Shown here: positions 1 to 64,000 of the stretch, piece by piece
How positions within the stretch are numbered: position 1 is the first letter of the stretch
Layout of the letters: every line of letters starts with the position of its first letter
From: Sulfobacillus sp.
Lineage (GTDB): Bacteria > Bacillota > Sulfobacillia > Sulfobacillales > Sulfobacillaceae
Length of the DNA stretch: 64,000 nucleotides
Reading direction: 5' to 3'
Assembly (NCBI GenBank): GCA_027309085.1
Contig: DAIDDL010000010.1
Location: forward strand, 1-64,000
Notes under the pieces: generated by a model
What the model saw: only the letters and a program-made list of their open reading frames with translations
Told to the model about the DNA's origin: nothing
Databases searched by the model: none
Made by a program: the position numbers and the translations under genes

Positions 1-289
1 CGCGAGGGCCGACTTGCCCCCTTTGTCAACGCCGACCATAAATATCGCCATAAACCAAATGCGCAAGGCCACTTTGGTCCGATGAAAAATCGTACCGGCG
101 ATCACCGAAGTTTGATGATGGCACTGGGTGCATTCATGCGGGAGCGGTCCGTTCGGACCGCCGAATCGTCCAGCATTTTTGCCCCTGACATTGCGGGCAC
201 AAAAACCCGTCGGGCCACCGTTGTTGGAAGAGATATTCCCGACAGGCGTCGTCGGTCGAAAACTTATCCTGCCACTCGATGATCGTCAT
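1..289 (-). pseudogene. IS1595-family (ISXO2-like) transposase, 5' part, frameshifted and cut by window edge
   Basis: Reading the minus strand from an ATG at 289 gives a protein that opens MTIIEWQDKFSTDDACREYL and continues with a CPQC zinc-ribbon half. That frame stops at 136-134. One base over, the frame resumes as HECTQCHHQTSVIAGTIFHR and stays open to base 1 (VDKGGKSALA). The order of the two zinc-ribbon halves, then HQTSV..GT..HRTK..L..WF, is the known N-terminus of IS1595/ISXO2 transposases. The shift near 136-150 shows it is broken unless it is a sequencing error. The catalytic DDE part would lie left of the window. No flanking inverted repeat could be confirmed. Confidence 0.75.
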
Positions 290-634
290 CACAACACCCC
301 CGAGTCGATCAATTTACCTAAATTATAACAGGTTCCCTCCACTTCAAGGGTCCAACCTGACTCATCTGGGGATGCATGTTTTATAAATCTTTATGGCCGA
401 ATATATAGATGAGTTCCCGTATGGTATTATCTACTTTTATCGCTGTATCTGGACTCTTTTTGCAAGCCAATGCCCCACAGCATTCGTGTTCCGTTTGTGT
501 TGATTGGAACCTTTTTTGTCCAAGGCAGCAAAAAACCGCCGCGCTATATATTTGGGACGCGGAGGTTTCATGGAACTGCTGCTAGCAGGTGTTGGCCATG
601 CATGGTCAGCAACGGTTTCTGATGGGAATCCCCG
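290..634. other. intergenic, AT-richer than surroundings
   Basis: This 345-base stretch separates the transposase remnant from the lipoprotein gene. I see no open frame with a ribosome site. It is noticeably richer in A and T than the flanking genes. It holds the terminator-like hairpin described at 530-562 and could hold the end of the IS1595 element, but no inverted repeat can be fixed without the other end. Confidence 0.5.
530..562 (-). terminator. probable intrinsic terminator of the pur operon / lipoprotein gene
   Basis: On the minus strand a CCGCG/CGCGG stem (plus 558-562 and 539-543) is followed by CGG and a run of six T (plus 530-535). It lies about 70 bases past the stop codon of the last gene of the minus-strand pur operon. 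The stem is short, so confidence is moderate. Confidence 0.5.
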
Positions 635-1342
635 TCACTCCGAACTGTCTCCCGATGAACTGCCGCCTGATGAACTGCCGCCCGACGAACTGCCGCCCGA
701 CGAGCTGCTGCCTGACGAACTGCCGCCCGACGAGCTGCTGCCTGATGAGCTGCCGCCTGATGAGCTGCTGCCTGATGAGCTGCCGCCTGATGAGCTGCTG
801 CCTGAGGACGAGGAAGTCGCCATTTTCATCAAGCTGGATTTTACCGCCGTGTCAATCATCTGAGTCATCGCCGGCGTCGTCATAGTCTTGCTGACATCCA
901 TTTCCAAGGTTTTCTGAAAGGTCGGGCTGCTGACCACCATGAGCAATGCCTTCTCCATAGTCGATTGGCCGGATGGTGTCATCAGCGCCTGCTGCAACTG
1001 GGAGGTGGAAATCGTCTCAGCAATCAATTTCTGCATTTTGGGCGTTTCCATTTCATCCCGCACGGCCTTTTGAATTTGCATCGGCGGTTCCTGGCCCGAG
1101 GAGGAACTGCCGGAGGCGGCTCCCGCCCCGCCCGATGATGAAGAGGCTCCGGAACTGGAGCTGGACCCGCCCGACTGCCCGCTGCTGGCAGAACTGCTCT
1201 GCGTGCCCTCTGTCTGGTTGGTGGAGGCGGTGCTGCCATGTTCTGGCGCGGGCGCCCCCATAGTAAAACTGCAACCGGCTGCTGCCCAAACCAGAACTCC
1301 GGTCGCTGTCAGTGTAATCGCTTTGCGAAGCAGATTGTGCAC
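635..1342 (-). CDS. GerD-like lipoprotein with a long Gly/Ser pentapeptide-repeat tail
   Basis: Predicted lipoprotein of 235 residues. A GTG at 1342 has GGAGG eight bases upstream; the GTG at 1351 overlaps that site and is less likely. The N-terminus is a signal peptide ending in a lipobox (AAAGC). A Gly/Ser/Ala linker follows, then about 90 residues of amphipathic helix with repeated TP..M/F..T motifs (MTTPAMTQMI, VVSSPTFQKTL). This resembles the helical core of the spore germination lipoprotein GerD; that link is by pattern only. The last 60 or so residues are (G/S)SSSG repeats. It sits 53 bases after purD on the same strand and may be read through from the pur operon. Confidence 0.6.
   Translation of the reverse strand: MHNLLRKAITLTATGVLVWAAAGCSFTMGAPAPEHGSTASTNQTEGTQSSSASSGQSGGSSSSSGASSSSGGAGAASGSSSSGQEPPMQIQKAVRDEMETPKMQKLIAETISTSQLQQALMTPSGQSTMEKALLMVVSSPTFQKTLEMDVSKTMTTPAMTQMIDTAVKSSLMKMATSSSSGSSSSGGSSSGSSSSGGSSSGSSSSGGSSSGSSSSGGSSSGGSSSGGSSSGDSSE
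654..803. repeat. ten tandem 15-base repeats inside the lipoprotein gene
   Basis: Ten back-to-back 15-base units run without gaps. They follow the pattern GA(T/C)GA(A/G)CTGC(C/T)GCC(T/C) on the plus strand. On the coding (minus) strand each unit gives one (G/S)SSSG pentapeptide. Units alternate partly between two variants, which suggests duplication of 30-base pairs of units. Copy number changes would stay in frame. Confidence 0.95.
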
Positions 1343-1395
1343 GAGCGGCACCTCCGAACGTATTCATGTGTTCAGAATGCCCCGCCTCCCGAAAT

Positions 1396-2667
1396 TTACT
1401 CTCCCGCGTCCCGGGCAATATCCATGCGCTTGCAGCTAGAGGGGAAGCTGATGGCCTGGACTTGCCGGTAGCTGTTCACCCGGGCCTGTGCGACATTGCG
1501 GCCCAGGCCGACAGCAGCCAGCACCCTCCCCCCATCTGCCACAAGACGGCCGCCCGCCAGCCTTGTGGCCGCGTGGAAGACCAGGCTGTCATCTGTGGGG
1601 GTGATGGTGATGGGCTGCCCCCTCAGCGCTTGCCTGGGATATCCTTCCGACGCCAGCACGACAGCCACCGCGGCCGTGTCTGGCTGCGGCAACTGCGGCG
1701 CTGCCAGCCGGCCCTGTCCCAATTCCCACCACCAATGCGTCCAGTCGATGTCGAGAATGGGAATCAGCACTTCAGTTTCAGGGTCTCCCATGCGCACGTT
1801 GAACTCCAGCACAGAGGGACCGCTGTCTGTCATCATAATCCCCACGTACAGAACCCCCCGGTACAGCAGCCCTTCTTGCCCGATGGCCTGCATAATCGGG
1901 TCCAGAATGCGGATGCGGATGTCTTCTCTGTCCTCGGCGCTGAGCCAGTCCACCGGAGCGTAGGCCCCCATGCCTCCCGTGTTGGGACTCTGCGGGTCCT
2001 CGGTCAGCCGCTTGTAATCCTGGGCCAGGGGCAGCCAGACGTACTCGGAGCCATTGGTCAGGATATGCACGGATACTTCCCGCCCCTCAAGACAGGTCTC
2101 TGCTATGACTCCGTCCGCATAGACTTGGGCGTCGGCCGACCATTCAGCGATGCACGACAGCGCCTGGTCTGCGTCTGCGGCCACCACGACTCCCTTTCCC
2201 TGAGCCAGCCGGCTCTGCTTGAGCACCAGCGGCCACTCGCTCTGCCGGGCCACATGCGCGGCCAAGTCCTTCTCACCGTAAAAAATTTCCCAACCGGCTG
2301 TGGGGATCCCATGCCGGTCCATGAATTTTTTGGCATAGGCTTTGCTGCTCTCCAACTGCGCCGCTTCCCGGGAGGGCCCGACCACCACGTGGCCGTCCGC
2401 ACGCAACAGGTCCGACAGCCCTTCCGCCAAGGGCCCCTCAGGGCCGATAACGACCAGCAGCGGACCTTTCCCGCGGGCCCAGGCCGCAATGTCCTGCGGG
2501 GATTTCAGCGGCAGACACTGGGCCAGTTCCGCCATTCCCGGATTGCCCGGCGCCGCATACAGCGGCACTTGGGGGGACCTGCGCGCTATTCCCCACAAAA
2601 TCGCGTGCTCGCGGGCCCCCGAACCCACTACCAAAATTCCGCGCATCATCTGGGCGGCGCTGCTCAT
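1396..2667 (-). CDS. purD: phosphoribosylamine--glycine ligase
   Basis: GARS enzyme: joins glycine to phosphoribosylamine using ATP, the second step of IMP synthesis, in the cytosol. The protein is 423 residues, the usual size. It starts with the family N-terminus (ILVVGSGAREHAI, residues 10-22). It has the ATP-grasp core including GKGVVVA and the metal-binding end of the domain EFNVRMGDPETEV. The ATG at 2667 has AGGAGGAA five bases upstream. It is the last biosynthetic gene of the operon, 27 bases after purH, as in Bacillus (purN-H-D). The C-terminal 15 or so residues differ from the usual end, which does not affect the assignment. Confidence 0.96.
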   Translation of the reverse strand: MSSAAQMMRGILVVGSGAREHAILWGIARRSPQVPLYAAPGNPGMAELAQCLPLKSPQDIAAWARGKGPLLVVIGPEGPLAEGLSDLLRADGHVVVGPSREAAQLESSKAYAKKFMDRHGIPTAGWEIFYGEKDLAAHVARQSEWPLVLKQSRLAQGKGVVVAADADQALSCIAEWSADAQVYADGVIAETCLEGREVSVHILTNGSEYVWLPLAQDYKRLTEDPQSPNTGGMGAYAPVDWLSAEDREDIRIRILDPIMQAIGQEGLLYRGVLYVGIMMTDSGPSVLEFNVRMGDPETEVLIPILDIDWTHWWWELGQGRLAAPQLPQPDTAAVAVVLASEGYPRQALRGQPITITPTDDSLVFHAATRLAGGRLVADGGRVLAAVGLGRNVAQARVNSYRQVQAISFPSSCKRMDIARDAGE

Positions 2668-2694
2668 TGTGATTCCTCCTGTTCTCTCCCCGGA

Positions 2695-4224
2695 TCAATG
2701 CCGGAAGTGGCGCTCACCCGTGAAAAGCAGCGGAATGCCATGCAGATTGGCCATTTCAATGGACTCATTGTCGCGCACGGACCCGCCGGGCTCGATCACC
2801 AGCCCCACGTGGTGAAGGCTGGCTTCCGCCATCACATCTCCAAACGGGAAGAAGGCATCAGAGGCCATGACGGCTCCGCGGGCCCTGTCCCCCGCCTGCG
2901 CCAAAGCCTGGCGGGCGGCATCGATACGGTTGGTCTGGCCTCCGCCAATCCCCACGGTCTGCCCCCCGTTCACCACCACAATGGCATTGGACTTGACAAA
3001 CCCCACCGCAGCCCATGCCAGGGTGAGGTCCTGCCGGTAGTCCTCCACATTGACAGCCGGACCCGCCACCTGCCTCAGAGACTGCCACGGCACGGAAATG
3101 CGGTCGCGGCGCTGCACCAGGAATCCGCCCGTCACAGTCCGCACCTCATCAGAATGCTCCGGGAGCGCAAAAGCCATAGCCAGCACCCGCAGATTTTTCT
3201 TCGCCTGGAGAACGGCCAGGGCCTCTGGTGTAAATCCCTCGGCAATCACCACTTCCAGAAATATCTCTGTCAAGCGGTGCGCAAGAGCCCCGTCGACCGT
3301 GCCCTTCAATGCGACAATTCCGCCAAAAATGGACACGGGATCGGCCTGGTAAGCTTTCTCGTAAGATTCACCGAGGCTGGTTCCTACGCCCGCCCCGCAC
3401 GGCGTCTGGTGCTTGACCGCGACAACCGAGAGGTCAGGCAGGGTGGACGCTAGGCGCCAGGCCGTATCGGCATCCGCCAAGTTGTTATACGACAGCGCCT
3501 TCCCCTGGTGGAGCGTGGCCGTCTGGAATCCCGTCTGCAGCGCCTGGGAGTAAAATGCCGCCGCTTGGTGAGGATTCTCCCCGTAACGCAGAGCGCCAGA
3601 TTTCCGGCCTGCGAGCACATACACATCCGGGGAATCAGATTGGTGTTCCGGACCTTCCCACTGGGCAAAACTCTCGGAAATCAGGGCATCATAATAAGCG
3701 ACCTGGGTAAATGCCTCATAAGCCCACGTCCGCCGTTCAGACACTGTGACATCTCTGAGCGGCTGTCGCAGCACCCGTCCGTACTGGCTTGGGTCCACCA
3801 CCACCGCCACGCGGTCAAAATTTTTCGCCGCGGCGCGGATTAAGGCCACCCCCCCAATATCAATTTTCTCTATCAGGACTGCGGGGTCGGCCCCTTCCTT
3901 CTGAAACTTCTCAAAAGGGTACAAGTTGACGACCACGGCCACAATTTCCGGCGCTTGGACTGTCTTCCGGTCAGCAATATCGCCAGGCGTCTCCCGGGAT
4001 AGAATCCCCGCGTAAATCCGGGGATGCAAAGTTTTCACACGCCCGCCCAAAATTTCGGTGAATCCTGTCAGATCCTCCAAAGAGGTCACAGCCACTCCCT
4101 TGTCCGCCAGAAACTGGAAAGTGCCGCCGCTGGCCAGAAGCCCAATTCCCTGAGAAAGAAAGCCCTGGGCTAATTCCAACAGCCCTGTCTTGTCGCTGAC
4201 ACTCAATAATGCCCATTGATCCAT
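2695..4224 (-). CDS. purH: bifunctional AICAR formyltransferase / IMP cyclohydrolase
   Basis: PurH carries out the last two steps of IMP synthesis: formyl transfer from 10-formyl-THF to AICAR, then ring closure. The protein is 509 residues. The N-terminal cyclohydrolase (MGS-like) domain begins ALLSVSDKTGLLELAQ and holds the SGGT motif and GGRVKTLHP. The formyltransferase domain contains LRYGENPHQ, VKHQTPCGAG and SDAFFPFGD. I chose the ATG at 4224 because GGGAGGAA lies eight bases upstream; an ATG at 4242 is weaker. It overlaps the end of purN by 22 bases, which implies coupled translation. Confidence 0.97.
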   Translation of the reverse strand: MDQWALLSVSDKTGLLELAQGFLSQGIGLLASGGTFQFLADKGVAVTSLEDLTGFTEILGGRVKTLHPRIYAGILSRETPGDIADRKTVQAPEIVAVVVNLYPFEKFQKEGADPAVLIEKIDIGGVALIRAAAKNFDRVAVVVDPSQYGRVLRQPLRDVTVSERRTWAYEAFTQVAYYDALISESFAQWEGPEHQSDSPDVYVLAGRKSGALRYGENPHQAAAFYSQALQTGFQTATLHQGKALSYNNLADADTAWRLASTLPDLSVVAVKHQTPCGAGVGTSLGESYEKAYQADPVSIFGGIVALKGTVDGALAHRLTEIFLEVVIAEGFTPEALAVLQAKKNLRVLAMAFALPEHSDEVRTVTGGFLVQRRDRISVPWQSLRQVAGPAVNVEDYRQDLTLAWAAVGFVKSNAIVVVNGGQTVGIGGGQTNRIDAARQALAQAGDRARGAVMASDAFFPFGDVMAEASLHHVGLVIEPGGSVRDNESIEMANLHGIPLLFTGERHFRH

Positions 4225-4820
4225 GATTTCGATTCCTCCCACACAACATTCTGACCGTCGAGACGGACCAGCCCTGTATCCACCGCTTCGACAATCCGCG
4301 GGTAAAGGCGGTGCTCGTGGTGCTGAATCCTCTCCCGCAAATCCTCAAGCGTATCTTCCCGGTAGCGCGGCACGGCGGCTTGCGCGATAATGGGCCCGGT
4401 ATCGTGGCCGTCGTCAATAAAGTGCACCGTCACCCCTGTCCAGAAAACCCCGTGCCGGTACGCTTGCTCCACCGCACCCAAGCCAGGAAATGACGGCAGG
4501 AGGGCCGGATGCAGGTTGACGGCCCGGCCCCGGTACTGGGCAATGACGGCCGGGTCAAGCCAGCGCAGATATCCCGCCAAGGCCAACGCGTCAATATTTT
4601 CTCTCTGGAGCAGATTCAAAAGGGCCTGGTCAAAGGCTTCCCGCACCCGAAAGTCCTTGGGCAAGAGAACCGCCGCAGGAATATGGTACTTTTCAGCAAC
4701 CTCCAAAGCCCGCACATTGGCCTTATGGGAGACCACCAAGTGCACAGGATTGCCATATTCCAGCATCGCTTCGAGATTGCTGCCGTACCCGCCAACAAGC
4801 GCCGCCCACTTCATTGCCAT
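4203..4820 (-). CDS. purN: phosphoribosylglycinamide formyltransferase
   Basis: GART: moves the formyl group of 10-formyl-THF onto GAR. The protein is about 205 residues. The active-site block NLHPALLPSFPG (Asn and His) and the Asp-containing HFIDDGHDTGPII are both present. The N-terminus reads AALVGGYGSNLEAML, where most family members have SGxGSNLQA. The ATG at 4820 overlaps the purM stop; a second ATG at 4814 makes an ATGA overlap and is equally possible. It lies between purM and purH as in Bacillus. Confidence 0.95.
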   Translation of the reverse strand: MAMKWAALVGGYGSNLEAMLEYGNPVHLVVSHKANVRALEVAEKYHIPAAVLLPKDFRVREAFDQALLNLLQRENIDALALAGYLRWLDPAVIAQYRGRAVNLHPALLPSFPGLGAVEQAYRHGVFWTGVTVHFIDDGHDTGPIIAQAAVPRYREDTLEDLRERIQHHEHRLYPRIVEAVDTGLVRLDGQNVVWEESKSWINGHY

Positions 4821-5827
4821 ACCACTCCCTGACCTTCTTTCAGGTATCCGATGCGGTGGGAGAGCACGCCGTGCTCTCCCAGCACCTCTTGAGCCAACTT
4901 CACGTCCGCGGGGTCCACCACGACTGTGAACCCGATCCCCGCATTGAAGGTGCGCATAAACTCTGTGTCTGCCACCGGGCCCAAACCGGCCAGCCACGAC
5001 ATGAGGGGCGGGACTGGCCAGGACCGGCGGGCGATCACACAGGCCAGTCCCCGGGGCAGGGTGCGGGGCACATTTTCCTCCAGACCGCCCCCAGTGATAT
5101 GCGCCATGGCTTTCACCGCCACCCTCTCCCACAGGGCCCTGACAGCGCGGACATAAATGCGGGTGGGAGTGAGGAGCGCCTGACCCAGAGTTTGGTCCGA
5201 GTGATCCACCATCTGGTCAAGATCGAGACCATTGTCTTCCACAATGCGCCGCACCAGCGCATACCCGTTGGAGTGGAATCCGCTGGATTCCAGGCCTAAG
5301 ACCACATCCCCCACCCTAGGCTGCTCACGGGGCACATACACCTGGCGGCCTACAGCGAATCCAGCCAAATCAAAATGATCCGGCCTGTAAATATCAGGAA
5401 GTTCTGCCGTCTCCCCGCCCAACAGCGCGCAGCCAGCCTGTATGCACCCTTCCGCCACTCCCGCCACCAGCCGTTCGACCTGGTCTGGCACCACCTGGTG
5501 CACCGCGATGTAATCCAGAAAAAACAGAGGCTCCCCGCCTTGCGCCAGCAAGTCGTTGACATTCATCGCCACCAGATCAATGCCAATGGTGTCCAGGCGA
5601 TTCAGCTTCTGCGCCACCAGGAGCTTGGACCCCACCCCGTCGGCACCGGCCAGCAGAACCCCTGCCTGGTCCCACGCAAATGCTCCCGCAAATCCCCCGA
5701 CTCCCGCCATTACCTCAGGGCGCACCGTCTTCTCTGCCCATGGCCGGATTTTCCGCACCGCTTCATTCCCCTGCTCAATATCCACGCCCGCATCACGGTA
5801 TTGGAGCGGGCGCTTTGCATCCGGCAT
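4811..5827 (-). CDS. purM: phosphoribosylformylglycinamidine cyclo-ligase (AIR synthase)
   Basis: Closes the imidazole ring of FGAM to AIR with ATP. The protein is 338 residues, typical for PurM. Family blocks are YRDAGVDIEQGNEAV, GGFAGAF, the ATP-site LLAGADGVGSK, DLLAQGGEPLFFLDY, GGETAELP and MAHITGGGLEENVPR. I used the ATG at 5827, which has AAAGGGGAG about seven bases upstream; a GTG at 5851 would overlap the purF stop but has no ribosome site. It belongs to the same ATP-binding superfamily as PurL. Confidence 0.97.
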   Translation of the reverse strand: MPDAKRPLQYRDAGVDIEQGNEAVRKIRPWAEKTVRPEVMAGVGGFAGAFAWDQAGVLLAGADGVGSKLLVAQKLNRLDTIGIDLVAMNVNDLLAQGGEPLFFLDYIAVHQVVPDQVERLVAGVAEGCIQAGCALLGGETAELPDIYRPDHFDLAGFAVGRQVYVPREQPRVGDVVLGLESSGFHSNGYALVRRIVEDNGLDLDQMVDHSDQTLGQALLTPTRIYVRAVRALWERVAVKAMAHITGGGLEENVPRTLPRGLACVIARRSWPVPPLMSWLAGLGPVADTEFMRTFNAGIGFTVVVDPADVKLAQEVLGEHGVLSHRIGYLKEGQGVVWQ

Positions 5828-5847
5828 CACTCGTCTCCCCTTTATGG

Positions 5848-7254
5848 TCACTGCCTTTCTTCATGCCCGGCTTGCGCCACCGGCAGTCTGTCCTTTTCCG
5901 CCAGCGGCACCGGGTAGCCGGCACCGAAGCAGGCCATGCACCATCCCGTCTGCCCGAGTCCTTCTTTGAGTCCGCCCAGAGACAGATAGGCCAAGGAGTC
6001 TGCCCCCACCATCGCGCGGATTTCTTCAATGTTCATATTTCTGGCCGCCAATTCCGTAGCCCGCGAGGTATCAATCCCGTAATGGCACGGATTCGTGTAC
6101 GGAGGCGAGGCCACCCGCATATGCACCTCGGTGGCTCCAGCCTGGCGCAGCAACTGCACCAGGTGGCGGGAGGTCGTCCCCCGCACCAAACTGTCATCAA
6201 CCAGGATGACCCGCTTGCCCGCCACCACGTCGCGAATCGCGGAGAGCTTCATCTGCACGGCCGATTCGCGCAGCGCCTGGCTCGGTGCAATAAATGTTCT
6301 CGCCACATAGCGGTTCTTGACCAGCCCGAAGTCAAAGGGCAGGCCGGCTGCCTCCGCGTATCCCATGGCGGCGGGAATGCTGGAGTCGGGCACCCCCACG
6401 ACAATATCAGCCACAGCTGGGGCCTCTTTCGCCAGCATCTTGCCCAGCCGCCTGCGCACCACGTGTGTGCTCTGCCCTTCCATCTGTGAATCGGGACGGG
6501 CAAAATAGATCATTTCGAACGCGCACAGCGCCCGCTCCGACTGTTCTATAAAACGTGCCGATTCCACCCCTGTATCGCGGATCCTCACCAGTTCGCCTGG
6601 AACAATATCCCGGACATAGTGCGCGCCGACCACATCAAAGGCACAGGATTCCGATGCTAAAATATAGGCTCCGTCCGGAGTTTGTCCCAAGGCCAGAGGG
6701 CGGATGCCGTGCGCATCGCGGGCTCCGTACAGGGCCGTGGGGGTCAGCACAGTGAAGGCAAATCCGCCTTCCAACTGTCCCAAGGACTCTTTCAGCGCTC
6801 CGTAGAATGACTGCTGGGCACTGCGGGCAATCAGGTGAGCCAGCACTTCACTATCGGAGGTCCCCTGAAATATCGCGCCCTCGTCTTCGAGGCGCTGCCG
6901 CAGAGAATCGCCGTTGACCAGATTCCCATTGTGTCCCAAAGCCAACATGCCAAAGCGCGTCTTCATCAAGAGGGGCTGCGCGTTGACCAGAGAGGATTCC
7001 CCTGTTGTCGAATAGCGGACGTGGCCAATGGCGGCATGTCCCGGGCGGAGACTTTCGTGCTCCACCTTCAGGGCCTCAGTGACGAGCCCCATCCCTTTAT
7101 CCACAGTGATCTCACCGGCATCGAGCACCGCCAGCCCAGCACTTTCCTGTCCCCGGTGCTGGAGGCTGAATGTGCCCCAATAGGACTTCAGAGCTGCCCG
7201 GCTGTCCCCATAGATCCCGAACACCCCGCATTCGTCGTGCAATTCCTGTGCCAT
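5848..7254 (-). CDS. purF: amidophosphoribosyltransferase
   Basis: First committed enzyme of purine synthesis: PRPP plus glutamine gives phosphoribosylamine. The protein is 468 residues. Eight residues (MAQELHDE) precede Cys9 in CGVFGIYG. By analogy with Bacillus PurF this is a short propeptide, cleaved to expose the catalytic N-terminal cysteine. The glutaminase domain shows ALGHNGNLVNG and GTSDSEVL; the PRTase domain shows VILVDDSLVRGTTS. The ATG at 7254 is two bases after the purL stop. Longer upstream frames are out of register with the family start. Family members carry feedback sites for purine nucleotides. Confidence 0.97.
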   Translation of the reverse strand: MAQELHDECGVFGIYGDSRAALKSYWGTFSLQHRGQESAGLAVLDAGEITVDKGMGLVTEALKVEHESLRPGHAAIGHVRYSTTGESSLVNAQPLLMKTRFGMLALGHNGNLVNGDSLRQRLEDEGAIFQGTSDSEVLAHLIARSAQQSFYGALKESLGQLEGGFAFTVLTPTALYGARDAHGIRPLALGQTPDGAYILASESCAFDVVGAHYVRDIVPGELVRIRDTGVESARFIEQSERALCAFEMIYFARPDSQMEGQSTHVVRRRLGKMLAKEAPAVADIVVGVPDSSIPAAMGYAEAAGLPFDFGLVKNRYVARTFIAPSQALRESAVQMKLSAIRDVVAGKRVILVDDSLVRGTTSRHLVQLLRQAGATEVHMRVASPPYTNPCHYGIDTSRATELAARNMNIEEIRAMVGADSLAYLSLGGLKEGLGQTGWCMACFGAGYPVPLAEKDRLPVAQAGHEERQ

Positions 7255-7256
7255 GT

Positions 7257-9434
7257 TTACCCCCTGTAACCCCGTGCATACGTGCGTTCCAGTTCGACCC
7301 GGCCATAATGGACACTCTTTTTGGCCGCAATAGTCAAGGTGCCGTCTCCTGTGACACGCCCCAGGCGCATAAAGGCGCCGGGCCACTGTCCAAAGGCGCT
7401 CTCCAGGCGGCCCGCCGTTTCTGGAGGACAAAACACCAGAAACTGTCCCGCCACCTCGGTGAACAGCTGCGACGCAGCGGTGTCGGCGGAAAGTTCGACG
7501 GTCATTCCCAAGGACGGCGGGGAGGCCAGAAGCGCGCGGCTCAGAGCCACGAAGAGCCCCCCGTCTTCCACCGGCCGGATGGCCGTGAGATGGTCGGCGG
7601 ACTGCGCCACGCTGCTAATCACGCGGTAGGTTTCCGCGAGCCGCGCAAGATCAGGACGGGGATACGCAGTCGTCTCCTGGCGGAGGCTCTCAAACACACT
7701 GCCGCCTAGAGCAGCATCCCCGGACGGGTTGATCCACACAATATCGAGACCACTGGTTTCCGGCGCGTCCAGCACTGGCCTTAATGGGTGGGGGTGGCGG
7801 CCCACAGCGCCTATCACCGCGGTGGGCCAGATAGGCTCGCCGTGGGTCTCATTGTGCAAAGATACATTGCCCCCTGTCACGGGCACCCCGAAAGCCCGGC
7901 TCGCATCGCCAATGCCGGCCAAAAGCGCCATGAGGTCCCGGAACACGCTCTCCTTGTCCGGGTTGCCTGCGTTAATGCCGTCAGTCAGTCCCAGAGGCAC
8001 AGCGCCCTGACTCGCCAGCAGAGCAAGAACCCGGGCCACAGCCGCCATTCCCCCGCTGTAGGCATCTCTCGCCGCATAGCGCCCCGGCCCCCTCACAGCC
8101 ACTGCCAGCCCTTCCTCGACGCCCTTCACAGTCAAAACCGCCAGACTGTGGTCCGGTCCCCATACGGTATGGGTCAGAATCATGGAATCATAGCGCTGGT
8201 ATATGGGGGCGCGGCTCATGCAGTCAAGAGACCCCAGCACCTCCAGGCCCCACTCACGCTCCCAAGTCAGGGGTGTAAATTCGGGGGAGATCTCGGCAGT
8301 CTTGCGGACCTCAGCCGCCCAGTCCTGTGGGACCGGTTTCAGCGGACAGGCGCCCGCCAGCACATCTGGCGCCACCACGGCGGCCGCCGGGTCCTCTTCG
8401 GTGGCAATTGTCAGCACCTTCTCCCCGGTAATCACCCCGATCACCTGATACGGCAGCTCCCAGTGGGCCACAATCTGTATAATCTGCTCCATATTGCTGG
8501 GCCGCACCACAAGCAGCATCCGCTCCTGGGTTTCTGAGAGCATGATTTCATAGGGTGTCATGCCGGGCTCCCGGCAGGGTACCTGGTCCAGCCACACCGT
8601 GGCACCCACCTCTGAGCGGTAGGCTAATTCCGCAATAGCCGAAGTCAACCCCGCTGCGCCCAGGTCCTGAACTGAATCGAGAAGACCGGTGCCCACCGCT
8701 TCCAGGGTGGCTTCCATGAGCAATTTGCCCATAAAGGGATCCCCTACCTGAACCGTAGGGCGCATGTGTTCGGTTCCTTCTCCAAAATCCTGGGAAGCCA
8801 GCAAACTGGCTCCGTGAATACCGTCGCGTCCCGTCGGCTGCCCGAGCAGCACCAGATAGGATCCGGGCTTGGCGCCTCGGGCGCTTATCGGGCGCTCTGC
8901 GGGGAGCAGCCCCACAGCCATCACATTGACCAGAGGATTCTTCTCGTAGCCAGAAGCGTACGCCACTTCCCCTGTGACCGTGGGGATGCCAATGGCGTTG
9001 CCGTATGCGCCCACCCCTTCCACCACGGCATGGCGCAGGCTCTGGGACGCCGCATCCGTGCCGAAGCGCAGGGAGTCGGCTAGGGCTATAGGCCGCGCGC
9101 CCATTGCCACAATGTCCCGCAAGATGCCCCCCACACCCGTTGCGGCCCCTTGGACCGGCTCGACGTAAGAAGGATGGTTATGGCTTTCCACTTTAAAAGC
9201 AACGTGGATGGCGTCATTCAGCCTGACCACGCCAGCATTTTCCCCGGGGCCCTGCACTACGGCGCTGCCCTCGTGGGGCAGATCTGCCAGTAGATTTTTC
9301 GAGCTCTTGTAACTGCAGTGCTCTGACCACAGCACGCCGAACAGTCCCAGTTCCAGCGCATTGGGCGTCCGTCCCAGCTTGTCGCAGATCATGGCAAATT
9401 CCTGGGCAGTGAGGCCCACATCCTGATAGTTCAT
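7257..9434 (-). CDS. purL: phosphoribosylformylglycinamidine synthase, large (synthetase) subunit
   Basis: Small-type PurL of 725 residues. With PurQ and PurS it converts FGAR to FGAM using ATP and glutamine-derived ammonia. Signature blocks are GLFGVLWSEHCSYKSS near residue 30, KVESHNHPSYVEP, GAATGVGGILRDI and GGNVSLHNE. The start ATG at 9434 forms an ATGA overlap with the purQ stop; an upstream in-frame start lies inside purQ. Presence of separate purS and purQ genes shows the three-subunit Bacillus-type enzyme rather than the fused proteobacterial form. Confidence 0.97.
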   Translation of the reverse strand: MNYQDVGLTAQEFAMICDKLGRTPNALELGLFGVLWSEHCSYKSSKNLLADLPHEGSAVVQGPGENAGVVRLNDAIHVAFKVESHNHPSYVEPVQGAATGVGGILRDIVAMGARPIALADSLRFGTDAASQSLRHAVVEGVGAYGNAIGIPTVTGEVAYASGYEKNPLVNVMAVGLLPAERPISARGAKPGSYLVLLGQPTGRDGIHGASLLASQDFGEGTEHMRPTVQVGDPFMGKLLMEATLEAVGTGLLDSVQDLGAAGLTSAIAELAYRSEVGATVWLDQVPCREPGMTPYEIMLSETQERMLLVVRPSNMEQIIQIVAHWELPYQVIGVITGEKVLTIATEEDPAAAVVAPDVLAGACPLKPVPQDWAAEVRKTAEISPEFTPLTWEREWGLEVLGSLDCMSRAPIYQRYDSMILTHTVWGPDHSLAVLTVKGVEEGLAVAVRGPGRYAARDAYSGGMAAVARVLALLASQGAVPLGLTDGINAGNPDKESVFRDLMALLAGIGDASRAFGVPVTGGNVSLHNETHGEPIWPTAVIGAVGRHPHPLRPVLDAPETSGLDIVWINPSGDAALGGSVFESLRQETTAYPRPDLARLAETYRVISSVAQSADHLTAIRPVEDGGLFVALSRALLASPPSLGMTVELSADTAASQLFTEVAGQFLVFCPPETAGRLESAFGQWPGAFMRLGRVTGDGTLTIAAKKSVHYGRVELERTYARGYRG

Positions 9435-10114
9435 CGGTCGCCCTCCCCCAGCCATCCCCGTAACAATTTCCGGCCGTCGACAGATCCCAGGTAATCGGCC
9501 ATAGCCCGCTCCGGATGCGGCATGAGTCCCGTAACCGAGCCCTGGCTGACTCCCGCGATATTGGCCACTGAGCCGTTGGGATTGGTTAGGGCATGCACCT
9601 GCCCCACACTGTCGCTATACTGCAAAAATACCTGCCCATTTTGGAACAGCGGGGCCAATCCCCCCGGCTCCACGGAGAAGGCCCCTTCATGATGGGCAAT
9701 GGGCATGCGCAGCAGGTCGCCTGCCGCCAGCCCTTCGAACCCTAGCGGCACGGACGCCACCCGCACCGTCTCCCAGGTGCACAGGAACTCTCCTGAGGCA
9801 TTAGGGCGCAAGGCGCCCGGCAGCAGGCCGCGCTCGCACAAAATCTGAAACCCGTTGCAGATTCCCAAAACCGGCATCGCCTCGTCGCGGATCGCGCGCT
9901 CGACCGTCTCCATGACAGGGGCTCTAGCCGCCAGCGCACCGCTGCGCAAGTAGTCGCCATAGGAAAACCCGCCGGGCAGAACCAGGCGGTCCACTCCCGC
10001 CAGGCTCTTCTCCCCATACCACAGAGGCACCGCTTCAACCCCCAGGGCCCCCAAGGCGCTCAGGGTGTCCTGGTCGCAATTGGACCCGGGAAAGGAAATG
10101 ACGCCCACTCTCAT
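9431..10114 (-). CDS. purQ: phosphoribosylformylglycinamidine synthase, glutaminase subunit
   Basis: Class I glutamine amidotransferase of 227 residues that feeds ammonia to PurL. It opens RVGVISFPGSNCDQDT. It has the nucleophile elbow GICNGFQIL (Cys near residue 86) and the C-terminal His/Glu pair in MPHPERAM. Start and stop both overlap neighbours by four bases (ATGA) with purS and purL, which suggests translational coupling of the three subunits. Confidence 0.97.
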   Translation of the reverse strand: MRVGVISFPGSNCDQDTLSALGALGVEAVPLWYGEKSLAGVDRLVLPGGFSYGDYLRSGALAARAPVMETVERAIRDEAMPVLGICNGFQILCERGLLPGALRPNASGEFLCTWETVRVASVPLGFEGLAAGDLLRMPIAHHEGAFSVEPGGLAPLFQNGQVFLQYSDSVGQVHALTNPNGSVANIAGVSQGSVTGLMPHPERAMADYLGSVDGRKLLRGWLGEGDR

Positions 10115-10359
10115 TCGGCCACCACCCGCACCGCATAGGTCTCCATCACGGGGTTGGCCAAAAGCCGCTGCGCCATCTCACGGGCCGCCGTTTCCGCCTG
10201 TGCAACATCTGGCGCCTGAAGCTGGAAGCGAATTTGCTTGCCAATGCGCAGGTTATCCGCGGCATATCCCATCTGCTGCAGCACCTTCGCCGTCGACTGT
10301 CCTGCCGGGTCAAGAATTTCCTCTTTCCAGGCCACATCCACCACCACATTGAACGTCAT
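10111..10359 (-). CDS. purS: phosphoribosylformylglycinamidine synthase, PurS subunit
   Basis: Small 82-residue subunit that bridges PurL and PurQ and helps channel ammonia. It has the family pattern of N-terminal VVVDVAWKEEILDPAGQS and a middle G..V...R.GK..... strand (NLRIGKQIRFQL). It overlaps purC upstream and purQ downstream by four bases each. Length and position match Bacillus PurS. Confidence 0.94.
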   Translation of the reverse strand: MTFNVVVDVAWKEEILDPAGQSTAKVLQQMGYAADNLRIGKQIRFQLQAPDVAQAETAAREMAQRLLANPVMETYAVRVVAE

Positions 10360-11060
10360 GACAGGACCCTTTCCAGCACTTCGCGGTAGGCATCCTCGAC
10401 GCCGCCCAAGTCACGCCGAAACCGGTCCTTGTCCATCTTGCGGAGTGTTTTTTTGTCCCACAGCCGGCAAGTGTCCGGAGAAATCTCATCGCCCAAGAGC
10501 AACTGACCCCCCTGCATGCCAAATTCGAGCTTGAAGTCCACCAAAATCAGCTGGCGGTCATCAAAAAAACCTTGCAGCAAGCGGTTCACCTCAAGGGCCT
10601 GCTTCTTGAGCTGCGCAACCAGTTCCTCCGACGCAATACCCATCGCCCGGATATGGTCCTCATTGAGCAGCGGGTCACCCAGCGCGTCATTTTTGAAATA
10701 CAGCTCAACGACCGGCGCCTCGAGCACTGTCCCTTCGGCCACCCCCATCCGTTTTTCCAAAGACCCGGCCACGCGGTTTCTCACCACCACCTCCAGGGGA
10801 ACCATCTGCAGGCGGGCGACCGCCAGCCGGCGCTCATCAAGCTGTTTGTGGAAGTGTGTAGGAATGCCGTGCGATGCTAGAAAATTCATCAGACGTGTCG
10901 TAATTGCGGCATTAGCCACGCCCTTTTGGGCAATCTGGCCTTTTTTTTCGCCATTGAATGCCGTGGCGTCATCTTTGAACTCGACAATCACGACATCGGG
11001 GTCGCTGGTCGCGAACACTTTCTTTGCCTTACCCTCGTAGAGCAGCTCAGTTGAAGTCAT
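10356..11060 (-). CDS. purC: SAICAR synthetase
   Basis: Joins aspartate to CAIR with ATP. The protein is 234 residues, the length of Bacillus-type PurC. It begins TELLYEGKAKKVF and carries FKDDATAFNGEKKGQI, the VRNRVAGSL block, and DFKLEFG. The ATG at 11060 has AAGGAGG ten bases upstream. It lies 15 bases after purB. No purE/purK gene for the preceding carboxylation step is in this window. Confidence 0.97.
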   Translation of the reverse strand: MTSTELLYEGKAKKVFATSDPDVVIVEFKDDATAFNGEKKGQIAQKGVANAAITTRLMNFLASHGIPTHFHKQLDERRLAVARLQMVPLEVVVRNRVAGSLEKRMGVAEGTVLEAPVVELYFKNDALGDPLLNEDHIRAMGIASEELVAQLKKQALEVNRLLQGFFDDRQLILVDFKLEFGMQGGQLLLGDEISPDTCRLWDKKTLRKMDKDRFRRDLGGVEDAYREVLERVLS

Positions 11061-11075
11061 GTTCTGATATCCTCC

Positions 11076-12389
11076 TTATTCGCCTAGGCCTTCACTCAGG
11101 CCGATGCGGCGGTAAATGCTCCCGACTTCCTGAAGATAGGGTTCCACGGCAAACAGACCGGAAATCTCAGACGGACTGACGTAGCTGCGGATGAATGCGT
11201 CCCCCAAAATTCTGTCCCGAAAACTCGTGGAAGGGTCGGCGGCCGCCTCCATTGCGTGGCTCTGCACCCTTTTGTACGCCTCTTCCCGGGTCATGCCCGC
11301 CCCCACTAAAGCCAGCAAAATTTTCTGCGAGAAGACCAAGCCCCCCGTCAAATCGATGTTCTGGCGCATGCGGCGGGTATTCACGTTCAGGTTTTCCATA
11401 ATGCGGGCCATGACATCCAGCAAGTAGTCCGCCAAAGTAGTGGCATCCGGCAAAATCACCCGTTCCACCGAGGAGTGGGAGATGTCCCGCTCGTGCCACA
11501 GGGCCATGTCTTCCAGAGCTGGCACCACATACCCGCGCAGGACCCTAGCCAAGCCGGACACCTGCTCTGCCATGACGGGGTTGCGTTTGTGCGGCATCGC
11601 CGACGATCCCCTCTGAGCATCGCCGAAAGGCTCGGCCAGCTCCCCGACCTCCGTGCGCTGCATATGGCGGACTTCCGTGGCCATTTTGTCCAGGGTCCCG
11701 GCCAAAATGGCCAAGGCTGTGATGACTTCCGCGTGCCGGTCGCGCTGCAGAACCTGGGTCGACAGGGGCGAGGGCTGCATCCCCATTTTTTTCGCCACCT
11801 GTTCCTCGATCACGGGAGGGATATTGGCGTAATTGCCCACAGCCCCCGAGATCTTGATCACACTGATAGACTCCCGGGCCCTGGCGATGCGCTCGCCATC
11901 ACGTCCCAATTCCAGCCACCACAGTGCCAGCTTGAGGCCAAAACTGGTGGGCTCCGCGTGAATTCCGTGGGTCCGTCCCATAACCGGGGTGTCTTTGTGG
12001 GCGAGGGCCAAGGACCGCACAGCGTTGCTGAGGCGGTCCAGCCCGCCCTGGATCGTGTCGAGGGCGTCCCGGATTAATGATGCCAGCGCCGTGTCCACCA
12101 CGTCGGTGGAGGTAAGCCCAAAGTGAATGTACTTCGCATCTTCCGGGTCGACACTCTCTCCCGCAGCGTTAATAAACGCAATCATGTCATGGTGAAAAGT
12201 TTTTTCATATTCATCAACCCTGTCGGGGTTGACCGATGCGTTGGCCAATCTGGCCGAGACCCCTGCCGGAACTTTGCCTAGGGTTTCCCATGCCTCCACC
12301 ACGTACCGTTCGATATCAAGCCAGCGGTTGTACCGGTTTTGGTCAGACCACAGTTCCTGCATCACTGGGCGCGCATAACGACTAATCAA
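11076..12389 (-). CDS. purB: adenylosuccinate lyase
   Basis: Fumarase-superfamily lyase acting twice in purine synthesis (SAICAR to AICAR, adenylosuccinate to AMP). The most likely start is TTG at 12389: it has AAGGAG nine bases upstream and gives ISRYARPVMQELWSD, matching the normal PurB N-terminus, for 437 residues. A GTG at 12410 is possible but adds seven unusual residues. Conserved blocks are GRTHGIHAEP (catalytic His region) and the signature loop GSSAMPHKRNP. It is the first gene of the operon, directly behind the PurBox-like site. Confidence 0.96.
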   Translation of the reverse strand: MISRYARPVMQELWSDQNRYNRWLDIERYVVEAWETLGKVPAGVSARLANASVNPDRVDEYEKTFHHDMIAFINAAGESVDPEDAKYIHFGLTSTDVVDTALASLIRDALDTIQGGLDRLSNAVRSLALAHKDTPVMGRTHGIHAEPTSFGLKLALWWLELGRDGERIARARESISVIKISGAVGNYANIPPVIEEQVAKKMGMQPSPLSTQVLQRDRHAEVITALAILAGTLDKMATEVRHMQRTEVGELAEPFGDAQRGSSAMPHKRNPVMAEQVSGLARVLRGYVVPALEDMALWHERDISHSSVERVILPDATTLADYLLDVMARIMENLNVNTRRMRQNIDLTGGLVFSQKILLALVGAGMTREEAYKRVQSHAMEAAADPSTSFRDRILGDAFIRSYVSPSEISGLFAVEPYLQEVGSIYRRIGLSEGLGE

Positions 12390-12411
12390 TTTAGGAATCT
12401 CCTTCCCCACA

Positions 12412-12456
12412 CAAGCCGAACATTACACGGTAATACTATAGAAATTGTTCGGAAAT
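12412..12456. promoter_or_regulatory. PurBox-like palindrome over the purB operon promoter
   Basis: Two inverted CCGAACA arms face each other: CCGAACA at 12416-12422 and TGTTCGG at 12446-12452. On the minus strand the upstream arm reads ATTTCCGAACAAT, a full match to the Bacillus PurR PurBox consensus AWWWCCGAACWWT. The gap between the six-base cores is 25 bases, longer than the usual 16-17. A possible -10 (TATAGT, minus strand, 12440-12435) lies between the arms, so a bound repressor would cover it. No good -35 is visible. The regulator itself is not in the window. Confidence 0.75.
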
Positions 12457-12482
12457 GTCGACCCTTCACGATCCATTTGAGG

Positions 12483-12519
12483 AAAAAAAGCGGCCATAGC
12501 TAATGTCTTCTATGGCCGC
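12483..12519 (-). terminator. intrinsic terminator of the hpt-guaA transcript
   Basis: Perfect ten-base stem GCGGCCATAG / CTATGGCCGC (12490-12499 and 12510-12519). On the minus strand it is followed directly by a run of seven T (12489-12483). It starts about 25 bases after the guaA stop and ends just before the purB promoter, so purB begins a new transcript. Confidence 0.93.
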
Positions 12520-12542
12520 TTCCATTATTCCCTTGTTGTCTC

Positions 12543-14066
12543 TCACTCCCACTCTATCGTGCCGGGAGGTTTGGACGTGACGTCGTACACCACCCGGTTG
12601 ACATTGGCGACCTCCCCGATAATGCGGTGCGCCATCTTTTCCAATAGTTCGGGGTCCAGCCTTACCCAGTCTGCCGTCATGCCGTCGTCGCTCTGCACCG
12701 CGCGCACGACCACCGGATACCCGTACGTCCTCTCGTCGCCCATGACCCCAACGGAGCGGATGTCGAGCAGCACCGCAAACGCCTGCCAGATGGAGCGCTG
12801 CAGGCCGGCTGCCGCGATTGTCTCCCGGACAATTGCATCCGCCTGCCTCACAATTTCCACTTTGCCGCGTGTCACTTCGCCCACAATCCGCACCGCCAGC
12901 CCAGGGCCGGGGAAAGGCTGGCGCCAGACGATGCTTTCAGGCAACCCCAAGGCCAGACCGACGTTGCGCACTTCGTCTTTGAAAAGCCAGCGCAGCGGCT
13001 CCACGATGTCAAATCCCACCTCTTCGGGGAGTCCTCCCACATTGTGGTGGGACTTGATGGTCCTGGCATTTTTCCCGCCCGACTCGATAACATCCGGGTA
13101 CACAGTTCCTTGAATCAGCACGTTTGCGTCGCCTACGGTGTCTTTGGCATGCTCAAAAGCGGCAATAAATTCCCGGCCGATAATTTTCCGCTTGGCTTCT
13201 GGATCCGTCACCCCTTGGAGAGCGCGGAAAAACACCTCCTCGCGGTTGACCACATGCAGGTCCAGCGTGGGAAAAGCCCGGGCCACTTCTTCCACTTCTC
13301 CCGCCCGCATCAGCCCGTGGTCAATCAAAATCGCGCTCAGGCGAGGTCCCAGCGCCTCATGGGCGAGAGCTGCCGCAACCGCTGAATCCACGCCTCCCGA
13401 GAGGGCGATCAGGGCCCGCCCGTCCCCCACCCTCTCCCTAATCTGCTGAATCGCTTCGGGAATAAATTGCGCGGGCTGCCACGACGGCTCCAAACGGGTG
13501 ATGTTCAATAGAAAATTTTGGAGCATCCGCACGCCATCTTCAGTGTGGCGGACTTCGGGGTGATACTGCACCGCCCACAGATTGCGGCGGGCATCCGCCA
13601 TTGCCGCAATCGGAGTGGTCGGGGTGTGGGCCAGCACGGCAAACCCCGGGGGAGCGCGAAACACGTGGTCTCCATGACTCATCCACACCACGGATTCCGG
13701 CTTGATGCCTTGGAACAGCGCACTGGGCTCCAGGCTCAGTTCCATTGTCGTCCGCCCGTATTCCCGCTGCGGGGCCGGCTCAACCCCCCCCTTCAGGAGG
13801 TGGGCCATCAGCTGCATGCCGTAGCAGATGCCGAGCGTCGGCACTCCCAAGTCCAATATGCGCGGGTCCATGCTCGGCGCATCTGGAGCAAAAACGCTGG
13901 ACGGCCCCCCCGAGAGGATTATCGCCGCAGGCTGTTTCGCTTGCAGGTCTTCCAAGCCGATATCGCCCGGAACGACCTCGCAGAACACATGCGCTTCCCG
14001 CACCCGGCGGGCGATAAGCTGATTGTACTGCGCGCCAAAATCGAGTACCAGAACAGTTGGACTCAT
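12543..14066 (-). CDS. guaA: GMP synthase (glutamine-hydrolysing)
   Basis: Aminates XMP to GMP. The protein is 507 residues with the glutaminase domain first (LDFGAQYNQLIARRVRE; GICYGMQLM with the catalytic Cys near residue 83; QYHPEVRHTE). The ATP-pyrophosphatase domain follows (ALSGGVDSAVAAAL). The dimerisation domain ends in the conserved KPPGTIEWE. The ATG at 14066 makes an ATGA overlap with the hpt stop, so salvage and GMP synthesis genes are coupled. Confidence 0.98.
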   Translation of the reverse strand: MSPTVLVLDFGAQYNQLIARRVREAHVFCEVVPGDIGLEDLQAKQPAAIILSGGPSSVFAPDAPSMDPRILDLGVPTLGICYGMQLMAHLLKGGVEPAPQREYGRTTMELSLEPSALFQGIKPESVVWMSHGDHVFRAPPGFAVLAHTPTTPIAAMADARRNLWAVQYHPEVRHTEDGVRMLQNFLLNITRLEPSWQPAQFIPEAIQQIRERVGDGRALIALSGGVDSAVAAALAHEALGPRLSAILIDHGLMRAGEVEEVARAFPTLDLHVVNREEVFFRALQGVTDPEAKRKIIGREFIAAFEHAKDTVGDANVLIQGTVYPDVIESGGKNARTIKSHHNVGGLPEEVGFDIVEPLRWLFKDEVRNVGLALGLPESIVWRQPFPGPGLAVRIVGEVTRGKVEIVRQADAIVRETIAAAGLQRSIWQAFAVLLDIRSVGVMGDERTYGYPVVVRAVQSDDGMTADWVRLDPELLEKMAHRIIGEVANVNRVVYDVTSKPPGTIEWE

Positions 14067-14605
14067 CCGTTCGTCCTCACAACCTTGCAGACATCCGGCA
14101 AATTGCGGTAACGCTCGTCCACGTCCAGGCCGTAGCCCACGACAAACTCGTCGGGGATCTCAAAGCCTTTATAATGCAGCGGTACGGCCACCTGACGTCT
14201 TTCCGGCTTGTCGAGGAGCGAGCAAATCTTCACACTGAGCGCGCCCCTGGACTTCACGTGCCCATAAATGTAGTTCAAGGTCAGCCCTGTATCAACAATA
14301 TCCTCCACCACCAGAATATGGTGCCCTTCAATGCTGTGGTCGAGGTCTTTGATAATCCGCACAACCCCGCTGGATTTGGTAGACGTGCCGTAAGAAGACA
14401 CCGACATAAAATCCACAGAAATCGGCAGGTCCACAGCCCGGATAAGATCCGCCAAAAAGATAAAAGAACCTTTCAAAATGCCAATCATGATCAGCGGTTT
14501 GTTTTGATAATCCAGGGTAATCCGCTTGCCGAGGTTCTGAACCCGGCTTGCGATATCCTTTGCCGATACCAATACTTCCAACTTTTCTCCCTGCGCCGAT
14601 TGCAA
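14063..14605 (-). CDS. hpt: hypoxanthine phosphoribosyltransferase
   Basis: Purine salvage: hypoxanthine or guanine plus PRPP gives IMP or GMP. The protein is 180 residues. The PRPP loop VVEDIVDTGLTL and the flexible-loop region SSYGTSTKSSG are typical of bacterial HPRT; the C-terminal EFVVGYGLDVDERYRNLP is diagnostic. It lies three bases after the MerR-type gene and overlaps guaA by four bases, forming a small purine operon under that regulator. Confidence 0.96.
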   Translation of the reverse strand: MQSAQGEKLEVLVSAKDIASRVQNLGKRITLDYQNKPLIMIGILKGSFIFLADLIRAVDLPISVDFMSVSSYGTSTKSSGVVRIIKDLDHSIEGHHILVVEDIVDTGLTLNYIYGHVKSRGALSVKICSLLDKPERRQVAVPLHYKGFEIPDEFVVGYGLDVDERYRNLPDVCKVVRTNG

Positions 14606-14608
14606 CGC

Positions 14609-15043
14609 TTACCGGTCTCCCTTCGTGTCTCCATTGCCGTCTTTGTGATCACGGGCTAAACGGCGCATAATTTCCTGACGGTTCATCAGCGGATAAAGAG
14701 AATCACGGTGCATATCCGACCGCCTGGCAATCAGTTTTCCCTGAAAATAGCTGTCAGCATCGCGCTCCACCTCATCAAAATCATGGTGATGAGCCGCCGT
14801 GTCCTCTTGCTGCAACTGGGTTCTGACCTCTTTCAGGGTGACCCCGTGGTCCAGCAGTGTCTTGATATATTTAAGGCGGTCAATATCCGCCTGGCTATAG
14901 AGGCGCTGATTGCCCTGAGTTCTACCGGGCGCGAGCAGGCCGAGCGTCTCATAATAGCGAATGCGCCTCTCTGTCAGACCGGTGCTTTCCTTGACAACCC
15001 GTATGGAAAAAGACGGCTGGTCAGAATGGCTGCCACTCTTCAT
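14609..15043 (-). CDS. MerR-family regulator, GlnR/TnrA-like
   Basis: DNA-binding protein of 144 residues. The start ATG at 15043 has GAGGAG seven bases upstream. The N-terminal winged helix contains TGLTERRIRYYETLGLL and GNQRLYSQADIDRLKYIK, the MerR pattern. The GNQRL wing and the DHGVTLKEV helix resemble the nitrogen regulators GlnR and TnrA. No metal-binding cysteine pair is present. The tail is charged (HHHDFDEVERDADSYFQ). It is the first gene of the hpt-guaA operon, so it may regulate itself and purine salvage. The ligand is unknown. Confidence 0.8.
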   Translation of the reverse strand: MKSGSHSDQPSFSIRVVKESTGLTERRIRYYETLGLLAPGRTQGNQRLYSQADIDRLKYIKTLLDHGVTLKEVRTQLQQEDTAAHHHDFDEVERDADSYFQGKLIARRSDMHRDSLYPLMNRQEIMRRLARDHKDGNGDTKGDR

Positions 15044-15133
15044 AAAACATCTCCTCGTGAAGAAATCGTCAACGCCCAATATTCCTGCCACCATCTTACC
15101 GAACTTTGACAACAAACTAAACCCGTTGACACG

Positions 15134-15167
15134 AATTTGGCAGGGGTCCGAAAACCCCTGCCAAATT
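15134..15167. repeat. perfect 14-base inverted repeat between coiled-coil gene and MerR gene
   Basis: AATTTGGCAGGGGT (15134-15147) pairs with ACCCCTGCCAAATT (15154-15167) around a six-base loop. It lies 20 bases past the stop of the minus-strand gene at 15188 and upstream of the MerR-type gene. There is no T run on either side. It could be a factor-assisted terminator or an operator for the MerR-like protein. Confidence 0.8.
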
Positions 15168-15187
15168 CCTACTGCTGAACTTTTCCC

Positions 15188-15682
15188 TTACGCCTGCTCG
15201 AGCCGAGGCTCGGTGTGATCTTTAAGAATACGCTCCAGCCGCTCAATCTCCTGGTGGGACTGCCCCAGCTTGTAGGACAGTTCCTGCATCTCCCGGGACT
15301 GGCGGTCTACCCGCTCCTGGCGGCGCCGCATCTCTTCAGTAAACACATCGAGCAACTGGTTCATCATAGACTGCTGCGACTCCATAATCTTCATAAAGGG
15401 CGGCCATGCCTCTTCTGCGGCCGCGCGCACGGACATCTGGGCCACGGACGCTTTGGCGCCAGGTTTAGACCTCATGACCTCCCGCCCCGCCTCTAGGTCT
15501 TGCGCCAGTTGCCTGAACCCATCGCGGTCCGATTGCATCAGAGCGCTGGTGTCGACTAGATAGGGCCGGCCCGCTACACCTTCCTGCCGTTTCGCCGGCA
15601 ACTTGCCGCGGCGGATATCCGTGCGCAGGGCCACTGCCAGCTCAGGGGCTGACTCGATAAGCTGAGATAATGTCACTTCCAA
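15188..15682 (-). CDS. hypothetical protein with C-terminal coiled coil
   Basis: 164 residues, not recognised. Start TTG at 15682 has AAGGAGG eight bases upstream, so it is a real gene. Residues 1-50 look like a small helix-turn-helix or winged-helix fold (LSQLIESAPELAVALRTDIR, then GRPYLVD). Residues 95-158 are a long charged helix with heptad character (EEMRRRQERVDRQSREMQEL). The layout, DNA-binding-like head plus coiled-coil tail, recalls MerR/DUF3967-type plasmid or chromosome proteins, but no function can be claimed. Confidence 0.75.
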   Translation of the reverse strand: MEVTLSQLIESAPELAVALRTDIRRGKLPAKRQEGVAGRPYLVDTSALMQSDRDGFRQLAQDLEAGREVMRSKPGAKASVAQMSVRAAAEEAWPPFMKIMESQQSMMNQLLDVFTEEMRRRQERVDRQSREMQELSYKLGQSHQEIERLERILKDHTEPRLEQA

Positions 15683-15769
15683 TGGTTAGGCCTCCTTGAA
15701 CATAGGGTTTCATCTACGCTCAGCCTTCCCATTTTTACCTATTTCAATCCATTGCTATCCTAAGAAACT

Positions 15770-16363
15770 TCAGCGCCCGAAGCGCGGTTCCTTTCCCTGA
15801 AACAGCCGCTGCCAGTTCTTGCGGTGGGCCCACAAAGCCAAAAGCACTGTAGGGACCGCAAAGAACCAGATATCGAGGTAGCGGCCAGCCACCCATAACG
15901 CTGCCAGCGCGGTCACCATTCCCGTTAATGAGGCGACCGAAACAATGCGGAACACCAGAACCACCAACGCAAAAATCAAGACCGCCGCCAGGGCAGCCGG
16001 CCAGAAGAGACTGGCCACGACGCCGAGTCCGGCCGCGATCCCCTTGCCCCCTTTGAATCCCATAAACGGCGAGAATACGTGCCCCAGGACCGCTGCAAAC
16101 CCCGCCAAAGCAGCCCAAGCGGGGTGCGACGGCATCACCCAGTAGGCTATCTGCACCGCGGCCACGCCTTTGCATGCATCCAGCAGAAGCACCAGCAGTC
16201 CCGTGGTGATGCCAAAAGTTCGGGCCACATTGGTCGCCCCGATGTTTTGGCTGCCATGATTGCGGATATCCGTATGGAACCGCATCCGGGCCATAAGATA
16301 GCCAAAAGGGACCGCCCCGATGAAGAACGCAAAAACAATCATGCCAATTCCTTGCGCCGGCAT
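15770..16363 (-). CDS. plsY: acyl-phosphate:glycerol-3-phosphate acyltransferase
   Basis: Membrane enzyme that makes lysophosphatidate from acyl phosphate and glycerol-3-phosphate. With the ATG at 16363 (AAGGG six bases upstream) it is 197 residues. Motif 1 (GSQNIGATNVART), motif 2 (GHVFSPFMGFKGGKGIA) and motif 3 (HRKNWQRL..GKEPRFG) are all present. About five hydrophobic segments are visible, as in the solved PlsY structure. An ATG at 16384 would add seven residues. Confidence 0.96.
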   Translation of the reverse strand: MPAQGIGMIVFAFFIGAVPFGYLMARMRFHTDIRNHGSQNIGATNVARTFGITTGLLVLLLDACKGVAAVQIAYWVMPSHPAWAALAGFAAVLGHVFSPFMGFKGGKGIAAGLGVVASLFWPAALAAVLIFALVVLVFRIVSVASLTGMVTALAALWVAGRYLDIWFFAVPTVLLALWAHRKNWQRLFQGKEPRFGR

Positions 16364-16420
16364 CCCGTTCCCTTCCCCTCTCATCCAATCCTTTGCCCTC
16401 TATTATTCCTGTCCACGGCG

Positions 16421-16457
16421 CAAAAAGAAAGAGGAGAGTCCTGGGACTCTCCTCTTT
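16421..16457 (-). terminator. intrinsic terminator of groES-groEL
   Basis: Stem AAAGAGGAGAGTC / GACTCTCCTCTTT (16428-16440 and 16445-16457) with a CTGG loop. On the minus strand it is followed by CTTTTT. It begins 19 bases past the groEL stop codon. Confidence 0.92.
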
Positions 16458-16475
16458 CCATACAGGCGGGGAAAC

Positions 16476-18128
<1,653 letters not shown>

Positions 18129-18164
18129 TTACCCTCCTAAGACAGTTATGTTGCCTTGTATCTG

Positions 18165-18467
18165 TTAGGCCTGAACCATTGCTGGAGTGATGACAGCCAG
18201 TACATCGGATTCTTCCATCAGCCAGTAATCATGGTTGTCCAGTCTAACTTTCTTCGCAGATTCCAAGTCGAACAGCACGACATCTTCGGGTCCGACTTCC
18301 AAAGGTGCCCGGGCACCGTTGCTGAGCCGCCGGCCTGGGCCGACAGCCAGCACACGGCCCCGCTGCGGATTGTCCTTCGCGGTGTCGGGCAGCACAATCC
18401 CCGAAGGCAGTGAATCGTCGCCTGCCAATTGGACCACCAGGTGGTCAGCCAGAGGACGAAGCTCCAC
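18165..18467 (-). CDS. groES: co-chaperonin GroES (HSP10)
   Basis: Lid of the GroEL chamber. A GTG at 18467 has AAGGAGG nine bases upstream and gives the normal start (V/M)ELRPLADHLVV, for 100 residues. The mobile-loop region reads DDSLPSGIVLPDTAKDNPQRG, close to the usual E..T.GGIVLPD. The last strand contains VLFDLESAKKVRL...YWLMEESDVLAVI. Heat or misfolding induction through HrcA is implied by the CIRCE element upstream. Confidence 0.97.
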   Translation of the reverse strand: MELRPLADHLVVQLAGDDSLPSGIVLPDTAKDNPQRGRVLAVGPGRRLSNGARAPLEVGPEDVVLFDLESAKKVRLDNHDYWLMEESDVLAVITPAMVQA

Positions 18468-18507
18468 AGATGTTTCCCTCCTTGCAATAGCCTTGTATGT
18501 TTTCTTG

Positions 18508-18534
18508 TTAGCACTCACACGCGGCGAGTGCTAA
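18508..18534. promoter_or_regulatory. CIRCE element (HrcA operator)
   Basis: TTAGCACTC (18508-18516), nine-base spacer, GAGTGCTAA (18526-18534): an exact match to the CIRCE consensus. It lies between the groES promoter and the groES ribosome site, the standard position. HrcA itself is not in the window. Confidence 0.98.
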
Positions 18535-18548
18535 CTTACCCATAGAGA

Positions 18549-18577
18549 AGTTTACTCAAAAGGCCGAAACCCGTCAA
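18549..18577 (-). promoter_or_regulatory. sigma-A type promoter of groES-groEL
   Basis: On the minus strand TTGACG (plus 18577-18572), 17 bases, then TAAACT (plus 18554-18549). Transcription would start at or just before the CIRCE element, so HrcA binding would block it. Confidence 0.85.
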
Positions 18578-19109
18578 ATAATTCTCATCGTGGAAGCAAG
18601 CGGAAAAACAGCCATTTTAGGCCATAAATATCACATTATCTCCCTTATTCTACCCATCACGTCATTTTTCATGCTGCGTTTGCCCGTGAATAAGGCGCAG
18701 GGCATGGTCCAAAATTGGCCGGATCACGGGTAGCAGTTCACGGACAGCTTTGGGAGATCCGGGCATGTTGATCACCAGCGTCTGCCCGGATTGCCCCGCA
18801 ACCGCCCGGGACAGCATCCCCATCTGTGTGTGCTTCAGAGATTCCTGGCGCATGGCCTCCGCAATCCCGGGAATTTCCCGGGTGATGACGCGCCTGGTAG
18901 CTTCGGGGGTGACATCCCGCGGCCCGAGACCTGTCCCGCCGGTCGTGACGATAAGGTCCATGCCCTGCTCGACCCACTCGCGCATCTGCGCCGCCAGCTG
19001 CTCTTCTTCATCCGGCAGGATGCGGCGGTCCCTGACCTCGCCAAACCCGGCTAGAGACTCTTGCAGCAACGCCCCGGACTCATCTGCCCGCAATCCCATG
19101 GCGCCCTGG

Positions 19110-19622
<513 letters not shown>

Positions 19623-19661
19623 TCTCAATCCTCCCTTGATGCTTCCCTGTCAAACCACAGG

Positions 19662-20816
19662 CTACAGGGTCATGGCGATAGCCGCAAAGGCTTCGGCTCC
19701 TGTCCTCAAGGCGCGCTCATCCGGGTTGAAACCGGCAGAGTGGATGCCCGTCACAAAATTCGGGCCGACAACCCCGACGTGCAAATTGGTGGCAGGCACC
19801 CGCTCGGCAATATATGCGAAATCTTCAGCGCCCATGGAGGGGCGCGCCAGCATCACCACCGACCCTTGTCCCAGCTGCTCCGCCAGAACCGTCTCCACCT
19901 GGGCGGTGAAAGCCGGATCAGCCACCAAAGGCGGGTAGCCCCTCTGCATTCGGATATCCACCTGGGCCCGGTAGGCCTGGGCAATCTGGCTGACAAAACT
20001 GTCAAAGCGCGCCAGCGTCTTCTCCAAGTGCTCTGGCGACAGTATCCGGATGGTTCCCGTCAGTTCGACCGTGTCCGCAATGACATTCTCCCTGTATCCT
20101 CCACAGATTGTCCCGAAGGTGACCACCAGCGGGTCTGTGGGATCTTCCTCACGGCTCACCAAGGTCTGGCACGCCTGCACGATGGCGCAAGCAGCCACAA
20201 TGGCGTCCACGGTCTTGTCAGGATGCGCGCCGTGGCCGCCCCGGCCCCGCACGGTAATGGCAAAGTCATTGGGGGACGCCATCGCCGGCCCGCTGAACAA
20301 GCCTATCACCCCGGCTGGCAGGTCACTGTCCACGTGCACCATCACCGCCCGGCTGACGGGAGGGTCATCCAAAATCCCCGCCTCAATCATGGGCAGCGCG
20401 CCACCCGGCCCTTCTTCCCCGGGCTGGAACATCAGGACCACGGGATGCTGCAACTGGCTCTCGTGCTGTTTGAGATAGTAGGCCGCTCCCAGCAGCATAG
20501 CGGTATGGGTATCGTGGCCGCAGGCGTGCATGCGGCCGGGGATTTCAGAACTGAAGGGGAGCTGGGTGGTTTCAAGAATCGGGAGGGCATCCATATCCGC
20601 CCGCAGCAGCATCGCCGGCCCCTGGGCGTCTTCACCGATAATGCCGGCCACCCCGGTCGTGATGAGGCGGCGGTGCCGGATATTCAAAAAGTCGAGCGCC
20701 TCTTCAATAATACCCTGAGTGTGGGGCGTTTCCAGCCCCAGTTCTGGAAACCGGTGGATTTTACGGCGTATTTCTTGCATCCACGGCTCGATCTGTTGCC
20801 ACATGTCCTGTTCCAC
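19662..20816 (-). CDS. M20-family amidohydrolase (hippurate / N-acyl-amino-acid hydrolase type)
   Basis: Metal-dependent amidohydrolase of 384 residues in the M20D group, which includes hippurate, IAA-amino-acid and N-acetyldiaminopimelate deacetylases. It contains RADMDALPI, MHACGHDTHTAMLLG (metal ligands), QPGEEGPGGA and the dimerisation-domain GRGGHGAHPDKTVDAI. The GTG at 20816 is preceded by GGGGGAG. The substrate cannot be read from sequence. It stands 40 bases upstream of moaC on the same strand. Confidence 0.9.
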   Translation of the reverse strand: MEQDMWQQIEPWMQEIRRKIHRFPELGLETPHTQGIIEEALDFLNIRHRRLITTGVAGIIGEDAQGPAMLLRADMDALPILETTQLPFSSEIPGRMHACGHDTHTAMLLGAAYYLKQHESQLQHPVVLMFQPGEEGPGGALPMIEAGILDDPPVSRAVMVHVDSDLPAGVIGLFSGPAMASPNDFAITVRGRGGHGAHPDKTVDAIVAACAIVQACQTLVSREEDPTDPLVVTFGTICGGYRENVIADTVELTGTIRILSPEHLEKTLARFDSFVSQIAQAYRAQVDIRMQRGYPPLVADPAFTAQVETVLAEQLGQGSVVMLARPSMGAEDFAYIAERVPATNLHVGVVGPNFVTGIHSAGFNPDERALRTGAEAFAAIAMTL

Positions 20817-20952
20817 AGTGCTGTGTCTCCCCCTTTTGGTCTTTTACTTTGCGCCCGCATATCGGCTGGCGGCAGCGCGTACATATCACAAGAACGGCCG
20901 GACGGGCACCGCGAGGTCTAAATGATCTATTGATCTAAGGAGATGATTTCCC

Positions 20953-21663
20953 ATGAATGGTTGGCGCTGGCTCGTCATCAGCCCCTTTGTCCTCATCGCG
21001 TTGGCATTTGTGCTGGCCAGTCAACCGGTTTCGCAAAGCATTTTGACTCACGTCCCCATAGAGAAGAAGGCTGTCGCCATTACTTTCGATGACGGGCCCT
21101 CACCGAAATACACCCCGCTCATCCTCAAAACTCTGTCCCAGTACCACGCCCACGCCACATTTTTTGTGCTCGGCAGTGAAGCCCAGCGGTATCCCGACCT
21201 GGTCCGGGCCATCTCCCGGCAGGGGTCAGCCGTGGCCAGCCACGGCTGGCAGCACCTCAACCTGCGAAGGGTGGGCGCATCCGCTCTGTGGCTCGACGCC
21301 AGCAAGTCGCAGGACTATGTGCGCTCTTTGGGAGTCGACCCCTCGCCGTTTTACCGCCCTCCCTACGGGCTGGTTAGCCAGCCGATGCTGCAAATCTTCG
21401 CCGATCATGGCTACACGGTCGTATTGTGGTCGATTGACACCCGGGACTGGTCCCGTCCCGGTGTTGCCTCTATTATTAATAAAGTAGCCACCGAGGTAAA
21501 GCCCGGCTCCATCATTTTGCTGCATGACGGCGGAGGCAACCGCTCCCAGACGGCAACCGCCCTGAACGCGATTTTGGAACAGCTGACACAGATGGGCTAC
21601 CAGGCCGTCACCCTGCCCCAGCTCGTCCAGTACCGCTCGGCCCCGCACTCCGCCCGGGTATAA
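20953..21663 (+). CDS. membrane-anchored polysaccharide deacetylase (NodB/CE4)
   Basis: 236 residues with one N-terminal membrane helix (residues 5-24) and an extracytoplasmic CE4 domain. All CE4 motifs are visible: TFDDGPS (catalytic Asp and metal Asp), SHGWQHLNL (the two metal His), RPPYG, the WSIDTRDW strand and LLHDGGGNR. It likely removes acetyl groups from peptidoglycan or another wall glycan, as PdaA/PdaB-type sporulation enzymes do. The ATG at 20953 has AAGGAG upstream. It is divergent from the M20 gene and convergent with the dehydrogenase gene. Confidence 0.93.
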   Translation: MNGWRWLVISPFVLIALAFVLASQPVSQSILTHVPIEKKAVAITFDDGPSPKYTPLILKTLSQYHAHATFFVLGSEAQRYPDLVRAISRQGSAVASHGWQHLNLRRVGASALWLDASKSQDYVRSLGVDPSPFYRPPYGLVSQPMLQIFADHGYTVVLWSIDTRDWSRPGVASIINKVATEVKPGSIILLHDGGGNRSQTATALNAILEQLTQMGYQAVTLPQLVQYRSAPHSARV

Positions 21664-21696
21664 AAAAAAAAACGGAGACCCGCCTCTTGGCCACCG

Positions 21697-22548
21697 TCAC
21701 GCATAACGGTAAAACCCTTCCCCACTCTTGCGGCCTAAAAGCCCCGCATCCACCATTTTTCGCAGCAAAGGGGCGGGACGGTACTTGGAGTCCGCAAACC
21801 CTTGGTACAGCACTTCCATAATCGACAGGCAGGTGTCCAGGCCAATAAAGTCCGCCAGCGTCAAAGGCCCCATAGGGTGGTTCATTCCCAGTTTCATCAC
21901 GGTGTCAATCGCCTCGCGGCTGGCGACCCCTTCTTGCAGGGCAAACACCGCCTCGTTAATCATGGGCATCAGAATGCGGTTGGAGACAAACCCCGGATAA
22001 TCCTGCACCAGCACAGGAGTTTTGCCCATGCTCTCGGCGTCCGCCATCACGCGCTGGGTGACTTCTTTGTCCGTCACCGCTCCCTCCACCACCTCCACCA
22101 AACTCATCACCGGCACCGGATTCATAAAGTGCATGCCGATAACGCGAGAGGGGTGGGGCGTCCGGCGGGCAATGCGGGAGATGGAAATCGAGGACGTGTT
22201 GGACGCCAGCACCGTCTCCGGGCCGAAGTACTCGCCCAAGGCGCCGAACAGCGCAACCTTGTCCGCTTCGTTCTCAATAATCGCTTCCACGCAGAGGTCC
22301 ACGGGCGGCACCTCGCCGACCGCCCCCGCTTCGTGGATTCGGGATAAGATATCTTGCATCTGGGCCGGGCTCCGCTTCCCTTTTTCCACGGCCCGGGCCA
22401 GCCTCGCGCCCATAGCCCTTAAAGCTGCCGCGGCCTGGCCCCCGACACTGTCCATCAGCCACACCTCAAATCCGTGGCTCGACGCAGCTTCCGCTATGCC
22501 GGTCCCCATTTGCCCGGCCCCCACGACCAAAAGACGCTTGTCCGCCAT
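21697..22548 (-). CDS. 3-hydroxybutyryl-CoA dehydrogenase
   Basis: 283 residues. It oxidises or reduces 3-hydroxyacyl-CoA with NAD(P). The Rossmann motif GAGQMGTGIAEAA opens the protein. The catalytic His lies in VIGMHFMNPVPVM and the conserved GFVSNRILMPMINEA follows. The ATG at 22548 has AGGAGG seven bases upstream. It follows the thiolase by 11 bases, so the pair could interconvert acetyl-CoA and 3-hydroxybutyryl-CoA. A long A run right after the facing deacetylase stop may serve as its terminator tail. Confidence 0.93.
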   Translation of the reverse strand: MADKRLLVVGAGQMGTGIAEAASSHGFEVWLMDSVGGQAAAALRAMGARLARAVEKGKRSPAQMQDILSRIHEAGAVGEVPPVDLCVEAIIENEADKVALFGALGEYFGPETVLASNTSSISISRIARRTPHPSRVIGMHFMNPVPVMSLVEVVEGAVTDKEVTQRVMADAESMGKTPVLVQDYPGFVSNRILMPMINEAVFALQEGVASREAIDTVMKLGMNHPMGPLTLADFIGLDTCLSIMEVLYQGFADSKYRPAPLLRKMVDAGLLGRKSGEGFYRYA

Positions 22549-22559
22549 CACTGTGCCTC

Positions 22560-23741
22560 CTAGCCGACCTTAACCAGAGTCGCCTCGCCTTGCCCGCCGC
22601 CGCTGCAGATCGCAGCCACCCCGTACCCGCCCCCGCGCTCTTGGAGCTCCACAATCAGAGTCATCAGAATGCGCGCGCCGGAGGCGCCAATCGGGTGGCC
22701 CAAGGCTACCGCCCCGCCATTGACATTGACAATCTCGGGGTCAAATTCCCCAACCTTGATGCTCGTCAGCGTGACGGCTGCAAAGGCTTCGTTGATTTCA
22801 ATCAGCTTGAGCTGAGATTTATCCAGGCCGGCTTTGGCCAGCGCCATTTCCGCCGCATATGCCGGCACCGTGTGCAAGTATTTCGGGGCGCGGGACACAT
22901 ACCCTGAACTGACAATCGTCGCCAAAATCGGCAGTCCCAAACTTTCCGCCTGGCGGCGTTCCATCAGCACGAGCGCCGTGGCGCCGTCGGTCAGCCCCGG
23001 CGCATTGCCGGCCGTGACCGTTCCGTCAGCCACAAACACCGGGCGCAGCGCCTGCAATTTCTGCAAAGACGTATCCCGCCTCGGCCCCATGTCCTGGTCA
23101 ATCACCGTCTGCTCGCCGCGGCGCCCAGTCAAGGTCAAAGGCGCAATCTCTTTGGCGAAGCGGCCAGTATCTGTCGCCTGAATGGCCCGCACATGGCTGC
23201 GGTAAGCCCACTCGTCCTGCGCTTCGCGGCTGATTCCGAACTCCTGAGCCACCTCACTGCCGTACACGCCCATGTGGCACTGGCCGAAACTGCACCACAG
23301 GCCGTCGTTGACCGCTGAATCCACCAGGGCGCTGTCCCCCATGCGCAAGCCGAAACGGGCCCCGTCCACCAGATACGGCGCGCGGCTCATAGATTCCATC
23401 CCGCCTGCCACCGCCGACTGAATTTCCCCTGCCCGGATCGCCATATCGGCCAGATTCACCGCGCGCAAGCTTGACGCACAGACTTTGTTAATAGTGTCTG
23501 ATGGCACCGTGTCCGGCATTCCCGCGCCAATGGTCGCCTGACGCGACGGAATCTGACCAGCCCCGGCCTGGATTACCTGACCCATAAACGCATAATCAAT
23601 CGCATCTCCCGATATTCCCGCACGGCTCAGCGCCTCCCGAATGGCATGGGCGCCCAGATCGGTGGCCCGAACATCTTTAAACGCCCCTCCAAAAGGCACG
23701 AAAGCCGTCCGCGCTAAACTGACTACCACGGTTTCTGGCAT
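22560..23741 (-). CDS. acetyl-CoA C-acetyltransferase (thiolase)
   Basis: 393 residues, standard size. The nucleophile Cys is in NKVCASSLRAV (near residue 89), the catalytic His in GHPIGASGAR and the second Cys in CSGGGQGEA. GGMESMSRAPYL and NEAFAAV are further signatures. It lies 14 bases after murA and 11 before the dehydrogenase gene, all minus strand. Whether its role is degradative or biosynthetic (for example polyhydroxybutyrate or lipid breakdown) is open. Confidence 0.95.
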   Translation of the reverse strand: MPETVVVSLARTAFVPFGGAFKDVRATDLGAHAIREALSRAGISGDAIDYAFMGQVIQAGAGQIPSRQATIGAGMPDTVPSDTINKVCASSLRAVNLADMAIRAGEIQSAVAGGMESMSRAPYLVDGARFGLRMGDSALVDSAVNDGLWCSFGQCHMGVYGSEVAQEFGISREAQDEWAYRSHVRAIQATDTGRFAKEIAPLTLTGRRGEQTVIDQDMGPRRDTSLQKLQALRPVFVADGTVTAGNAPGLTDGATALVLMERRQAESLGLPILATIVSSGYVSRAPKYLHTVPAYAAEMALAKAGLDKSQLKLIEINEAFAAVTLTSIKVGEFDPEIVNVNGGAVALGHPIGASGARILMTLIVELQERGGGYGVAAICSGGGQGEATLVKVG

Positions 23742-23755
23742 CTATCGTCATCTCC

Positions 23756-25018
23756 TCATCCTTCCCGGAAAATCCGGGCCCCTAACCTGCTCAGTTTGTA
23801 TTCCAGGGCGTGGTATCCTCTGTCAATGTATTCCAGCCCATCCACCACTGTGGTGCCGAGCGCTCCCAGCCCAGCCAAAACCAAGGCCGCGCCCCCTCTG
23901 ATATCTTGAGCTTGCACGGGGGCTCCCGTCAACTGGTCGACCCCCCGCACAATGGCGGTTTCCCGCTCCAGTTTGATATCCGCGCCCAGGCGCACCAAGT
24001 CGTTGGTATAGCCAAAACGGTTTTCGAAAACCGTTTCCTGCACCACCGCAATGCCGTCGGCCAAGCTGAGCAGGCTGACCATTTGCGGATGCAGGTCTGT
24101 GGGAAATCCGGGATACGGCAGTGTTTCGATGTCCACCGACTTGAGGCGGCCATCCACCGAAACCCGGATCCAGTCCGAGTCTTCCTCAATCTGGCAGCCA
24201 GCCTGTTCCAGTTTCAGAAGCACTGTGCGCAGGTGTTCAGGGATGACATTGGTGACGGTCACCACACCCCCTGCCACCCCGGCTGCCAGCAGGTACGTCC
24301 CGGCTTCCAACCGGTCCGGGATAATTTCGTGGCGGGTGCCGTGCAGACTCTCTACCCCCTCAATCCGGATGAGGCTGGTGCCGGCGCCGCGCACCACCGC
24401 TCCCATGGCGTTGAGGAAATTGGCCAGGTCCACGGTTTCCGGCTCCATCGCGGCATTTTCCAGGGTTGTGGTGCCACGGGCGAGACTTGCGGCAATCATA
24501 AGGTTGATCGTCGTGCCAAAAGATGCCCGTTCAATATAAATGCGGGTTCCCTGCAATCTCCCCTCGCCCACTTCCCCGTGGATCGAGCCGTGTTCCAGCC
24601 ACATCCGGGCCCCCAGCGCCTCAAATCCGCGCACATGGAAATTCACCGGGCGGGAACCAATTTGACAGCCCCCGGGGAAAGCCACATCCGCCTGCCCCAG
24701 GCGGCTCAACAGCAGTCCCACCACATACGTGGAGCCGCGCAGTTTCTTGGCCAGCTCATAGGGGGCCCGGAATCCCGAAAGAGTTGATGCATCAATTTCG
24801 AGCTGAGCTTCCCCCGTCCAGTCAACCCGCGCCCCCAGCTCGCGCAAAATCTGGCATAAATCCATAATATCCGTATACCGGGGAACATTGTCTAAAATAG
24901 TGGAGCCCCTTGCCGCCAGCGCCGCTGCCGCAATGATAGGCAGCGCACTGTTTTTGGAACCCTCCACACCCACTTCGCCTGCCAGCGCCTGCTGGCCTTC
25001 AATCACAAGCCGTGCCAC
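23756..25018 (-). CDS. murA: UDP-N-acetylglucosamine 1-carboxyvinyltransferase
   Basis: First committed step of peptidoglycan synthesis: transfers enolpyruvate from PEP. I favour the GTG at 25018 (AAAGGCGG seven bases upstream), giving 420 residues; an ATG at 25036 is possible. VEGSKNSALPIIAAAAL carries the active-site Lys. The fosfomycin-target Cys is present in FPGGCQIGSRPVNFH. It is the first gene of a murA-thiolase-dehydrogenase run, directly after the IS605-like remnant. Confidence 0.97.
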   Translation of the reverse strand: MARLVIEGQQALAGEVGVEGSKNSALPIIAAAALAARGSTILDNVPRYTDIMDLCQILRELGARVDWTGEAQLEIDASTLSGFRAPYELAKKLRGSTYVVGLLLSRLGQADVAFPGGCQIGSRPVNFHVRGFEALGARMWLEHGSIHGEVGEGRLQGTRIYIERASFGTTINLMIAASLARGTTTLENAAMEPETVDLANFLNAMGAVVRGAGTSLIRIEGVESLHGTRHEIIPDRLEAGTYLLAAGVAGGVVTVTNVIPEHLRTVLLKLEQAGCQIEEDSDWIRVSVDGRLKSVDIETLPYPGFPTDLHPQMVSLLSLADGIAVVQETVFENRFGYTNDLVRLGADIKLERETAIVRGVDQLTGAPVQAQDIRGGAALVLAGLGALGTTVVDGLEYIDRGYHALEYKLSRLGARIFREG

Positions 25019-25036
25019 ATTAAATCCGCCTTTCAT

Positions 25037-25392
25037 TCATTTGCGCGGGAAACCCCGGTCTTGAGGCCGGGAGGGATAGCGCCTCTCCGCTCCTCGTTAT
25101 GTTTATCCACGAATATCCATACCCGTGGCTTTTGTCTCAGGACCCCGCTTGCGGCGGGCCGGCTGCTAGGCAGACCATCAGCCGGTCGGTGAAGGGCGCC
25201 AACCAATGCGCCGGCGCCCGTTCTTGCGAGCGCGGCATCAGCGGTCCTTGCGTTGGTTGGCCGGGGACAAATACCGCCGGGTGATCCCTTCCTATTCTCT
25301 TACGGGTCTTGCAACGCCGCCTGGCGAGCTGCGGTCTCTCCTTTTGGTGGCAGGGGAGACACCAGCCGTCCAAGCTTAGGCCCTGAGCCCCC
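25037..25392 (-). mobile_element. structured remnant resembling an IS200/IS605 (TnpB) right end
   Basis: No gene is supported in this 356-base gap between guaB and murA. Read on the minus strand it is highly structured: CCAACCAACGC pairs with GCGCATTGGTTGG (plus about 25201-25260), CCCGC/GCGGG near 25145, CCACG/CGTGG near 25115. It ends in CCCGGCCTCAAGACCGGGG followed by TTTCCCGC (plus about 25042-25070). A CCTCCCGG(..)CCGGGGTTTC hairpin is typical of the 3' ends of IS200/IS605-type elements, where tnpB ends and the guide RNA scaffold lies. No intact tnpA or tnpB is present. The assignment rests on recall of that end motif. Confidence 0.45.
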
Positions 25393-26919
<1,527 letters not shown>

Positions 26920-26922
26920 CTA

Positions 26923-28305
26923 TCACAACCCTGCTCCGGCGGCATCGCTTGCGCCTAATTTCTTCGCGACCGCCTGCCCGACCAGATAGACGTTGCCCGC
27001 GCCCATAGTGATGAATGTATCTCCGGGTTCAAGACGGTCCAGGACTTCGCCTGCCACAGCAAACATGTCCGGCCGGAAATGCACCGGCTGGCCCTGCCGG
27101 GCGATGTCCTGGGCCAGCCGCTCTCCCGAGACTCCCGCAATCGGCGCTTCCCCTGGAGGGGCGTAAATTTCTGTGAGATAGAGTTCATCAGCGTCATGAA
27201 ATGCCGTGACAAACTCCGTCCAAAGGTTTTTGGTCCGCATATAGCGCTGGGGCTGGAATAGGGCGTAAATCCGGCCGGGGGTTCGCTGGCGGCACGCTTG
27301 CAGGGTGGACCGGATTTCAGTGGGATGGTGCGCGTAATCGTCCACCACCATGATGGGACCTGCGAAAATCACCTGAAATCTGCGCTGCGCATTAGAGAAT
27401 TTGGCCAGCGCGCCGATGGCGGCCTCCCAGCTGACCCCGACATGATGGGCACAGGCCATCGCCGCCAGACTGTTGACCACATTATGCACTCCAGGCACTG
27501 GCAGCGTTGCCGTGCCCAGCTCCTGCCCCTGCCACACCACCTGAAATCGGGTCAGATTCTGGTCCAACTGCACATCTTTCGCCTGCAGCATGGCGTCTTG
27601 GCGCAGCCCGTAGGTCAGGCAGGGCACCGCCAGCGTCCGCTGAATTGCCCGCAGCTCAGAGTTGTCTGTGCCGATCACGGCAAGCCCGGTTGGCGGCACT
27701 TTAGACAGATACTCGGCAAAAGCCGCTGTCAGCGCCTCGAAGGCCCCCCCGTAATGGTCGAGGTGCTCCGCCTCAATATTGGTGGCGACGGCTATAAAAG
27801 GTTGGTAGCGCAGGAAAGTGCCGTCACTCTCATCGGCTTCGGCCACCGCGTAGCGCCCGTGCCCGACGCGGACGTTGCCGTTGAATTGGGCGACCTCCCC
27901 GCCCACCAGGACAGACGGGTCCAATCCGGCCTCTTGCAAAATCGTGCCAATCATGGTCGTTGTGGTCGTCTTGCCGTGGGTCCCACTGATGGTGATCGCA
28001 TCGTAGGCGGCCAGCACCTTGGCCAGAATTTCTGAACGGTGGTACAGGGGCAGCCCCAGCCGCCTGGCTTCGGCGCGCTCAGGATTGTCCTCCGCCACAT
28101 CCGTGTTGTAGACTACCCAGTCAGCGCCGGAAACATTTTCCGCACGGTGGACAAACTGTACGGCAATGCCCTGGCTTTGCACCCGCTCGGTCCGGCTCGA
28201 CGGGTTCACATCGGATCCCGTCACCCAGTAGCCCTGATGGTGAAGCAGAAGAGCCAGGCCACTCATGCTGTACCCGCCAATCCCAATAAAGTGAACGTGC
28301 GTCAC
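26923..28305 (-). CDS. murC: UDP-N-acetylmuramate--L-alanine ligase
   Basis: Adds the first amino acid of the peptidoglycan stem. The start GTG at 28305 has GGAGGGA five bases upstream and gives (M)THVHFIGIGGYSMSGLA, the normal MurC beginning, for 460 residues. The ATP loop is ITISGTHGKTTTTTMIG. Later blocks are EADESDGTFLRY and DDYAHHPTEI. Together with murA and guaB it forms a mixed wall and GMP block on the minus strand. Confidence 0.97.
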   Translation of the reverse strand: MTHVHFIGIGGYSMSGLALLLHHQGYWVTGSDVNPSSRTERVQSQGIAVQFVHRAENVSGADWVVYNTDVAEDNPERAEARRLGLPLYHRSEILAKVLAAYDAITISGTHGKTTTTTMIGTILQEAGLDPSVLVGGEVAQFNGNVRVGHGRYAVAEADESDGTFLRYQPFIAVATNIEAEHLDHYGGAFEALTAAFAEYLSKVPPTGLAVIGTDNSELRAIQRTLAVPCLTYGLRQDAMLQAKDVQLDQNLTRFQVVWQGQELGTATLPVPGVHNVVNSLAAMACAHHVGVSWEAAIGALAKFSNAQRRFQVIFAGPIMVVDDYAHHPTEIRSTLQACRQRTPGRIYALFQPQRYMRTKNLWTEFVTAFHDADELYLTEIYAPPGEAPIAGVSGERLAQDIARQGQPVHFRPDMFAVAGEVLDRLEPGDTFITMGAGNVYLVGQAVAKKLGASDAAGAGL

Positions 28306-28364
28306 ATTTGTCCCTCCAGCCATTTATGGGTAGGATTTGCCAATCCCCAGGGTTTCATCCGCCG

Positions 28365-28877
28365 TCAGCGGAACTGCCAGCCCTGGTCGATCCATAATTT
28401 CTGGTAGTGCTCTGCGGAGCGGCGTATGTTTTCCCTCTCGTCCGGGCTCAACGCGCGGACCACCCGGGCAGGAGCGCCCATCACCAGCACGCCTTGAGGA
28501 ATTTCCATGCCCTCTGGCACCAAGCACCCGGCCGCAATGATGGTCTGCTGGTTTATCCGGGCGCCGTTCATAATGATGGCACCCATCCCAATCAACACAG
28601 CATCTCCAATCCAGGCTCCGTGCACGATAGCGCCGTGCCCCACAGTCACATCCTCGCCGATGCGGCACGGGAACCCGGGATCTGCATGGAGGGTGGCATT
28701 ATCTTGCACATTCGACCCGGCGCCCACTGCAATGGGCGCCGCGTCCGCCCGGATCACGGCATTAAACCACACCGATGCCCTATCGCCCAAAGTGACCTGG
28801 CCAATAAGGTAGGAACCCGGCGCCACGAAAACAGGACGCCCCACGGCCGGGTAATGTTCTCCAAATTTCAACAACAT
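28365..28877 (-). CDS. gamma-class carbonic anhydrase / LbH transferase-like protein
   Basis: 170 residues of left-handed beta helix: hexapeptide repeats run from about residue 15 to 135 (ASVWFNAVIRADAAPI, IGEDVTVGHGAIVHGAWIGD). The zinc-type histidines are placed as in Cam/YrdA proteins (NATLHAD, VGHGAIVHG). C-terminal helix contains MGAPARVVRALSPDE, as in this family. It starts three bases after tsaD. Carbonic anhydrase activity is possible but many close relatives are inactive or of unknown substrate. Confidence 0.88.
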   Translation of the reverse strand: MLLKFGEHYPAVGRPVFVAPGSYLIGQVTLGDRASVWFNAVIRADAAPIAVGAGSNVQDNATLHADPGFPCRIGEDVTVGHGAIVHGAWIGDAVLIGMGAIIMNGARINQQTIIAAGCLVPEGMEIPQGVLVMGAPARVVRALSPDERENIRRSAEHYQKLWIDQGWQFR

Positions 28878-28880
28878 GCG

Positions 28881-29909
28881 TCAGTCCCCCTCCTGTCCAA
28901 GCGGAAAGAGCACCTTGGGCCCCTCAAAGGGCCCCATCCGGTCTCCCGCCTGCCACTTGTAATAGCCCAAGGCCGCCACCATGGCGGCGTTGTCGGTGCA
29001 GTAAGACACAGGGGGTATATGAATGCTTATGCCCAAAGAGTCCCCTAAATGCGCGAATGCCTCGCGTATGGCGCCATTGGCCGTCACCCCGCCGGCCAGG
29101 TAGAGATCCTTCACCGGGTGCTGCTGCCAAGCGCGCCGGACCGTGGCGATCAAGGCCCGCACCACCGCATCTTGCAGTGCATAGGCCACCTCTTCGGGCT
29201 CTTGGATATGCTTGTCATACAGAGCTTGGGTCGCCGTTTTCACCCCACTGAAACTGAAGTCCAGCCGCCCGTGCATGTCGGCGACCGGCAGCCGCAGATT
29301 TTTTCTCTGGGCCAGACCTGCCAGCTTTTCTATTTGCGGACCGCCTGGATAAGTCATGTGGAGAATCCTTGCGCCCTTGTCGAAAGCCTCCCCGGCAGCG
29401 TCATCTTGGGTCTGCCCCAGCTGGCGCAGCGCCAGGTGGCCTTCCCACAAAAACAGGCTGGTGTGGCCTCCAGACACCAGCAAGGCGAGGGAAGGAAAGC
29501 GAATCGGCTCCTCCAAGGCGTTGGCGTACAAGTGCGCTTCCAGATGGTGCACCCCGATGACAGGCAGGTGCAGGGCCGACCCCAGGGTCCTGGCAAATGT
29601 CACCCCCACCAGCAGCGACCCTAAAAGCCCCGGTCCTTGGGTCACGGCAATGGCATCGAGGTCCCCAAGTCCCACTTTGGCCTCTCTCAGCACCCAATCC
29701 ACCACCGGCAGAATTGCCATCGCATGTTCGCGGGCAGCCACTTCCGGAACCACGCCTCCATACTGGGCCTGAATGGCGGCAGAAGACAGAAGGCTCGTCG
29801 CCAAGAGTCTAGATCCGTCTTCGACGACAGCGGCCGCCGTCTCGTCGCAGGAAGACTCTATTCCAAGGATTTTCGTGTTCCGCCCTCCCCCAACCGCAGT
29901 GTTTGGCAT
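28881..29909 (-). CDS. tsaD: tRNA N6-adenosine threonylcarbamoyltransferase
   Basis: Kae1/TsaD transfers threonylcarbamoyl to A37 of ANN-decoding tRNAs, with TsaB and TsaE encoded nearby. Blocks are KILGIESSCDETAAAVV, GPGLLGSLLVG, the metal-binding HHLEAHLYAN, LALLVSGGHTSL and AGGVTANGAIRE. The ATG at 29909 gives 342 residues with an 11-residue extension before the usual start. A strong GGGGGAGGG lies inside that extension, six bases before an ACG that would give exactly (M)KILGIESS, so initiation at ACG (about 29876) is an alternative. Confidence 0.96.
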   Translation of the reverse strand: MPNTAVGGGRNTKILGIESSCDETAAAVVEDGSRLLATSLLSSAAIQAQYGGVVPEVAAREHAMAILPVVDWVLREAKVGLGDLDAIAVTQGPGLLGSLLVGVTFARTLGSALHLPVIGVHHLEAHLYANALEEPIRFPSLALLVSGGHTSLFLWEGHLALRQLGQTQDDAAGEAFDKGARILHMTYPGGPQIEKLAGLAQRKNLRLPVADMHGRLDFSFSGVKTATQALYDKHIQEPEEVAYALQDAVVRALIATVRRAWQQHPVKDLYLAGGVTANGAIREAFAHLGDSLGISIHIPPVSYCTDNAAMVAALGYYKWQAGDRMGPFEGPKVLFPLGQEGD

Positions 29910-29939
29910 ATCTTTAGCCCATCAGGAAAAACTACCCCC

Positions 29940-30455
29940 ATGCCACAACAACCGGGGGTCTCGCACATGGGGTTTTCTGTTCTACTGTATTTTTTGGCGC
30001 TGCTGGCGGTCTTCGCCGGCCCTTCCGCACTGGCCTTGTCACCCGCCACTTATTCCTTTATGACACTCGGGCACCTGCTGACATTTTTAGCCAGTGTCGT
30101 GCTCTTTGTCCTGACCGGGCGCATGCTCAGGAAACGGGGCCGCAGGCCATTTTGGCCTGCATGCTGGATGGGCGCTGCAGCGGCTTTTTCCGGCACCCTT
30201 ATCAGCCAGTATGTCATCCGGCTGCCACTGGCCGAGCGGGCGTTCATAGCCCAGCTGCATGGAGTCCCAGCCGCCGCGGCCGAAACCATGCTGCACCTGC
30301 ATGTCATCTCCGGCGCGCTGCTGACAGGGCTGTACGCCGCCCTTTTTTATGCAGTGCTGGGCGGATTTGCCGCCTGGTGGGGCGCCCGCCCCGTAGGCAA
30401 GACCCCTCCGGCGAAAGGCGGCGCGCTGCCTCGAAAAGACCCCCAGGCCAGCTAG
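29940..30455 (+). CDS. hypothetical small membrane protein
   Basis: About 171 residues, not recognised. Four hydrophobic segments are visible: FSVLLYFLALLAVFAGPSAL, TLGHLLTFLASVVLFVL, the ACWMGAAAAFSGTLIS region and a last one around LLTGLYAALFYAVLGGFAAW. A histidine in LGHLLTF and several in METMLHLHVISG-like helix 4 could be functional. The tail is short, basic and cytoplasmic. ATG at 29940 or 29967 are both possible; the second has GGGGGT eight bases upstream. It sits alone on the plus strand between tsaD and rimI, divergent from tsaD and ending three bases from rimI. Confidence 0.65.
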   Translation: MPQQPGVSHMGFSVLLYFLALLAVFAGPSALALSPATYSFMTLGHLLTFLASVVLFVLTGRMLRKRGRRPFWPACWMGAAAAFSGTLISQYVIRLPLAERAFIAQLHGVPAAAAETMLHLHVISGALLTGLYAALFYAVLGGFAAWWGARPVGKTPPAKGGALPRKDPQAS

Positions 30456-30457
30456 CG

Positions 30458-30949
30458 TCACATCGGGTCTTTCCACATGATAAACGCATCTTCATGCGTA
30501 TCCGTGTAATAGCCCCGGCGCACTCCCAACTGGACAAATCCCAGTTTGTTGTACAGATTCTGCGCCACCTGGTTGCCCCGTCGCACCTCGAGGGTCATCC
30601 GCACGACCCCGAGCACCCGGGCCCTGGCCATCAAGCCCATCATGATGGTTTCCCCCAGGTGGTGGCCGCGGTAGTCAGGATGCACGGCAATGTTGGTCAC
30701 GTGCGCTTCATCGAGAATGATCCACATCCCGCCGTAGGCCGCCACCTGCCCGTGAAACTCGACCACCAGATACGTCGCGAATGTATTCTCGAGGAGCTCA
30801 GTCTGAAAGGCATTGCGCGACCACGGCGTGGGAAAGGAATGCGCTTCAATTCCCATGACCGCATCCAGGTCAGCCATATACATGTCCCGCACAATGACGT
30901 CGGGCGACCCTGAAGGGCTGGTGCCGGCGCTCTCATCACTCACTGCCAT
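30458..30949 (-). CDS. rimI: ribosomal protein bS18 N-acetyltransferase, RimI type (GNAT)
   Basis: GNAT acetyltransferase of 163 residues from the ATG at 30949 (AAGGAAGAG about seven bases upstream). It has the acetyl-CoA loop HPDYRGHHLGETIM and the C-terminal LYNKLGFVQLGVRRGYY (with ARVLGVVRMTLEVRRGN), the RimI pattern. The start overlaps the tsaB stop by 14 bases. The thiL-tsaE-tsaB-rimI order is common in bacteria. Whether it acts on S18 or other proteins cannot be told from sequence. Confidence 0.92.
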   Translation of the reverse strand: MAVSDESAGTSPSGSPDVIVRDMYMADLDAVMGIEAHSFPTPWSRNAFQTELLENTFATYLVVEFHGQVAAYGGMWIILDEAHVTNIAVHPDYRGHHLGETIMMGLMARARVLGVVRMTLEVRRGNQVAQNLYNKLGFVQLGVRRGYYTDTHEDAFIMWKDPM

Positions 30950-31646
30950 GCCTGCTCTCTTCCTTTCCATGCGCCAAGCTCCCGGACCGGCCGGAAGTCG
31001 AAATCGCTGGCGCCCTGATATAGGCGGGAGATAGGTTCAGGGCATCCTCCCATTCCCCACATTGTACCCTGCTTTGCGCCAACCGGGCCACCTGGCTACC
31101 CAACAAGGGAAAATTCAGAGCCGTAGCCTCCGGGCCGATGGCTGCCAGCCACTCGGAATCCAGGCCGAGCGGACCCAACACTCCAACGGGCCCCCGCCAG
31201 GGAAATGCCTCTGGAAGATTTCCGCTGGCCGCCCAGTCAGGGATAATCGCTTCAGGCACGCCTGCCCCGCAGAAGTACAGCCCTGCGTAAAACGCAGGGC
31301 CGCGCTTCTCACTCGTGACGAGCACGTGGCTTAGAGGATTGGGCACAGAATACGCCCACGCCTGCAGAGAGGATATTCCCAAGACAGGCACATTCCAGGC
31401 ATAGGCCAACGCCTTGGCGGCCGTCACCGCAATCCGCACTCCCGTAAAAGACCCGGGGCCAACCCCGACCGCCACCGCGTCCGGCTCACCAAATTCGCGG
31501 GCTAGCATGTCCAGCCACGGGACAAGGTGCGAACCCGCCGTTTTGGGAAGGCGCCAAGTGAAATCCGCGGCGGCTTCGCCACCGATTAGGTAACCGGCCG
31601 ACAATCCTGGTCCGGATGCATCAAATCCCAAGATCTTCAGACTCAT
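30936..31646 (-). CDS. tsaB: t6A biosynthesis protein TsaB
   Basis: Non-catalytic partner that holds TsaD. 236 residues from the ATG at 31646, which makes an ATGA overlap with the tsaE stop. It opens LKILGFDASGPGLSAGY and has AVGVGPGSFTGVRIAV.AAKALA, the hallmark of TsaB. The metal-binding HxxxH of TsaD is absent, as expected for TsaB. The C-terminus has PAYIRAP. Confidence 0.95.
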   Translation of the reverse strand: MSLKILGFDASGPGLSAGYLIGGEAAADFTWRLPKTAGSHLVPWLDMLAREFGEPDAVAVGVGPGSFTGVRIAVTAAKALAYAWNVPVLGISSLQAWAYSVPNPLSHVLVTSEKRGPAFYAGLYFCGAGVPEAIIPDWAASGNLPEAFPWRGPVGVLGPLGLDSEWLAAIGPEATALNFPLLGSQVARLAQSRVQCGEWEDALNLSPAYIRAPAISTSGRSGSLAHGKEESRHGSE

Positions 31647-32134
31647 ATCGTGTGGTCCCGCCAGAGGTCCAGGCGCGACTGGCACCCTTGGCCCTGGGCG
31701 CCGAGGTCAAAGGCCCGGCACTGTTCGCCACACACGCTTAAAGACAGATAGAAATATTCTGGATACACCGCCGTCAGGGCATCGCCCCACTCCGCAATGA
31801 TCACGCTGCTTGGATCCTCGGGAGCAGGCAAGTCCAGAACCTCCAGGGATTGTCCCCTTTGCATCCGGTAAAGATCCACATGGTACACGGTAAGGCCTTC
31901 CGCATTATACACATGCACCAAATCAAAAGTCGGGGATTTCACCGCCCCCGTATAGCCCCAAACCCGGAGCAAATGCTGCGTCAGTGTGGTCTTCCCGGAT
32001 CCCAGGTCCCCAGACAGCACGACCAATCCCGCCGGTGCAAATAGCGGGGCGAGTTCCGCTGCCGCGTCCGCCGTCTCCCCGGGACTTTGGCTAATCCGGG
32101 TCCACTGCGAAGTGATGATACGATTTTCGCTCAT
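31643..32134 (-). CDS. tsaE: t6A biosynthesis ATPase TsaE
   Basis: P-loop ATPase that powers turnover of the TsaB-TsaD complex. 163 residues from the ATG at 32134. The Walker A is LSGDLGSGKTTLTQHLL. The conserved SPTFDLVHVY and HVDLYRM follow, then the IIAEWGD block. It overlaps the thiL end by about 44 bases and tsaB by four, so the operon is tightly packed. Confidence 0.95.
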   Translation of the reverse strand: MSENRIITSQWTRISQSPGETADAAAELAPLFAPAGLVVLSGDLGSGKTTLTQHLLRVWGYTGAVKSPTFDLVHVYNAEGLTVYHVDLYRMQRGQSLEVLDLPAPEDPSSVIIAEWGDALTAVYPEYFYLSLSVCGEQCRAFDLGAQGQGCQSRLDLWRDHTI

Positions 32135-33098
32135 CCACTGCAATCTCCTCTCCACCGCGCATGACCCGAATTCCCAGGGTGTCCGTCACGACCCCTATCT
32201 CCGTCACTGGCACCCCACACTGCAGGCACAAGAGCGCGGCTGCCCCTGCTTTTGACGGGGGGACCGCTGCCAACAGTTCATAGTCCTCCCCGCCGTACAG
32301 CGCGAAGCCCAGAGGGTCATGGCCGTATTCTGCCGCAACACTGCGGGTGGCCGCATCCACCGGTATCCGCTCCGCATCAATCTGCACGCCAATGCCGCCA
32401 AACCGGGTCATCGTCCGCAACTCGCAATACAAGCCATCAGAAATATCCGTCATAGCGTGAGCCAGGCTCCCCAGTTGCTGCCCGGCTTCCACCCGGGCCA
32501 CAGGGGCAAGGTGCGCCTGCAGCACGCTGCGGTGCTGAATCGAGGTGCTGGGCCAGCGTACCCCGTGAGAGAGCAGGATGTACCCTGCATAAGCCGCTCC
32601 CAGCCGGCCCGTCACAAACAGCCGGTCCCCCGGTTTGGCGCCATTCAGCAGCACAGGGCCATGAGGACCGGGCTGCCCGAATACCGACACATCCAGCGAC
32701 AGGCCGTTCGGGGAATGGACAGTGTCCCCGCCCAGAAGCACAGACCCGTAGCGGTCGAGCGCCTTGGCCATCCCCCGGTACAGCCGCTCCACAGTCTCCA
32801 CTTCCATCGAACCGGGCAAGGCAATGCTGGTCAGAATAGCTTTCGGCACACCACCCATTGCCGCAATGTCACTGATGTTGACCGCAACCGCCTTCTCCCC
32901 CAGCTGTTCTGGAGTCATCCACTCCCAGCGGAAATGTACCCCCTCCACCAGCATATCCTGACTCACCAGCCAGCCCGCGGCGGAAGGCGGGAGATAAGCC
33001 GCATCATCGCCAATTCCCAGGTAGCCCATCGGCACGATGGCCTGCAGTCGGTGGATGACGGAAATGAGCGCCCGCTCACCGACATCCCCCACCTTCAC
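32091..33098 (-). CDS. thiL: thiamine-monophosphate kinase
   Basis: Phosphorylates thiamine phosphate to the cofactor TPP. Conserved PurM-like fold blocks are GIGDDAAYL, VSQDMLVEGVHF, AVNISDIAAMGG, LLGGDTVHS and YGGEDYELL. By family comparison the protein begins near VKVGDVGERALI, the GTG at 33098 (335 residues); this GTG and another at 33119 both lack a good ribosome site. A strong GGAAGGAAG instead stands six bases before an in-frame ACG at 33149. It heads the thiL-tsaE-tsaB-rimI operon. Confidence 0.93.
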   Translation of the reverse strand: MKVGDVGERALISVIHRLQAIVPMGYLGIGDDAAYLPPSAAGWLVSQDMLVEGVHFRWEWMTPEQLGEKAVAVNISDIAAMGGVPKAILTSIALPGSMEVETVERLYRGMAKALDRYGSVLLGGDTVHSPNGLSLDVSVFGQPGPHGPVLLNGAKPGDRLFVTGRLGAAYAGYILLSHGVRWPSTSIQHRSVLQAHLAPVARVEAGQQLGSLAHAMTDISDGLYCELRTMTRFGGIGVQIDAERIPVDAATRSVAAEYGHDPLGFALYGGEDYELLAAVPPSKAGAAALLCLQCGVPVTEIGVVTDTLGIRVMRGGEEIAVDERKSYHHFAVDPD

Positions 33099-33165
33099 CG
33101 CACGACTTTCTTCACGCACCGTAGACGTCCGTCTCGTCTTCTGTTTCGTAACGTTCTTCCTTCCC

Positions 33166-33194
33166 TTGGCCTGCGCCCGCGACAAGTTTACAAT
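33166..33194 (+). promoter_or_regulatory. putative promoter of the alpha/beta hydrolase gene
   Basis: TTGGCC (33166-33171), 17 bases, TACAAT (33189-33194) on the plus strand. The -10 is good and the -35 weak. The ribosome site TAGGAGG follows 16 bases later. The region overlaps the upstream leader of the divergent thiL gene. Confidence 0.5.
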
Positions 33195-33224
33195 AACGAC
33201 AGTATACGTTAGGAGGCGACAGCC

Positions 33225-34022
33225 ATTCCCACAGATATTATACGCCAGCACAGCATGTGGCGAGGAAAACAGTTCAGCTGGTTTGAATCCGGGCAAGGGT
33301 TCCCGTTGGTCCTGCTTCATGGTGGCGGCGGAACCGGCAAAGCGTGGTGGTACCAGCTCGAATGCTTGGCTGCGGACTACCGCGTCATTGCCCCGGACAT
33401 GCCAGGCTTCGGCCAGTCTGAGGAAATCCCTGGCATCGACAATGTCGGCGCCATCTTCGAGGCGCTTCAAGGATGGCTCGACATCTGGAATATCCAAAAT
33501 TTCGCTGTCGGGGGCAACTCTATGGGCGGGCGGGTTGCGCTGTCTTTGGCAGCCCACATGCCCGGACGCGTCAAAGCTTTAATCCTTCTAGACGCCGTTG
33601 GCGTCAGCCTGCCCGACGTCCCGATTCTCAATCCTCTGACCCTGCCGCCCGACCAGTTTATGTCAGGGCTTGTCAAACATCCTGACCGGTACCGGAAGCT
33701 TACCCCCTACCGTACGCTGTCCGATGCCCAAGAATTAAACCATGGGCGGCGGATATTTGCCAAATATCTGGGAACTGAGGGCATTGCGCCGGATCCGGAC
33801 CAGGACCTCACGCAGGTCACCATGCCCACGCTCTTGCTGTGGGGGCGTGACGACCAAATTGTTCCGGTCGAATATGGCCGCGCCCTGGAAAAGGCTCTCA
33901 GCAATGCAGAACTTCTGGTGATTGATGATGTGGGCCACTTGCCGCACATTGAGGAGCCTCAGTTGACCTGCCGCACCATCAGCAACTTTCTTGCCGCTCA
34001 TCCAGACATTTTCACCAAGTGA
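33225..34022 (+). CDS. alpha/beta-fold hydrolase (MhpC/BphD-like), probable AUU start
   Basis: Serine hydrolase of 255-265 residues. The nucleophile elbow is GNSMGGR; DMPGFGQSE, LLLWGRDD (acid) and VGHLPHIEEP (His) complete the triad region. It resembles C-C bond hydrolases of aromatic degradation, but no such pathway is nearby, so the substrate is unknown. The first ATG is at 33255 without a ribosome site. A perfect TAGGAGG lies at 33210-33216, eight bases before an in-frame ATT at 33225 that would add ten residues. I annotate from that ATT; 33255 is the conservative choice. Confidence 0.88.
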   Translation: MPTDIIRQHSMWRGKQFSWFESGQGFPLVLLHGGGGTGKAWWYQLECLAADYRVIAPDMPGFGQSEEIPGIDNVGAIFEALQGWLDIWNIQNFAVGGNSMGGRVALSLAAHMPGRVKALILLDAVGVSLPDVPILNPLTLPPDQFMSGLVKHPDRYRKLTPYRTLSDAQELNHGRRIFAKYLGTEGIAPDPDQDLTQVTMPTLLLWGRDDQIVPVEYGRALEKALSNAELLVIDDVGHLPHIEEPQLTCRTISNFLAAHPDIFTK

Positions 34023-34028
34023 CGCGCT

Positions 34029-34064
34029 GCCTGCTGTCCCTCAAAAAGGGGGAGCAGGCTTTTT
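34029..34064 (+). terminator. intrinsic terminator of the hydrolase gene
   Basis: GCCTGCT (34029-34035) pairs with AGCAGGC (34053-34059), extended by TCCC/GGGG inside, followed by TTTTT. It starts six bases after the stop codon. Confidence 0.9.
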
Positions 34065-34114
34065 CATGGACCCAAAGGATCTGGCCCAATTCATCCCGGG
34101 ACCGCCCGCCAGTC

Positions 34115-34300
34115 TCACGGGCGTTGGCGCGCGTAGTCAGCGACCCGGTCCCGTTCTCCTTCCGGGGTAATCATGTAGACGGCCATTAAGCCTTCCTCCA
34201 GCCGCAGTTCCACCATGCATACCGCACAGTAAAACCACCCGGGACCTCTAAGACGCCCGAGCCAGTGATTTCCGCATTGCGGACAAACTGGGTATGTCAC
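34115..34300 (-). CDS. small zinc-ribbon protein
   Basis: About 61 residues from a GTG at 34300. A CPQCG knuckle near residue 6 and a CAVC knuckle about 20 residues later make a likely zinc ribbon with aromatic loop residues (GPGWFYCAVC). The second half is acidic and ends YARQRP. The start is uncertain because the only good ribosome site (AAGGAGGG, about 34360) is too far upstream. No function is known to me. Confidence 0.55.
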   Translation of the reverse strand: MTYPVCPQCGNHWLGRLRGPGWFYCAVCMVELRLEEGLMAVYMITPEGERDRVADYARQRP

Positions 34301-34634
34301 CAAAAGCGCCCGCTGGAATCCCGAAAGCCCCAGCTCCGGGGAGGAAAGCGGGCTTCCCTCCTTTCTTCTAGACCAAAATGCCACGCTCCGCAGACGTCTT
34401 CCGCCTAAATGGCGCGCTCCCATGCCCAGCGCGGCTGATTCCACCAGTTTACCCTAAAATTGCCGGAATCACACCAAAAACGTCTGCCGTCTGTACCATA
34501 CTGCTCCCGCGAGGCGCTCCACATGGGCAGGCGTCCCCGGCCTTGCGACTAGTCTACAGGCCGGGCTTGGGCTTGTCTACCGTTCCCCGGGCGACTCTTT
34601 CCGGCCCGGGCCGGATCTCCAGAGATTGTTCCCG

Positions 34635-35237
34635 TCAGTTCTCCGATTCACACCAAGACCGATTGCCAGTCGCGCGGGGAATCTGCCAGAAATCCAGCAG
34701 CTGCCCCAACTGGAGCAAATCCCGGCACACTGTCTTTACGGAGGCTGGGCGGTAAATAAGGTATGCGGGGTGGAACATGGGAAACGCCACGGTCCGTTCC
34801 GTCATCTCCACAATGCTGCCCCGGACCTGAGAAAAGTCCAGGCGGCCTGTCAGCGCCTGGTAAGCGACGCGCCCCAGCGGCACGATCACCCGCGGCGAGA
34901 CGTTGGCGACATCGCGCATGAGCCAAGGACGGCATGCAGCAATTTCATCACGGCGAGGCGCCCGGTTGCGGTTCATCTCCACGGGGCGGCAGCGCACGGC
35001 GTTGTTCAGCCAAACCGCCTCCCGGGGCAGACCCAGATACTCTAGCATCCTGTCAAACTTGCGCCCCGCCTGACCTTGAAATCCGGTGCCCGTCCGGTCT
35101 TCCATCCGGCCCGGAGCTTCTCCGGTAAACATCACGGACGCCTGCAGGAAACCCGACCCCATTACCACCTGGGACCGGGTCTCATGCAAGCGGCAACGCT
35201 GGCATTGAGCTTCTTCAGCACTATCATGGAATGAAAT
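34635..35237 (-). CDS. family 4 uracil-DNA glycosylase with 4Fe-4S cluster, probable AUU start
   Basis: Removes uracil from DNA. Motif A is GEAPGRMED with GTGFQGQAG; the later motif is MFHPAYLIYRP. Four cluster cysteines are seen only if the gene starts upstream of the TTG at 35189: CQRCRL comes before that TTG, and CRP plus AACRPW come after. The frame is open back to a stop at about 35297, with no ATG, GTG or TTG before CQRC. An ATT at 35237, nine bases after AAAGGGGG, gives the normal 200-residue protein. It follows DUF3501 by 49 bases, probably in the same operon. Confidence 0.9.
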   Translation of the reverse strand: MSFHDSAEEAQCQRCRLHETRSQVVMGSGFLQASVMFTGEAPGRMEDRTGTGFQGQAGRKFDRMLEYLGLPREAVWLNNAVRCRPVEMNRNRAPRRDEIAACRPWLMRDVANVSPRVIVPLGRVAYQALTGRLDFSQVRGSIVEMTERTVAFPMFHPAYLIYRPASVKTVCRDLLQLGQLLDFWQIPRATGNRSWCESEN

Positions 35238-35286
35238 CCGAGGCCGCCCCCTTTGTTTTTTCTGTGTATTTCCGGCGGCTGTCCTG

Positions 35287-35862
35287 TCAGTGAATCAGGT
35301 CAGCCAAGAGAGAGGCCTTGGCATCCGCGGACACCGCCGTGTGAAAATCATAGCCGGGATGGTGGACCGCCAGGGATACCGTGGGAGACAGCGCCAGCAA
35401 GTTTATCTGGTCGAGCGTGAACATAAAGGTCAGGTAGTGCACTGCACTGGTCTTCTCCTCCGTCGACCGCCCGGGCTCCGCCTGAGCATGCACCCGAAAT
35501 CCTTCTCCGTCCAAAAACACATGCTCTTCCACTCCCGAGAGCCTCTGCAGGATTTGCGGCATGTCATCCTCCTGATTCAGCGCAATCAGCAGGGTGGCCC
35601 CAATGCTGCGCCCTGCAGGGAGCAAGTCATTATACACATCGATCTCCTGCTGTATCAGAACCGGATCCTCGATATGTTCGATGCGGCACATTTCTTGCAC
35701 CTGAAACCGCATGGTGTCCCGATTTTCGAACACGATGGAAATGCGCGGGCCGACCTCGACCCGGCGGATTCTTTTCAAGGCGATGATGCGGCGGCGAAAC
35801 TCTTCGCGCTCTTTGGCATAATCTTCGGGAGAAACAATATCGGACAGCGTCAATGGCCTCAC
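35287..35862 (-). CDS. DUF3501 family protein
   Basis: 191 residues. It starts with the family pattern LTLSDIVSPEDYAKEREEFR and RIIALKRIRRVEVGP, and has MRFQVQEMCRIEHI and LPAGRSIGATLLIAL. Function is unknown. In many bacteria DUF3501 genes travel with rubrerythrin and a CCG-domain Fe-S protein, exactly as here, which points to a role in peroxide or superoxide handling. The GTG at 35862 overlaps the upstream stop (GTGA), with AAAGGAG nine bases upstream. Confidence 0.9.
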   Translation of the reverse strand: MRPLTLSDIVSPEDYAKEREEFRRRIIALKRIRRVEVGPRISIVFENRDTMRFQVQEMCRIEHIEDPVLIQQEIDVYNDLLPAGRSIGATLLIALNQEDDMPQILQRLSGVEEHVFLDGEGFRVHAQAEPGRSTEEKTSAVHYLTFMFTLDQINLLALSPTVSLAVHHPGYDFHTAVSADAKASLLADLIH

Positions 35863-37124
35863 ACCCCGTCACTCCTTTCCAAACCGTATGCCTGCCACAA
35901 AAGCTCCACGGGGTGGCTCGGGGGCCGGTCGCTGGCTGTTTCGATCTGCAGCCCAGCCAGTGCGCAGTCGGAACAGGCCTGGGTCCCGCGAGCCTCATGA
36001 AACGCTTTCGTCAGTTTGGCAGCAACTTTCTGCGACGCGTCATAAAATTCCGCTTTGAGCCCCCAAGTGCCGTCAATTCCGGCACAGTGGTCAACGACAT
36101 TCACCGTGGTGCCGTCCACATAACTCAGCACATCGCGGGCCGAGCGTTTCAGTCCTTCTGCTTTGGTATGGCATGAGAGATGGTATGTGACTGTGCCCAA
36201 GGAACGGCGAAAGCCCTTTTTCAGTTCGCCCTTGCGCGCTTTCTGAGCCAGATACTCTGTGACATCTACCGTCTGCTCGCTGACTAGGCGGGCCTCGTCG
36301 GTGTCCAGAAGCAGTGGGTACTCCTTCTTAAGAACGTAAGCGCATGTCGGCTGCAGGGCCAGGATCTTTTTCCCCTCCCGCGCGTAGCGGACCAGAACGG
36401 CCACGTTCTGCTTGGCGCGGAGAGTGGCCCCTGCAATGTCCCCTCCGTCCAGGGCAGGCATGCCGCAACAGCGCTGAAAGGCTGGCACCGCGGCCTGAAT
36501 GCCGTTATGAGCGAGCACTTTGACAGCAGCCTGCCCGATCCCCGGTTCGTGATACTCCACCGTGCACGTGGAAAAAATGGCCACATCAGCGGCACCGGGT
36601 TTCTCATGGTTTTTTTCCACCCACTGGGAGAAGCGCAGGGGGGCGAAACGGGGAAGGTGCCGGCGCCTGTCAATTCCCACCGCCTTCTCCATGACCTGGC
36701 GCATGACGGCATTTTCATTGCTCCAGTTGGACAGGGCAGGCGCCGCCGTACCGAGCCGCCCCACCCTCTCCGGATCCCCTAAAAATCGGTCGGCCGGCTT
36801 TATCCCGTGTTTTTTTGCGCGCACCGCCTTGGAGCGCAGCATCAGCCGGGGAAAGTCCAGATCAAAGCGGTGCGGGGGAATATAAGGACACTTGAGATAG
36901 CAGAGTTTGCACTGATAGCACAAATCCGCGGTCAGGGACAATTCATCCTCAGTCAGCAGATCCGCATCGTCATCGTGCGACTCCACCGCTTTAAACAGTT
37001 CCGGAAAAGATGGGCACAGGCTGTAGCATAGCCGGCAGCCGTTGCAGATGTCAAAAGCTTTCTTCATATCCTGGCTCAACGCCGTTTCGTCCCAGTAACG
37101 GTCCGTATTCGGATTGTATTCCAA
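35859..37124 (-). CDS. Fe-S oxidoreductase (GlpC/HdrD-like), rubrerythrin-associated
   Basis: 421 residues. Two 4Fe-4S binding motifs near the N-terminus ([12 protein letters not shown] at about 28-39, [12 protein letters not shown] at about 69-80) are followed by two CCG-like domains ([25 protein letters not shown]). This is the glycerol-3-phosphate dehydrogenase subunit C / heterodisulfide reductase D type. It may pass electrons to rubrerythrin. The TTG at 37124 has AAGGGGG seven bases upstream. The second CCG motif has a single Cys-Ala in place of CC. Confidence 0.92.
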
Positions 37125-37178
37125 CCCCGTTCCCCCTTTGCCCAGCCATCATGGCGGGGGCCTGAGGCCCCCTGTGGT

Positions 37179-37601
37179 TTACTCGTCGAGAGCTGCCAGC
37201 CCTTTTGTGAACCGTCCCGCATGGCTCTTTTCCGCTCGCGCCAGCGTTTCAAACCATTCAGCGACATCATCAAAGCCCTCTTCACGGGCGACTTTCGCAA
37301 ACCCTGGGTACATTTGGGTGTATTCATAGGTCTCGCCTTCAATAGCGCTCTTGAGATTGTCCTCGGTGGCGCCGACCGGCACGCCCGTCACTGGGTCTCC
37401 GACCTCTTCTAGAAATTCAAAGTGGCCGAAAGCATGGCCTGTCTCCCCTTCAGCCACGTCCCGAAACAGTCCGGCCACATCTGGGCGACCCTCGATGTCG
37501 GCCTTCTGCGCGAAGTACAGATACCGCCGGTTGGCTTGAGACTCTCCGGCGAACGCCTCTTTAAGATTGCCATGAGTCTTGGTGTTGGACAATGCTGGCA
37601 T
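37179..37601 (-). CDS. rubrerythrin (diiron domain only)
   Basis: 140 residues forming the four-helix diiron domain. Ligand motifs are [29 protein letters not shown] (E..H), [15 protein letters not shown] and [11 protein letters not shown]. There is no C-terminal rubredoxin domain, so it belongs to the short erythrin group. It reduces peroxide using electrons from a partner, possibly the Fe-S protein encoded 54 bases downstream. GAGGGGG stands before the ATG. The promoter region carries a PerR/Fur-like box. Confidence 0.95.
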
Positions 37602-37639
37602 GAAAAAACCCCCTCTGTTTTTTGGTAAACGAAATTACC

Positions 37640-37676
37640 TAAGAATTATTCTAATCAGAGAGGGGTTCGTTTTCAA
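37640..37676 (-). promoter_or_regulatory. rubrerythrin promoter with PerR/Fur-like operator over the -10
   Basis: On the minus strand TTGAAA (plus 37676-37671), 17 bases, TAGAAT (plus 37653-37648). The -10 lies inside the 7-1-7 near-palindrome TTAGAATAATTCTTA (plus 37654-37640). That differs from the PerR consensus TTATAATNATTATAA at three of fourteen positions. A metal-dependent repressor bound there would block RNA polymerase. Repressor identity (PerR, Fur or Zur) is inference. Confidence 0.65.
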
Positions 37677-37751
37677 GATGTTCCGTACTTTTTTTCAGCA
37701 AATCTCACACGAAGACTCTTCGTTCGCGGCGGGATGTTGGTGAGCCAAGAC

Positions 37752-38765
37752 TCAGAGCTTCCCCTGGTGAAGGTGGAAAACCGGCTCGATCCTCCCGACT
37801 TCCAGCCCGCGGTGGTTGCGCAAAACGGGGGACATCGCGTCCGCCAACTGTGCCATCTCCCCATCAGACAGCACCCCCATATCCCGCAGGGACTGAATGA
37901 CTACACTCGCAACGGTGCGGGACATGCCGTCATCCACCTTCACCGCGAGACCTAGTCCCTTTTCCGGAATGCCAAGGCAGAAAACCGCCTCGGCACCCCC
38001 TTTAGCCACAAACCGGTTGCCGGTCGCATCGGCCAGTGTCACCTCCAGGCGCCCGGTCCCCGACACCAGGTACGGGTGAGCCCTCATGGCTTCTGCAATG
38101 ATTGTCGCCCCGACCTGGACATTTTCGTCCAGGCCGCGGGGGTCCACCAAACGCGCAAACGCAAAAGCCATGCGGGCCAGCGGAAGGTAAAAGGTCGGCA
38201 CGCTGCACCCGTCCGTCCCGGTGACCAGGTCAGCTTCCGGCACCCCCGTCATCAGGGCCACACTCTCCCGGATTTTCTGCTGCACTGGGTGGCTAGGGTT
38301 TTCGTAGCCCTGCAGGGGCGCGCCCAATGCCCGGGCCAGCGTCAGCATCCCGGTGTGCTTCCCGCTGCAGTTGTTGTGCAGCGTTGTCGGCTCAATGCCT
38401 TGCTGCTGCATTTCCCGCGCCGCCGGCTGGTAGCTCGGAGGGTGTATGCCGCAGGCCAGGTCCTGAGCATCGGCGCCGATGCGGTTCAGGAGGCCAGACA
38501 CGGTCCGCACGTGTTCCGCCTCCCCGCCGTGGGAAGCGCAGATCATCGCGACTTCCTCCGAGGTAAAGTGATACTGGCTGGCAGCGCCGGAAAGCAGCAC
38601 AGGCAGTGCCTGGAAGGGCTTGGCGCTGGAGCGCCAGAAAGCCTGGCGTCCAGGGTCTCCCAGCCAGTAACGGATGTGGCCCAGGCTGTCCACCACGGCC
38701 ACATCGGCAAAAGCGCGGCTCTCCACCATCCCGCCACGCGTGATTTTCACACAGAGTTCAGACAT
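37752..38765 (-). CDS. L-asparaginase, Rhizobium-etli (type II thermolabile, Asparaginase_II) family
   Basis: 337 residues. Hydrolyses asparagine to aspartate and ammonia. The Ser-x-x-Lys motif of this class is in RSSAKPFQALPV. Zinc-site residues appear in NNCSGKHTGM and GTDGCSVPTF, and ASHGGE and ATGNRFVAKGG are other conserved blocks. The start ATG at 38765 has AGGAGG six bases upstream and overlaps the stop of the upstream gene, so the two are translated together. It is unrelated to E. coli AnsA/AnsB. Confidence 0.93.
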   Translation of the reverse strand: MSELCVKITRGGMVESRAFADVAVVDSLGHIRYWLGDPGRQAFWRSSAKPFQALPVLLSGAASQYHFTSEEVAMICASHGGEAEHVRTVSGLLNRIGADAQDLACGIHPPSYQPAAREMQQQGIEPTTLHNNCSGKHTGMLTLARALGAPLQGYENPSHPVQQKIRESVALMTGVPEADLVTGTDGCSVPTFYLPLARMAFAFARLVDPRGLDENVQVGATIIAEAMRAHPYLVSGTGRLEVTLADATGNRFVAKGGAEAVFCLGIPEKGLGLAVKVDDGMSRTVASVVIQSLRDMGVLSDGEMAQLADAMSPVLRNHRGLEVGRIEPVFHLHQGKL

Positions 38766-39501
38766 TGCCATCCTCCTCTTCCCTGTAATGGCGCGCCGCT
38801 GAGACAAACGCCGCGAATAGGCGGCGGGCTTCCTCCTGGGAGTCCACCAGGTCTTCCGGATGCCACTGCACACCAATCCCCCACGCGTATCCGGGATATT
38901 CAATGGCCTCGATAATCCCGTCTTCGGCCTGTGCAGACACCTGCCATCCCGCAGGAATTTGCTCAAGAGCCTGGTGGTGAAACGAATTTACCCGCAGCGC
39001 CGTCTGCTCCGTGATGGCTTGCAACTGGCTCGCGGCAGCGACGCTGACCGGGTGGGTCGCCTCGCTCCGCGCCTGCGTCTGGTTATGATGGATCAAAGAA
39101 TCCGGGTAAACGCGGGAAATATCCTGGACCAAGCTCCCCTGGCCAGCCACCGCAATCGCCTGCACACCCCGGCAAATCCCAAATACCGGCATATTATGGC
39201 TCAGCGCCGTGCGCACCAGGGAAATCTCCGTCTGGTCGCGGTCTGCCGATACTCCCTTCAAGTGGGTACCGGCGTCATCGGCGCCGTAGCTTGAAGGGGA
39301 AAAGTCCCCGCCCCCGGTCAGGAGCAGTCCGTCACAACGCAAAAGCGCCTCGGCGCTTTCGGGAATATTGGGCAGCATCACGGGGATTCCCCCTGCCTGG
39401 ACCACCGCGTGCAAGTAGGGGGAGCGCAAAAAATCCCGGTACACGTTATCCGGGCCAAGCTCTCGGGAAATAGAAATCGCTATGAGGGGTTTTCTCTCCA
39501 A
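38758..39501 (-). CDS. class I glutamine amidotransferase-like peptidase C26 (gamma-glutamyl hydrolase type)
   Basis: 247 residues. Starts at TTG 39501 (AAGGAG ten bases upstream). The triad is in VFGICRGVQAIAVAGQGSL (Cys) and GVQWHPEDL (His, Glu). LLLTGGGDFSPSSY is the PuuD/C26 signature. Relatives cleave gamma-glutamyl-GABA or gamma-glutamyl conjugates. Its overlap with the asparaginase gene suggests joint use of amide or gamma-glutamyl compounds as nitrogen sources. Confidence 0.9.
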   Translation of the reverse strand: MERKPLIAISISRELGPDNVYRDFLRSPYLHAVVQAGGIPVMLPNIPESAEALLRCDGLLLTGGGDFSPSSYGADDAGTHLKGVSADRDQTEISLVRTALSHNMPVFGICRGVQAIAVAGQGSLVQDISRVYPDSLIHHNQTQARSEATHPVSVAAASQLQAITEQTALRVNSFHHQALEQIPAGWQVSAQAEDGIIEAIEYPGYAWGIGVQWHPEDLVDSQEEARRLFAAFVSAARHYREEEDGNV

Positions 39502-39534
39502 CGCTATATCGCTCCTTATGCAAGATGCAAGACT

Positions 39535-39564
39535 AAAAAAAGTGAGCTCCACGGCGGAACTCAC
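39535..39564 (-). terminator. intrinsic terminator after ndoA
   Basis: GTGAGCTCC (39542-39550) and GGAACTCAC (39556-39564) pair with one mismatch around a five-base loop. On the minus strand a run of seven T follows (39541-39535). It starts five bases past the ndoA stop and separates it from the C26 gene. Confidence 0.93.
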
Positions 39565-39569
39565 GGGCG

Positions 39570-39938
39570 CTACAGATCGGTTAGCCCCAAACTGATGACA
39601 ATCGCCTGATTGACGCGGTTCATGATCTCTGGATTCAAGTGGGCAATGCGCTCCTTCAATCGTCTTTTGTCAATCGTGCGAATTTGTTCAAGAAGAATGA
39701 CTGAATCCCGGTCAAGATTAGACTCGTGGGATTTGACATCAACATGAATGGGCAGACGCGTCTTAAAGATTTGGGATGTCACGGCGCAAATCACTGTAGT
39801 GGGACTATAGCGATTGCCAATATCGTTCTGCAGAATCAAAACCGGGCGAATTCCTCCTTGCTCGGAACCCACGACCGGCGATAAATCCGCAAAAAAAATG
39901 TCACCGCGCTTCACAACCACATCTGATATAGCCACCAT
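39570..39938 (-). CDS. ndoA: endoribonuclease toxin EndoA (MazF/PemK family)
   Basis: 122 residues. Sequence-specific mRNA interferase. It has VVVKRGDIFFADLSPVVGSEQGGIRPVLILQNDIGN and CAVTSQ..K..LPIHV, the MazF/EndoA pattern, with the conserved Arg and Thr/Ser catalytic positions. It follows its antitoxin gene directly. Position after alr matches Bacillus subtilis ndoAI-ndoA. Confidence 0.96.
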   Translation of the reverse strand: MVAISDVVVKRGDIFFADLSPVVGSEQGGIRPVLILQNDIGNRYSPTTVICAVTSQIFKTRLPIHVDVKSHESNLDRDSVILLEQIRTIDKRRLKERIAHLNPEIMNRVNQAIVISLGLTDL

Positions 39939-40184
39939 TCACTCCTGAGGATGACCGGCATACTCCCAAGAATCCTCGACGAGGGCCGCATTCAGCGCGC
40001 CCAATTCCTGGTATCCCTGAATCAGTTCCTGCCGGAGCTGGCGCTTTCGCTGTTCAGCGATATAAAATTCCACACTCTCCCGAATGACCTCGCTCCGGTG
40101 ACGCCCTTCGCCATCCGCCATTTTGTCTAATGCATCCACCAGGTGGTGGGGCATGCGCACGATAACGCGACGGTTTTCTTCCAA
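39939..40184 (-). CDS. ndoAI: antitoxin EndoAI (ribbon-helix-helix)
   Basis: About 81 residues from a TTG at 40184, which has AAAGAGG eight bases upstream; a GTG at 40193 is an alternative. The N-terminal RHH fold is RRVIVRMPHHLVDALDKMAD..GRHRSEVIRESVEFYIAEQ. The acidic C-terminal tail (EDSWEYAG) would wrap the toxin. The gene abuts ndoA. RHH antitoxins usually repress their own operon. Confidence 0.93.
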   Translation of the reverse strand: MEENRRVIVRMPHHLVDALDKMADGEGRHRSEVIRESVEFYIAEQRKRQLRQELIQGYQELGALNAALVEDSWEYAGHPQE

Positions 40185-40238
40185 ACTGCCCACCTCTTTC
40201 CCTCTGCTCCTCATTATAGTCTCCGCAAAAAATTGCTG

Positions 40239-41345
40239 TCAATCATCATAAACGCGGGGAACCCGGGATGAGATGCCCGTCACGATTTCATACCCGATAG
40301 TGTCCATCTCCCGGGCCAGGCCATCCGCCGTCACCGCTGCTCCCCTGTTCTCTCCAATCAGTGTGACCCTGTCACCTACAGCCACAGGGTCATCAAGCGG
40401 CGCCCCTACCGTCAGCTGATCCATCGAGATCCTCCCAACGACAGGATAGCGGCGCCCCATGATGAGCACCTGAGCCCGGTTGGACAGACTGCGGCGGTAT
40501 CCGTCCGCATACCCTATGGGCACGGTCACTATCTTCATAGGCTGGGGTGTGGTGAAGGTGCTGCCATACCCCACGGGAAAGTCCGCGCCAACCTCCTTGA
40601 CGTAGGTGACTTCGCTCTGCAGCTCCATCACCGGTCTGAGCTCCTCGGGCAGAGGCTGATAGGCTTCCAGCCCGTACATGGCAATCCCCACCCGGACCAA
40701 GTTGAACTGGGTTCCGGGAAATTTGAGTGTAGCCGCCGAATTGGCCGCGTGCACAAACCGCGGCTTGAATCCGGCCAGGCGCAGAGTCTCTAGCGCATTC
40801 AGGAAAATTTCCGCCTGCCGCCGGGTGGGAGCAGGGTCTGGGGAGTCAGCGTTGGCCAAATGCGTCATCACGCCCTGAAAATCCACCCATGGACTGCGCA
40901 GGCGCATGAACCATTCGCCTCCGATGTCTCCGGGCAGGAGCCCAATGCGCCCCATGCCGGTATCCAGTTTGAGATGCACCCTAGCGGGCGCGCGGCGCTG
41001 TTCAGCCAAGGCAGCGATATGCGCGAACATCTGCGGGGTGAACACCACCAGGTCAAGATCCCAGGCCAGAGCCTCGCCAATCTCAGACGCCGCTGTCTGC
41101 CCGAGCACTAAAATGGGGGCGCCAATGCCTTCCCGGCGCAGCGCCGCCCCCTCGCTGACCAGCGCCACACCGATCCATGACGCCCCTGCGCCGAGCGCTG
41201 CGTGCGCTACGGCCACGGCACCGTGGCCGTAGCCATTGGCTTTCACCACCGCCATCAGCGCCACATGGGGATTCAGCCCCCCCTTGATCCAGGCCAGATT
41301 GTCCCGCAACCGGTCTAAGTGAATTCTGGCCACTGTCGGTCTCAC
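40239..41345 (-). CDS. alr: alanine racemase
   Basis: PLP enzyme supplying D-alanine for the cell wall. The GTG at 41345 has AGGAAG seven bases upstream and gives 368 residues. The PLP lysine is in VVKANGYGHGAV (about residue 37) and the catalytic Tyr region in VPIGYADGYRRSLSN. GRISMDQ is also conserved. Tandem placement with nnr upstream and ndoAI downstream is the Bacillus order. Confidence 0.97.
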   Translation of the reverse strand: MRPTVARIHLDRLRDNLAWIKGGLNPHVALMAVVKANGYGHGAVAVAHAALGAGASWIGVALVSEGAALRREGIGAPILVLGQTAASEIGEALAWDLDLVVFTPQMFAHIAALAEQRRAPARVHLKLDTGMGRIGLLPGDIGGEWFMRLRSPWVDFQGVMTHLANADSPDPAPTRRQAEIFLNALETLRLAGFKPRFVHAANSAATLKFPGTQFNLVRVGIAMYGLEAYQPLPEELRPVMELQSEVTYVKEVGADFPVGYGSTFTTPQPMKIVTVPIGYADGYRRSLSNRAQVLIMGRRYPVVGRISMDQLTVGAPLDDPVAVGDRVTLIGENRGAAVTADGLAREMDTIGYEIVTGISSRVPRVYDD

Positions 41346-41379
41346 CAGATCGCTTCCTCTCCTGTTCTGATCGTCACCG

Positions 41380-42888
41380 CTAAATGAGCCGGGGCAGCCC
41401 CGGCGGCTCCTCTTCATTTTTCACACTGGTCCAGGCCTGGCCCAAAGCCTCGATAAGGTCCGTCGCCACCACGCTCGGACCATGAATCCGGCCAGCATGA
41501 ATGCCAGTCCACCCGTGCACATACGAGGCCAGAGCCGCTGCCCGCCCGCCTGTTTCCCCCGGCATGGAGGCCAGCACTGCCGCTGTGATGCCGCTGAGCA
41601 CATCCCCCGAACCCGCTGTCGCCAAGGCTGTGGTGTTGGCGGTGTTGATGAACAGCTCGGAATCCCCCGCGATCGTGTAGATTCCCTTGAGAACCACCGC
41701 CGCCTGGTAGCGGTCTCGGGCCCTGCGGAAAGCTTGCAGGCGGTTGCTGTCCACCTCTCCCGCTCCCATTCCCAACAGCCGTCCCATTTCCCCGCTGTGA
41801 GGGGTCAGGACAGATCCCAAAGGCAGGGTCCGGGCGGGCAGTTGGGCCAGGAGATTCAATCCGTCGGCATCCACAACCATCGGCTTGCCCAGAGCGATCA
41901 CCTGGTCGAGAGCTCCCGCGCCCATCTTGGACCCCATTCCCGGGCCAAACACAATCACGTCAGCACGGGCCATCTGGGCCAGGTCGCCCGCCGTAAAAGC
42001 GCCACGCCCGGCTGACCTCCAGATCATCAAGGGTTCAGGCGCGCTGAGGCGCCTGGCCGCTGGTTCGGGAATAATCAGCTGCACGATCCCCGCTCCGGCC
42101 CGCAACGCAGCCATGCCGGACATTACAGGCGCCCCCGTCATCGACACGGAGCCGCCCGCTACAGCCACCCGGCCCCGCCGGTACTTGTAAGTCATAGGGT
42201 CCGGGTCTTGGGTCCGGCTCTTGGCCCACTGGGGAGTGATCCAGGAGCCCGGTCCCTTGCCGCCGGCTCCCAGGCCAATGTCGGCCACGGCCAACTGTCC
42301 GCAGTAGCGCACCCCGGGATACCCAAAATGTCCCCATTTGGCTGCGCCAAAAGTCACCGTGCTGGCGACAGACATCCCGGGCCCGCTGTAGCTGCCGCTG
42401 TCAGCATCCACTCCCGAGAGAATATCGAGCGCATAGATTTCAGTTCCTGCGTCTGCCGCAGCGCGAAACAGAGACTGGATAGACGCGGCCAGGCTGCCGT
42501 GAAATCCCGTGCCAAAAATCCCGTCCACCACCCACCGGTACCCAGCCATGGATTCCATAGCCCTGGGCACGTCCACCAGGCGGGCTCCGTAATTCTCAGC
42601 GGCCCTTTTGAGTCCAGCCGCTCCATCGAAGGTGGGTGCGCCGAGGGGAAAGCAGAGATCCGTGGGCCGGAACCGGCTCACATAGCGGGCCACCACCAGA
42701 GCATCCCCCCCGTTGTGTCCCGGCCCCGCCAAAACCAGACCTTTTCCCTCAGGTAGCTGGGGCAGCCAAAAAGCGGCTGCTTTAGCGCCGGCCACCTCCA
42801 TCAAAGACAGGAAAGGAACCCCCACTTCCTGAGCCCTGCCATCATGGAGGCGGGACTCTTCCACCGTCCAGACCTGGCTGCGGCGCAT
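41380..42888 (-). CDS. nnr: bifunctional NAD(P)HX epimerase / ADP-dependent NAD(P)HX dehydratase
   Basis: Repairs hydrated NADH and NADPH. 502 residues: the N-terminal NnrE domain (about 1-215) has LAGPGHNGGDALVVARYV and VDGIFGTG; the C-terminal NnrD domain has GSVSMTGAPVMSGMAALRAGAG, VFGPGMGSK, LTPHSGEMGRLLG and the nucleotide-site GSGDVLSGITAA. The ATG at 42888 has AAGGAGGG six bases upstream. It overlaps the end of acpS by 47 bases. Confidence 0.97.
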   Translation of the reverse strand: MRRSQVWTVEESRLHDGRAQEVGVPFLSLMEVAGAKAAAFWLPQLPEGKGLVLAGPGHNGGDALVVARYVSRFRPTDLCFPLGAPTFDGAAGLKRAAENYGARLVDVPRAMESMAGYRWVVDGIFGTGFHGSLAASIQSLFRAAADAGTEIYALDILSGVDADSGSYSGPGMSVASTVTFGAAKWGHFGYPGVRYCGQLAVADIGLGAGGKGPGSWITPQWAKSRTQDPDPMTYKYRRGRVAVAGGSVSMTGAPVMSGMAALRAGAGIVQLIIPEPAARRLSAPEPLMIWRSAGRGAFTAGDLAQMARADVIVFGPGMGSKMGAGALDQVIALGKPMVVDADGLNLLAQLPARTLPLGSVLTPHSGEMGRLLGMGAGEVDSNRLQAFRRARDRYQAAVVLKGIYTIAGDSELFINTANTTALATAGSGDVLSGITAAVLASMPGETGGRAAALASYVHGWTGIHAGRIHGPSVVATDLIEALGQAWTSVKNEEEPPGLPRLI

Positions 42889-43258
42889 AACCGTCCCTCC
42901 TTTCCAGAACCACCATCGCAATAGCATACAACCGCTCGTGCGTAAACGACATCCAGACATGCAGCTCCCTGTCCTGCAGCCACTGCCCCAAGGGCCCTCC
43001 CACTGTCACCAGGGGTTCATGGTGGTACTGGCGGACAATTTCAATATCAACCCACCGGCTTCCCCTAATTCCCCCGCACGCTTTGATCAGCGCCTCTTTG
43101 GCGGCAAACCGGGCCGCCCACCGCCGCACCGCTTCAGGTCCGTGGCCCACACTGGCAGCCTCCGCCGGGGTGAAGATCCGGCCAACAAAGCGGGGATTGT
43201 CCAGCGCCTTGGCAATGCGGGCAATTTCTGTCGCATCCACACCGATTCCGTAAATCAT
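42842..43258 (-). CDS. acpS: holo-[acyl-carrier-protein] synthase
   Basis: Attaches phosphopantetheine to ACP. 138 residues, somewhat longer than the usual 120-126 because of a C-terminal Pro/Gly-rich tail that overlaps the nnr start. Metal and substrate residues are in IGVDATEIARI (Asp) and RFAAKEALIKA (Glu, Lys). The gene follows the formiminotransferase by 16 bases. Confidence 0.96.
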   Translation of the reverse strand: MIYGIGVDATEIARIAKALDNPRFVGRIFTPAEAASVGHGPEAVRRWAARFAAKEALIKACGGIRGSRWVDIEIVRQYHHEPLVTVGGPLGQWLQDRELHVWMSFTHERLYAIAMVVLERRDGYAPQPGLDGGRVPPP

Positions 43259-43274
43259 CTCTGCCCCGCCCCGT

Positions 43275-44153
43275 TCATTTCAGGCTCCATTCCAGAACCT
43301 GCGCCATAGACAGATGCGGCTGCTGCAGGTAATAGCGGGCGGTATCCAGCAAAGCCTGAACCGGCATCATCCCCACCAGTTCGGTGCGGGATACGCTGAC
43401 GCCGTACTGGAGCGCTTCTTGGCGCACCATTTCCACCGCCCGGGGCAGGGCCGTCCGCGGATAGTCCACCAAGTTCAATGACACCTGCACCTGCCCTTGG
43501 GACACCGTATCCATAGCCAGGGCCTTAACCCCGGAGAGTCCGCCGCCCGAGTGCCTCACATTCTTTGCGACAGCCTGAGCCACCCGGATATCGGCGGTGT
43601 TTAGGAAGACATTGAAGGCAATGAGAGGGAGGCGGGCTCCTATCGCCACAGCGCCTGCGCTTACATGGGGGACAGCAGGTCCGTAATCCGGCAAGTCGGC
43701 CGCCAGTCGCTCCGCCAGTCCCTCGAACTGCCCCCGCCGCACATCCGCCAAATTGCGGTGAGCAGGATTCGAGGCGGCTCTTTCATACAGGTAGACGGGA
43801 ATCCCCAGCTCTTCCCCCACCCGGCGCCCGAGCTGGCGGGCAGCGCCCACCGCGTCGTCCATCGTCGCGCCTTCCAGGGGAATAAAAGGCACCACATCGA
43901 CGGCACCCATCCGGGGATGGGTGCCCGCGTGCCTGCGCAAGTCAATTTGCGCAGCCGCTGTGGCCGCGGCCTGAAACACCGCTTCTACCAAGACCCCGCT
44001 TTCCCCGGCCAGCGTCAGGACGGAGCGGTTGTGGTCCCGGTCCCCTTCCATTCCCAGCACCTTCACCCCGGGAATTTGGGCCGCCGACGCAATCGCCCTC
44101 ATGACATCCTCACGCCTGCCTTCAGAAAAATTCGGAACAGATTCCAACCACAT
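43275..44153 (-). CDS. glutamate formimidoyltransferase
   Basis: FtcD N-terminal type domain protein of 292 residues. It opens ESVPNFSEGRREDVMRAIA and contains the loop HAGTHPRMGAVDVVPFIPL, both diagnostic. It would transfer a formimino or formyl group between glutamate and tetrahydrofolate. No cyclodeaminase domain is fused. The ATG at 44153 has GGGGAAG seven bases upstream and comes right after the oxidoreductase stop. Without hut genes nearby the physiological role is unclear. Confidence 0.93.
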   Translation of the reverse strand: MWLESVPNFSEGRREDVMRAIASAAQIPGVKVLGMEGDRDHNRSVLTLAGESGVLVEAVFQAAATAAAQIDLRRHAGTHPRMGAVDVVPFIPLEGATMDDAVGAARQLGRRVGEELGIPVYLYERAASNPAHRNLADVRRGQFEGLAERLAADLPDYGPAVPHVSAGAVAIGARLPLIAFNVFLNTADIRVAQAVAKNVRHSGGGLSGVKALAMDTVSQGQVQVSLNLVDYPRTALPRAVEMVRQEALQYGVSVSRTELVGMMPVQALLDTARYYLQQPHLSMAQVLEWSLK

Positions 44154-44155
44154 GG

Positions 44156-46162
44156 CTAATCTTCCCCGCTTTCCATACCTGTGATGCTGACCCACGTGCT
44201 GTAAAACGTCGACCCGCCCCCAACATCCGACAAGCTCTGCGAGGTCAGCTGATTGACATTGCGCCCGCCGCCATCACTGTTCCAACGCACGGCGTAACTG
44301 ACTGCCACGCCGGGGCGCGCCCTGGCGCTGACCCAAAGCCGCATTTCCACAAATCCCTCGGGACTCTCCACCCTCACCATGTCCCCTGGCCTCACACCCA
44401 ATCTGTCCGCGTCACCCTGGTGCATGTAAATCGCGGGTTCCGGCTCGCGGCTGAGCAGGCCCGGAATATTCCCAAAACTGGACTTTATAGTGTTTTTCCT
44501 CGCAGGGGTGATAAGTGCCCAAGGATATTCAGCGGGTGCGGGCACCGGGAAATATTCCGGCACCGGCAAAGGGTCCAGACAAAAGGGGCGTTCGCTGCTT
44601 CGGGCCACGTCGAGAAATGGGCGTGCCCGTGAGTCAATGCGCACCTTTTGCACAGGCTCCCGCTGCAGGGTCCCGAGGGTAATGCCCTGCAGCCATGGGT
44701 GATCCGTGTCCAGCGCCTGCCTGACCAGTTCTTCGTCGCTGTCTTCGCACCATGACGCCCCCGAAAACCCGGAGGCTCTCGCCAGGCGGCGGAAGAACTC
44801 AGTGTTGGACACCGCTTCCCCAGGCGGCTCGACGGCTTTCTCACTCAACTGGATATAACGGTGCCAGTAGGACGTGTGGAGGTCAAGGGTTTCGAACGCC
44901 ATCGCAGCCGGAAGAACCCAGTCCGCATAGCAGGCCGTATCCGTCATCATCTGCTCATGGACCACCGTCAGCAGGTCCTCCCGCATCAGCCCGGCCAGGA
45001 CTTGCCCCTGATCCGGCGCGGTGGCCGCAGGATTGCTGTTGTACACCACAAGAGCTCGAACTGGTTGGCTGCCCTCCTGATTCAGGGCATTGCCCAGCTG
45101 CAGCATGTTGATGGTTCTGGGAGAGGACACCAGCAGATCCGGGCGGGTCAACCGGTCCCAGTTGAGGGGGAAGGCGCCGCCGTTGCCTAAAAGATGGCCG
45201 CCGCCGGGATGGCGGTGGGAGCCGGTAAGAACGGACAGAACCGAAATCGCCCACACACTCTCCCCGGAGTGCACCTGCCTCTGCACGCCGTAGCCGGTCC
45301 GCAGCAACAGCGGGGCCCGCCGCGCCATGCCTTGGGCCAGATGCTCAATGGCCCGCCCCGGGATTCCAGTGGCTTCGGCAGTCCGCTCCAGTGTCCACGG
45401 CCAGGCGCGCTGCCGGTAGTGTTCAAATCCCCGGGCATATAGGCGGACAAAGTCGGCATCATACTGCCCTGACTCCACGAGATGCCGGCCGATCCCCAAA
45501 GCCAGCGCCGCGTCGCTGCCCGGGTTGATGGCCAGGTGGCCGCCGTAGCGGTCCGCCGTCTCGGTGCCTAGAGGGTCTATCACCACAATCTCGGCTCCTT
45601 GCCTCACCGCCTTGTCCAACAGCGGCACTTCATGAATATTCGTCACCGCCGGATTGCTTCCCCACAGGATAACCATCCCCGCCTCAGGAATCGTTTCCGG
45701 ATCGGGTCCCAGACCCATTCCGTATACCCATCTCAGGGCATGGTCCGCCGACGCCGTGCAGATCGTGCGGGCGAGCCGGGAGGCGCCTAGGGCATGAAAA
45801 AATCGGCGGTCCATAGAGGCTTCGCTCAACACTCCCATATTGCCGGAAAAACTGTAAGGGAGCACCGCCTCACCACCGTGTGCGCGCAAGATGTCCTGAA
45901 GTTTCCCGCCAATGTCAGCCAGGGCATCTGCCCAGCTGGCTTGCGCGAACTGCCCGGACCCCTTGGGTCCGGTGCGCCTGAGCGGGTGCACAATGCGTCC
46001 CGGATGATTCAGGCGTTCAAGATAGCGGTTGACCTTCAGGCATGCAAAACCCTGGGTAATAGGGTGTCCCTTTTCCCCGGCGATGCGCACAATACGGCCG
46101 TGCTCCTGCTCGACTGTCAGACCGCACGTGTCGTAGCAGTCATGAGGACACACCTGGTGCAT
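44156..46162 (-). CDS. molybdopterin-dependent oxidoreductase (DMSO reductase family)
   Basis: 668 residues from an ATG at 46162 (GAGAGG six bases upstream). The N-terminal 4Fe-4S site is C5-x3-C9-x3-C13-x27-C41 (VCPHDCYDTCGL...GFACLK). The Mo-bis-PGD folds follow: LWGSNPAVTN, VIDPLGTETA, NSNPAAT, EQMMTDTACYADWVLP, and the C-terminal barrel with ITPARKNTIKSSFGN, MHQGDADRLGVRPGD. No Tat signal precedes the cluster, so it looks cytoplasmic. No partner electron-transfer or anchor subunit is adjacent. Related proteins are annotated as anaerobic dehydrogenases or formate-dehydrogenase-like, but the substrate is unknown. Confidence 0.92.
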   Translation of the reverse strand: MHQVCPHDCYDTCGLTVEQEHGRIVRIAGEKGHPITQGFACLKVNRYLERLNHPGRIVHPLRRTGPKGSGQFAQASWADALADIGGKLQDILRAHGGEAVLPYSFSGNMGVLSEASMDRRFFHALGASRLARTICTASADHALRWVYGMGLGPDPETIPEAGMVILWGSNPAVTNIHEVPLLDKAVRQGAEIVVIDPLGTETADRYGGHLAINPGSDAALALGIGRHLVESGQYDADFVRLYARGFEHYRQRAWPWTLERTAEATGIPGRAIEHLAQGMARRAPLLLRTGYGVQRQVHSGESVWAISVLSVLTGSHRHPGGGHLLGNGGAFPLNWDRLTRPDLLVSSPRTINMLQLGNALNQEGSQPVRALVVYNSNPAATAPDQGQVLAGLMREDLLTVVHEQMMTDTACYADWVLPAAMAFETLDLHTSYWHRYIQLSEKAVEPPGEAVSNTEFFRRLARASGFSGASWCEDSDEELVRQALDTDHPWLQGITLGTLQREPVQKVRIDSRARPFLDVARSSERPFCLDPLPVPEYFPVPAPAEYPWALITPARKNTIKSSFGNIPGLLSREPEPAIYMHQGDADRLGVRPGDMVRVESPEGFVEMRLWVSARARPGVAVSYAVRWNSDGGGRNVNQLTSQSLSDVGGGSTFYSTWVSITGMESGED

Positions 46163-46197
46163 AGATATCCTCTCATCCCCCGCCACGGTTTCCTTCC

Positions 46198-46728
46198 TCA
46201 CAGCCGCAGCGATGGCGCCCCTGCCGCAGTCACGGTAAAGTGCGCCCACATTCCCGAGGCCTCATGACCGGGAACTAAGCTGACCATGCGAAAGGTCCCG
46301 GGCCTGGCGGCCACAAACTTCAGCGTCCGTGTCTGGCCCTCGGCGATCCCCTCCTGCAGGGGCGGTGTGCCCGCCCCCGGGAAGACCTGCCGGGTGCTGC
46401 GCCCGCTTGACACGACCGCCAGAGAATTGTTCAGACCGCTGGCATTGGTGAAGTCGATCACAACGTTCCAGCCCTCAGGGACACGGACATCCATCGCCCC
46501 GTTAGCCGTCCCGTCGAGATTGAAGCCATGGCTGGCGTACCCCGCAATTACCTTCAAATCCACTGTCCGCGTTTCGGCATCGACATGCATCCAGGCCGCG
46601 CTCGAATGACTCGGGGAGGGCACCACGAGAGCCGGGACATTCTCATGGGGAGGGCCGGCAAACAATCCGCAACCGGATAACGCCACCGCTAGCATGGCCC
46701 CGCTGAATAAAAACACAAATTTTTTCAC
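46198..46728 (-). CDS. sulfocyanin-like lipoprotein lacking two copper ligands
   Basis: 176 residues. A lipoprotein signal (ALSGC, Cys20) is followed by a cupredoxin domain (about 45-170). The pattern AWMHVDAETRTVDLKVIAGY, FNLDGTANGAMDV, VPEGWNVVIDFTN and VPGHEASGMW is that of sulfocyanin, the blue copper protein of acidophile respiratory chains. In sulfocyanins a His follows F.N and a Cys precedes .VPGH. Here those positions are Asn (N100/N101) and Ser150; only His155 and Met160 of the usual four ligands remain. A type 1 copper site is therefore unlikely. GTG start at 46728 with GAGAGGA upstream. Confidence 0.85.
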   Translation of the reverse strand: MKKFVFLFSGAMLAVALSGCGLFAGPPHENVPALVVPSPSHSSAAWMHVDAETRTVDLKVIAGYASHGFNLDGTANGAMDVRVPEGWNVVIDFTNASGLNNSLAVVSSGRSTRQVFPGAGTPPLQEGIAEGQTRTLKFVAARPGTFRMVSLVPGHEASGMWAHFTVTAAGAPSLRL

Positions 46729-46864
46729 TTAATTGTCCTCTCCCGTCCCGCCTTGTCCAATCCCTTGTGTCCATCGTATTCTTTAGCCCGGAAAATGACA
46801 AGAAATGCGGATCCGGGAAATTTTAGGGCTGCGCCCCGTGGCGAAAAATAATTTGTGACAGCCC

Positions 46865-46894
46865 TTTACAAACGCGGTGGGCTATGTCTATACT
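46865..46894 (+). promoter_or_regulatory. promoter of the T-box / serine operon
   Basis: TTTACA (46865-46870), 18 bases, TATACT (46889-46894). The transcript would start near 46901, just before the T-box stem I. The 130 bases between the sulfocyanin-like gene and this promoter show no other feature. Confidence 0.7.
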
Positions 46895-46900
46895 TTCACA

Positions 46901-47117
46901 AACGGCCAATGAATGGGAAGAGCCGGGCGGCTCTCTAGAAAGTCGGTAGGATGGAACCCGATGTGCTGCCCGAACCCGATTCCACCCAGGAGGACATCAG
47001 CGAAGAGTTGATCGCGGAGCTGCGTTAAAAGCCATAGAGCGGACAGAATCTCATTTCTGTCAAATAGGGTGGCACCGCGGTGACTACCGTCCCTAATAAT
47101 CTAGGGGCGTTTTTTGT
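46901..47117 (+). promoter_or_regulatory. T-box riboswitch leader, probable serine specifier (UCC)
   Basis: The T-box sequence AGGGTGGCACCGCGG is at 47066-47080. It is followed by the terminator CGTCCCTA / TAGGGGCG (47088-47095, 47102-47109) and a T run. The stem before it, GACAGAA / TTTCTGTC (47042-47061), is stem III. Stem I can be drawn with TGGG/CCCA (46914-46917, 46985-46988) and GGGCGGC/GCTGCCC (46925-46931, 46965-46971). The internal loop then shows TCC (46981-46983) followed by A, a serine codon in the specifier place. Uncharged tRNA-Ser would favour the antiterminator and turn on the serine genes. Confidence 0.9.
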
Positions 47118-47162
47118 TTTGCGCTATTCAATCCATTTGACACTTCAAGGAGGAATTTGTCC

Positions 47163-48317
47163 ATGATATACCCCCCACAAATCCTGTTGCCAGGCCCTAC
47201 CCCAGTCCCGCCCAGCGTGGATCTGGCCATGCAGCGCGCCATGTCAGACCACCGGGGAGCCGTTTTCACCCAGGTTAAGGACCATGTCACCAACCAGCTA
47301 GAGGCCCTCTTCCAGGTTGGGACCCAAGGCGGGGTCGCAGTCATTCCCACCACCGGCACTGGAGCCTTGGAGGCCGCCATTCAGAACTTCTTCAATCCCG
47401 GAGACCACATCATTGGCGTCAGCACCGGAGCGTTCGGAGAACGCTTTGTGGCGGTAGCCGAGAAAATGGGCGTCGTAGTGCGCCATATCCGGGTGCCGTA
47501 CGGACAGTCTTTCGACCCGCGCCACATTGTGGAAACTGTGGAAGAAGAAACAGATATCAAAGGGATCCTGGTGACCCACAACGAAACCTCGACTGGTGTT
47601 CTGAATCCTGTCGGAGAGCTGGCCCGTCTGCTCAAGACCATGCCTGCACATCCGGTGCTGATCGTGGACAGCATCAGCGGGGTGCCTTCGGTTCCCCTCA
47701 CGATTGAAAAAGACGGTGTCGATGTCATTATCGCCGCTTCCCAAAAGGGCTTCATGTGCCCTCCCGGATTGGGCATCTTGGCGGTGTCAGCCCGCGCCCG
47801 CGAACTCATTCTCAAAGAACGGCCGGGCCGCCTGTTCTTCGATCTGCAGCCCTACCTCGCGGGCCAGTTTCCTTACACCCCGGCGGTATCGTTGTGGAAC
47901 GGTCTGGAAGAAGCTTTGAATTTGTTGGAGGCGGAAGGCGTGGAACCACGCCTAGCGCGGCACCGCCTGCTCTCCCGCATGACACGGGCCTTCGGCGCCG
48001 CGGCCGGAATGGAGCCAGCCGTCGAGCCGGCTATCGCCTCCCCCACCGTGACCGCCCTGCACGTCGCTCAGGGATTCACGCCCCTGGATTTCAAGAATCA
48101 GGCTGCCCAGTTGGGGTTGCAGATCGCGGGAGGCATGGGCCCGTGGCATCACGAAATGGTGCGCATCGGCCACGTGGGAGCTGTCATGCCCAACCAATTG
48201 CTTGAAGGTCTGGCCACCCTGGCTCACTTGCTGCCCCAAGGCCTCGACGGAGTGCAGGCCTCGTGGAACGTCTGGCACGAAGACATCGCTGTTCAAAAGG
48301 AGGCGTACCGCGCATGA
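47163..48317 (+). CDS. class V aminotransferase, phosphoserine/serine-glyoxylate type
   Basis: 384 residues from an ATG at 47163 (AAGGAGG nine bases upstream). It opens LLPGPTPVPPSV, has TGTGALEAA, the HNETSTGVLNPV block and the PLP Lys in AASQKGFMCPPGLG. This is the AGAT/SGAT group of class V. Because it is co-transcribed with serA behind a serine-type T-box, it most likely makes phosphoserine from 3-phosphohydroxypyruvate, as shown for archaeal and some Firmicute relatives. Alanine- or serine-glyoxylate exchange is the alternative. Confidence 0.92.
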   Translation: MIYPPQILLPGPTPVPPSVDLAMQRAMSDHRGAVFTQVKDHVTNQLEALFQVGTQGGVAVIPTTGTGALEAAIQNFFNPGDHIIGVSTGAFGERFVAVAEKMGVVVRHIRVPYGQSFDPRHIVETVEEETDIKGILVTHNETSTGVLNPVGELARLLKTMPAHPVLIVDSISGVPSVPLTIEKDGVDVIIAASQKGFMCPPGLGILAVSARARELILKERPGRLFFDLQPYLAGQFPYTPAVSLWNGLEEALNLLEAEGVEPRLARHRLLSRMTRAFGAAAGMEPAVEPAIASPTVTALHVAQGFTPLDFKNQAAQLGLQIAGGMGPWHHEMVRIGHVGAVMPNQLLEGLATLAHLLPQGLDGVQASWNVWHEDIAVQKEAYRA

Positions 48318-49873
48318 CCCGTCCCCGGATCCTCATTACGGAAACACTGGGCCAAGAAGGCATTGACTTGCTGCGGGAAGTAGCTGACGTCGACGCATTT
48401 GACTTACTGCCCAAAGAACAGCTTCCCGAAATTATCGGCAATTACGATGCAGTCATTATCCGCAGCGCCCACCGTCTGCCGCGCGAAACGCTCGTCGGCC
48501 ACCCCCGTCTCAAAGTAGTGGCCCGGGCTGGCTCGGGAGTAGACAACGTAGACATTAAAACCTGCACGGAACTGGGCATCGCCGTCATTAATGCGCCGGG
48601 AGCCAACGCGGTGGCTGCTGCTGAGCAGGCCTTTGGCCACATGCTGGCCATCTTGCGCAATATCCACTTGGGAGATGCGCACGTCCGCCGGGGGGAGTGG
48701 AGCCGCAAGAAATACCTGGGCGGCGAACTGCATGACCGGAGGCTGGGAATTATCGGCTTTGGCAAGGTCGGCCGCGAAGCCGCCCGCATGGGTCACGGAT
48801 TCAGGATGCCCGTCTATGCCTATGACCCCTTTGTGGCGGAAGAAATCTTCCAAGCCCACAATGTCATCCGGATGGAGACGCTGGAAGAGCTCCTCGCAGT
48901 CTCGGATATTTTGACCCTGCACACGCCGAAGTCTGGTCCCCGGATCGGCATCGACCTTCTGTCCACCCTGCCTGCCGGCGCCATTGTCATCAATGTCGCC
49001 CGCGGCGGCATGATCGATGAGGAGGCCTTGGCGACGCTGATGGACACCGGCCATTTACTGGGGGTAGGACTCGATGTTTACAGCCAGGAGCCGCCGCCTC
49101 CAGATTTCCCGCTCTTCCGCCACCCCCGCGCTGTGCTTACCCCGCATCTTGGCGGGAGCACCCAGGAAGCCATGACAGGGGTCGCCGTGATGACCGCCCA
49201 AGGAGTCATCGCCGCTCTCGAGGGCCAGACCCCGCCTAATATTGTCAACGTGCCCGTGCCTCCCTTGACTCCCGACGAGTTCGGGATGCTGGACGATGGC
49301 GCGCGGATTGTGGGCCGCATCTTTGCTCAAATGAACCGAGCCCAGACAGCTCCTGTCGTGCTCACACTCAAAGGGCCGATTGCCAAAAATGCACTGCCCT
49401 GGCTCAAGCAAAGCGTCCTGGCGGCCATCTTGAATGAGCAGCTGGATGACCGGGTCAATGCCGTCAATGCCCTCATCAAAGCGGAGGAGCAAGGGCTCAA
49501 GCTGCTGGTCGAAGAACGGGATCCCCACGGCCTTCCGGCCTTGAGTCTGCGTCTGGAAGGACACCCGGAAACGACCACCGAAGTATCTTTGGAAAACCAT
49601 GTTCCCCGCCTCCGGCGCATCAATGGCGTGGCCGTAGACCTGCCGTGGCCTGACATTGCGCTGATGACGGTGCACGACGACGCCCCCGGCGTCGTGGGCA
49701 AAGTGGGCACCCTGGTCGGGCAATACGGCATCAACATCGGCAACCTGCATCTCGGCCGCCAAGGCGAGAGTCATGAGGCCCTGATGATTCTCTCCCTGGA
49801 CCAGATGGCCCCGGATGAACTGATGGCCGCTTTGAACCAAATCACCGACATCCGCCGGGTCTACGTCTTTTAG
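48314..49873 (+). CDS. serA: D-3-phosphoglycerate dehydrogenase
   Basis: First enzyme of serine synthesis. 519 residues, the long Bacillus/Mycobacterium type. The NAD fold has IIGFGKVGREAARMG; catalytic residues lie in VINVARGGMIDEEAL and HLGGSTQEAM. An intervening ASB domain and a C-terminal ACT domain (IALMTVHDDAPGVVGKVGTLV...) follow; the ACT domain is where serine usually inhibits. The ATG overlaps the upstream stop (ATGA), with AAGGAGG ten bases before it. It ends four bases inside the facing glycosylase gene. Confidence 0.97.
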   Translation: MTRPRILITETLGQEGIDLLREVADVDAFDLLPKEQLPEIIGNYDAVIIRSAHRLPRETLVGHPRLKVVARAGSGVDNVDIKTCTELGIAVINAPGANAVAAAEQAFGHMLAILRNIHLGDAHVRRGEWSRKKYLGGELHDRRLGIIGFGKVGREAARMGHGFRMPVYAYDPFVAEEIFQAHNVIRMETLEELLAVSDILTLHTPKSGPRIGIDLLSTLPAGAIVINVARGGMIDEEALATLMDTGHLLGVGLDVYSQEPPPPDFPLFRHPRAVLTPHLGGSTQEAMTGVAVMTAQGVIAALEGQTPPNIVNVPVPPLTPDEFGMLDDGARIVGRIFAQMNRAQTAPVVLTLKGPIAKNALPWLKQSVLAAILNEQLDDRVNAVNALIKAEEQGLKLLVEERDPHGLPALSLRLEGHPETTTEVSLENHVPRLRRINGVAVDLPWPDIALMTVHDDAPGVVGKVGTLVGQYGINIGNLHLGRQGESHEALMILSLDQMAPDELMAALNQITDIRRVYVF

Positions 49874-50505
49874 AGAGGGGTGCGCACTGACACACAGGGA
49901 TGTTCTGCAATCCAAAAGCGCCAGGGGTAGTGCGCCGCCTCTTGTGCGTATCCCACATTGATCCGTGGACCCGCTGCCAGTTTTTCTGCAGGCAGCGGGT
50001 CCAGATCATGATAGAGGCGCAGAGGCGGCACGTCCAGCCGCAGCCCGTATTGGGCTTTGGTAATCGCCATCGCCTGGGCCAGCTTGCCGGGACCATTAGT
50101 TAAATGGCAGACCTGGCGAGGGGTCCGCAGGCCAGCCAGCCCCCTGCGCTGCGCCATCAGGTCCAGCCCATCGAGGGGCTCCAGAGCCCTGATGAGAATA
50201 GCTTCCGGACATCCGGGGGGGCCTGACACGACATTTAGGCAGTGATGCATTCCGTAGATGAAATACACATAGGCTCTCCCCGCCTCTTCATACATCACCC
50301 GGGTCCTGTCCGTGATGCGCCCGCCAAAACTATGGGCAGCGCGGTCTTTGGGGCCCTGGTACATTTCCACCTCCACAATGCGTCCCGCCGTCCTCCCTTC
50401 GGCGGTGTCGTGCAGCAGCACCGTCCCTAAAAGAGATTTAGCCAAGTATTCCGTGGGCTGCAGAAAAAATCTGCTGCTGACGGGACCATTCCACGGGTAT
50501 GGCAT
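49870..50505 (-). CDS. 3-methyladenine DNA glycosylase (AAG/MPG family)
   Basis: Base-excision repair of alkylated purines. 211 residues from the ATG at 50505 (AGGAGG six bases upstream). Blocks are LAKSLLGTVLLHD, GRIVEVEMYQGPKDRAAHSFGG (active-site Glu and Tyr region), GRAYVYFIYGMHHCLNVV and LTNGPGKLAQAM. It converges on serA with a four-base overlap of the 3' ends, so antisense effects between the two transcripts are possible. Confidence 0.96.
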   Translation of the reverse strand: MPYPWNGPVSSRFFLQPTEYLAKSLLGTVLLHDTAEGRTAGRIVEVEMYQGPKDRAAHSFGGRITDRTRVMYEEAGRAYVYFIYGMHHCLNVVSGPPGCPEAILIRALEPLDGLDLMAQRRGLAGLRTPRQVCHLTNGPGKLAQAMAITKAQYGLRLDVPPLRLYHDLDPLPAEKLAAGPRINVGYAQEAAHYPWRFWIAEHPCVSVRTPL

Positions 50506-50578
50506 CTCGTGCCTCCTTCCTGACCTAGCATGCGCGTCTTGCTGGGCTAGCTGGTACAATAGGAACGGGTGATATTAT

Positions 50579-51661
50579 ATGCCGAAAATGGGAAGCGCCG
50601 TATCTCCTTTGCACGGCGGGCACTGCCCGCCTTGGCTGTTTGAAAAGATGACTTATCTCAGCGCGGCTATCATCGAAGCGGTGGCACAGGAGTTCGGCAC
50701 CGCTGAAGCCCTGCGCCGGATGGCGGACCCCGTGTGGTTTCAGGCTTTCGGCAGCGTGATTGGGTTTGACTGGCATTCATCCGGACTGACCACTGTCGGT
50801 TTGGGCGCGCTTAAAGAAGGTCTGGCTCTGAAACAGAGAGAGCTGGGATTGTTTGTGGTGGGCGGCAAGGGGAAAGCGTCGCGCAAAACTCCGGATGAAA
50901 TCGACCAGATTGGCGGCGAACTGGGTCTGCCTAATACCATCATCCCCTTAAAAGACGTGAGCCGCATGGTCGCCAAGGTTGACAGCGCTCTGGTTCAAGA
51001 TGGCTACCAGCTGTATCACCACGTCATGCTCTTTAACCGGGAGGGACAGTGGGCCGTCATTCAGCAGGGTATGAATGACCAAAGCCAGACAGCCCGGCGC
51101 TATCACTGGCTGAGTGAAACGGTCACCAGCTATATTTGCGAGCCCCACCAGGGAATCGCAGGACGCACTGTGCCCCATGTTCTCGACCTGACAGACCGCC
51201 ACAACGAAGACATTCAGAAACGCTCTGTGGAACTGGCCAGGCATCCTGAAGACGTCCTCCTCGCCCTGCGCAGCCTGCATGCCCAAGAAGGCCAGACCGA
51301 ACTGGTCATGCCCCGGCACCATGACATTCCGTCTGCCCCCCACCTCAATAAAATCTTGTACCAGGTATACGACCGGTCCCCGGAGAACTATCAGGACCTC
51401 GTCAGCACACCCGGCGTGGGCGCCAGCACCATGCGGGCCCTGGCCATGGTGTCGGAAATTATATTCGGCTCGCCGCTGACCTATCACGACCCTGTCCGCT
51501 ACAGCTTTGCTCACGGGGGCAAAGATTCCATCCCCTTCCCTGTCAACCGCGATGATTACACCACGTCTCTTCGTGTTCTCGAAGATGCTCTGCGCCGGGC
51601 CAAAGTCGATGACCGCACCAAAATGGACAGTCTGCGCCGGCTGGCACAGATTGACCCCTAG
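50579..51661 (+). CDS. DUF763 family protein
   Basis: 360 residues. Starts with the family pattern MGSAVSPLHGGHCPPWLFEKM and contains MADPVWFQAFGSVIGFDWHSSGLTT, GALKEGL and GGKGKASRKTPDEI. The middle holds LHHVMLF-like and DLTDRHNED blocks, and the end FAHGGKDSIPFPVNRDDY, an HhH-like PGVGASTMRALAMVSEI lies before it. The family occurs mostly in thermophiles and archaea and has no proven function; the HhH-like segment hints at nucleic-acid binding. It is divergent from the glycosylase gene, 73 bases away. Confidence 0.9.
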   Translation: MPKMGSAVSPLHGGHCPPWLFEKMTYLSAAIIEAVAQEFGTAEALRRMADPVWFQAFGSVIGFDWHSSGLTTVGLGALKEGLALKQRELGLFVVGGKGKASRKTPDEIDQIGGELGLPNTIIPLKDVSRMVAKVDSALVQDGYQLYHHVMLFNREGQWAVIQQGMNDQSQTARRYHWLSETVTSYICEPHQGIAGRTVPHVLDLTDRHNEDIQKRSVELARHPEDVLLALRSLHAQEGQTELVMPRHHDIPSAPHLNKILYQVYDRSPENYQDLVSTPGVGASTMRALAMVSEIIFGSPLTYHDPVRYSFAHGGKDSIPFPVNRDDYTTSLRVLEDALRRAKVDDRTKMDSLRRLAQIDP

Positions 51662-51778
51662 CCGGCCGATCGTAAAAAATCCCGTCTTGTGCTATGATTC
51701 GCCGTATATCGACGGTTATCGCCTGCCCGTGCGCGCGCGCGGGCGCTGGCCGACCGGAATGTCAAAGGAGAGATCAGC

Positions 51779-52672
51779 TTGCGCATTGTGGTTAGCGGGG
51801 GTTCAGGGTTTATCGGGCACGCAATCGTGGCCCGGCTAATGGATATGGGAATGGACGTCGTGGTCGCCGATCTGGTGCCGTCCCGGCATGCCCATGTCAA
51901 TCAGGTGGTGGGTGATCTGCTTGACCGCACAACGGTGGAAAACAGTCTGACGCCAGGAACCGACGCCGTAATTCATTTGGCGGGATTCACGTCGGTCCTC
52001 AAATCTATCCCGATCCCCTATCAAGTCTATGAAACCAATTTGAAAATGACAGCGGACCTTTTGGAACGGTCCCGGCAGATTGGGGTCAAGCATTTTGTGT
52101 TCGCCTCATCCAATGCCGTCGTCGGCAATGTCGGTTCGCAGTTCATTAATGAAGACATGGCACTCCACCCCCTCACACCCTATGGGGCGACCAAGGCGGC
52201 GGCCGAAATGCTCATATCCGCCTACACCGCGGCTTATGGCATTCAAGGCTGTGCTGTGCGCCTGACCAATGTCTACGGAACGGGCATGAACCACAAGGAC
52301 AGCATGATCCCGCGTCTGATGCGCGCGGCATTGGGACAGGCTCCCGTACACATTTACGGGGACGGCGAACAGGTGCGCGACTACATTTATCTGGGTGACG
52401 TGGTAGAGGCGTTTGTCACCGCCCTCACAGACGGCATCACCGGGCCTCTAACCACAGGGTTTGGCCGGTCGGTCAGCGTGAACAACCTGTGTGACCTAGC
52501 GTCCCAAGCCGTGGGCCGCCCGATTCCCCTGGATCACGTCCCCGCTGTTCCCGGAGAGATGCCCGCCGTGATTGTCGACATCGCCAAACTCCGGAGCCTC
52601 GGCCTCCAACCTAAAGTCGACTTGCCAGAAGGTCTCAAAGCCGTATGGGAAGACTTTCAGGCTTTCCAGTGA
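51779..52672 (+). CDS. NAD-dependent sugar-nucleotide epimerase/dehydratase (extended SDR)
   Basis: 297 residues. TTG start with AGGAG eight bases upstream. The NAD loop is VVSGGSGFIGHAIVA. The catalytic set is FASSNAVVG (Ser) and YGATKAAAEML (Tyr, Lys). NVYGTGMNHKDSMIPRL and YGDGEQVRDYIYLGDV are typical of UDP-glucose/GlcNAc 4-epimerases. It may supply the sugar donor for the membrane glycosylation genes that face it at 52837-57481; that link is inference. Confidence 0.92.
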   Translation: MRIVVSGGSGFIGHAIVARLMDMGMDVVVADLVPSRHAHVNQVVGDLLDRTTVENSLTPGTDAVIHLAGFTSVLKSIPIPYQVYETNLKMTADLLERSRQIGVKHFVFASSNAVVGNVGSQFINEDMALHPLTPYGATKAAAEMLISAYTAAYGIQGCAVRLTNVYGTGMNHKDSMIPRLMRAALGQAPVHIYGDGEQVRDYIYLGDVVEAFVTALTDGITGPLTTGFGRSVSVNNLCDLASQAVGRPIPLDHVPAVPGEMPAVIVDIAKLRSLGLQPKVDLPEGLKAVWEDFQAFQ

Positions 52673-52683
52673 AACCTAGCTTG

Positions 52684-52725
52684 CCAAAAAAACCGCCTGC
52701 CCCTGGCCGTCAGGGACGGGCGGTT
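52684..52725 (-). terminator. intrinsic terminator, probably for the YfhO operon
   Basis: A 15-base stem with one mismatch (AACCGCCTGCCCCTG at 52691-52705 with CAGGGACGGGCGGTT at 52711-52725). On the minus strand a run of seven T follows (52692-52686). It lies about 110 bases past the YfhO stop. The facing epimerase gene ends 18 bases away; the plus-strand side has no T run. Confidence 0.85.
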
Positions 52726-52836
52726 CTCTGTGCCTGTACGGCGCGTGTGATAAAACCCGCCATCCAAAAGAGTTGCGACCGCTGCGTCGAAGGGTATTTT
52801 TGGCTCAATCCCCATTCCCACCGTGGCGGGACTGCC

Positions 52837-55404
52837 TTAGGGCTGCCTCCGCTTCCATGCCCACAGCCCCGCAAAAGCCGCCAGCACTGCCGCCACACCC
52901 ACAGCAGAGCCCTCAAGCCCGACCATCACACTGCCCGGCCGGTACCGGAACACGACTTGGTACCGGCCCCTGGGCACTGCAATTTCCTGAATCACGCCTG
53001 CCGCTGAAACCGGCACCGTCCAAGACCTTCTTGGCCCCGACAGCGTGGCGGTCCAACCTGGCTGGTAGGCCTCACTCCGCATGAGAAGGGTGGGGCGCGA
53101 CGCGTCCACGAGGACCGTATCCTGACCTTGCAGAGTCGTCCGGGTCACGGTTGCGGACCCGGCAGATTTTCCTCCGGCCAGCCAGAACCTACCCAGCCGG
53201 GCACTATTGTGAAAGACCCCGAATTCCCCTACGGTTCCCGAAAACTTCCACTGCGGAAATGCCATTTGCTGCTGGAGCGCACCCTGGAGCCGGTAGACCT
53301 TTCCGCTTCCGGCCACAATCACGGCAGCCCCAATCAGCCCCGGCGTTCTCCCGGTCGCCTGCACAGCGATTCCCGCCAAAGGAACCGGCGGCAAGGACAG
53401 CGTCACAGCCTTTCCCGACACGGACATTTTAGCTGTGTACCACTTTTCCTGACCCGATCCGACCACAATTCCCCCCACACGCCACCCGGACGCCCTGCCC
53501 GCTAATGGCGCCGCCAGGTACACGCGGACTGCCTGAACTTCCAGAGTGCGGCCGAAAAACCACGGATGCCGGGCGCTCCCCCATGCTTCCGTGTGGGAGG
53601 ACTTGGGCTGCCATGAAGGCGGCACGCTCTGAATAAAGGAAGATGGCACCGTAAACAGTGTGCTCACATTGAGCTGGTTTACCGTGGGCCGGGACAGGAC
53701 GGCGGGGGCAAAGGTTACTTGAAGGTGTGCTGACGTGGCCTGTTGGTAACGGCTGGAGACCAGCGAGCCGTATCCCTGAAAGCTTGGAAGACCTGTAAGA
53801 ATGTTTAAATCCGGCTGTCCTAAGGAATCCACCTGGCCATATCCGTCCAGCGCGGGGTCATATAGGGCAAAGCGTGTGCCCGCCGGAATTTGCCTTCGCG
53901 CCGTCCCCGCCAGATATCCGGTGCCCGTGGCCACGGAGTTCTTGGGGACGTTCAGCCAATACTGGCCCGCGTCATAAAGCCCCAGGTCCACCACCGTAAA
54001 GAGCACCACCGCCAGCATCCGGTAGCGCCCGGGCATCTTGGTCAAAACCGCGGCCAGCACGGTCACCCCTGCACCCAGCAGCACCGTGATCACAAGGTAG
54101 GGCACCATGTAGGCGATAACCGCGTGGCTTGCCTCCCACAGAGCCAGTGCCAGTGTGACAAGAAAAATGGACCCAAAAATAGCCAGCGGCGCCTTCTCCT
54201 GCGTCTGGGAATGGGAAACAGCGCGCACATGATCCACCCAAAAGGCAAACACTGCGGCCAGAGCGAAGTCCAGCATAAACAGATTGCGGTTCTGAGCGCG
54301 AATCCCGTTAAACACGGGGATATGGTACAACAGGTGGCTCAGGGGAGTGTACTTGCCCAAGGCCAGCACAGCCCCGACCAGCCCCAGTGTGTAGAACATC
54401 CACAGGACTCGCTTAACAGGGCCCGGGGCCCACCGGGGAAACATGCGCACCGCCGCAAAAATGGGCAGAAGACCCACGTAACTGCTGACTTCAGGCAGGT
54501 TGAAACGTCCGGAGTAATAGACCATCGCCAGAAAACGGTGGTACCCCCCCAGGATATAGGGAAACAGCAGCAGCACTCCATCCGACGGAGAGACAGACAT
54601 GGAGCTAAAAAACTGAAAAGTGGCATGGGATCGCTGGGAAAGATGAATGAAGGCTTCGCCCGGAATCCACTGCGCCGCGCCAATCATCAGGCCAATGACA
54701 GCAGCCAGCCCATATCCGGCGAGAACTGCGGGTTTATTCGGAGCATCCGCCACGAAGAACAGCCCCAGCACGGCAGCAAATATAGCGCCGTAGGCCATGG
54801 GCTCAGGGCTGCCTATCAGAATCACCAGACCTGCAAAGACACCCAGGCCAAGCGTCCAGCCCAGCCGTCGGCGCCGGGTTCTGGAACGGGACACCTGATA
54901 GAGAGCAACCGCGACCCAGCTCAGCCAGCCCACCCCCTGCAACGTCTCCAGGTGGACCATCTGCGACGCCATGAATCCGGCGAAGGCAAATGTCACCGCT
55001 CCCAGCCAGCTCGCCCAGACTGAACGGCCTAAGGTCCGCAAAAACGTATAAAAACCCGTGCTGGCCACCGCATAGCTTGCTGCAATGGTCACGGTCCATG
55101 CCCATGGTCCGGACAGCAGGGCGAAAATCCATGTCAGGGGGTAGGCCGCGCCGGCATTGAATCCAGCCAGCAGCGGCGTGCCGCTCCAGATGTACGGGTC
55201 CCATAAAGGCAGGTGGCCTTCGCGGAGAATCTTCCCCACAAGAATGCGCAGCGGGTAGTTCTGTATCAGATTATCCCCATGCAGGGTGACAAGGCCTGGC
55301 TCAAGAAGCACTGCGGCCAGAACAGGAATCCCGATCAGAGACGCCAGGGCCCAGCCGTCAAGACGGCGTGACAGCGTCCGGCGCTCCGGGGGATTCGGCA
55401 TCAT
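52837..55404 (-). CDS. YfhO-family multi-pass membrane glycosyltransferase (GT-C)
   Basis: 855 residues with about 12 membrane helices in the first two thirds and a large extracytoplasmic C-terminal domain, then a last helix (VGLEGSAVGVAAVLAAFAGL). The first loop has LHGDNLIQNYPLR and LPLWDPYIWSGTPLL, the family signature with acidic residues near the active site. Known YfhO proteins move a sugar from a lipid carrier onto cell-wall polymers outside the membrane. Its start overlaps the GT2 stop (ATGA). Last gene of a three-gene minus-strand operon. Confidence 0.9.
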   Translation of the reverse strand: MMPNPPERRTLSRRLDGWALASLIGIPVLAAVLLEPGLVTLHGDNLIQNYPLRILVGKILREGHLPLWDPYIWSGTPLLAGFNAGAAYPLTWIFALLSGPWAWTVTIAASYAVASTGFYTFLRTLGRSVWASWLGAVTFAFAGFMASQMVHLETLQGVGWLSWVAVALYQVSRSRTRRRRLGWTLGLGVFAGLVILIGSPEPMAYGAIFAAVLGLFFVADAPNKPAVLAGYGLAAVIGLMIGAAQWIPGEAFIHLSQRSHATFQFFSSMSVSPSDGVLLLFPYILGGYHRFLAMVYYSGRFNLPEVSSYVGLLPIFAAVRMFPRWAPGPVKRVLWMFYTLGLVGAVLALGKYTPLSHLLYHIPVFNGIRAQNRNLFMLDFALAAVFAFWVDHVRAVSHSQTQEKAPLAIFGSIFLVTLALALWEASHAVIAYMVPYLVITVLLGAGVTVLAAVLTKMPGRYRMLAVVLFTVVDLGLYDAGQYWLNVPKNSVATGTGYLAGTARRQIPAGTRFALYDPALDGYGQVDSLGQPDLNILTGLPSFQGYGSLVSSRYQQATSAHLQVTFAPAVLSRPTVNQLNVSTLFTVPSSFIQSVPPSWQPKSSHTEAWGSARHPWFFGRTLEVQAVRVYLAAPLAGRASGWRVGGIVVGSGQEKWYTAKMSVSGKAVTLSLPPVPLAGIAVQATGRTPGLIGAAVIVAGSGKVYRLQGALQQQMAFPQWKFSGTVGEFGVFHNSARLGRFWLAGGKSAGSATVTRTTLQGQDTVLVDASRPTLLMRSEAYQPGWTATLSGPRRSWTVPVSAAGVIQEIAVPRGRYQVVFRYRPGSVMVGLEGSAVGVAAVLAAFAGLWAWKRRQP

Positions 55405-56432
55405 ATGGCACGGAGCCAGCTTTTGAAGATCACCCGCGCATAATGGTAAGCGTAGGTCAGGTTATGCCCTTTTTTGGTCTGGCCCGAACTGCGGGGATAC
55501 ATGGAAGCCGGACGCTCGATAACCCGGTAGTGTTTTCGCATGGACAAAATCAGAAGTTCCGCCGCATGATATTGGTCCTCGCTGAGCGCGAGATCTTTGA
55601 GCACGCGGGCTTTAATGGCCCGGAAGCCGTTGGACGAGTCGGTGATCTTCTGTTTAATCAGCAGTCCGATGAGCCAATTGAACCAATACACGCCGAGAAC
55701 TCTGATCATGTCATCAGTAACGTAATTTCCCATGCGCCGCGAACCCTGAACGTAGTCTGCCTCATCGTTCAACACTGGCTCCACCAGGTCTCGCATTTCT
55801 TCGGGGTCATACTGGCCGTCGGCATCCAATGTGACAATGTATTGCGCTCCGTGCTCAATGGCCAGGTGGTAGCCCACGCGGAGCGCGGCGCCTTGGCCGC
55901 GGTTGACACGGACATAGGAAGCAAAGTCCCCGTGGCTTTTGACGATCTTGTCGGTGCCGTCGGGACTGCCGTCCACCACTACCAAGACTGACACGTCCGT
56001 GTCATGCACCCGGCGCGGAATGCTTTCGAGCACCTTCCCAATGTTTTCCGCCTCGTAGTAGGCGGGAATCACCACCGTGATGGGATTGAACTGCTGGGCC
56101 TTGTACTCTCGGTGAAAATCGTCAAAAGCCTGTTCATCCACCAGTTGGTTGATGATGTGCAGCGACTTCGCGGACTTGGCGTTGGCCGCCTGCAAAGCGC
56201 CAAACAGCGCCAGCACCGTCAGGACGAGAAGCAGAGCCAGCCCGTCAATAATGGTCAAATTATGATTTCGGAGCAGTCTCCCCACCGGAACCACCAAGGC
56301 CGGTTCAACCGCAATCAGTCCAAAAACAACAGCCAAACCCCAAGCAACTTTACTGCGCCAGTTCTCTAAAAATCCCATCAATCCCAACGTCATCACCAGA
56401 AAGGCCGCAAAAACCACCCGGACAGCAACCAT
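55401..56432 (-). CDS. family 2 glycosyltransferase with two N-terminal membrane helices
   Basis: 343 residues. Residues 1-85 contain two or three membrane helices of a DUF2304-like module. The GT2 domain begins ITVVIPAYYEAENIGKVLESI, with VVVDGSPDGTDKI, the metal site TLDADGQYDPEEM and SRRMGNYVTDD. This is the dolichol/undecaprenyl-phosphate sugar synthase type. It likely loads a sugar onto undecaprenyl phosphate for flipping and use by YfhO. It lies 14 bases after the flippase-like gene. Confidence 0.93.
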   Translation of the reverse strand: MVAVRVVFAAFLVMTLGLMGFLENWRSKVAWGLAVVFGLIAVEPALVVPVGRLLRNHNLTIIDGLALLLVLTVLALFGALQAANAKSAKSLHIINQLVDEQAFDDFHREYKAQQFNPITVVIPAYYEAENIGKVLESIPRRVHDTDVSVLVVVDGSPDGTDKIVKSHGDFASYVRVNRGQGAALRVGYHLAIEHGAQYIVTLDADGQYDPEEMRDLVEPVLNDEADYVQGSRRMGNYVTDDMIRVLGVYWFNWLIGLLIKQKITDSSNGFRAIKARVLKDLALSEDQYHAAELLILSMRKHYRVIERPASMYPRSSGQTKKGHNLTYAYHYARVIFKSWLRAI

Positions 56433-56446
56433 AAAGACGAACCCTC

Positions 56447-57481
56447 CTATTTAACTTTAGCATTTCTGCGGACCATCCATGACACAGGCCGGAGCCGCGC
56501 AAGCATGTACACTCCGCCCAGTGCGGACACGTACAGGAGATTCAGCACATGGAAGGTCAGCGCCATGACAATGGCCCCCTTCAGCGGCAGTCCCACCAAA
56601 GTCAGCGCCAAAATCCACCAGGCCTCCGTGGTGCCGAACCCCGCGACCCCCTGCAAAGGAACGACCATGAAAAGTGAAAAGAACATCATGGCTGCCCCTA
56701 TGTGGAAAAACCCGACAGAATACCCAAGCCCATGCGCAATCACTTCGTAAAACAGCGTGCTGGACAGCTTCATGCCAATGGTCATCAGGGACAGAACGGC
56801 CATATCACGCCACGACAGCCGCTTGAGAACCGCCTGGGCCCGAAATCCCGCGGCAATCCCCCGGCGCGCCCAGTGCGGCACCTTGCGCCTCTCCAGCACG
56901 GCCATAATGCGGCCGCCGTCAATCAGCCGGATGGCCAGGATGATCAGAATCATCGCCGCCGCCCCCACCACAAGGGAGAGGCGCACGGTTGTCCACCCTT
57001 GATGGGGAATGATCCACAGGCTGAACACAAAGGCCAGCACAACCGACCACCCCACATCAAACAGGCGTCCCCCGACCGCCAGCCCTAAGCTAGCGCTGCT
57101 CGCAACCCCATAGGGCCTCAGGTACACGGGCAAGAGCAACTCGCCGATCCCGCCGGGGAAGACGCTGCAGGTCATTGAATACGCTGCTGTCGGGCCAAAC
57201 CACTGGTAAGGCCGGGCCGAAAGGTCCTTCGCTGTGGAGTCAAGAGGTCCCGCCATAGATGCAAAGCGAATGGCGCGCAGCTCCACAAAAGCAATCTGGC
57301 AGCCAAGCGCCCACAACAGCACTGGCGCGGATAGCCGGCCCCAAGCATCCTCAATCGCATGAATGGGTATCTTGTGGAAGAAAAGCACCACGGCAATCCC
57401 TGTCAGAACAAGAACGGCTATGGCTCCGGCCCACTTTTTAGAGTAGCGGCTCCACAATCCCAGCTGTCTGGCGGCTTGCAT
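56447..57481 (-). CDS. flippase-like integral membrane protein (LPG_synthase_TM / YbhN family)
   Basis: 344 residues from the ATG at 57481 (AAGGAGGG six bases upstream). Around eight membrane helices. Family points are the Arg-rich ELRAIRFASMAG after helix 2, SVFPGGIGELLLPVYL and PLQGVAGFGTTEAWWI. Relatives (AglD, YbhN) act with lipid-linked sugars. First gene of the flippase-GT2-YfhO operon. Confidence 0.9.
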   Translation of the reverse strand: MQAARQLGLWSRYSKKWAGAIAVLVLTGIAVVLFFHKIPIHAIEDAWGRLSAPVLLWALGCQIAFVELRAIRFASMAGPLDSTAKDLSARPYQWFGPTAAYSMTCSVFPGGIGELLLPVYLRPYGVASSASLGLAVGGRLFDVGWSVVLAFVFSLWIIPHQGWTTVRLSLVVGAAAMILIILAIRLIDGGRIMAVLERRKVPHWARRGIAAGFRAQAVLKRLSWRDMAVLSLMTIGMKLSSTLFYEVIAHGLGYSVGFFHIGAAMMFFSLFMVVPLQGVAGFGTTEAWWILALTLVGLPLKGAIVMALTFHVLNLLYVSALGGVYMLARLRPVSWMVRRNAKVK

Positions 57482-58347
57482 GCGTGTCCCTCCTTCCCGG
57501 CGTCTCAGTGATTTTTGGGGGCTAGCCTTCCCCAACCTGCGTTGCACGCAGATCAAACTATACCTATCATAGCTGATTCATATGAAAGCAAGCTGAAGCA
57601 TAGCTGAACTTTCAATCAGCCGCAAGAGGACGCGGGGCCGCCCTGCGCTGGTTCTGGCCTGCCGGGAGCCGTCCGGCCGTAGGGTCGCCTCCGTCATCAG
57701 GTTCGAAACTGGCGGGAAAGCATCCGCTTCCCGCCCATAGTTTACCCATCAACTTTTGGCTCTGTAGAGACAGTACGCGCTGACAGCCTGCCAGAACCCT
57801 TTCCCTCTTTTCAATTCAGCGCCTGCACGGGAGCTTGAAAGCCCGCAAGGAGTGTCGCTCCCAACTTGTACAGCCTTCTCGCCTGCAGCCCGGTGTAAAG
57901 ACGGGCAGCGCATCTCCCCCGCGCTGTCCGGAATAAGGGGATGCGCCCGGTCACCCACCAATTGTTGCCAGTGCGCGGCCAATTTAACGAAGAGTTTTCT
58001 GCGAATCAATGCACATGGACACCAAGTCTCCCGCGTTTTCGATGAGTTTGCACGCCGTGTCTCAGATCCGCGCATAGGGGCAAAGAGCCGCTCAACCTGG
58101 GATCTGCCCAAGTGGCGAATTTTGCTGACCGCTCATGGTTTTTCGCCGCTGGGTAACGGCTAGGATTTTTTCCAACGGCTCAACAGCCTCCGGCGCTGCC
58201 CCTGACCCGTATGGAGCCCCCAGGCACCAGTGTGGTTTGGCGGACGCCTCGCATATGGCACAATCCGCCTGGCCCGTCTTTGATACAGTCAGGCAGCGGA
58301 GATTATCCTCCAATGGGGATATAATAGCAGGAGCGGTAGGGTTGTTC
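57482..58347. other. long intergenic stretch, no supported gene
   Basis: About 870 bases between the flippase-like gene and the promoter of the 47-residue protein. Short open frames exist on both strands (for example minus 57749-58111 and plus 57852-58163), but none has a ribosome site or a protein pattern I know. The plus-strand stretch around 58030-58080 gives FDEFARRVSDPRIG, faintly like an ISAs1/IS4-type transposase start, so a decayed element is possible. A GATATAAT at about 58317-58324 could be another -10 box. Confidence 0.5.
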
Positions 58348-58376
58348 TTTTGACATTGACCCGCTGACGATATAAT
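58348..58376 (+). promoter_or_regulatory. promoter of the 47-residue membrane protein
   Basis: TTTTGA (58348-58353), 17 bases, perfect TATAAT (58371-58376). An overlapping TTGACA at 58350-58355 gives a 15-base spacer and is less good. The gene starts 21 bases downstream of the -10. Confidence 0.7.
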
Positions 58377-58397
58377 GTCCACGAGGGAGGTGTGCCT

Positions 58398-58541
58398 ATG
58401 TGGCCAGCAGTGCCCGAGGCTTTGAACAACCACGCGACGGTTCCTATTATTATCGTGGCTATTATTGTGACGACTGTCGTCTTTGGCCTATTCGGCAAAT
58501 GGTTTCTGCGCATTACCGGGATGAACCAGGACGATCAGTAA
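58398..58541 (+). CDS. small single-pass membrane protein (47 residues)
   Basis: A short but convincing gene: perfect -10, GAGGGAGG seven bases before the ATG, and a clean protein. Residues 1-13 are polar (WPAVPEALNNHA), residues 14-37 one hydrophobic helix (VPIIIVAIIVTTVVFGLFG), then a basic and amphipathic WFLRITG and an acidic tail. Outside-in or inside-out orientation cannot be fixed. I recognise no family. It lies 225 bases upstream of leuC on the same strand. The gap shows no terminator, so the promoter may also serve leuC-leuD. Confidence 0.75.
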   Translation: MWPAVPEALNNHATVPIIIVAIIVTTVVFGLFGKWFLRITGMNQDDQ

Positions 58542-58766
58542 ACTGCCGTCCTGGCATCTCCTTCCCTTGGCAGCACCGCGTGAACAGTGTATATTTTTCT
58601 GAACACCTCTGCATAAAGCAATCAGGTGTCTCCCCTGCGGTTGCCAGCCTTTTTTCTGGGCAGACCGTGCGCTAGCCCTCAAGTGCACCGGGGGAAGCGG
58701 ACCGAGGGATCAATGCCTCTTAAACAACGCAGGCCCGTGTCCATTACTTATAGAGAAGGTGATGCA

Positions 58767-60185
58767 ATGCCGCCATTGACGTTATTTGAAAAAATCTGGC
58801 AAGATCATGTTGTCATGCAAGAGACGGGACAGCCCGCACTGATTTACATCGATCTCCATCTCGTCCACGAAGTGACTTCCCCTCAGGCTTTCGAAGGTCT
58901 GCGCATGCATGGGCGCACCGTGAGACGCCCTGAGCGGACGTTCGCGGTCATGGACCACAACGTCCCGACGACCGACCGCACAGTCCCTGTCGCTGACCCC
59001 ATAGCCCGCCGCCAGATGGATCTGTTGGAAGAAAACTGTGTCGCCGCTGGCATCCCTCTATTCAATTTGCATCACCCTGACCAAGGCATTGTGCATATTA
59101 TTGGACCGGAGCAGGGATTGACCCAGCCAGGGATGACCATTGTCTGCGGCGACAGCCATACCGCGACGCACGGAGCGTTTGGCGCCTTGGCTTTTGGCAT
59201 AGGCACCAGTGAGGTGGAGCATGTGCTCGCCACCCAGTGCCTTGTCCAGTCACGTCCCAAAACCATGGCTGTGCACTTTTCCGGGCAGCGCCCTCAAGGG
59301 GTAACCCCCAAGGACATGATTCTGGCCTTGATTGGAAAAATCGGCACCTCTGGCGCTACCGGCTACGTTATCGAGTACACCGGGGATGCGGTCCACGAAC
59401 TGAGCATGGAAGAGCGCATGACCCTGTGCAACATGTCCATCGAGGCGGGAGCTCGGGCCGGGATGGTCTCTCCTGACCAAATCACCGTCGATTATCTGAA
59501 AGGCCGCCCCCACGTCCCGCAAGGAGACCAGTTTGCCGAGACGTCCGCCCGCTGGCTCAGTTATGCGACGGATCCGGGCGCTTCCTATGACCGCACCGTT
59601 ACCATCGAGCTAGAGGATATGATTCCGATGGTCACTTGGGGCACGAGCCCCGGGATGGTCCTCCGAATCGACGAGGAAATTCCTCACCCGGACGCCTTCT
59701 CAGATCCGGCGGCTAGGGAATCCGCGCAGTATGCGCTGGAGTATATGGGCCTTGAACCTGGCACCGCGCTGACGGACATCCCCATTGAACGGGTGTTCAT
59801 CGGGTCATGCACCAACGGCCGTCTGGAAGATCTGCAGAGCGCGGCGAACATCGTGCGCGGTCAGCACGTCCACCCTGGTGTGCACGCGATGGTCGTGCCA
59901 GGCTCGGGCCAGGTGAAGCGCGCAGCCGAGGCTCTAGGGCTGGACACGGTATTCAAAGAAGCAGGGTTTGAGTGGCGGGAGCCCGGATGCAGCATGTGCC
60001 TCGGAATGAATCCCGATATTCTCGAGCCGGGTGAGCGCTGCGCCTCCACGTCCAACCGCAATTTCGAGGGGCGCCAAGGTAAAGGCGGGCGCACTCACTT
60101 AGTCAGTCCGGAAATGGCCGCGGCCGCCGCGCTGTACGGCCACTTTGTGGATGTACGCACCTTGTCAAAGGAGGTTTCCCGATGA
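58767..60185 (+). CDS. leuC: 3-isopropylmalate dehydratase, large subunit
   Basis: Aconitase-family enzyme of leucine synthesis. 472 residues, bacterial long form. Cluster cysteines are in [13 protein letters not shown] and [44 protein letters not shown] and [12 protein letters not shown] are classic. I chose the ATG at 58767 (AAGG about eight bases upstream); longer frames upstream do not match. No leuA or leuB is in the window, and no T-box or attenuator was seen before it. Confidence 0.97.
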
Positions 60186-60769
60186 CCCCACTGCGCCAGC
60201 ACCGCGGCCTAGCCGCTCCGCTGCACCGTTCCAACGTAGACACCGACCAGATCATTCCCAAACAGTTTCTCAAAAGGGTCGAGCGCACAGGATTTGGAGA
60301 ATTTCTCTTTTTCGACTGGCGCTACGATGAAAATGGACAGCCCAATCCGGATTTTGTGCTCAATCACCCACAGTATGTTGGGTCGAGCATCCTTATCGCC
60401 GGGAGCAATTTTGGATGCGGCTCGTCTCGTGAACATGCCCCGTGGGCTTTGGCCGACTATGGCTTTCGCGTCATTATCGCCTCATCCTATGCGGACATTT
60501 TCTACAACAACTGTTTCAAAAATGGCATGCTGCCGCTGATCCTACCTGAAAGCGATGTCGCCCGGCTGATGGCCCAAGCGGAGGGAACCGAGCCCTTTAT
60601 CCTGACAGTCGACGTGGAAAACCTGAACGTCGCCACGGACGACGGCTCCACATATCCCTTCACGCTCGACCCATATCTCCAGCAGACCCTGGTGGAGGGT
60701 CTCGATGACATTGCACGCACCCTCCAGCATGATGACCGCATCGCACTCTTTGAATCCCAGCATGCCTGA
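60182..60769 (+). CDS. leuD: 3-isopropylmalate dehydratase, small subunit
   Basis: 195 residues, swivel domain that completes the LeuCD active site. Blocks are [36 protein letters not shown] and [16 protein letters not shown]. The ATG overlaps the leuC stop (ATGA), and AAAGGAGG lies upstream. A strong terminator follows 22 bases after the stop. Confidence 0.97.
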
Positions 60770-60790
60770 GACAAAGGGTGCCCAAAAGAA

Positions 60791-60828
60791 AAGGCCTCCA
60801 GCAAAAATGCTTGCTGGAGGCCTTTTTT
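60791..60828. terminator. bidirectional intrinsic terminator between leuD and the EamA gene
   Basis: Perfect ten-base stem GGCCTCCAGC / GCTGGAGGCC (60793-60802, 60813-60822), followed by six T on the plus strand. On the minus strand TTTTCTTTT follows, so it can stop both convergent transcripts. Confidence 0.95.
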
Positions 60829-60856
60829 ATTCTCCCCGTCCTGTGCCGTGTCCCTG

Positions 60857-61750
60857 CTACGGCACAGCCGCAGTCCGGCGGTCACGCCCCATGTACAGCG
60901 CCAGCAAAATGGCGGCAGAGCCCAAGTAAAACGGCAGGGAAAGGGGGGCCGGAGTGATCCACGCCGACAGCACTACCCCCAGCACAGGCTGAAGATAGAG
61001 GAACAGGGCCATGATCGCCACCGGAATTCTGGATGCCGTCACCATCCACAAAAAATATGCCAGCGCCGTCCCTAGCAGTCCCAGATACAAGCTCGCCCAC
61101 AAGGCCGGGCCGGTCCAGTGCTGAGGCCAATGCGCCCCCGTCAGCAGCCACAGCGGAATGGCGCCGAGAAATCCGGCGGCAAAAGTGCCCGCTGTGGCCT
61201 GCTGCGGGGACAGGTGGCGGCTTAAGGAGGAGGAGTAGACATTGTAGACGGCAAAGCAGCCCAACGCCGATAGCAGCAAGATATCCCCCAGCCCGTAGCC
61301 GCGGACACCGGGGCGGGGAAAACCCGCGACTGCCCACGCTCCCAGCGCCGCCACGCCCAATGCCCACCGCCGGGATACCGGCAGCCGCTCTTTCAGCAGC
61401 AAGCTGGCCATGAGAGCCGTCAGCAGTGGTTCCAGCGCGATAGATATCGCAGCCATCGCGGGGGTGGAAGCTTTCAGTCCCTGGGTCTGCAGGACCAGAG
61501 GCAGGGAAAACCCGATAATTCCCAGAAACAGCGTGCGCACCACAGCCTTGGGAGTCCAGTTGGCGCGTCCCCGGATAATGAATGGGGCAAAGAGGACAGT
61601 CCCTGCGAAGAGGCGAAACATAGTCAGAAAGGTCGCATCCATTGATGTCATGGCCAGTGCGGTGGCCGGATACGTTCCTGCCCATATCAAATTCATCGCC
61701 AGCAGCGAGAAAAGGTCTGGGAGCTTGGTCCGCGACATATTGGTTCCCAT
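60857..61750 (-). CDS. EamA/DMT-family transporter
   Basis: 297 residues with ten predicted membrane helices in two EamA repeats (FSLLAMNLIWAGTYPATALA first; LGDILLLSALGCFAVYNVYSS second). LEPLLTALMASLLLKERL and YLQPVLGVVLSAW are the usual repeat ends. AGGAGG lies eight bases before the ATG at 61750. Members export amino acids or metabolites; the substrate is unknown. It follows the TauE gene by 24 bases. Confidence 0.92.
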   Translation of the reverse strand: MGTNMSRTKLPDLFSLLAMNLIWAGTYPATALAMTSMDATFLTMFRLFAGTVLFAPFIIRGRANWTPKAVVRTLFLGIIGFSLPLVLQTQGLKASTPAMAAISIALEPLLTALMASLLLKERLPVSRRWALGVAALGAWAVAGFPRPGVRGYGLGDILLLSALGCFAVYNVYSSSLSRHLSPQQATAGTFAAGFLGAIPLWLLTGAHWPQHWTGPALWASLYLGLLGTALAYFLWMVTASRIPVAIMALFLYLQPVLGVVLSAWITPAPLSLPFYLGSAAILLALYMGRDRRTAAVP

Positions 61751-61774
61751 GTTTTTTTCCTCCTGCGTCTCGGT

Positions 61775-62515
61775 TTAGGCGATGACGAGCCGGATACCGG
61801 CGAAGGCAAGAACCACTAGGACCAGGATTTGAAACTTTTTGGCATCAATGCGGAAATGCAGGAAATTTCCCCCCACAAGCCCGATGGCGACAGCCGGCAG
61901 CAGCCACAGCGAGGTGACAGCGGTCTCAGCGCTCAAAAGCCCGAGAACAAAATACAATGACCCGCGCACCACGGTGTCCGTCACCGCAATAAACTGAAAG
62001 GTCGCCCGGAAGGCGCGTTTGTCCATGTGCCGCATTTGGAAATAGGCCACAATCGACGGCCCCCCGCCGCCATAGAGGCTGCCGATGACCCCGCCCAGAA
62101 ATCCCAAGGGCGCCCCCCACTGCCTAGCCGCCTTGGGCAGGCGCTCGGGCCGGGTCACAGCCGCATAGAGCACATACAGAAGGATGAAAACTCCCAGCAG
62201 CAGCGTCACACTTTGCGCGGAGACTGCCTTTAAAATCCATGCCCCCACAATCAGCCCCAGAATCGTGAAAGGCCACAGCCACGGTATCTCCGTCCAGCGG
62301 ATTTCCTTAAAATCATAGGATCCCAACGCCAGCGACGCGACACCGTCAAGTAGAAAGACTACCGGCACCACCTGTTTAATCGGCAGAAAAAATATCAGCA
62401 AAGACACCGAAATAAGGCCGGAACCGAATCCCAGCATGCCCCGGATGGCAAAGGCAGCCAGCACAATCAGAAAGGCCCACAGGTAAGGGTCGGCAGCAAA
62501 ATATCCAAAATGCAT
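61775..62515 (-). CDS. TauE/SafE-family membrane transporter
   Basis: 246 residues, about eight helices in two halves. The first half shows GMLGFGSGLISVSLLIFFLP and VVFLLDGVASL, the second GFLGGVIGSLYGGGGPSIVAYF and GLVGGNFLHFRI, the duplicated TauE/SafE pattern. The family exports sulfite, sulfoacetate or related anions, but the substrate cannot be fixed. GGGAGGG stands five bases before the ATG. Confidence 0.93.
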   Translation of the reverse strand: MHFGYFAADPYLWAFLIVLAAFAIRGMLGFGSGLISVSLLIFFLPIKQVVPVVFLLDGVASLALGSYDFKEIRWTEIPWLWPFTILGLIVGAWILKAVSAQSVTLLLGVFILLYVLYAAVTRPERLPKAARQWGAPLGFLGGVIGSLYGGGGPSIVAYFQMRHMDKRAFRATFQFIAVTDTVVRGSLYFVLGLLSAETAVTSLWLLPAVAIGLVGGNFLHFRIDAKKFQILVLVVLAFAGIRLVIA

Positions 62516-62795
62516 CAGAACCCTCCCATGTCTTCCAAGCGCTTAAGAAGATGATGAAATTCTACGCGACCAGCGATTATCTGACAAGGTCAGCAGCACC
62601 TCTCTGTCCGTTAATATAACCAAAAGTTTACTTTCCTATAGAAAACAGTCATTAGCCATAATAGGAAGGGACCAGTATAGTTAGAGGCGAATAAGGGGCG
62701 GTGATCAGCACTGCCTCCTGGAAGATTTTTGGGTGGCGAGGATATTTTTGTGGGTTCGGGTTATCCTCACATATGGTAAGAAGGAGATGGAAATT
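62516..62795. other. divergent promoter region between tauE-like gene and odhA
   Basis: 280 bases, AT-rich in the middle (62580-62680). It must hold the start sites of both divergent genes. Candidate -10-like AT blocks (TTAATATAA at about 62612, TTAGCCATAATAGG at about 62650) are visible but no convincing pair of boxes. No gene is supported. Confidence 0.5.
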
Positions 62796-64000
62796 ATGGC
62801 AGCTCGCGTGCACTACACGTCATGGCAAGATTTTTACGGGCCAAACGCTGGCTATATTATCGAGTTGTATGAAAATTACCTGCGCGACCCGCAGTCGGTT
62901 GACACCGCAACGCGCAGCCTCTTTGAAGAGTGGGGACCGCCGCCTATGGAATTGCCGTCAGCCGACACCGTTCCCACGGGCGTGGATGGGGAGACGCTGA
63001 ATATCATCAGCCAAGGAACCGAATTAGCCCGCAACATCCGGGATTTGGGCCACTTGCAGGCTCACCTCAATCCCTTGGCGCAAACGGTTTCCACTTCGCC
63101 CCTGCTGCAGTTGGAGACCTACGGACTGACTGCCGAAAAGCTCCAGCAAATACCGGCGCAAAGCCTGTGGCCAGATTGCGGTCCCGAACTGCACACGGGA
63201 TGGGACGTGATTCAGCACCTGTTCGCTCTCTATACGGGAACTTTAGCTTACGAATTCAGCCATGTTCACAATCCTGAGGAGCGGCAGTGGCTGGACAACT
63301 ACGTGGATTCGAACCGGGTCCGCCCTAATTTGTCTGTCGTGGAAAAGCGCTCCCTCCTGCGCCGCCTGATCGGGGTGGACCAATTCGAAAAGTTTTTGCA
63401 CCACACATTTGTGGGTCAAAAACGGTTTTCCATTGAAGGCACCGACGCCATGGTGCCGATGCTCGACCAGCTGATTCACCTGGCTGCCTCGGGTACGGCG
63501 ATACGGGACGTGGTCATCGGCATGGCGCACCGCGGCCGCCTGAATGTGCTCGCGCACATTCTCGGAAAACCCTATGCGGACATTTTTGCCGAATTTCACA
63601 GCGCGCCCAACAAAGACTTGGTCCCCTCAGCAGGGTCCTCAGGCATCACATTTGGCTGGACGGGCGACGTGAAATATCACTTGGGCGCCCGCAAAATCAT
63701 GCAGGACTCGAATATGGTCGAAATGCATTTGACCCTCGCTGACAATCCCAGCCACCTGGAGTTCGTGGACCCCGTGGTGGAGGGGATGGCCCGCGCCGTC
63801 CAGGATTCCCGCGAACGTCCCGGACTGCCAGTGCAGGATGCTGACCGCGCTTTGGCCGTGCTGATCCACGGAGACGCCTCCTTTCCCGGAGAGGGCGTGG
63901 TCTCGGAAACTCTTAACCTGTCCCGTCTGGAAGCCTATAACACGGGCGGCACGGTGCACATTATCGCCAACAATGTCCTTGGGTTCACGACAGAACCCGA
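62796..64000 (+). CDS. odhA: 2-oxoglutarate dehydrogenase E1 component, partial (3' end beyond window)
   Basis: TPP-dependent E1 of the 2-oxoglutarate dehydrogenase complex. The first 401 residues are here. The N-terminus (FYGPNAGYIIELYENYLRDP) is the short E1 helper domain with the E2-binding pattern. Later come the RFSIEGTDAMVPMLDQLI block, GMAHRGRLNVLAHILGKP, DVKYHLGA, NPSHLEFVDPVVEG and the TPP/Mg site HGDASFPGEGVVSETLNLS. The ATG at 62796 has AAGGAG nine bases upstream. sucB is expected downstream outside the window. Confidence 0.96.
   Translation, partial: MAARVHYTSWQDFYGPNAGYIIELYENYLRDPQSVDTATRSLFEEWGPPPMELPSADTVPTGVDGETLNIISQGTELARNIRDLGHLQAHLNPLAQTVSTSPLLQLETYGLTAEKLQQIPAQSLWPDCGPELHTGWDVIQHLFALYTGTLAYEFSHVHNPEERQWLDNYVDSNRVRPNLSVVEKRSLLRRLIGVDQFEKFLHHTFVGQKRFSIEGTDAMVPMLDQLIHLAASGTAIRDVVIGMAHRGRLNVLAHILGKPYADIFAEFHSAPNKDLVPSAGSSGITFGWTGDVKYHLGARKIMQDSNMVEMHLTLADNPSHLEFVDPVVEGMARAVQDSRERPGLPVQDADRALAVLIHGDASFPGEGVVSETLNLSRLEAYNTGGTVHIIANNVLGFTTEP

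Follow-up and report, generated by a model that had tools for sequence, protein, structure and literature searches.

The genes guaB and murA lie co-directionally on the minus strand of the window, the 64,000-nucleotide stretch of a Sulfobacillus sp. genome (G000) analysed here, and are separated by a gap of 356 nt (25037–25392; Table 1). The original prediction described this gap as packed with stems and ending in a hairpin followed by TTTC, and read it as the right end of an IS200/IS605-like element without a transposase. The hairpin CCCGGCCTCAAGACCGGGG is present on the minus strand and is directly followed by TTTC at 25052–25049, the two together occupying 25071–25049. The abundance of stems, by comparison, lies within chance. 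On the minus strand the gap folds with z = –1.65 and 6 of 100 shuffles fold equally well, which gives no clear margin over chance, and on the plus strand the corresponding values are z = –0.90 and 18 of 100; folding was therefore dropped as evidence for an element. A covariance-model search, which the prediction had proposed, gave no Rfam match at gathering anywhere in the window, and no match to HEARO within 24950–25450 even at E ≤ 1. The sole Rfam match in that interval at E ≤ 1 was to isrK (E = 0.017, 21.5 bits, gathering score 50), which was rejected as chance because iscB homology accounts for most of 25138–25233.

Table 1. Features of the guaB–murA gap and its flanks in the window.
Feature	Position	Strand	Evidence
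guaB	25393–26859	minus	
Stretch from the guaB stop to where element sequence becomes recognisable	25323–25392	minus	expected place of the guide-RNA scaffold
Guide-RNA 3' tail remnant (GCAAGACCCGTAAG) and iscB 5' part	25124–25322	minus	profile 240–477, E = 4.2e-18; blastn
iscB 3' end remnant and start of the right end (GGTATGGATATTCGTGG..., degenerate GAGGAG)	25083–25126	minus	profile from 1571 onward; alignment to L036
Right end of the IscB-type element, finishing directly 5' of ATGA	25037–25082	minus	11 other genome copies at 81–90%; family alignment; profile to 1695/1695, E = 4.9e-19
Terminal hairpin CCCGGCCTCAAGACCGGGG	25053–25071	minus	the sequence itself; same hairpin across the family
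ATGA target motif directly 3' of the element	25033–25036	minus	ATGA after 59/63 right-end copies; empty sites of relatives read ...ATGAAAGGCGG
murA Shine-Dalgarno (AAAGGCGG) and GTG start (25018–25016)	25016–25033	minus	same AAAGGCGG...GTG/TTG order in same-genus relatives
murA	23756–25036	minus	

The nature of the gap is revealed by homology. The segment 25030–25082 (minus strand) is similar to 11 other places of the same genome at 81–90% identity, a count obtained from 14 match rows by removing the window itself (one row) and second pieces of elements already counted (two rows). The reading as an IS200/IS605-superfamily right end is thus borne out, by homology and not by folding. A search for full elements with the same end, also proposed in the prediction, does find them, so that the lack of any related element, named there as a refuting outcome, does not apply. 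At L036 and L038, open frames of 472 and 471 aa match NCBIfam NF040563 (RNA-guided endonuclease IscB) with 443 and 460 bits (cut-off 175) as well as Pfam PF14239 (RRXRR) and HNH, and the L036 protein is similar to solved IscB chains in the PDB. Of the 11 related loci that were scanned, 5 contain HEARO (RF02033) with a score above gathering. Together, these protein and RNA matches identify the related elements as IscB-type. IscB is related to Cas9 rather than to TnpB. The prediction was therefore right that the nuclease gene is gone from the gap, but the gene carried by the related elements is iscB and not tnpB. Furthermore, HEARO lies at the end opposite the hairpin, so that the guide RNA of the full relatives occupies the left, guaB-side end, away from CCCGGCCTCAAGACCGGGG, and not the hairpin end at which a scaffold had been expected.

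The window copy retains little of such an element. A nucleotide profile of length 1695, built from 17 elements of the IscB family, matches the window (nhmmer) in two pieces only, 240–477 and 1571–1695, the latter at 25126–25033. By sequence homology, the family right end is present. The remnant between 25322 and 25124 aligns by blastn at 74% to L036 and at 77–88% to L038; its iscB 5' part has lost the start codon near 25281–25279, carries indels and then meets a large internal deletion. The window copy holds no iscB gene with a split RuvC (RRXRR) and an HNH domain, and because only iscB fragments are kept it is a remnant rather than a functional IscB element. Within 25323–25392 the guide-RNA scaffold (profile 1–239) is not recognisable, there being no profile match below 240 and no HEARO, and the left edge of the copy was not found there either.

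These observations establish that the right end and the iscB 5' fragment have homologues in full elements of the same genome, that the copy lacks the guide RNA (HEARO) part and the bulk of iscB, and that the site is empty in relatives (see below). We assign a probability of about 0.93 to the reading of the feature as an IscB-type (OMEGA, IS200/IS605-superfamily) element, decayed and internally deleted, that inserted directly 5' of ATGA between guaB and murA; among the three options originally offered, the decayed element was the correct one. The Shine-Dalgarno AAAGGCGG and the GTG of murA both lie 3' of the insertion and are undisturbed. The ATGA at 25036–25033 stands 18 nt upstream of the GTG common to the murA genes of relatives and is likely not the start codon of murA. 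Since AAAGGCGG follows the insertion, translation of murA need not depend on the decayed element. The window element should now be inert, since it has neither a nuclease nor a guide scaffold and murA keeps its own Shine-Dalgarno and start downstream. The finding in the window is thus real but of a known kind, an ordinary decayed IscB fossil.

The genome is rich in RNA-guided nuclease elements, with 19 matches to the TnpB C-terminal family, 13 to IscB and 5 to Y1 transposases. A tnpB-type IS605 right end with the guide-RNA scaffold at its 3' end could draw on the TnpB and Y1 matches and on the GC-rich end hairpins common to the superfamily, but it is most improbable: comparison of the window element with 24 tnpB and tnpA loci taken from the genome gave nothing significant (best E = 0.083), and the element strongly matches iscB elements, iscB coding sequence included. 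The five TnpA loci, searched for the family ends, gave weak hairpin-like matches only (best E = 0.005); the window element may have been mobilised by a TnpA acting in trans at ATGA. IscB proteins about 60–72% identical to those of G000 occur in Acidithiobacillus, Methylacidiphilum and Tepidimonas (L074–L088), a similarity of sequence that suggests transfer between phyla.

The insertion site itself is empty in six same-genus genomes (G002–G007), in which the aligned guaB and murA ends are 22–28 nt apart, as compared with 360 in the window. The gap therefore does not reflect conserved regulation of guaB or murA; such conservation had been named in advance as speaking against a mobile element. 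A structure-conserved host leader of murA or terminator of guaB would suit the short intergenic gap, the co-directional genes and the foldable sequence, but the sequence is missing from all six relatives, folds no better than several of its shuffles and belongs to no Rfam family at gathering, and we consider such a host element extremely improbable. In another species of the genus, G001, a ~245-nt element (L048) lies directly 5' of ATGAAAGGCGG before murA, inserted at the very base that the window element occupies. Its similarity is to the guide-RNA portion of the profile (8–242, E = 3.4e-61) and it shows no iscB, so that it is HEARO-like and guide-RNA-only, although Rfam at gathering was silent on it. 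In a tree of guaB and murA, G000 pairs with G004 and G001 with G006 (support 1.0 and 0.86), both partners having the empty site. Since each occupied genome pairs with an empty one, two independent insertions are the simplest account. A single old insertion common to G000 and G001 was suggested by the complementary parts that are kept (8–242 of the profile in G001, 240–477 and 1571–1695 in the window); in view of these pairings we consider it less likely, as it would need several precise losses or repeated precise excision.

The guide-RNA-only element in G001 also speaks for a further reading, in which the window copy has been kept as a non-autonomous element and intact IscB proteins encoded in the genome use its guide RNA in trans. 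Intact IscB frames are indeed present in G000, and standalone guide RNAs working with IscB are mentioned in PMC9581776, but the scaffold part (profile 1–239) is not recognisable in the window copy. This renders use in trans highly unlikely and equally disfavours the retained or domesticated guide-RNA transcript that had been considered originally.

Beyond the window fossil, the right ends of the family share a marked habit. ATGA directly follows all 11 other right ends in G000, and at 10 of them it begins an ORF of 100 aa or more; at the remaining one (L043), an ORF of 594 aa begins at an ATG four bases on. A right-end query found matches in 23 of 34 family genomes, from which 44 places were taken, each with a match reaching query position 105 or more (earlier-ending matches were left out). 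A search of other genomes gave 18 loci, 11 of which entered the right-end analysis. The right-end copies kept number 63, with 13 from this genome, 41 from relatives and 9 from other organisms. ATGA stands at the end of 59 of the 63, a figure biased because the query itself contained ATGA; the opening of ORFs is unaffected by this bias. After removal of a duplicate (L201), 58 ATGA copies remained, and at 42 of these the ATGA opens an ORF of at least 100 aa, as compared with 344 of the 1,773 ATGA of the same loci (19.4%; p = 3.4e-18). A comparison with the window, where by a crude gene call at most 20 of the 64 ATGA that are start-near or intergenic lie near starts, gave p = 1.5e-10.

The reading frames opened in this way include known genes. 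Pfam was run on 30 of the 42 host proteins. In 24 of these, a family match starts among the first 30 residues and at profile position ≤ 5, four proteins are without such an early profile start and two are without a family. Ribulose-phosphate epimerase, ETF-beta, GcvH, glycyl-tRNA synthetase beta, IspG (GcpE) and orotidine decarboxylase are among the invaded genes. A GalE-like epimerase gene carries a related IscB element at its start codon both in Tepidimonas charontis and in an Alcaligenaceae bacterium (L077, L078). In other IscB subfamilies, GTGA takes the place of ATGA after the right end (L226–L228, L115, L102) and opens a long ORF in L227, L115 and L102.

Orthologues of the invaded genes locate the insertion with respect to the translation signals. 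For ETF-beta, an uninterrupted ATGA start closely preceded by a purine-rich Shine-Dalgarno is found in 7 of 7 same-genus relatives; in G000 the Shine-Dalgarno AAAGGGAGAGAATGCC lies to the left of the element and the start codon to its right. For ribulose-phosphate epimerase, 6 of 6 relatives likewise show a Shine-Dalgarno followed by an uninterrupted ATGA start. In G000 this gene is single-copy (L040, G000:C66:43604-44375); its native Shine-Dalgarno is not seen, and that of the iscB-less right end remains. The gene thus seems to have lost its native Shine-Dalgarno, and it seems to offer a natural test case. Relatives of a YqeK-type gene (L042) have no ATGA start, so that a pre-existing target is not demonstrated by this locus. 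Some insertions of the family are thus seen to lie between a gene's own Shine-Dalgarno and its start codon.

The right end carries a Shine-Dalgarno core of its own. Between –110 and –35, 41 of 42 start-codon copies carry the core, as do 11 of the 16 remaining copies (Fisher p = 0.0047, relatedness uncorrected); at –600 to –525, taken as a control, it occurs in 10 of 54. The core is centred on no single position but lies at about –82, or near –64 in copies missing one hairpin. Downstream of the core, a stem GCGGGAA/TTCCCGC encloses the hairpins, and when this closing stem is formed the core comes to about ten bases from the start codon. Across 45 right ends, 83.9% of cells pair, as compared with 29–50% in slid versions, and the covariation score of the right end is 0.119 as compared with 0.089 in shuffles, none of 500 reaching 0.119. 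The covariation spans the whole family right end, hairpin CCCGGCCTCAAGACCGGGG included. Three points weigh against a role of this arrangement in translation. The transposase also needs right-end structure; single-sequence minimum-energy folding leaves the closing stem unformed in several copies, L040, L043, L181 and L219 among them; and CTATCC and other unpaired right-end bases are as conserved as AAAGGAG. Among 60 other iscB loci, 32 have a closing stem and RTGA, some by chance, and a Shine-Dalgarno core stands beside the stem in 14 of the 32.

The same AAGGAG also falls within the reading frame of iscB. Counted from the final TGA, it occupies all three frames (29, 10 and 7 of 46 copies), which argues against a purely coding reason for its presence, and it is retained in copies without iscB beside them, such as L040 and L219. 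In L036 and L038, the iscB frame terminates in the TGA of the target's ATGA, so that termination-reinitiation would be a second route to the host gene. Coupling through a mini-ORF was rejected as the sole mechanism because many start-codon copies (such as L182, L188, L192 and L195) are without a Shine-Dalgarno-led open frame near the end.

From the arrangement of these motifs, we propose that the right end may serve as a built-in replacement ribosome-binding site for the invaded gene. This is the likeliest way for the family to coexist with its hosts. Insertion at an ATGA start codon, a placement that the copies demonstrate, separates the gene from its Shine-Dalgarno; the right end would provide a substitute AAAGGAG, carried near the start codon by the right-end stem; and in intact copies, where iscB ends in the TGA of ATGA, ribosomes may reinitiate on the host gene. 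We hold this translation step, that is, the supply of a substitute Shine-Dalgarno and reinitiation, at slightly under even odds. The wider proposal, for which our confidence likewise falls just short of an even chance, is that ATGA-targeting IscB elements are start-codon parasites with built-in repair. They would insert between the Shine-Dalgarno and ATGA; their right end, which doubles as the hairpin end used by the transposase and as iscB C-terminal coding sequence, would present a Shine-Dalgarno at about –82 that the stem places some ten nucleotides from the AUG; and the iscB stop, being the target's TGA, would couple translation to the host gene.

The placement of the family may instead be a by-product, if the transposase prefers ATGA, insertions within genes are purged and start codons are what remains, with AAAGGAG being iscB coding sequence that has no role in host translation. 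This is a serious alternative, to which we give clearly less than an even chance. A TGA-type target motif is known for the group (NTGA for IsrB, in PMC9581776), 29 of 46 copies have AAGGAG in the same main iscB frame, and the core is also found in 11 of 16 copies away from an ORF start. On the other hand, the excess of copies at starts over the window's ATGA and the retention of AAGGAG in three frames and in the iscB-less L040 and L219 speak against a mere by-product.

HEARO elements are already known to be located 5' of ATGA or GTGA, and the window insertion directly 5' of ATGA fits this motif. The window copy shares with IscB/HEARO elements (OMEGA; RF02033, NF040563) the homologous right end, the iscB fragments and this insertion site; it differs in that full copies in the genome contain HEARO and iscB, whereas it is without the guide RNA and nearly all of iscB. 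TnpB elements also belong to the IS200/IS605 superfamily and have hairpin ends and an RNA-guided nuclease, as does the window family, but their nuclease gene is a different one, their guide RNA lies at the right end, and the tnpB loci of this genome show no significant similarity to the window element. A hairpin in phage T4 gene 25 joins the Shine-Dalgarno and the start codon and shortens their effective spacing. A stem likewise lies between the Shine-Dalgarno and the AUG in the IscB right end and may act in an analogous manner; in this case, the stem is a transposon end and its role is predicted. Termination-reinitiation at ATGA overlaps is described for natural coupled gene pairs in PMC6728339. 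The TGA of iscB similarly overlaps the ATG of the host gene, but, compared with the pairs described there, this overlap is made by the insertion of a mobile element. The IsrB target motif NTGA, standalone guide RNAs and HEARO (RF02033) are covered in PMC9581776 and PMC9755519. Our literature search found no description of IscB elements at start codons or of a right-end Shine-Dalgarno.

In summary, the original observation is partly confirmed and its interpretation partly supported. The part worth following, beyond the window fossil, is the start-codon habit of the IscB family together with its right-end Shine-Dalgarno. The family lands on the start codons of core genes and probably keeps these genes expressed. 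If true, this would account in concrete terms for the targeting of ATGA by relatives of Cas9's ancestor, and the start-codon-parasite reading would help to explain the wider RTGA motif among them. It would also provide a simple rule by which guide-RNA elements may remain harmless in gene-dense genomes.

Follow-up and report, generated by a model that had tools for sequence, protein, structure and literature searches.

The gene at positions 46198 to 46728 on the minus strand of the window (the whole 64,000-nucleotide stretch of Sulfobacillus sp. DNA analysed here) encodes a lipoprotein with a SoxE domain that has lost the cysteine and the first histidine of a type 1 copper site. Sequence comparisons point to a protein that probably holds no copper, is anchored to the membrane on its extracytoplasmic side, does not shuttle electrons as a sulfocyanin would, and acts through contacts made by the face once used for electron transfer. 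The initial annotation covered this one protein; SoxE domains without the ligands occur across the genus, and it is one of them. The features of the locus are as follows.

46198..46728, minus strand: SoxE-domain lipoprotein without type 1 copper ligands (clade A), 176 aa (ORF, Pfam SoxE, orthologues, AlphaFold model)
46669..46728, minus strand: signal peptide with lipobox L-S-G-C and lipidated Cys20 (sequence; G19-C20 invariant in seven orthologues)
46426..46428, minus strand: Asn101 codon, first-His position (alignment to rusticyanin and paralogue; Asn in 7/7)
46279..46281, minus strand: Ser150 codon (AGC), Cys position (alignment to rusticyanin and paralogue; seven-genome codon comparison)
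46264..46266, minus strand: His155, second His kept (rusticyanin and orthologue alignments)
46249..46251, minus strand: Met160, axial Met kept (rusticyanin and orthologue alignments)
44156..46162, minus strand: molybdopterin oxidoreductase without Tat signal, 35 nt downstream of the lipoprotein gene (Pfam)

The ORF has a GTG start, an RBS-like GGAGAGG upstream and the lipobox LSGC at residues 17–20. Its domain matches Pfam SoxE (PF06525) with 58.5 bits against a cut-off of 21. The NCBIfam sulfocyanin equivalog TIGR03094 scores 46.2 bits against a cut-off of 168.4, which says little, since the ligand-complete SoxE proteins of these bacteria also fall below that cut-off; the rusticyanin equivalog TIGR03095 scores 15.2 bits against 146.7. 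Alignment to rusticyanin (2cak) and to a ligand-complete SoxE paralogue from the same genome places Asn101, Ser150, His155 and Met160 at the ligand positions, and all seven orthologues have Asn-Ser-His-Met where a type 1 site has His-Cys-His-Met. The initial annotation had read Ser for Cys and Asn for the first His with the later ligands kept, and had suggested looking for a canonical paralogue; the alignments bear out the first, and the paralogue exists. Neither the lipoprotein nor its orthologues contain any Cys other than the lipidated Cys20, so a type 1 site cannot be rebuilt from other residues, a possibility that the annotation had raised against itself.

A syntenic orthologue is present in all six of the other well-covered Sulfobacillus genomes (52–68% identity), each with the Asn and Ser; an eighth genome, about 61% complete and left outside the well-covered set, gave no match. 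Gene order is conserved in 7/7 genomes: serC-serA on the opposite strand, the lipoprotein gene, the molybdopterin oxidoreductase and a formiminotransferase. The Ser codon (AGC or AGT) and the Asn codon (AAT or AAC) recur across the seven genomes with synonymous turnover and unchanged residues, which excludes a base-call error of the AGC-versus-TGC kind that the annotation had named as fatal to its reading. His155 and Met160 are likewise invariant in 7/7, as is His41 just N-terminal of the domain, and the Gly preceding His155 is replaced by Glu or Asp in three orthologues. For the orthologue pairs unsaturated at synonymous sites, dN/dS was 0.029 (G003/G002) and 0.10–0.12 (G005/G001/G006 pairs); the other pairs are at or close to saturation. 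Clade A proteins were absent outside the genus among 299 genomes across the phylum and in one scan of the genome collection. The comparisons indicate that the lipoprotein is real, intact and conserved, hence functional.

Of the 28 sites no more than five residues from a ligand position, 17 are invariant, versus 34 of 103 elsewhere in the domain (Fisher one-sided p = 0.008; seven sequences, with the shell defined by sequence rather than spatial distance). This bias is absent from clades B and C (described below) and from the ligand-complete rows. Because invariant sites are concentrated near the former ligands, selection probably acts to preserve the face around the empty copper site; a small-ligand pocket could equally explain such conservation.

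An AlphaFold model of the domain, computed from an alignment of 67 family members, reached a pLDDT of 96.2 and a pTM of 0.90; a poor model from the seven orthologues alone (pLDDT 63) was set aside. The model matches rusticyanin with a VIA Z of 13.2 over 114 residues (rusticyanins overall, Z about 13 over 112–115 residues), and further PDB matches are auracyanin, nitrite reductase and CuA domains. The domain is thus predicted to adopt the cupredoxin (Greek key beta) fold. The orthologues, the dN/dS values and the model agree with the initial description of an undamaged, likely functional lipoprotein with an intact fold pattern.

Loss of the copper Cys is widespread in the genus. Of the 34 SoxE-domain genes found across the seven well-covered Sulfobacillus genomes (a tally that omits rusticyanin-like matches), 29 lack it, and these fall into three separate clades. 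Clade A, that of the lipoprotein studied here, has Asn, Ser, His and Met at the ligand positions. Clade B has Asn, Ser, Gln and Met, and its domain forms the C-terminus of a large polytopic membrane protein; in one example (L073:9753-11438, minus strand) a membrane part of approximately 400 residues, without a Pfam family, precedes a SoxE domain that lacks the Cys and both His. Other genera encode this membrane family on its own, next to a gene for a ligand-complete cytochrome c-SoxE protein (L168:3911-4831; 39% identity, E 5e-58). A description of clade B as a cytochrome b fusion was rejected, as Pfam found no cytochrome b, and a mapping of Sulth_2749 by its distance to cytochrome b genes was dropped along with it. 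In clade C the Cys and both His are gone, and the Met nearly always as well. Some of its members come first in a terminal oxidase operon with the order SoxE, Tat-exported protein, COX2, COX1, COX3:

L079:6465-11555: clade C terminal oxidase operon, starting with a ligand-less SoxE lipoprotein
L080:2731-7361: clade C terminal oxidase operon, starting with a ligand-less SoxE lipoprotein

The second gene of the operon encodes the Tat-exported protein, whose end is C..H..M-like (CFVQQYIHYRTGM) and in which Pfam recognizes nothing apart from the signal; the copper of the operon may sit in this protein. Outside the genus, a small clade D has His, Ser, Asp and Leu at the ligand positions (L088:6731-7207, L093:6975-7382). 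Ligand-complete domains occur elsewhere in fusions: cytochrome c (CxxCH) is fused to ligand-complete SoxE in several genera (L017, L018, L019, L014, L012), and in another family of the class (L016:1-1994, genome G047) a part that looks cytochrome b6-like by eye is joined to a SoxE domain whose four ligands are all present.

Every SoxE-domain gene found in G005 (S. benefaciens AMDSBA1, 5/5) and G006 (4/4) lacks the copper Cys, and searches for SoxE-domain genes found no ligand-complete SoxE in either genome. Three such genes were found in the complete genome of S. thermotolerans Kr1, and two of them lack the Cys.

In a SoxE tree built without the ligand columns, clades A (97/99), B (100/100) and C come out apart, with a ligand-complete clade as the sister group of B (99/95). 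The minimum number of changes in Cys state on this tree is four. The AU test rejects both a single clade of A and B (p = 0.0098) and a single clade of all ligand-less rows (p = 0.012), on a tree that has several long branches and weak deep forks and whose groups were named after the residues had been seen. The paired replacement of His by Asn and Cys by Ser thus likely, although not certainly, arose in parallel in clades A and B.

How might such a domain work? A cupredoxin domain without type 1 copper would not carry out sulfocyanin-like electron transfer. Asn and Ser would occupy the empty site and hold the loop geometry, with Ser able to accept the backbone hydrogen bonds normally made to the Cys sulfur. 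The preserved face around His155, Met160 and Trp161 could then be where a partner protein docks, on the outer side of the membrane, making the lipoprotein an assembly or docking factor. The ligand-less clade C proteins that head terminal oxidase operons show that, in these bacteria, SoxE domains without the ligands accompany respiratory proteins of the membrane. Ligand loss in all orthologues, purifying selection, conservation near the site, presence throughout the genus, the predicted fold and the parallel Asn/Ser pair of clade B are all consistent with a copper-free contact protein, and among the functions first suggested for the lipoprotein a scaffold fits best. Redox sensing, another of those suggestions, finds no support in a mature domain that lacks Cys.

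The invariant His155 and Met160 may nonetheless leave room for a weakly held metal. These residues, perhaps with Asn101 and Ser150 or with His41 (itself invariant in 7/7), might bind Cu(I) or type 2-like Cu(II) and let the protein chaperone or buffer metals in acid, metal-rich water. At the acid pH of the habitat, however, a free His should be protonated, and it is possible but unlikely that His and Met alone would hold a metal. His155 is also the single strong ligand at the old site, with no other invariant strong ligand inside the domain; an acidic residue precedes it in three orthologues, and no copper gene adjoins the lipoprotein gene. We accordingly regard this metal-binding mode as unlikely, and the replacement metal site of the initial annotation loses ground with it, if less firmly than redox sensing. 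Quite unlikely, too, is a role as a sensor or binding lipoprotein that takes up a small molecule or a sulfur or iron species in the emptied cavity. That cavity should be lined by Asn, Ser, His and Met, and its surroundings are the most conserved part of the domain, but the copper cavity of cupredoxins is small, and no ligand, transporter or sensor gene is linked at the locus.

Partnership with the adjoining molybdopterin oxidoreductase is very unlikely. The SoxE gene lies directly upstream of the enzyme gene on the same strand in all seven genomes, no terminator was found on the minus strand in the 35-nt gap, and it is plausible, indeed likely, that the two genes share one transcript. However, the enzyme, having no Tat signal, should be cytoplasmic, whereas the lipoprotein lies outside, and since the genus conserves the whole neighborhood, adjacency counts for little. 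Of 61 genomes, 34 have a close relative of the enzyme. In those other genera of the family for which the flanking genes were inspected, the enzyme gene often stands beside FTCD and/or SerC/SerA without a SoxE gene immediately upstream; the enzyme is thus no obligate partner, and it is from these SoxE-free contexts that we judged the partnership improbable. In three of these genera a cytochrome c-SoxE gene lies about 3–5 kb away on the opposite strand. As for a decaying duplicate or a sequencing or assembly error, loss of metal-binding residues is typical of decay, but the chance of this is negligible: seven independent genomes agree, the frame is intact, dN/dS is 0.03–0.12 and Asn and Ser persist despite codon turnover, so the orthologues refute it.

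The copper-free contact protein that we favor has counterparts among known cupredoxins. In quinol oxidase subunit II (CyoA type), the cupredoxin domain no longer carries copper but persists as a structural element of a membrane complex; unlike the SoxE lipoprotein, it is of CuA rather than type 1 ancestry and belongs to a known oxidase. The lipoprotein shares with sulfocyanin (SoxE, PF06525/TIGR03094) the SoxE homology, the predicted cupredoxin fold, membrane attachment, the PGH...GMW loop, the second His and the Met, but all its orthologues lack the Cys and first His and it scores far below the TIGR03094 cut-off. Rusticyanin resembles it in fold and in the aligned ligand positions; the protein studied here differs in lacking the Cys and first His and in being a lipoprotein. 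Copper-less cupredoxins are known in plants, where the early nodulin-like proteins (ENODL) keep the fold, have lost the copper ligands and are still expressed (PMC10048054), although these phytocyanins of the plant cell surface are a separate lineage.

For Sulfobacillus, sulfocyanin genes have been proposed to encode the electron carrier of iron oxidation (PMC4062416, PMC6315122), and they serve as expression biomarkers in bioleaching (PMC8065656). Three annotated sulfocyanins are reported for S. thermotolerans Kr1 (PMC6803676); we infer that they are the three SoxE genes found there. The strongly regulated Sulth_0453 (PMC6315122) follows COX3, COX1 and COX2, the gene order of the clade C operons, and judging from this position it is probably ligand-less too. 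The literature searched, which took in few subscription papers, yielded no report of ligand-less sulfocyanins. The lipoprotein, as most likely not an electron carrier, should not count as a sulfocyanin in models of iron oxidation. A wider reading, which we offer tentatively, is that the respiratory membrane may have taken up the SoxE fold several times as a component free of copper, in the form of a standalone lipoprotein, a membrane-protein fusion and a terminal-oxidase subunit, with two clades converging on Asn/Ser; the "sulfocyanins" invoked for iron oxidation in several species might then mostly not be electron carriers. If experiments agree, the assignment of annotated sulfocyanin genes to iron oxidation needs revision, and Sulfobacillus offers a natural series for cupredoxin function after metal loss.

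With respect to the origin of the locus, the simplest reading is that a SoxE-like gene was inserted between serC and the oxidoreductase gene in the ancestor of the genus. Upstream of serC-serA, positions 46900-47097 of the window (plus strand) match the T-box leader (RF00230; 84.8 bits, E 5e-19, just below the gathering score of 93), and a terminator-like hairpin accompanies this leader at 47088-47109. The leader probably reflects amino-acid control of serine synthesis.
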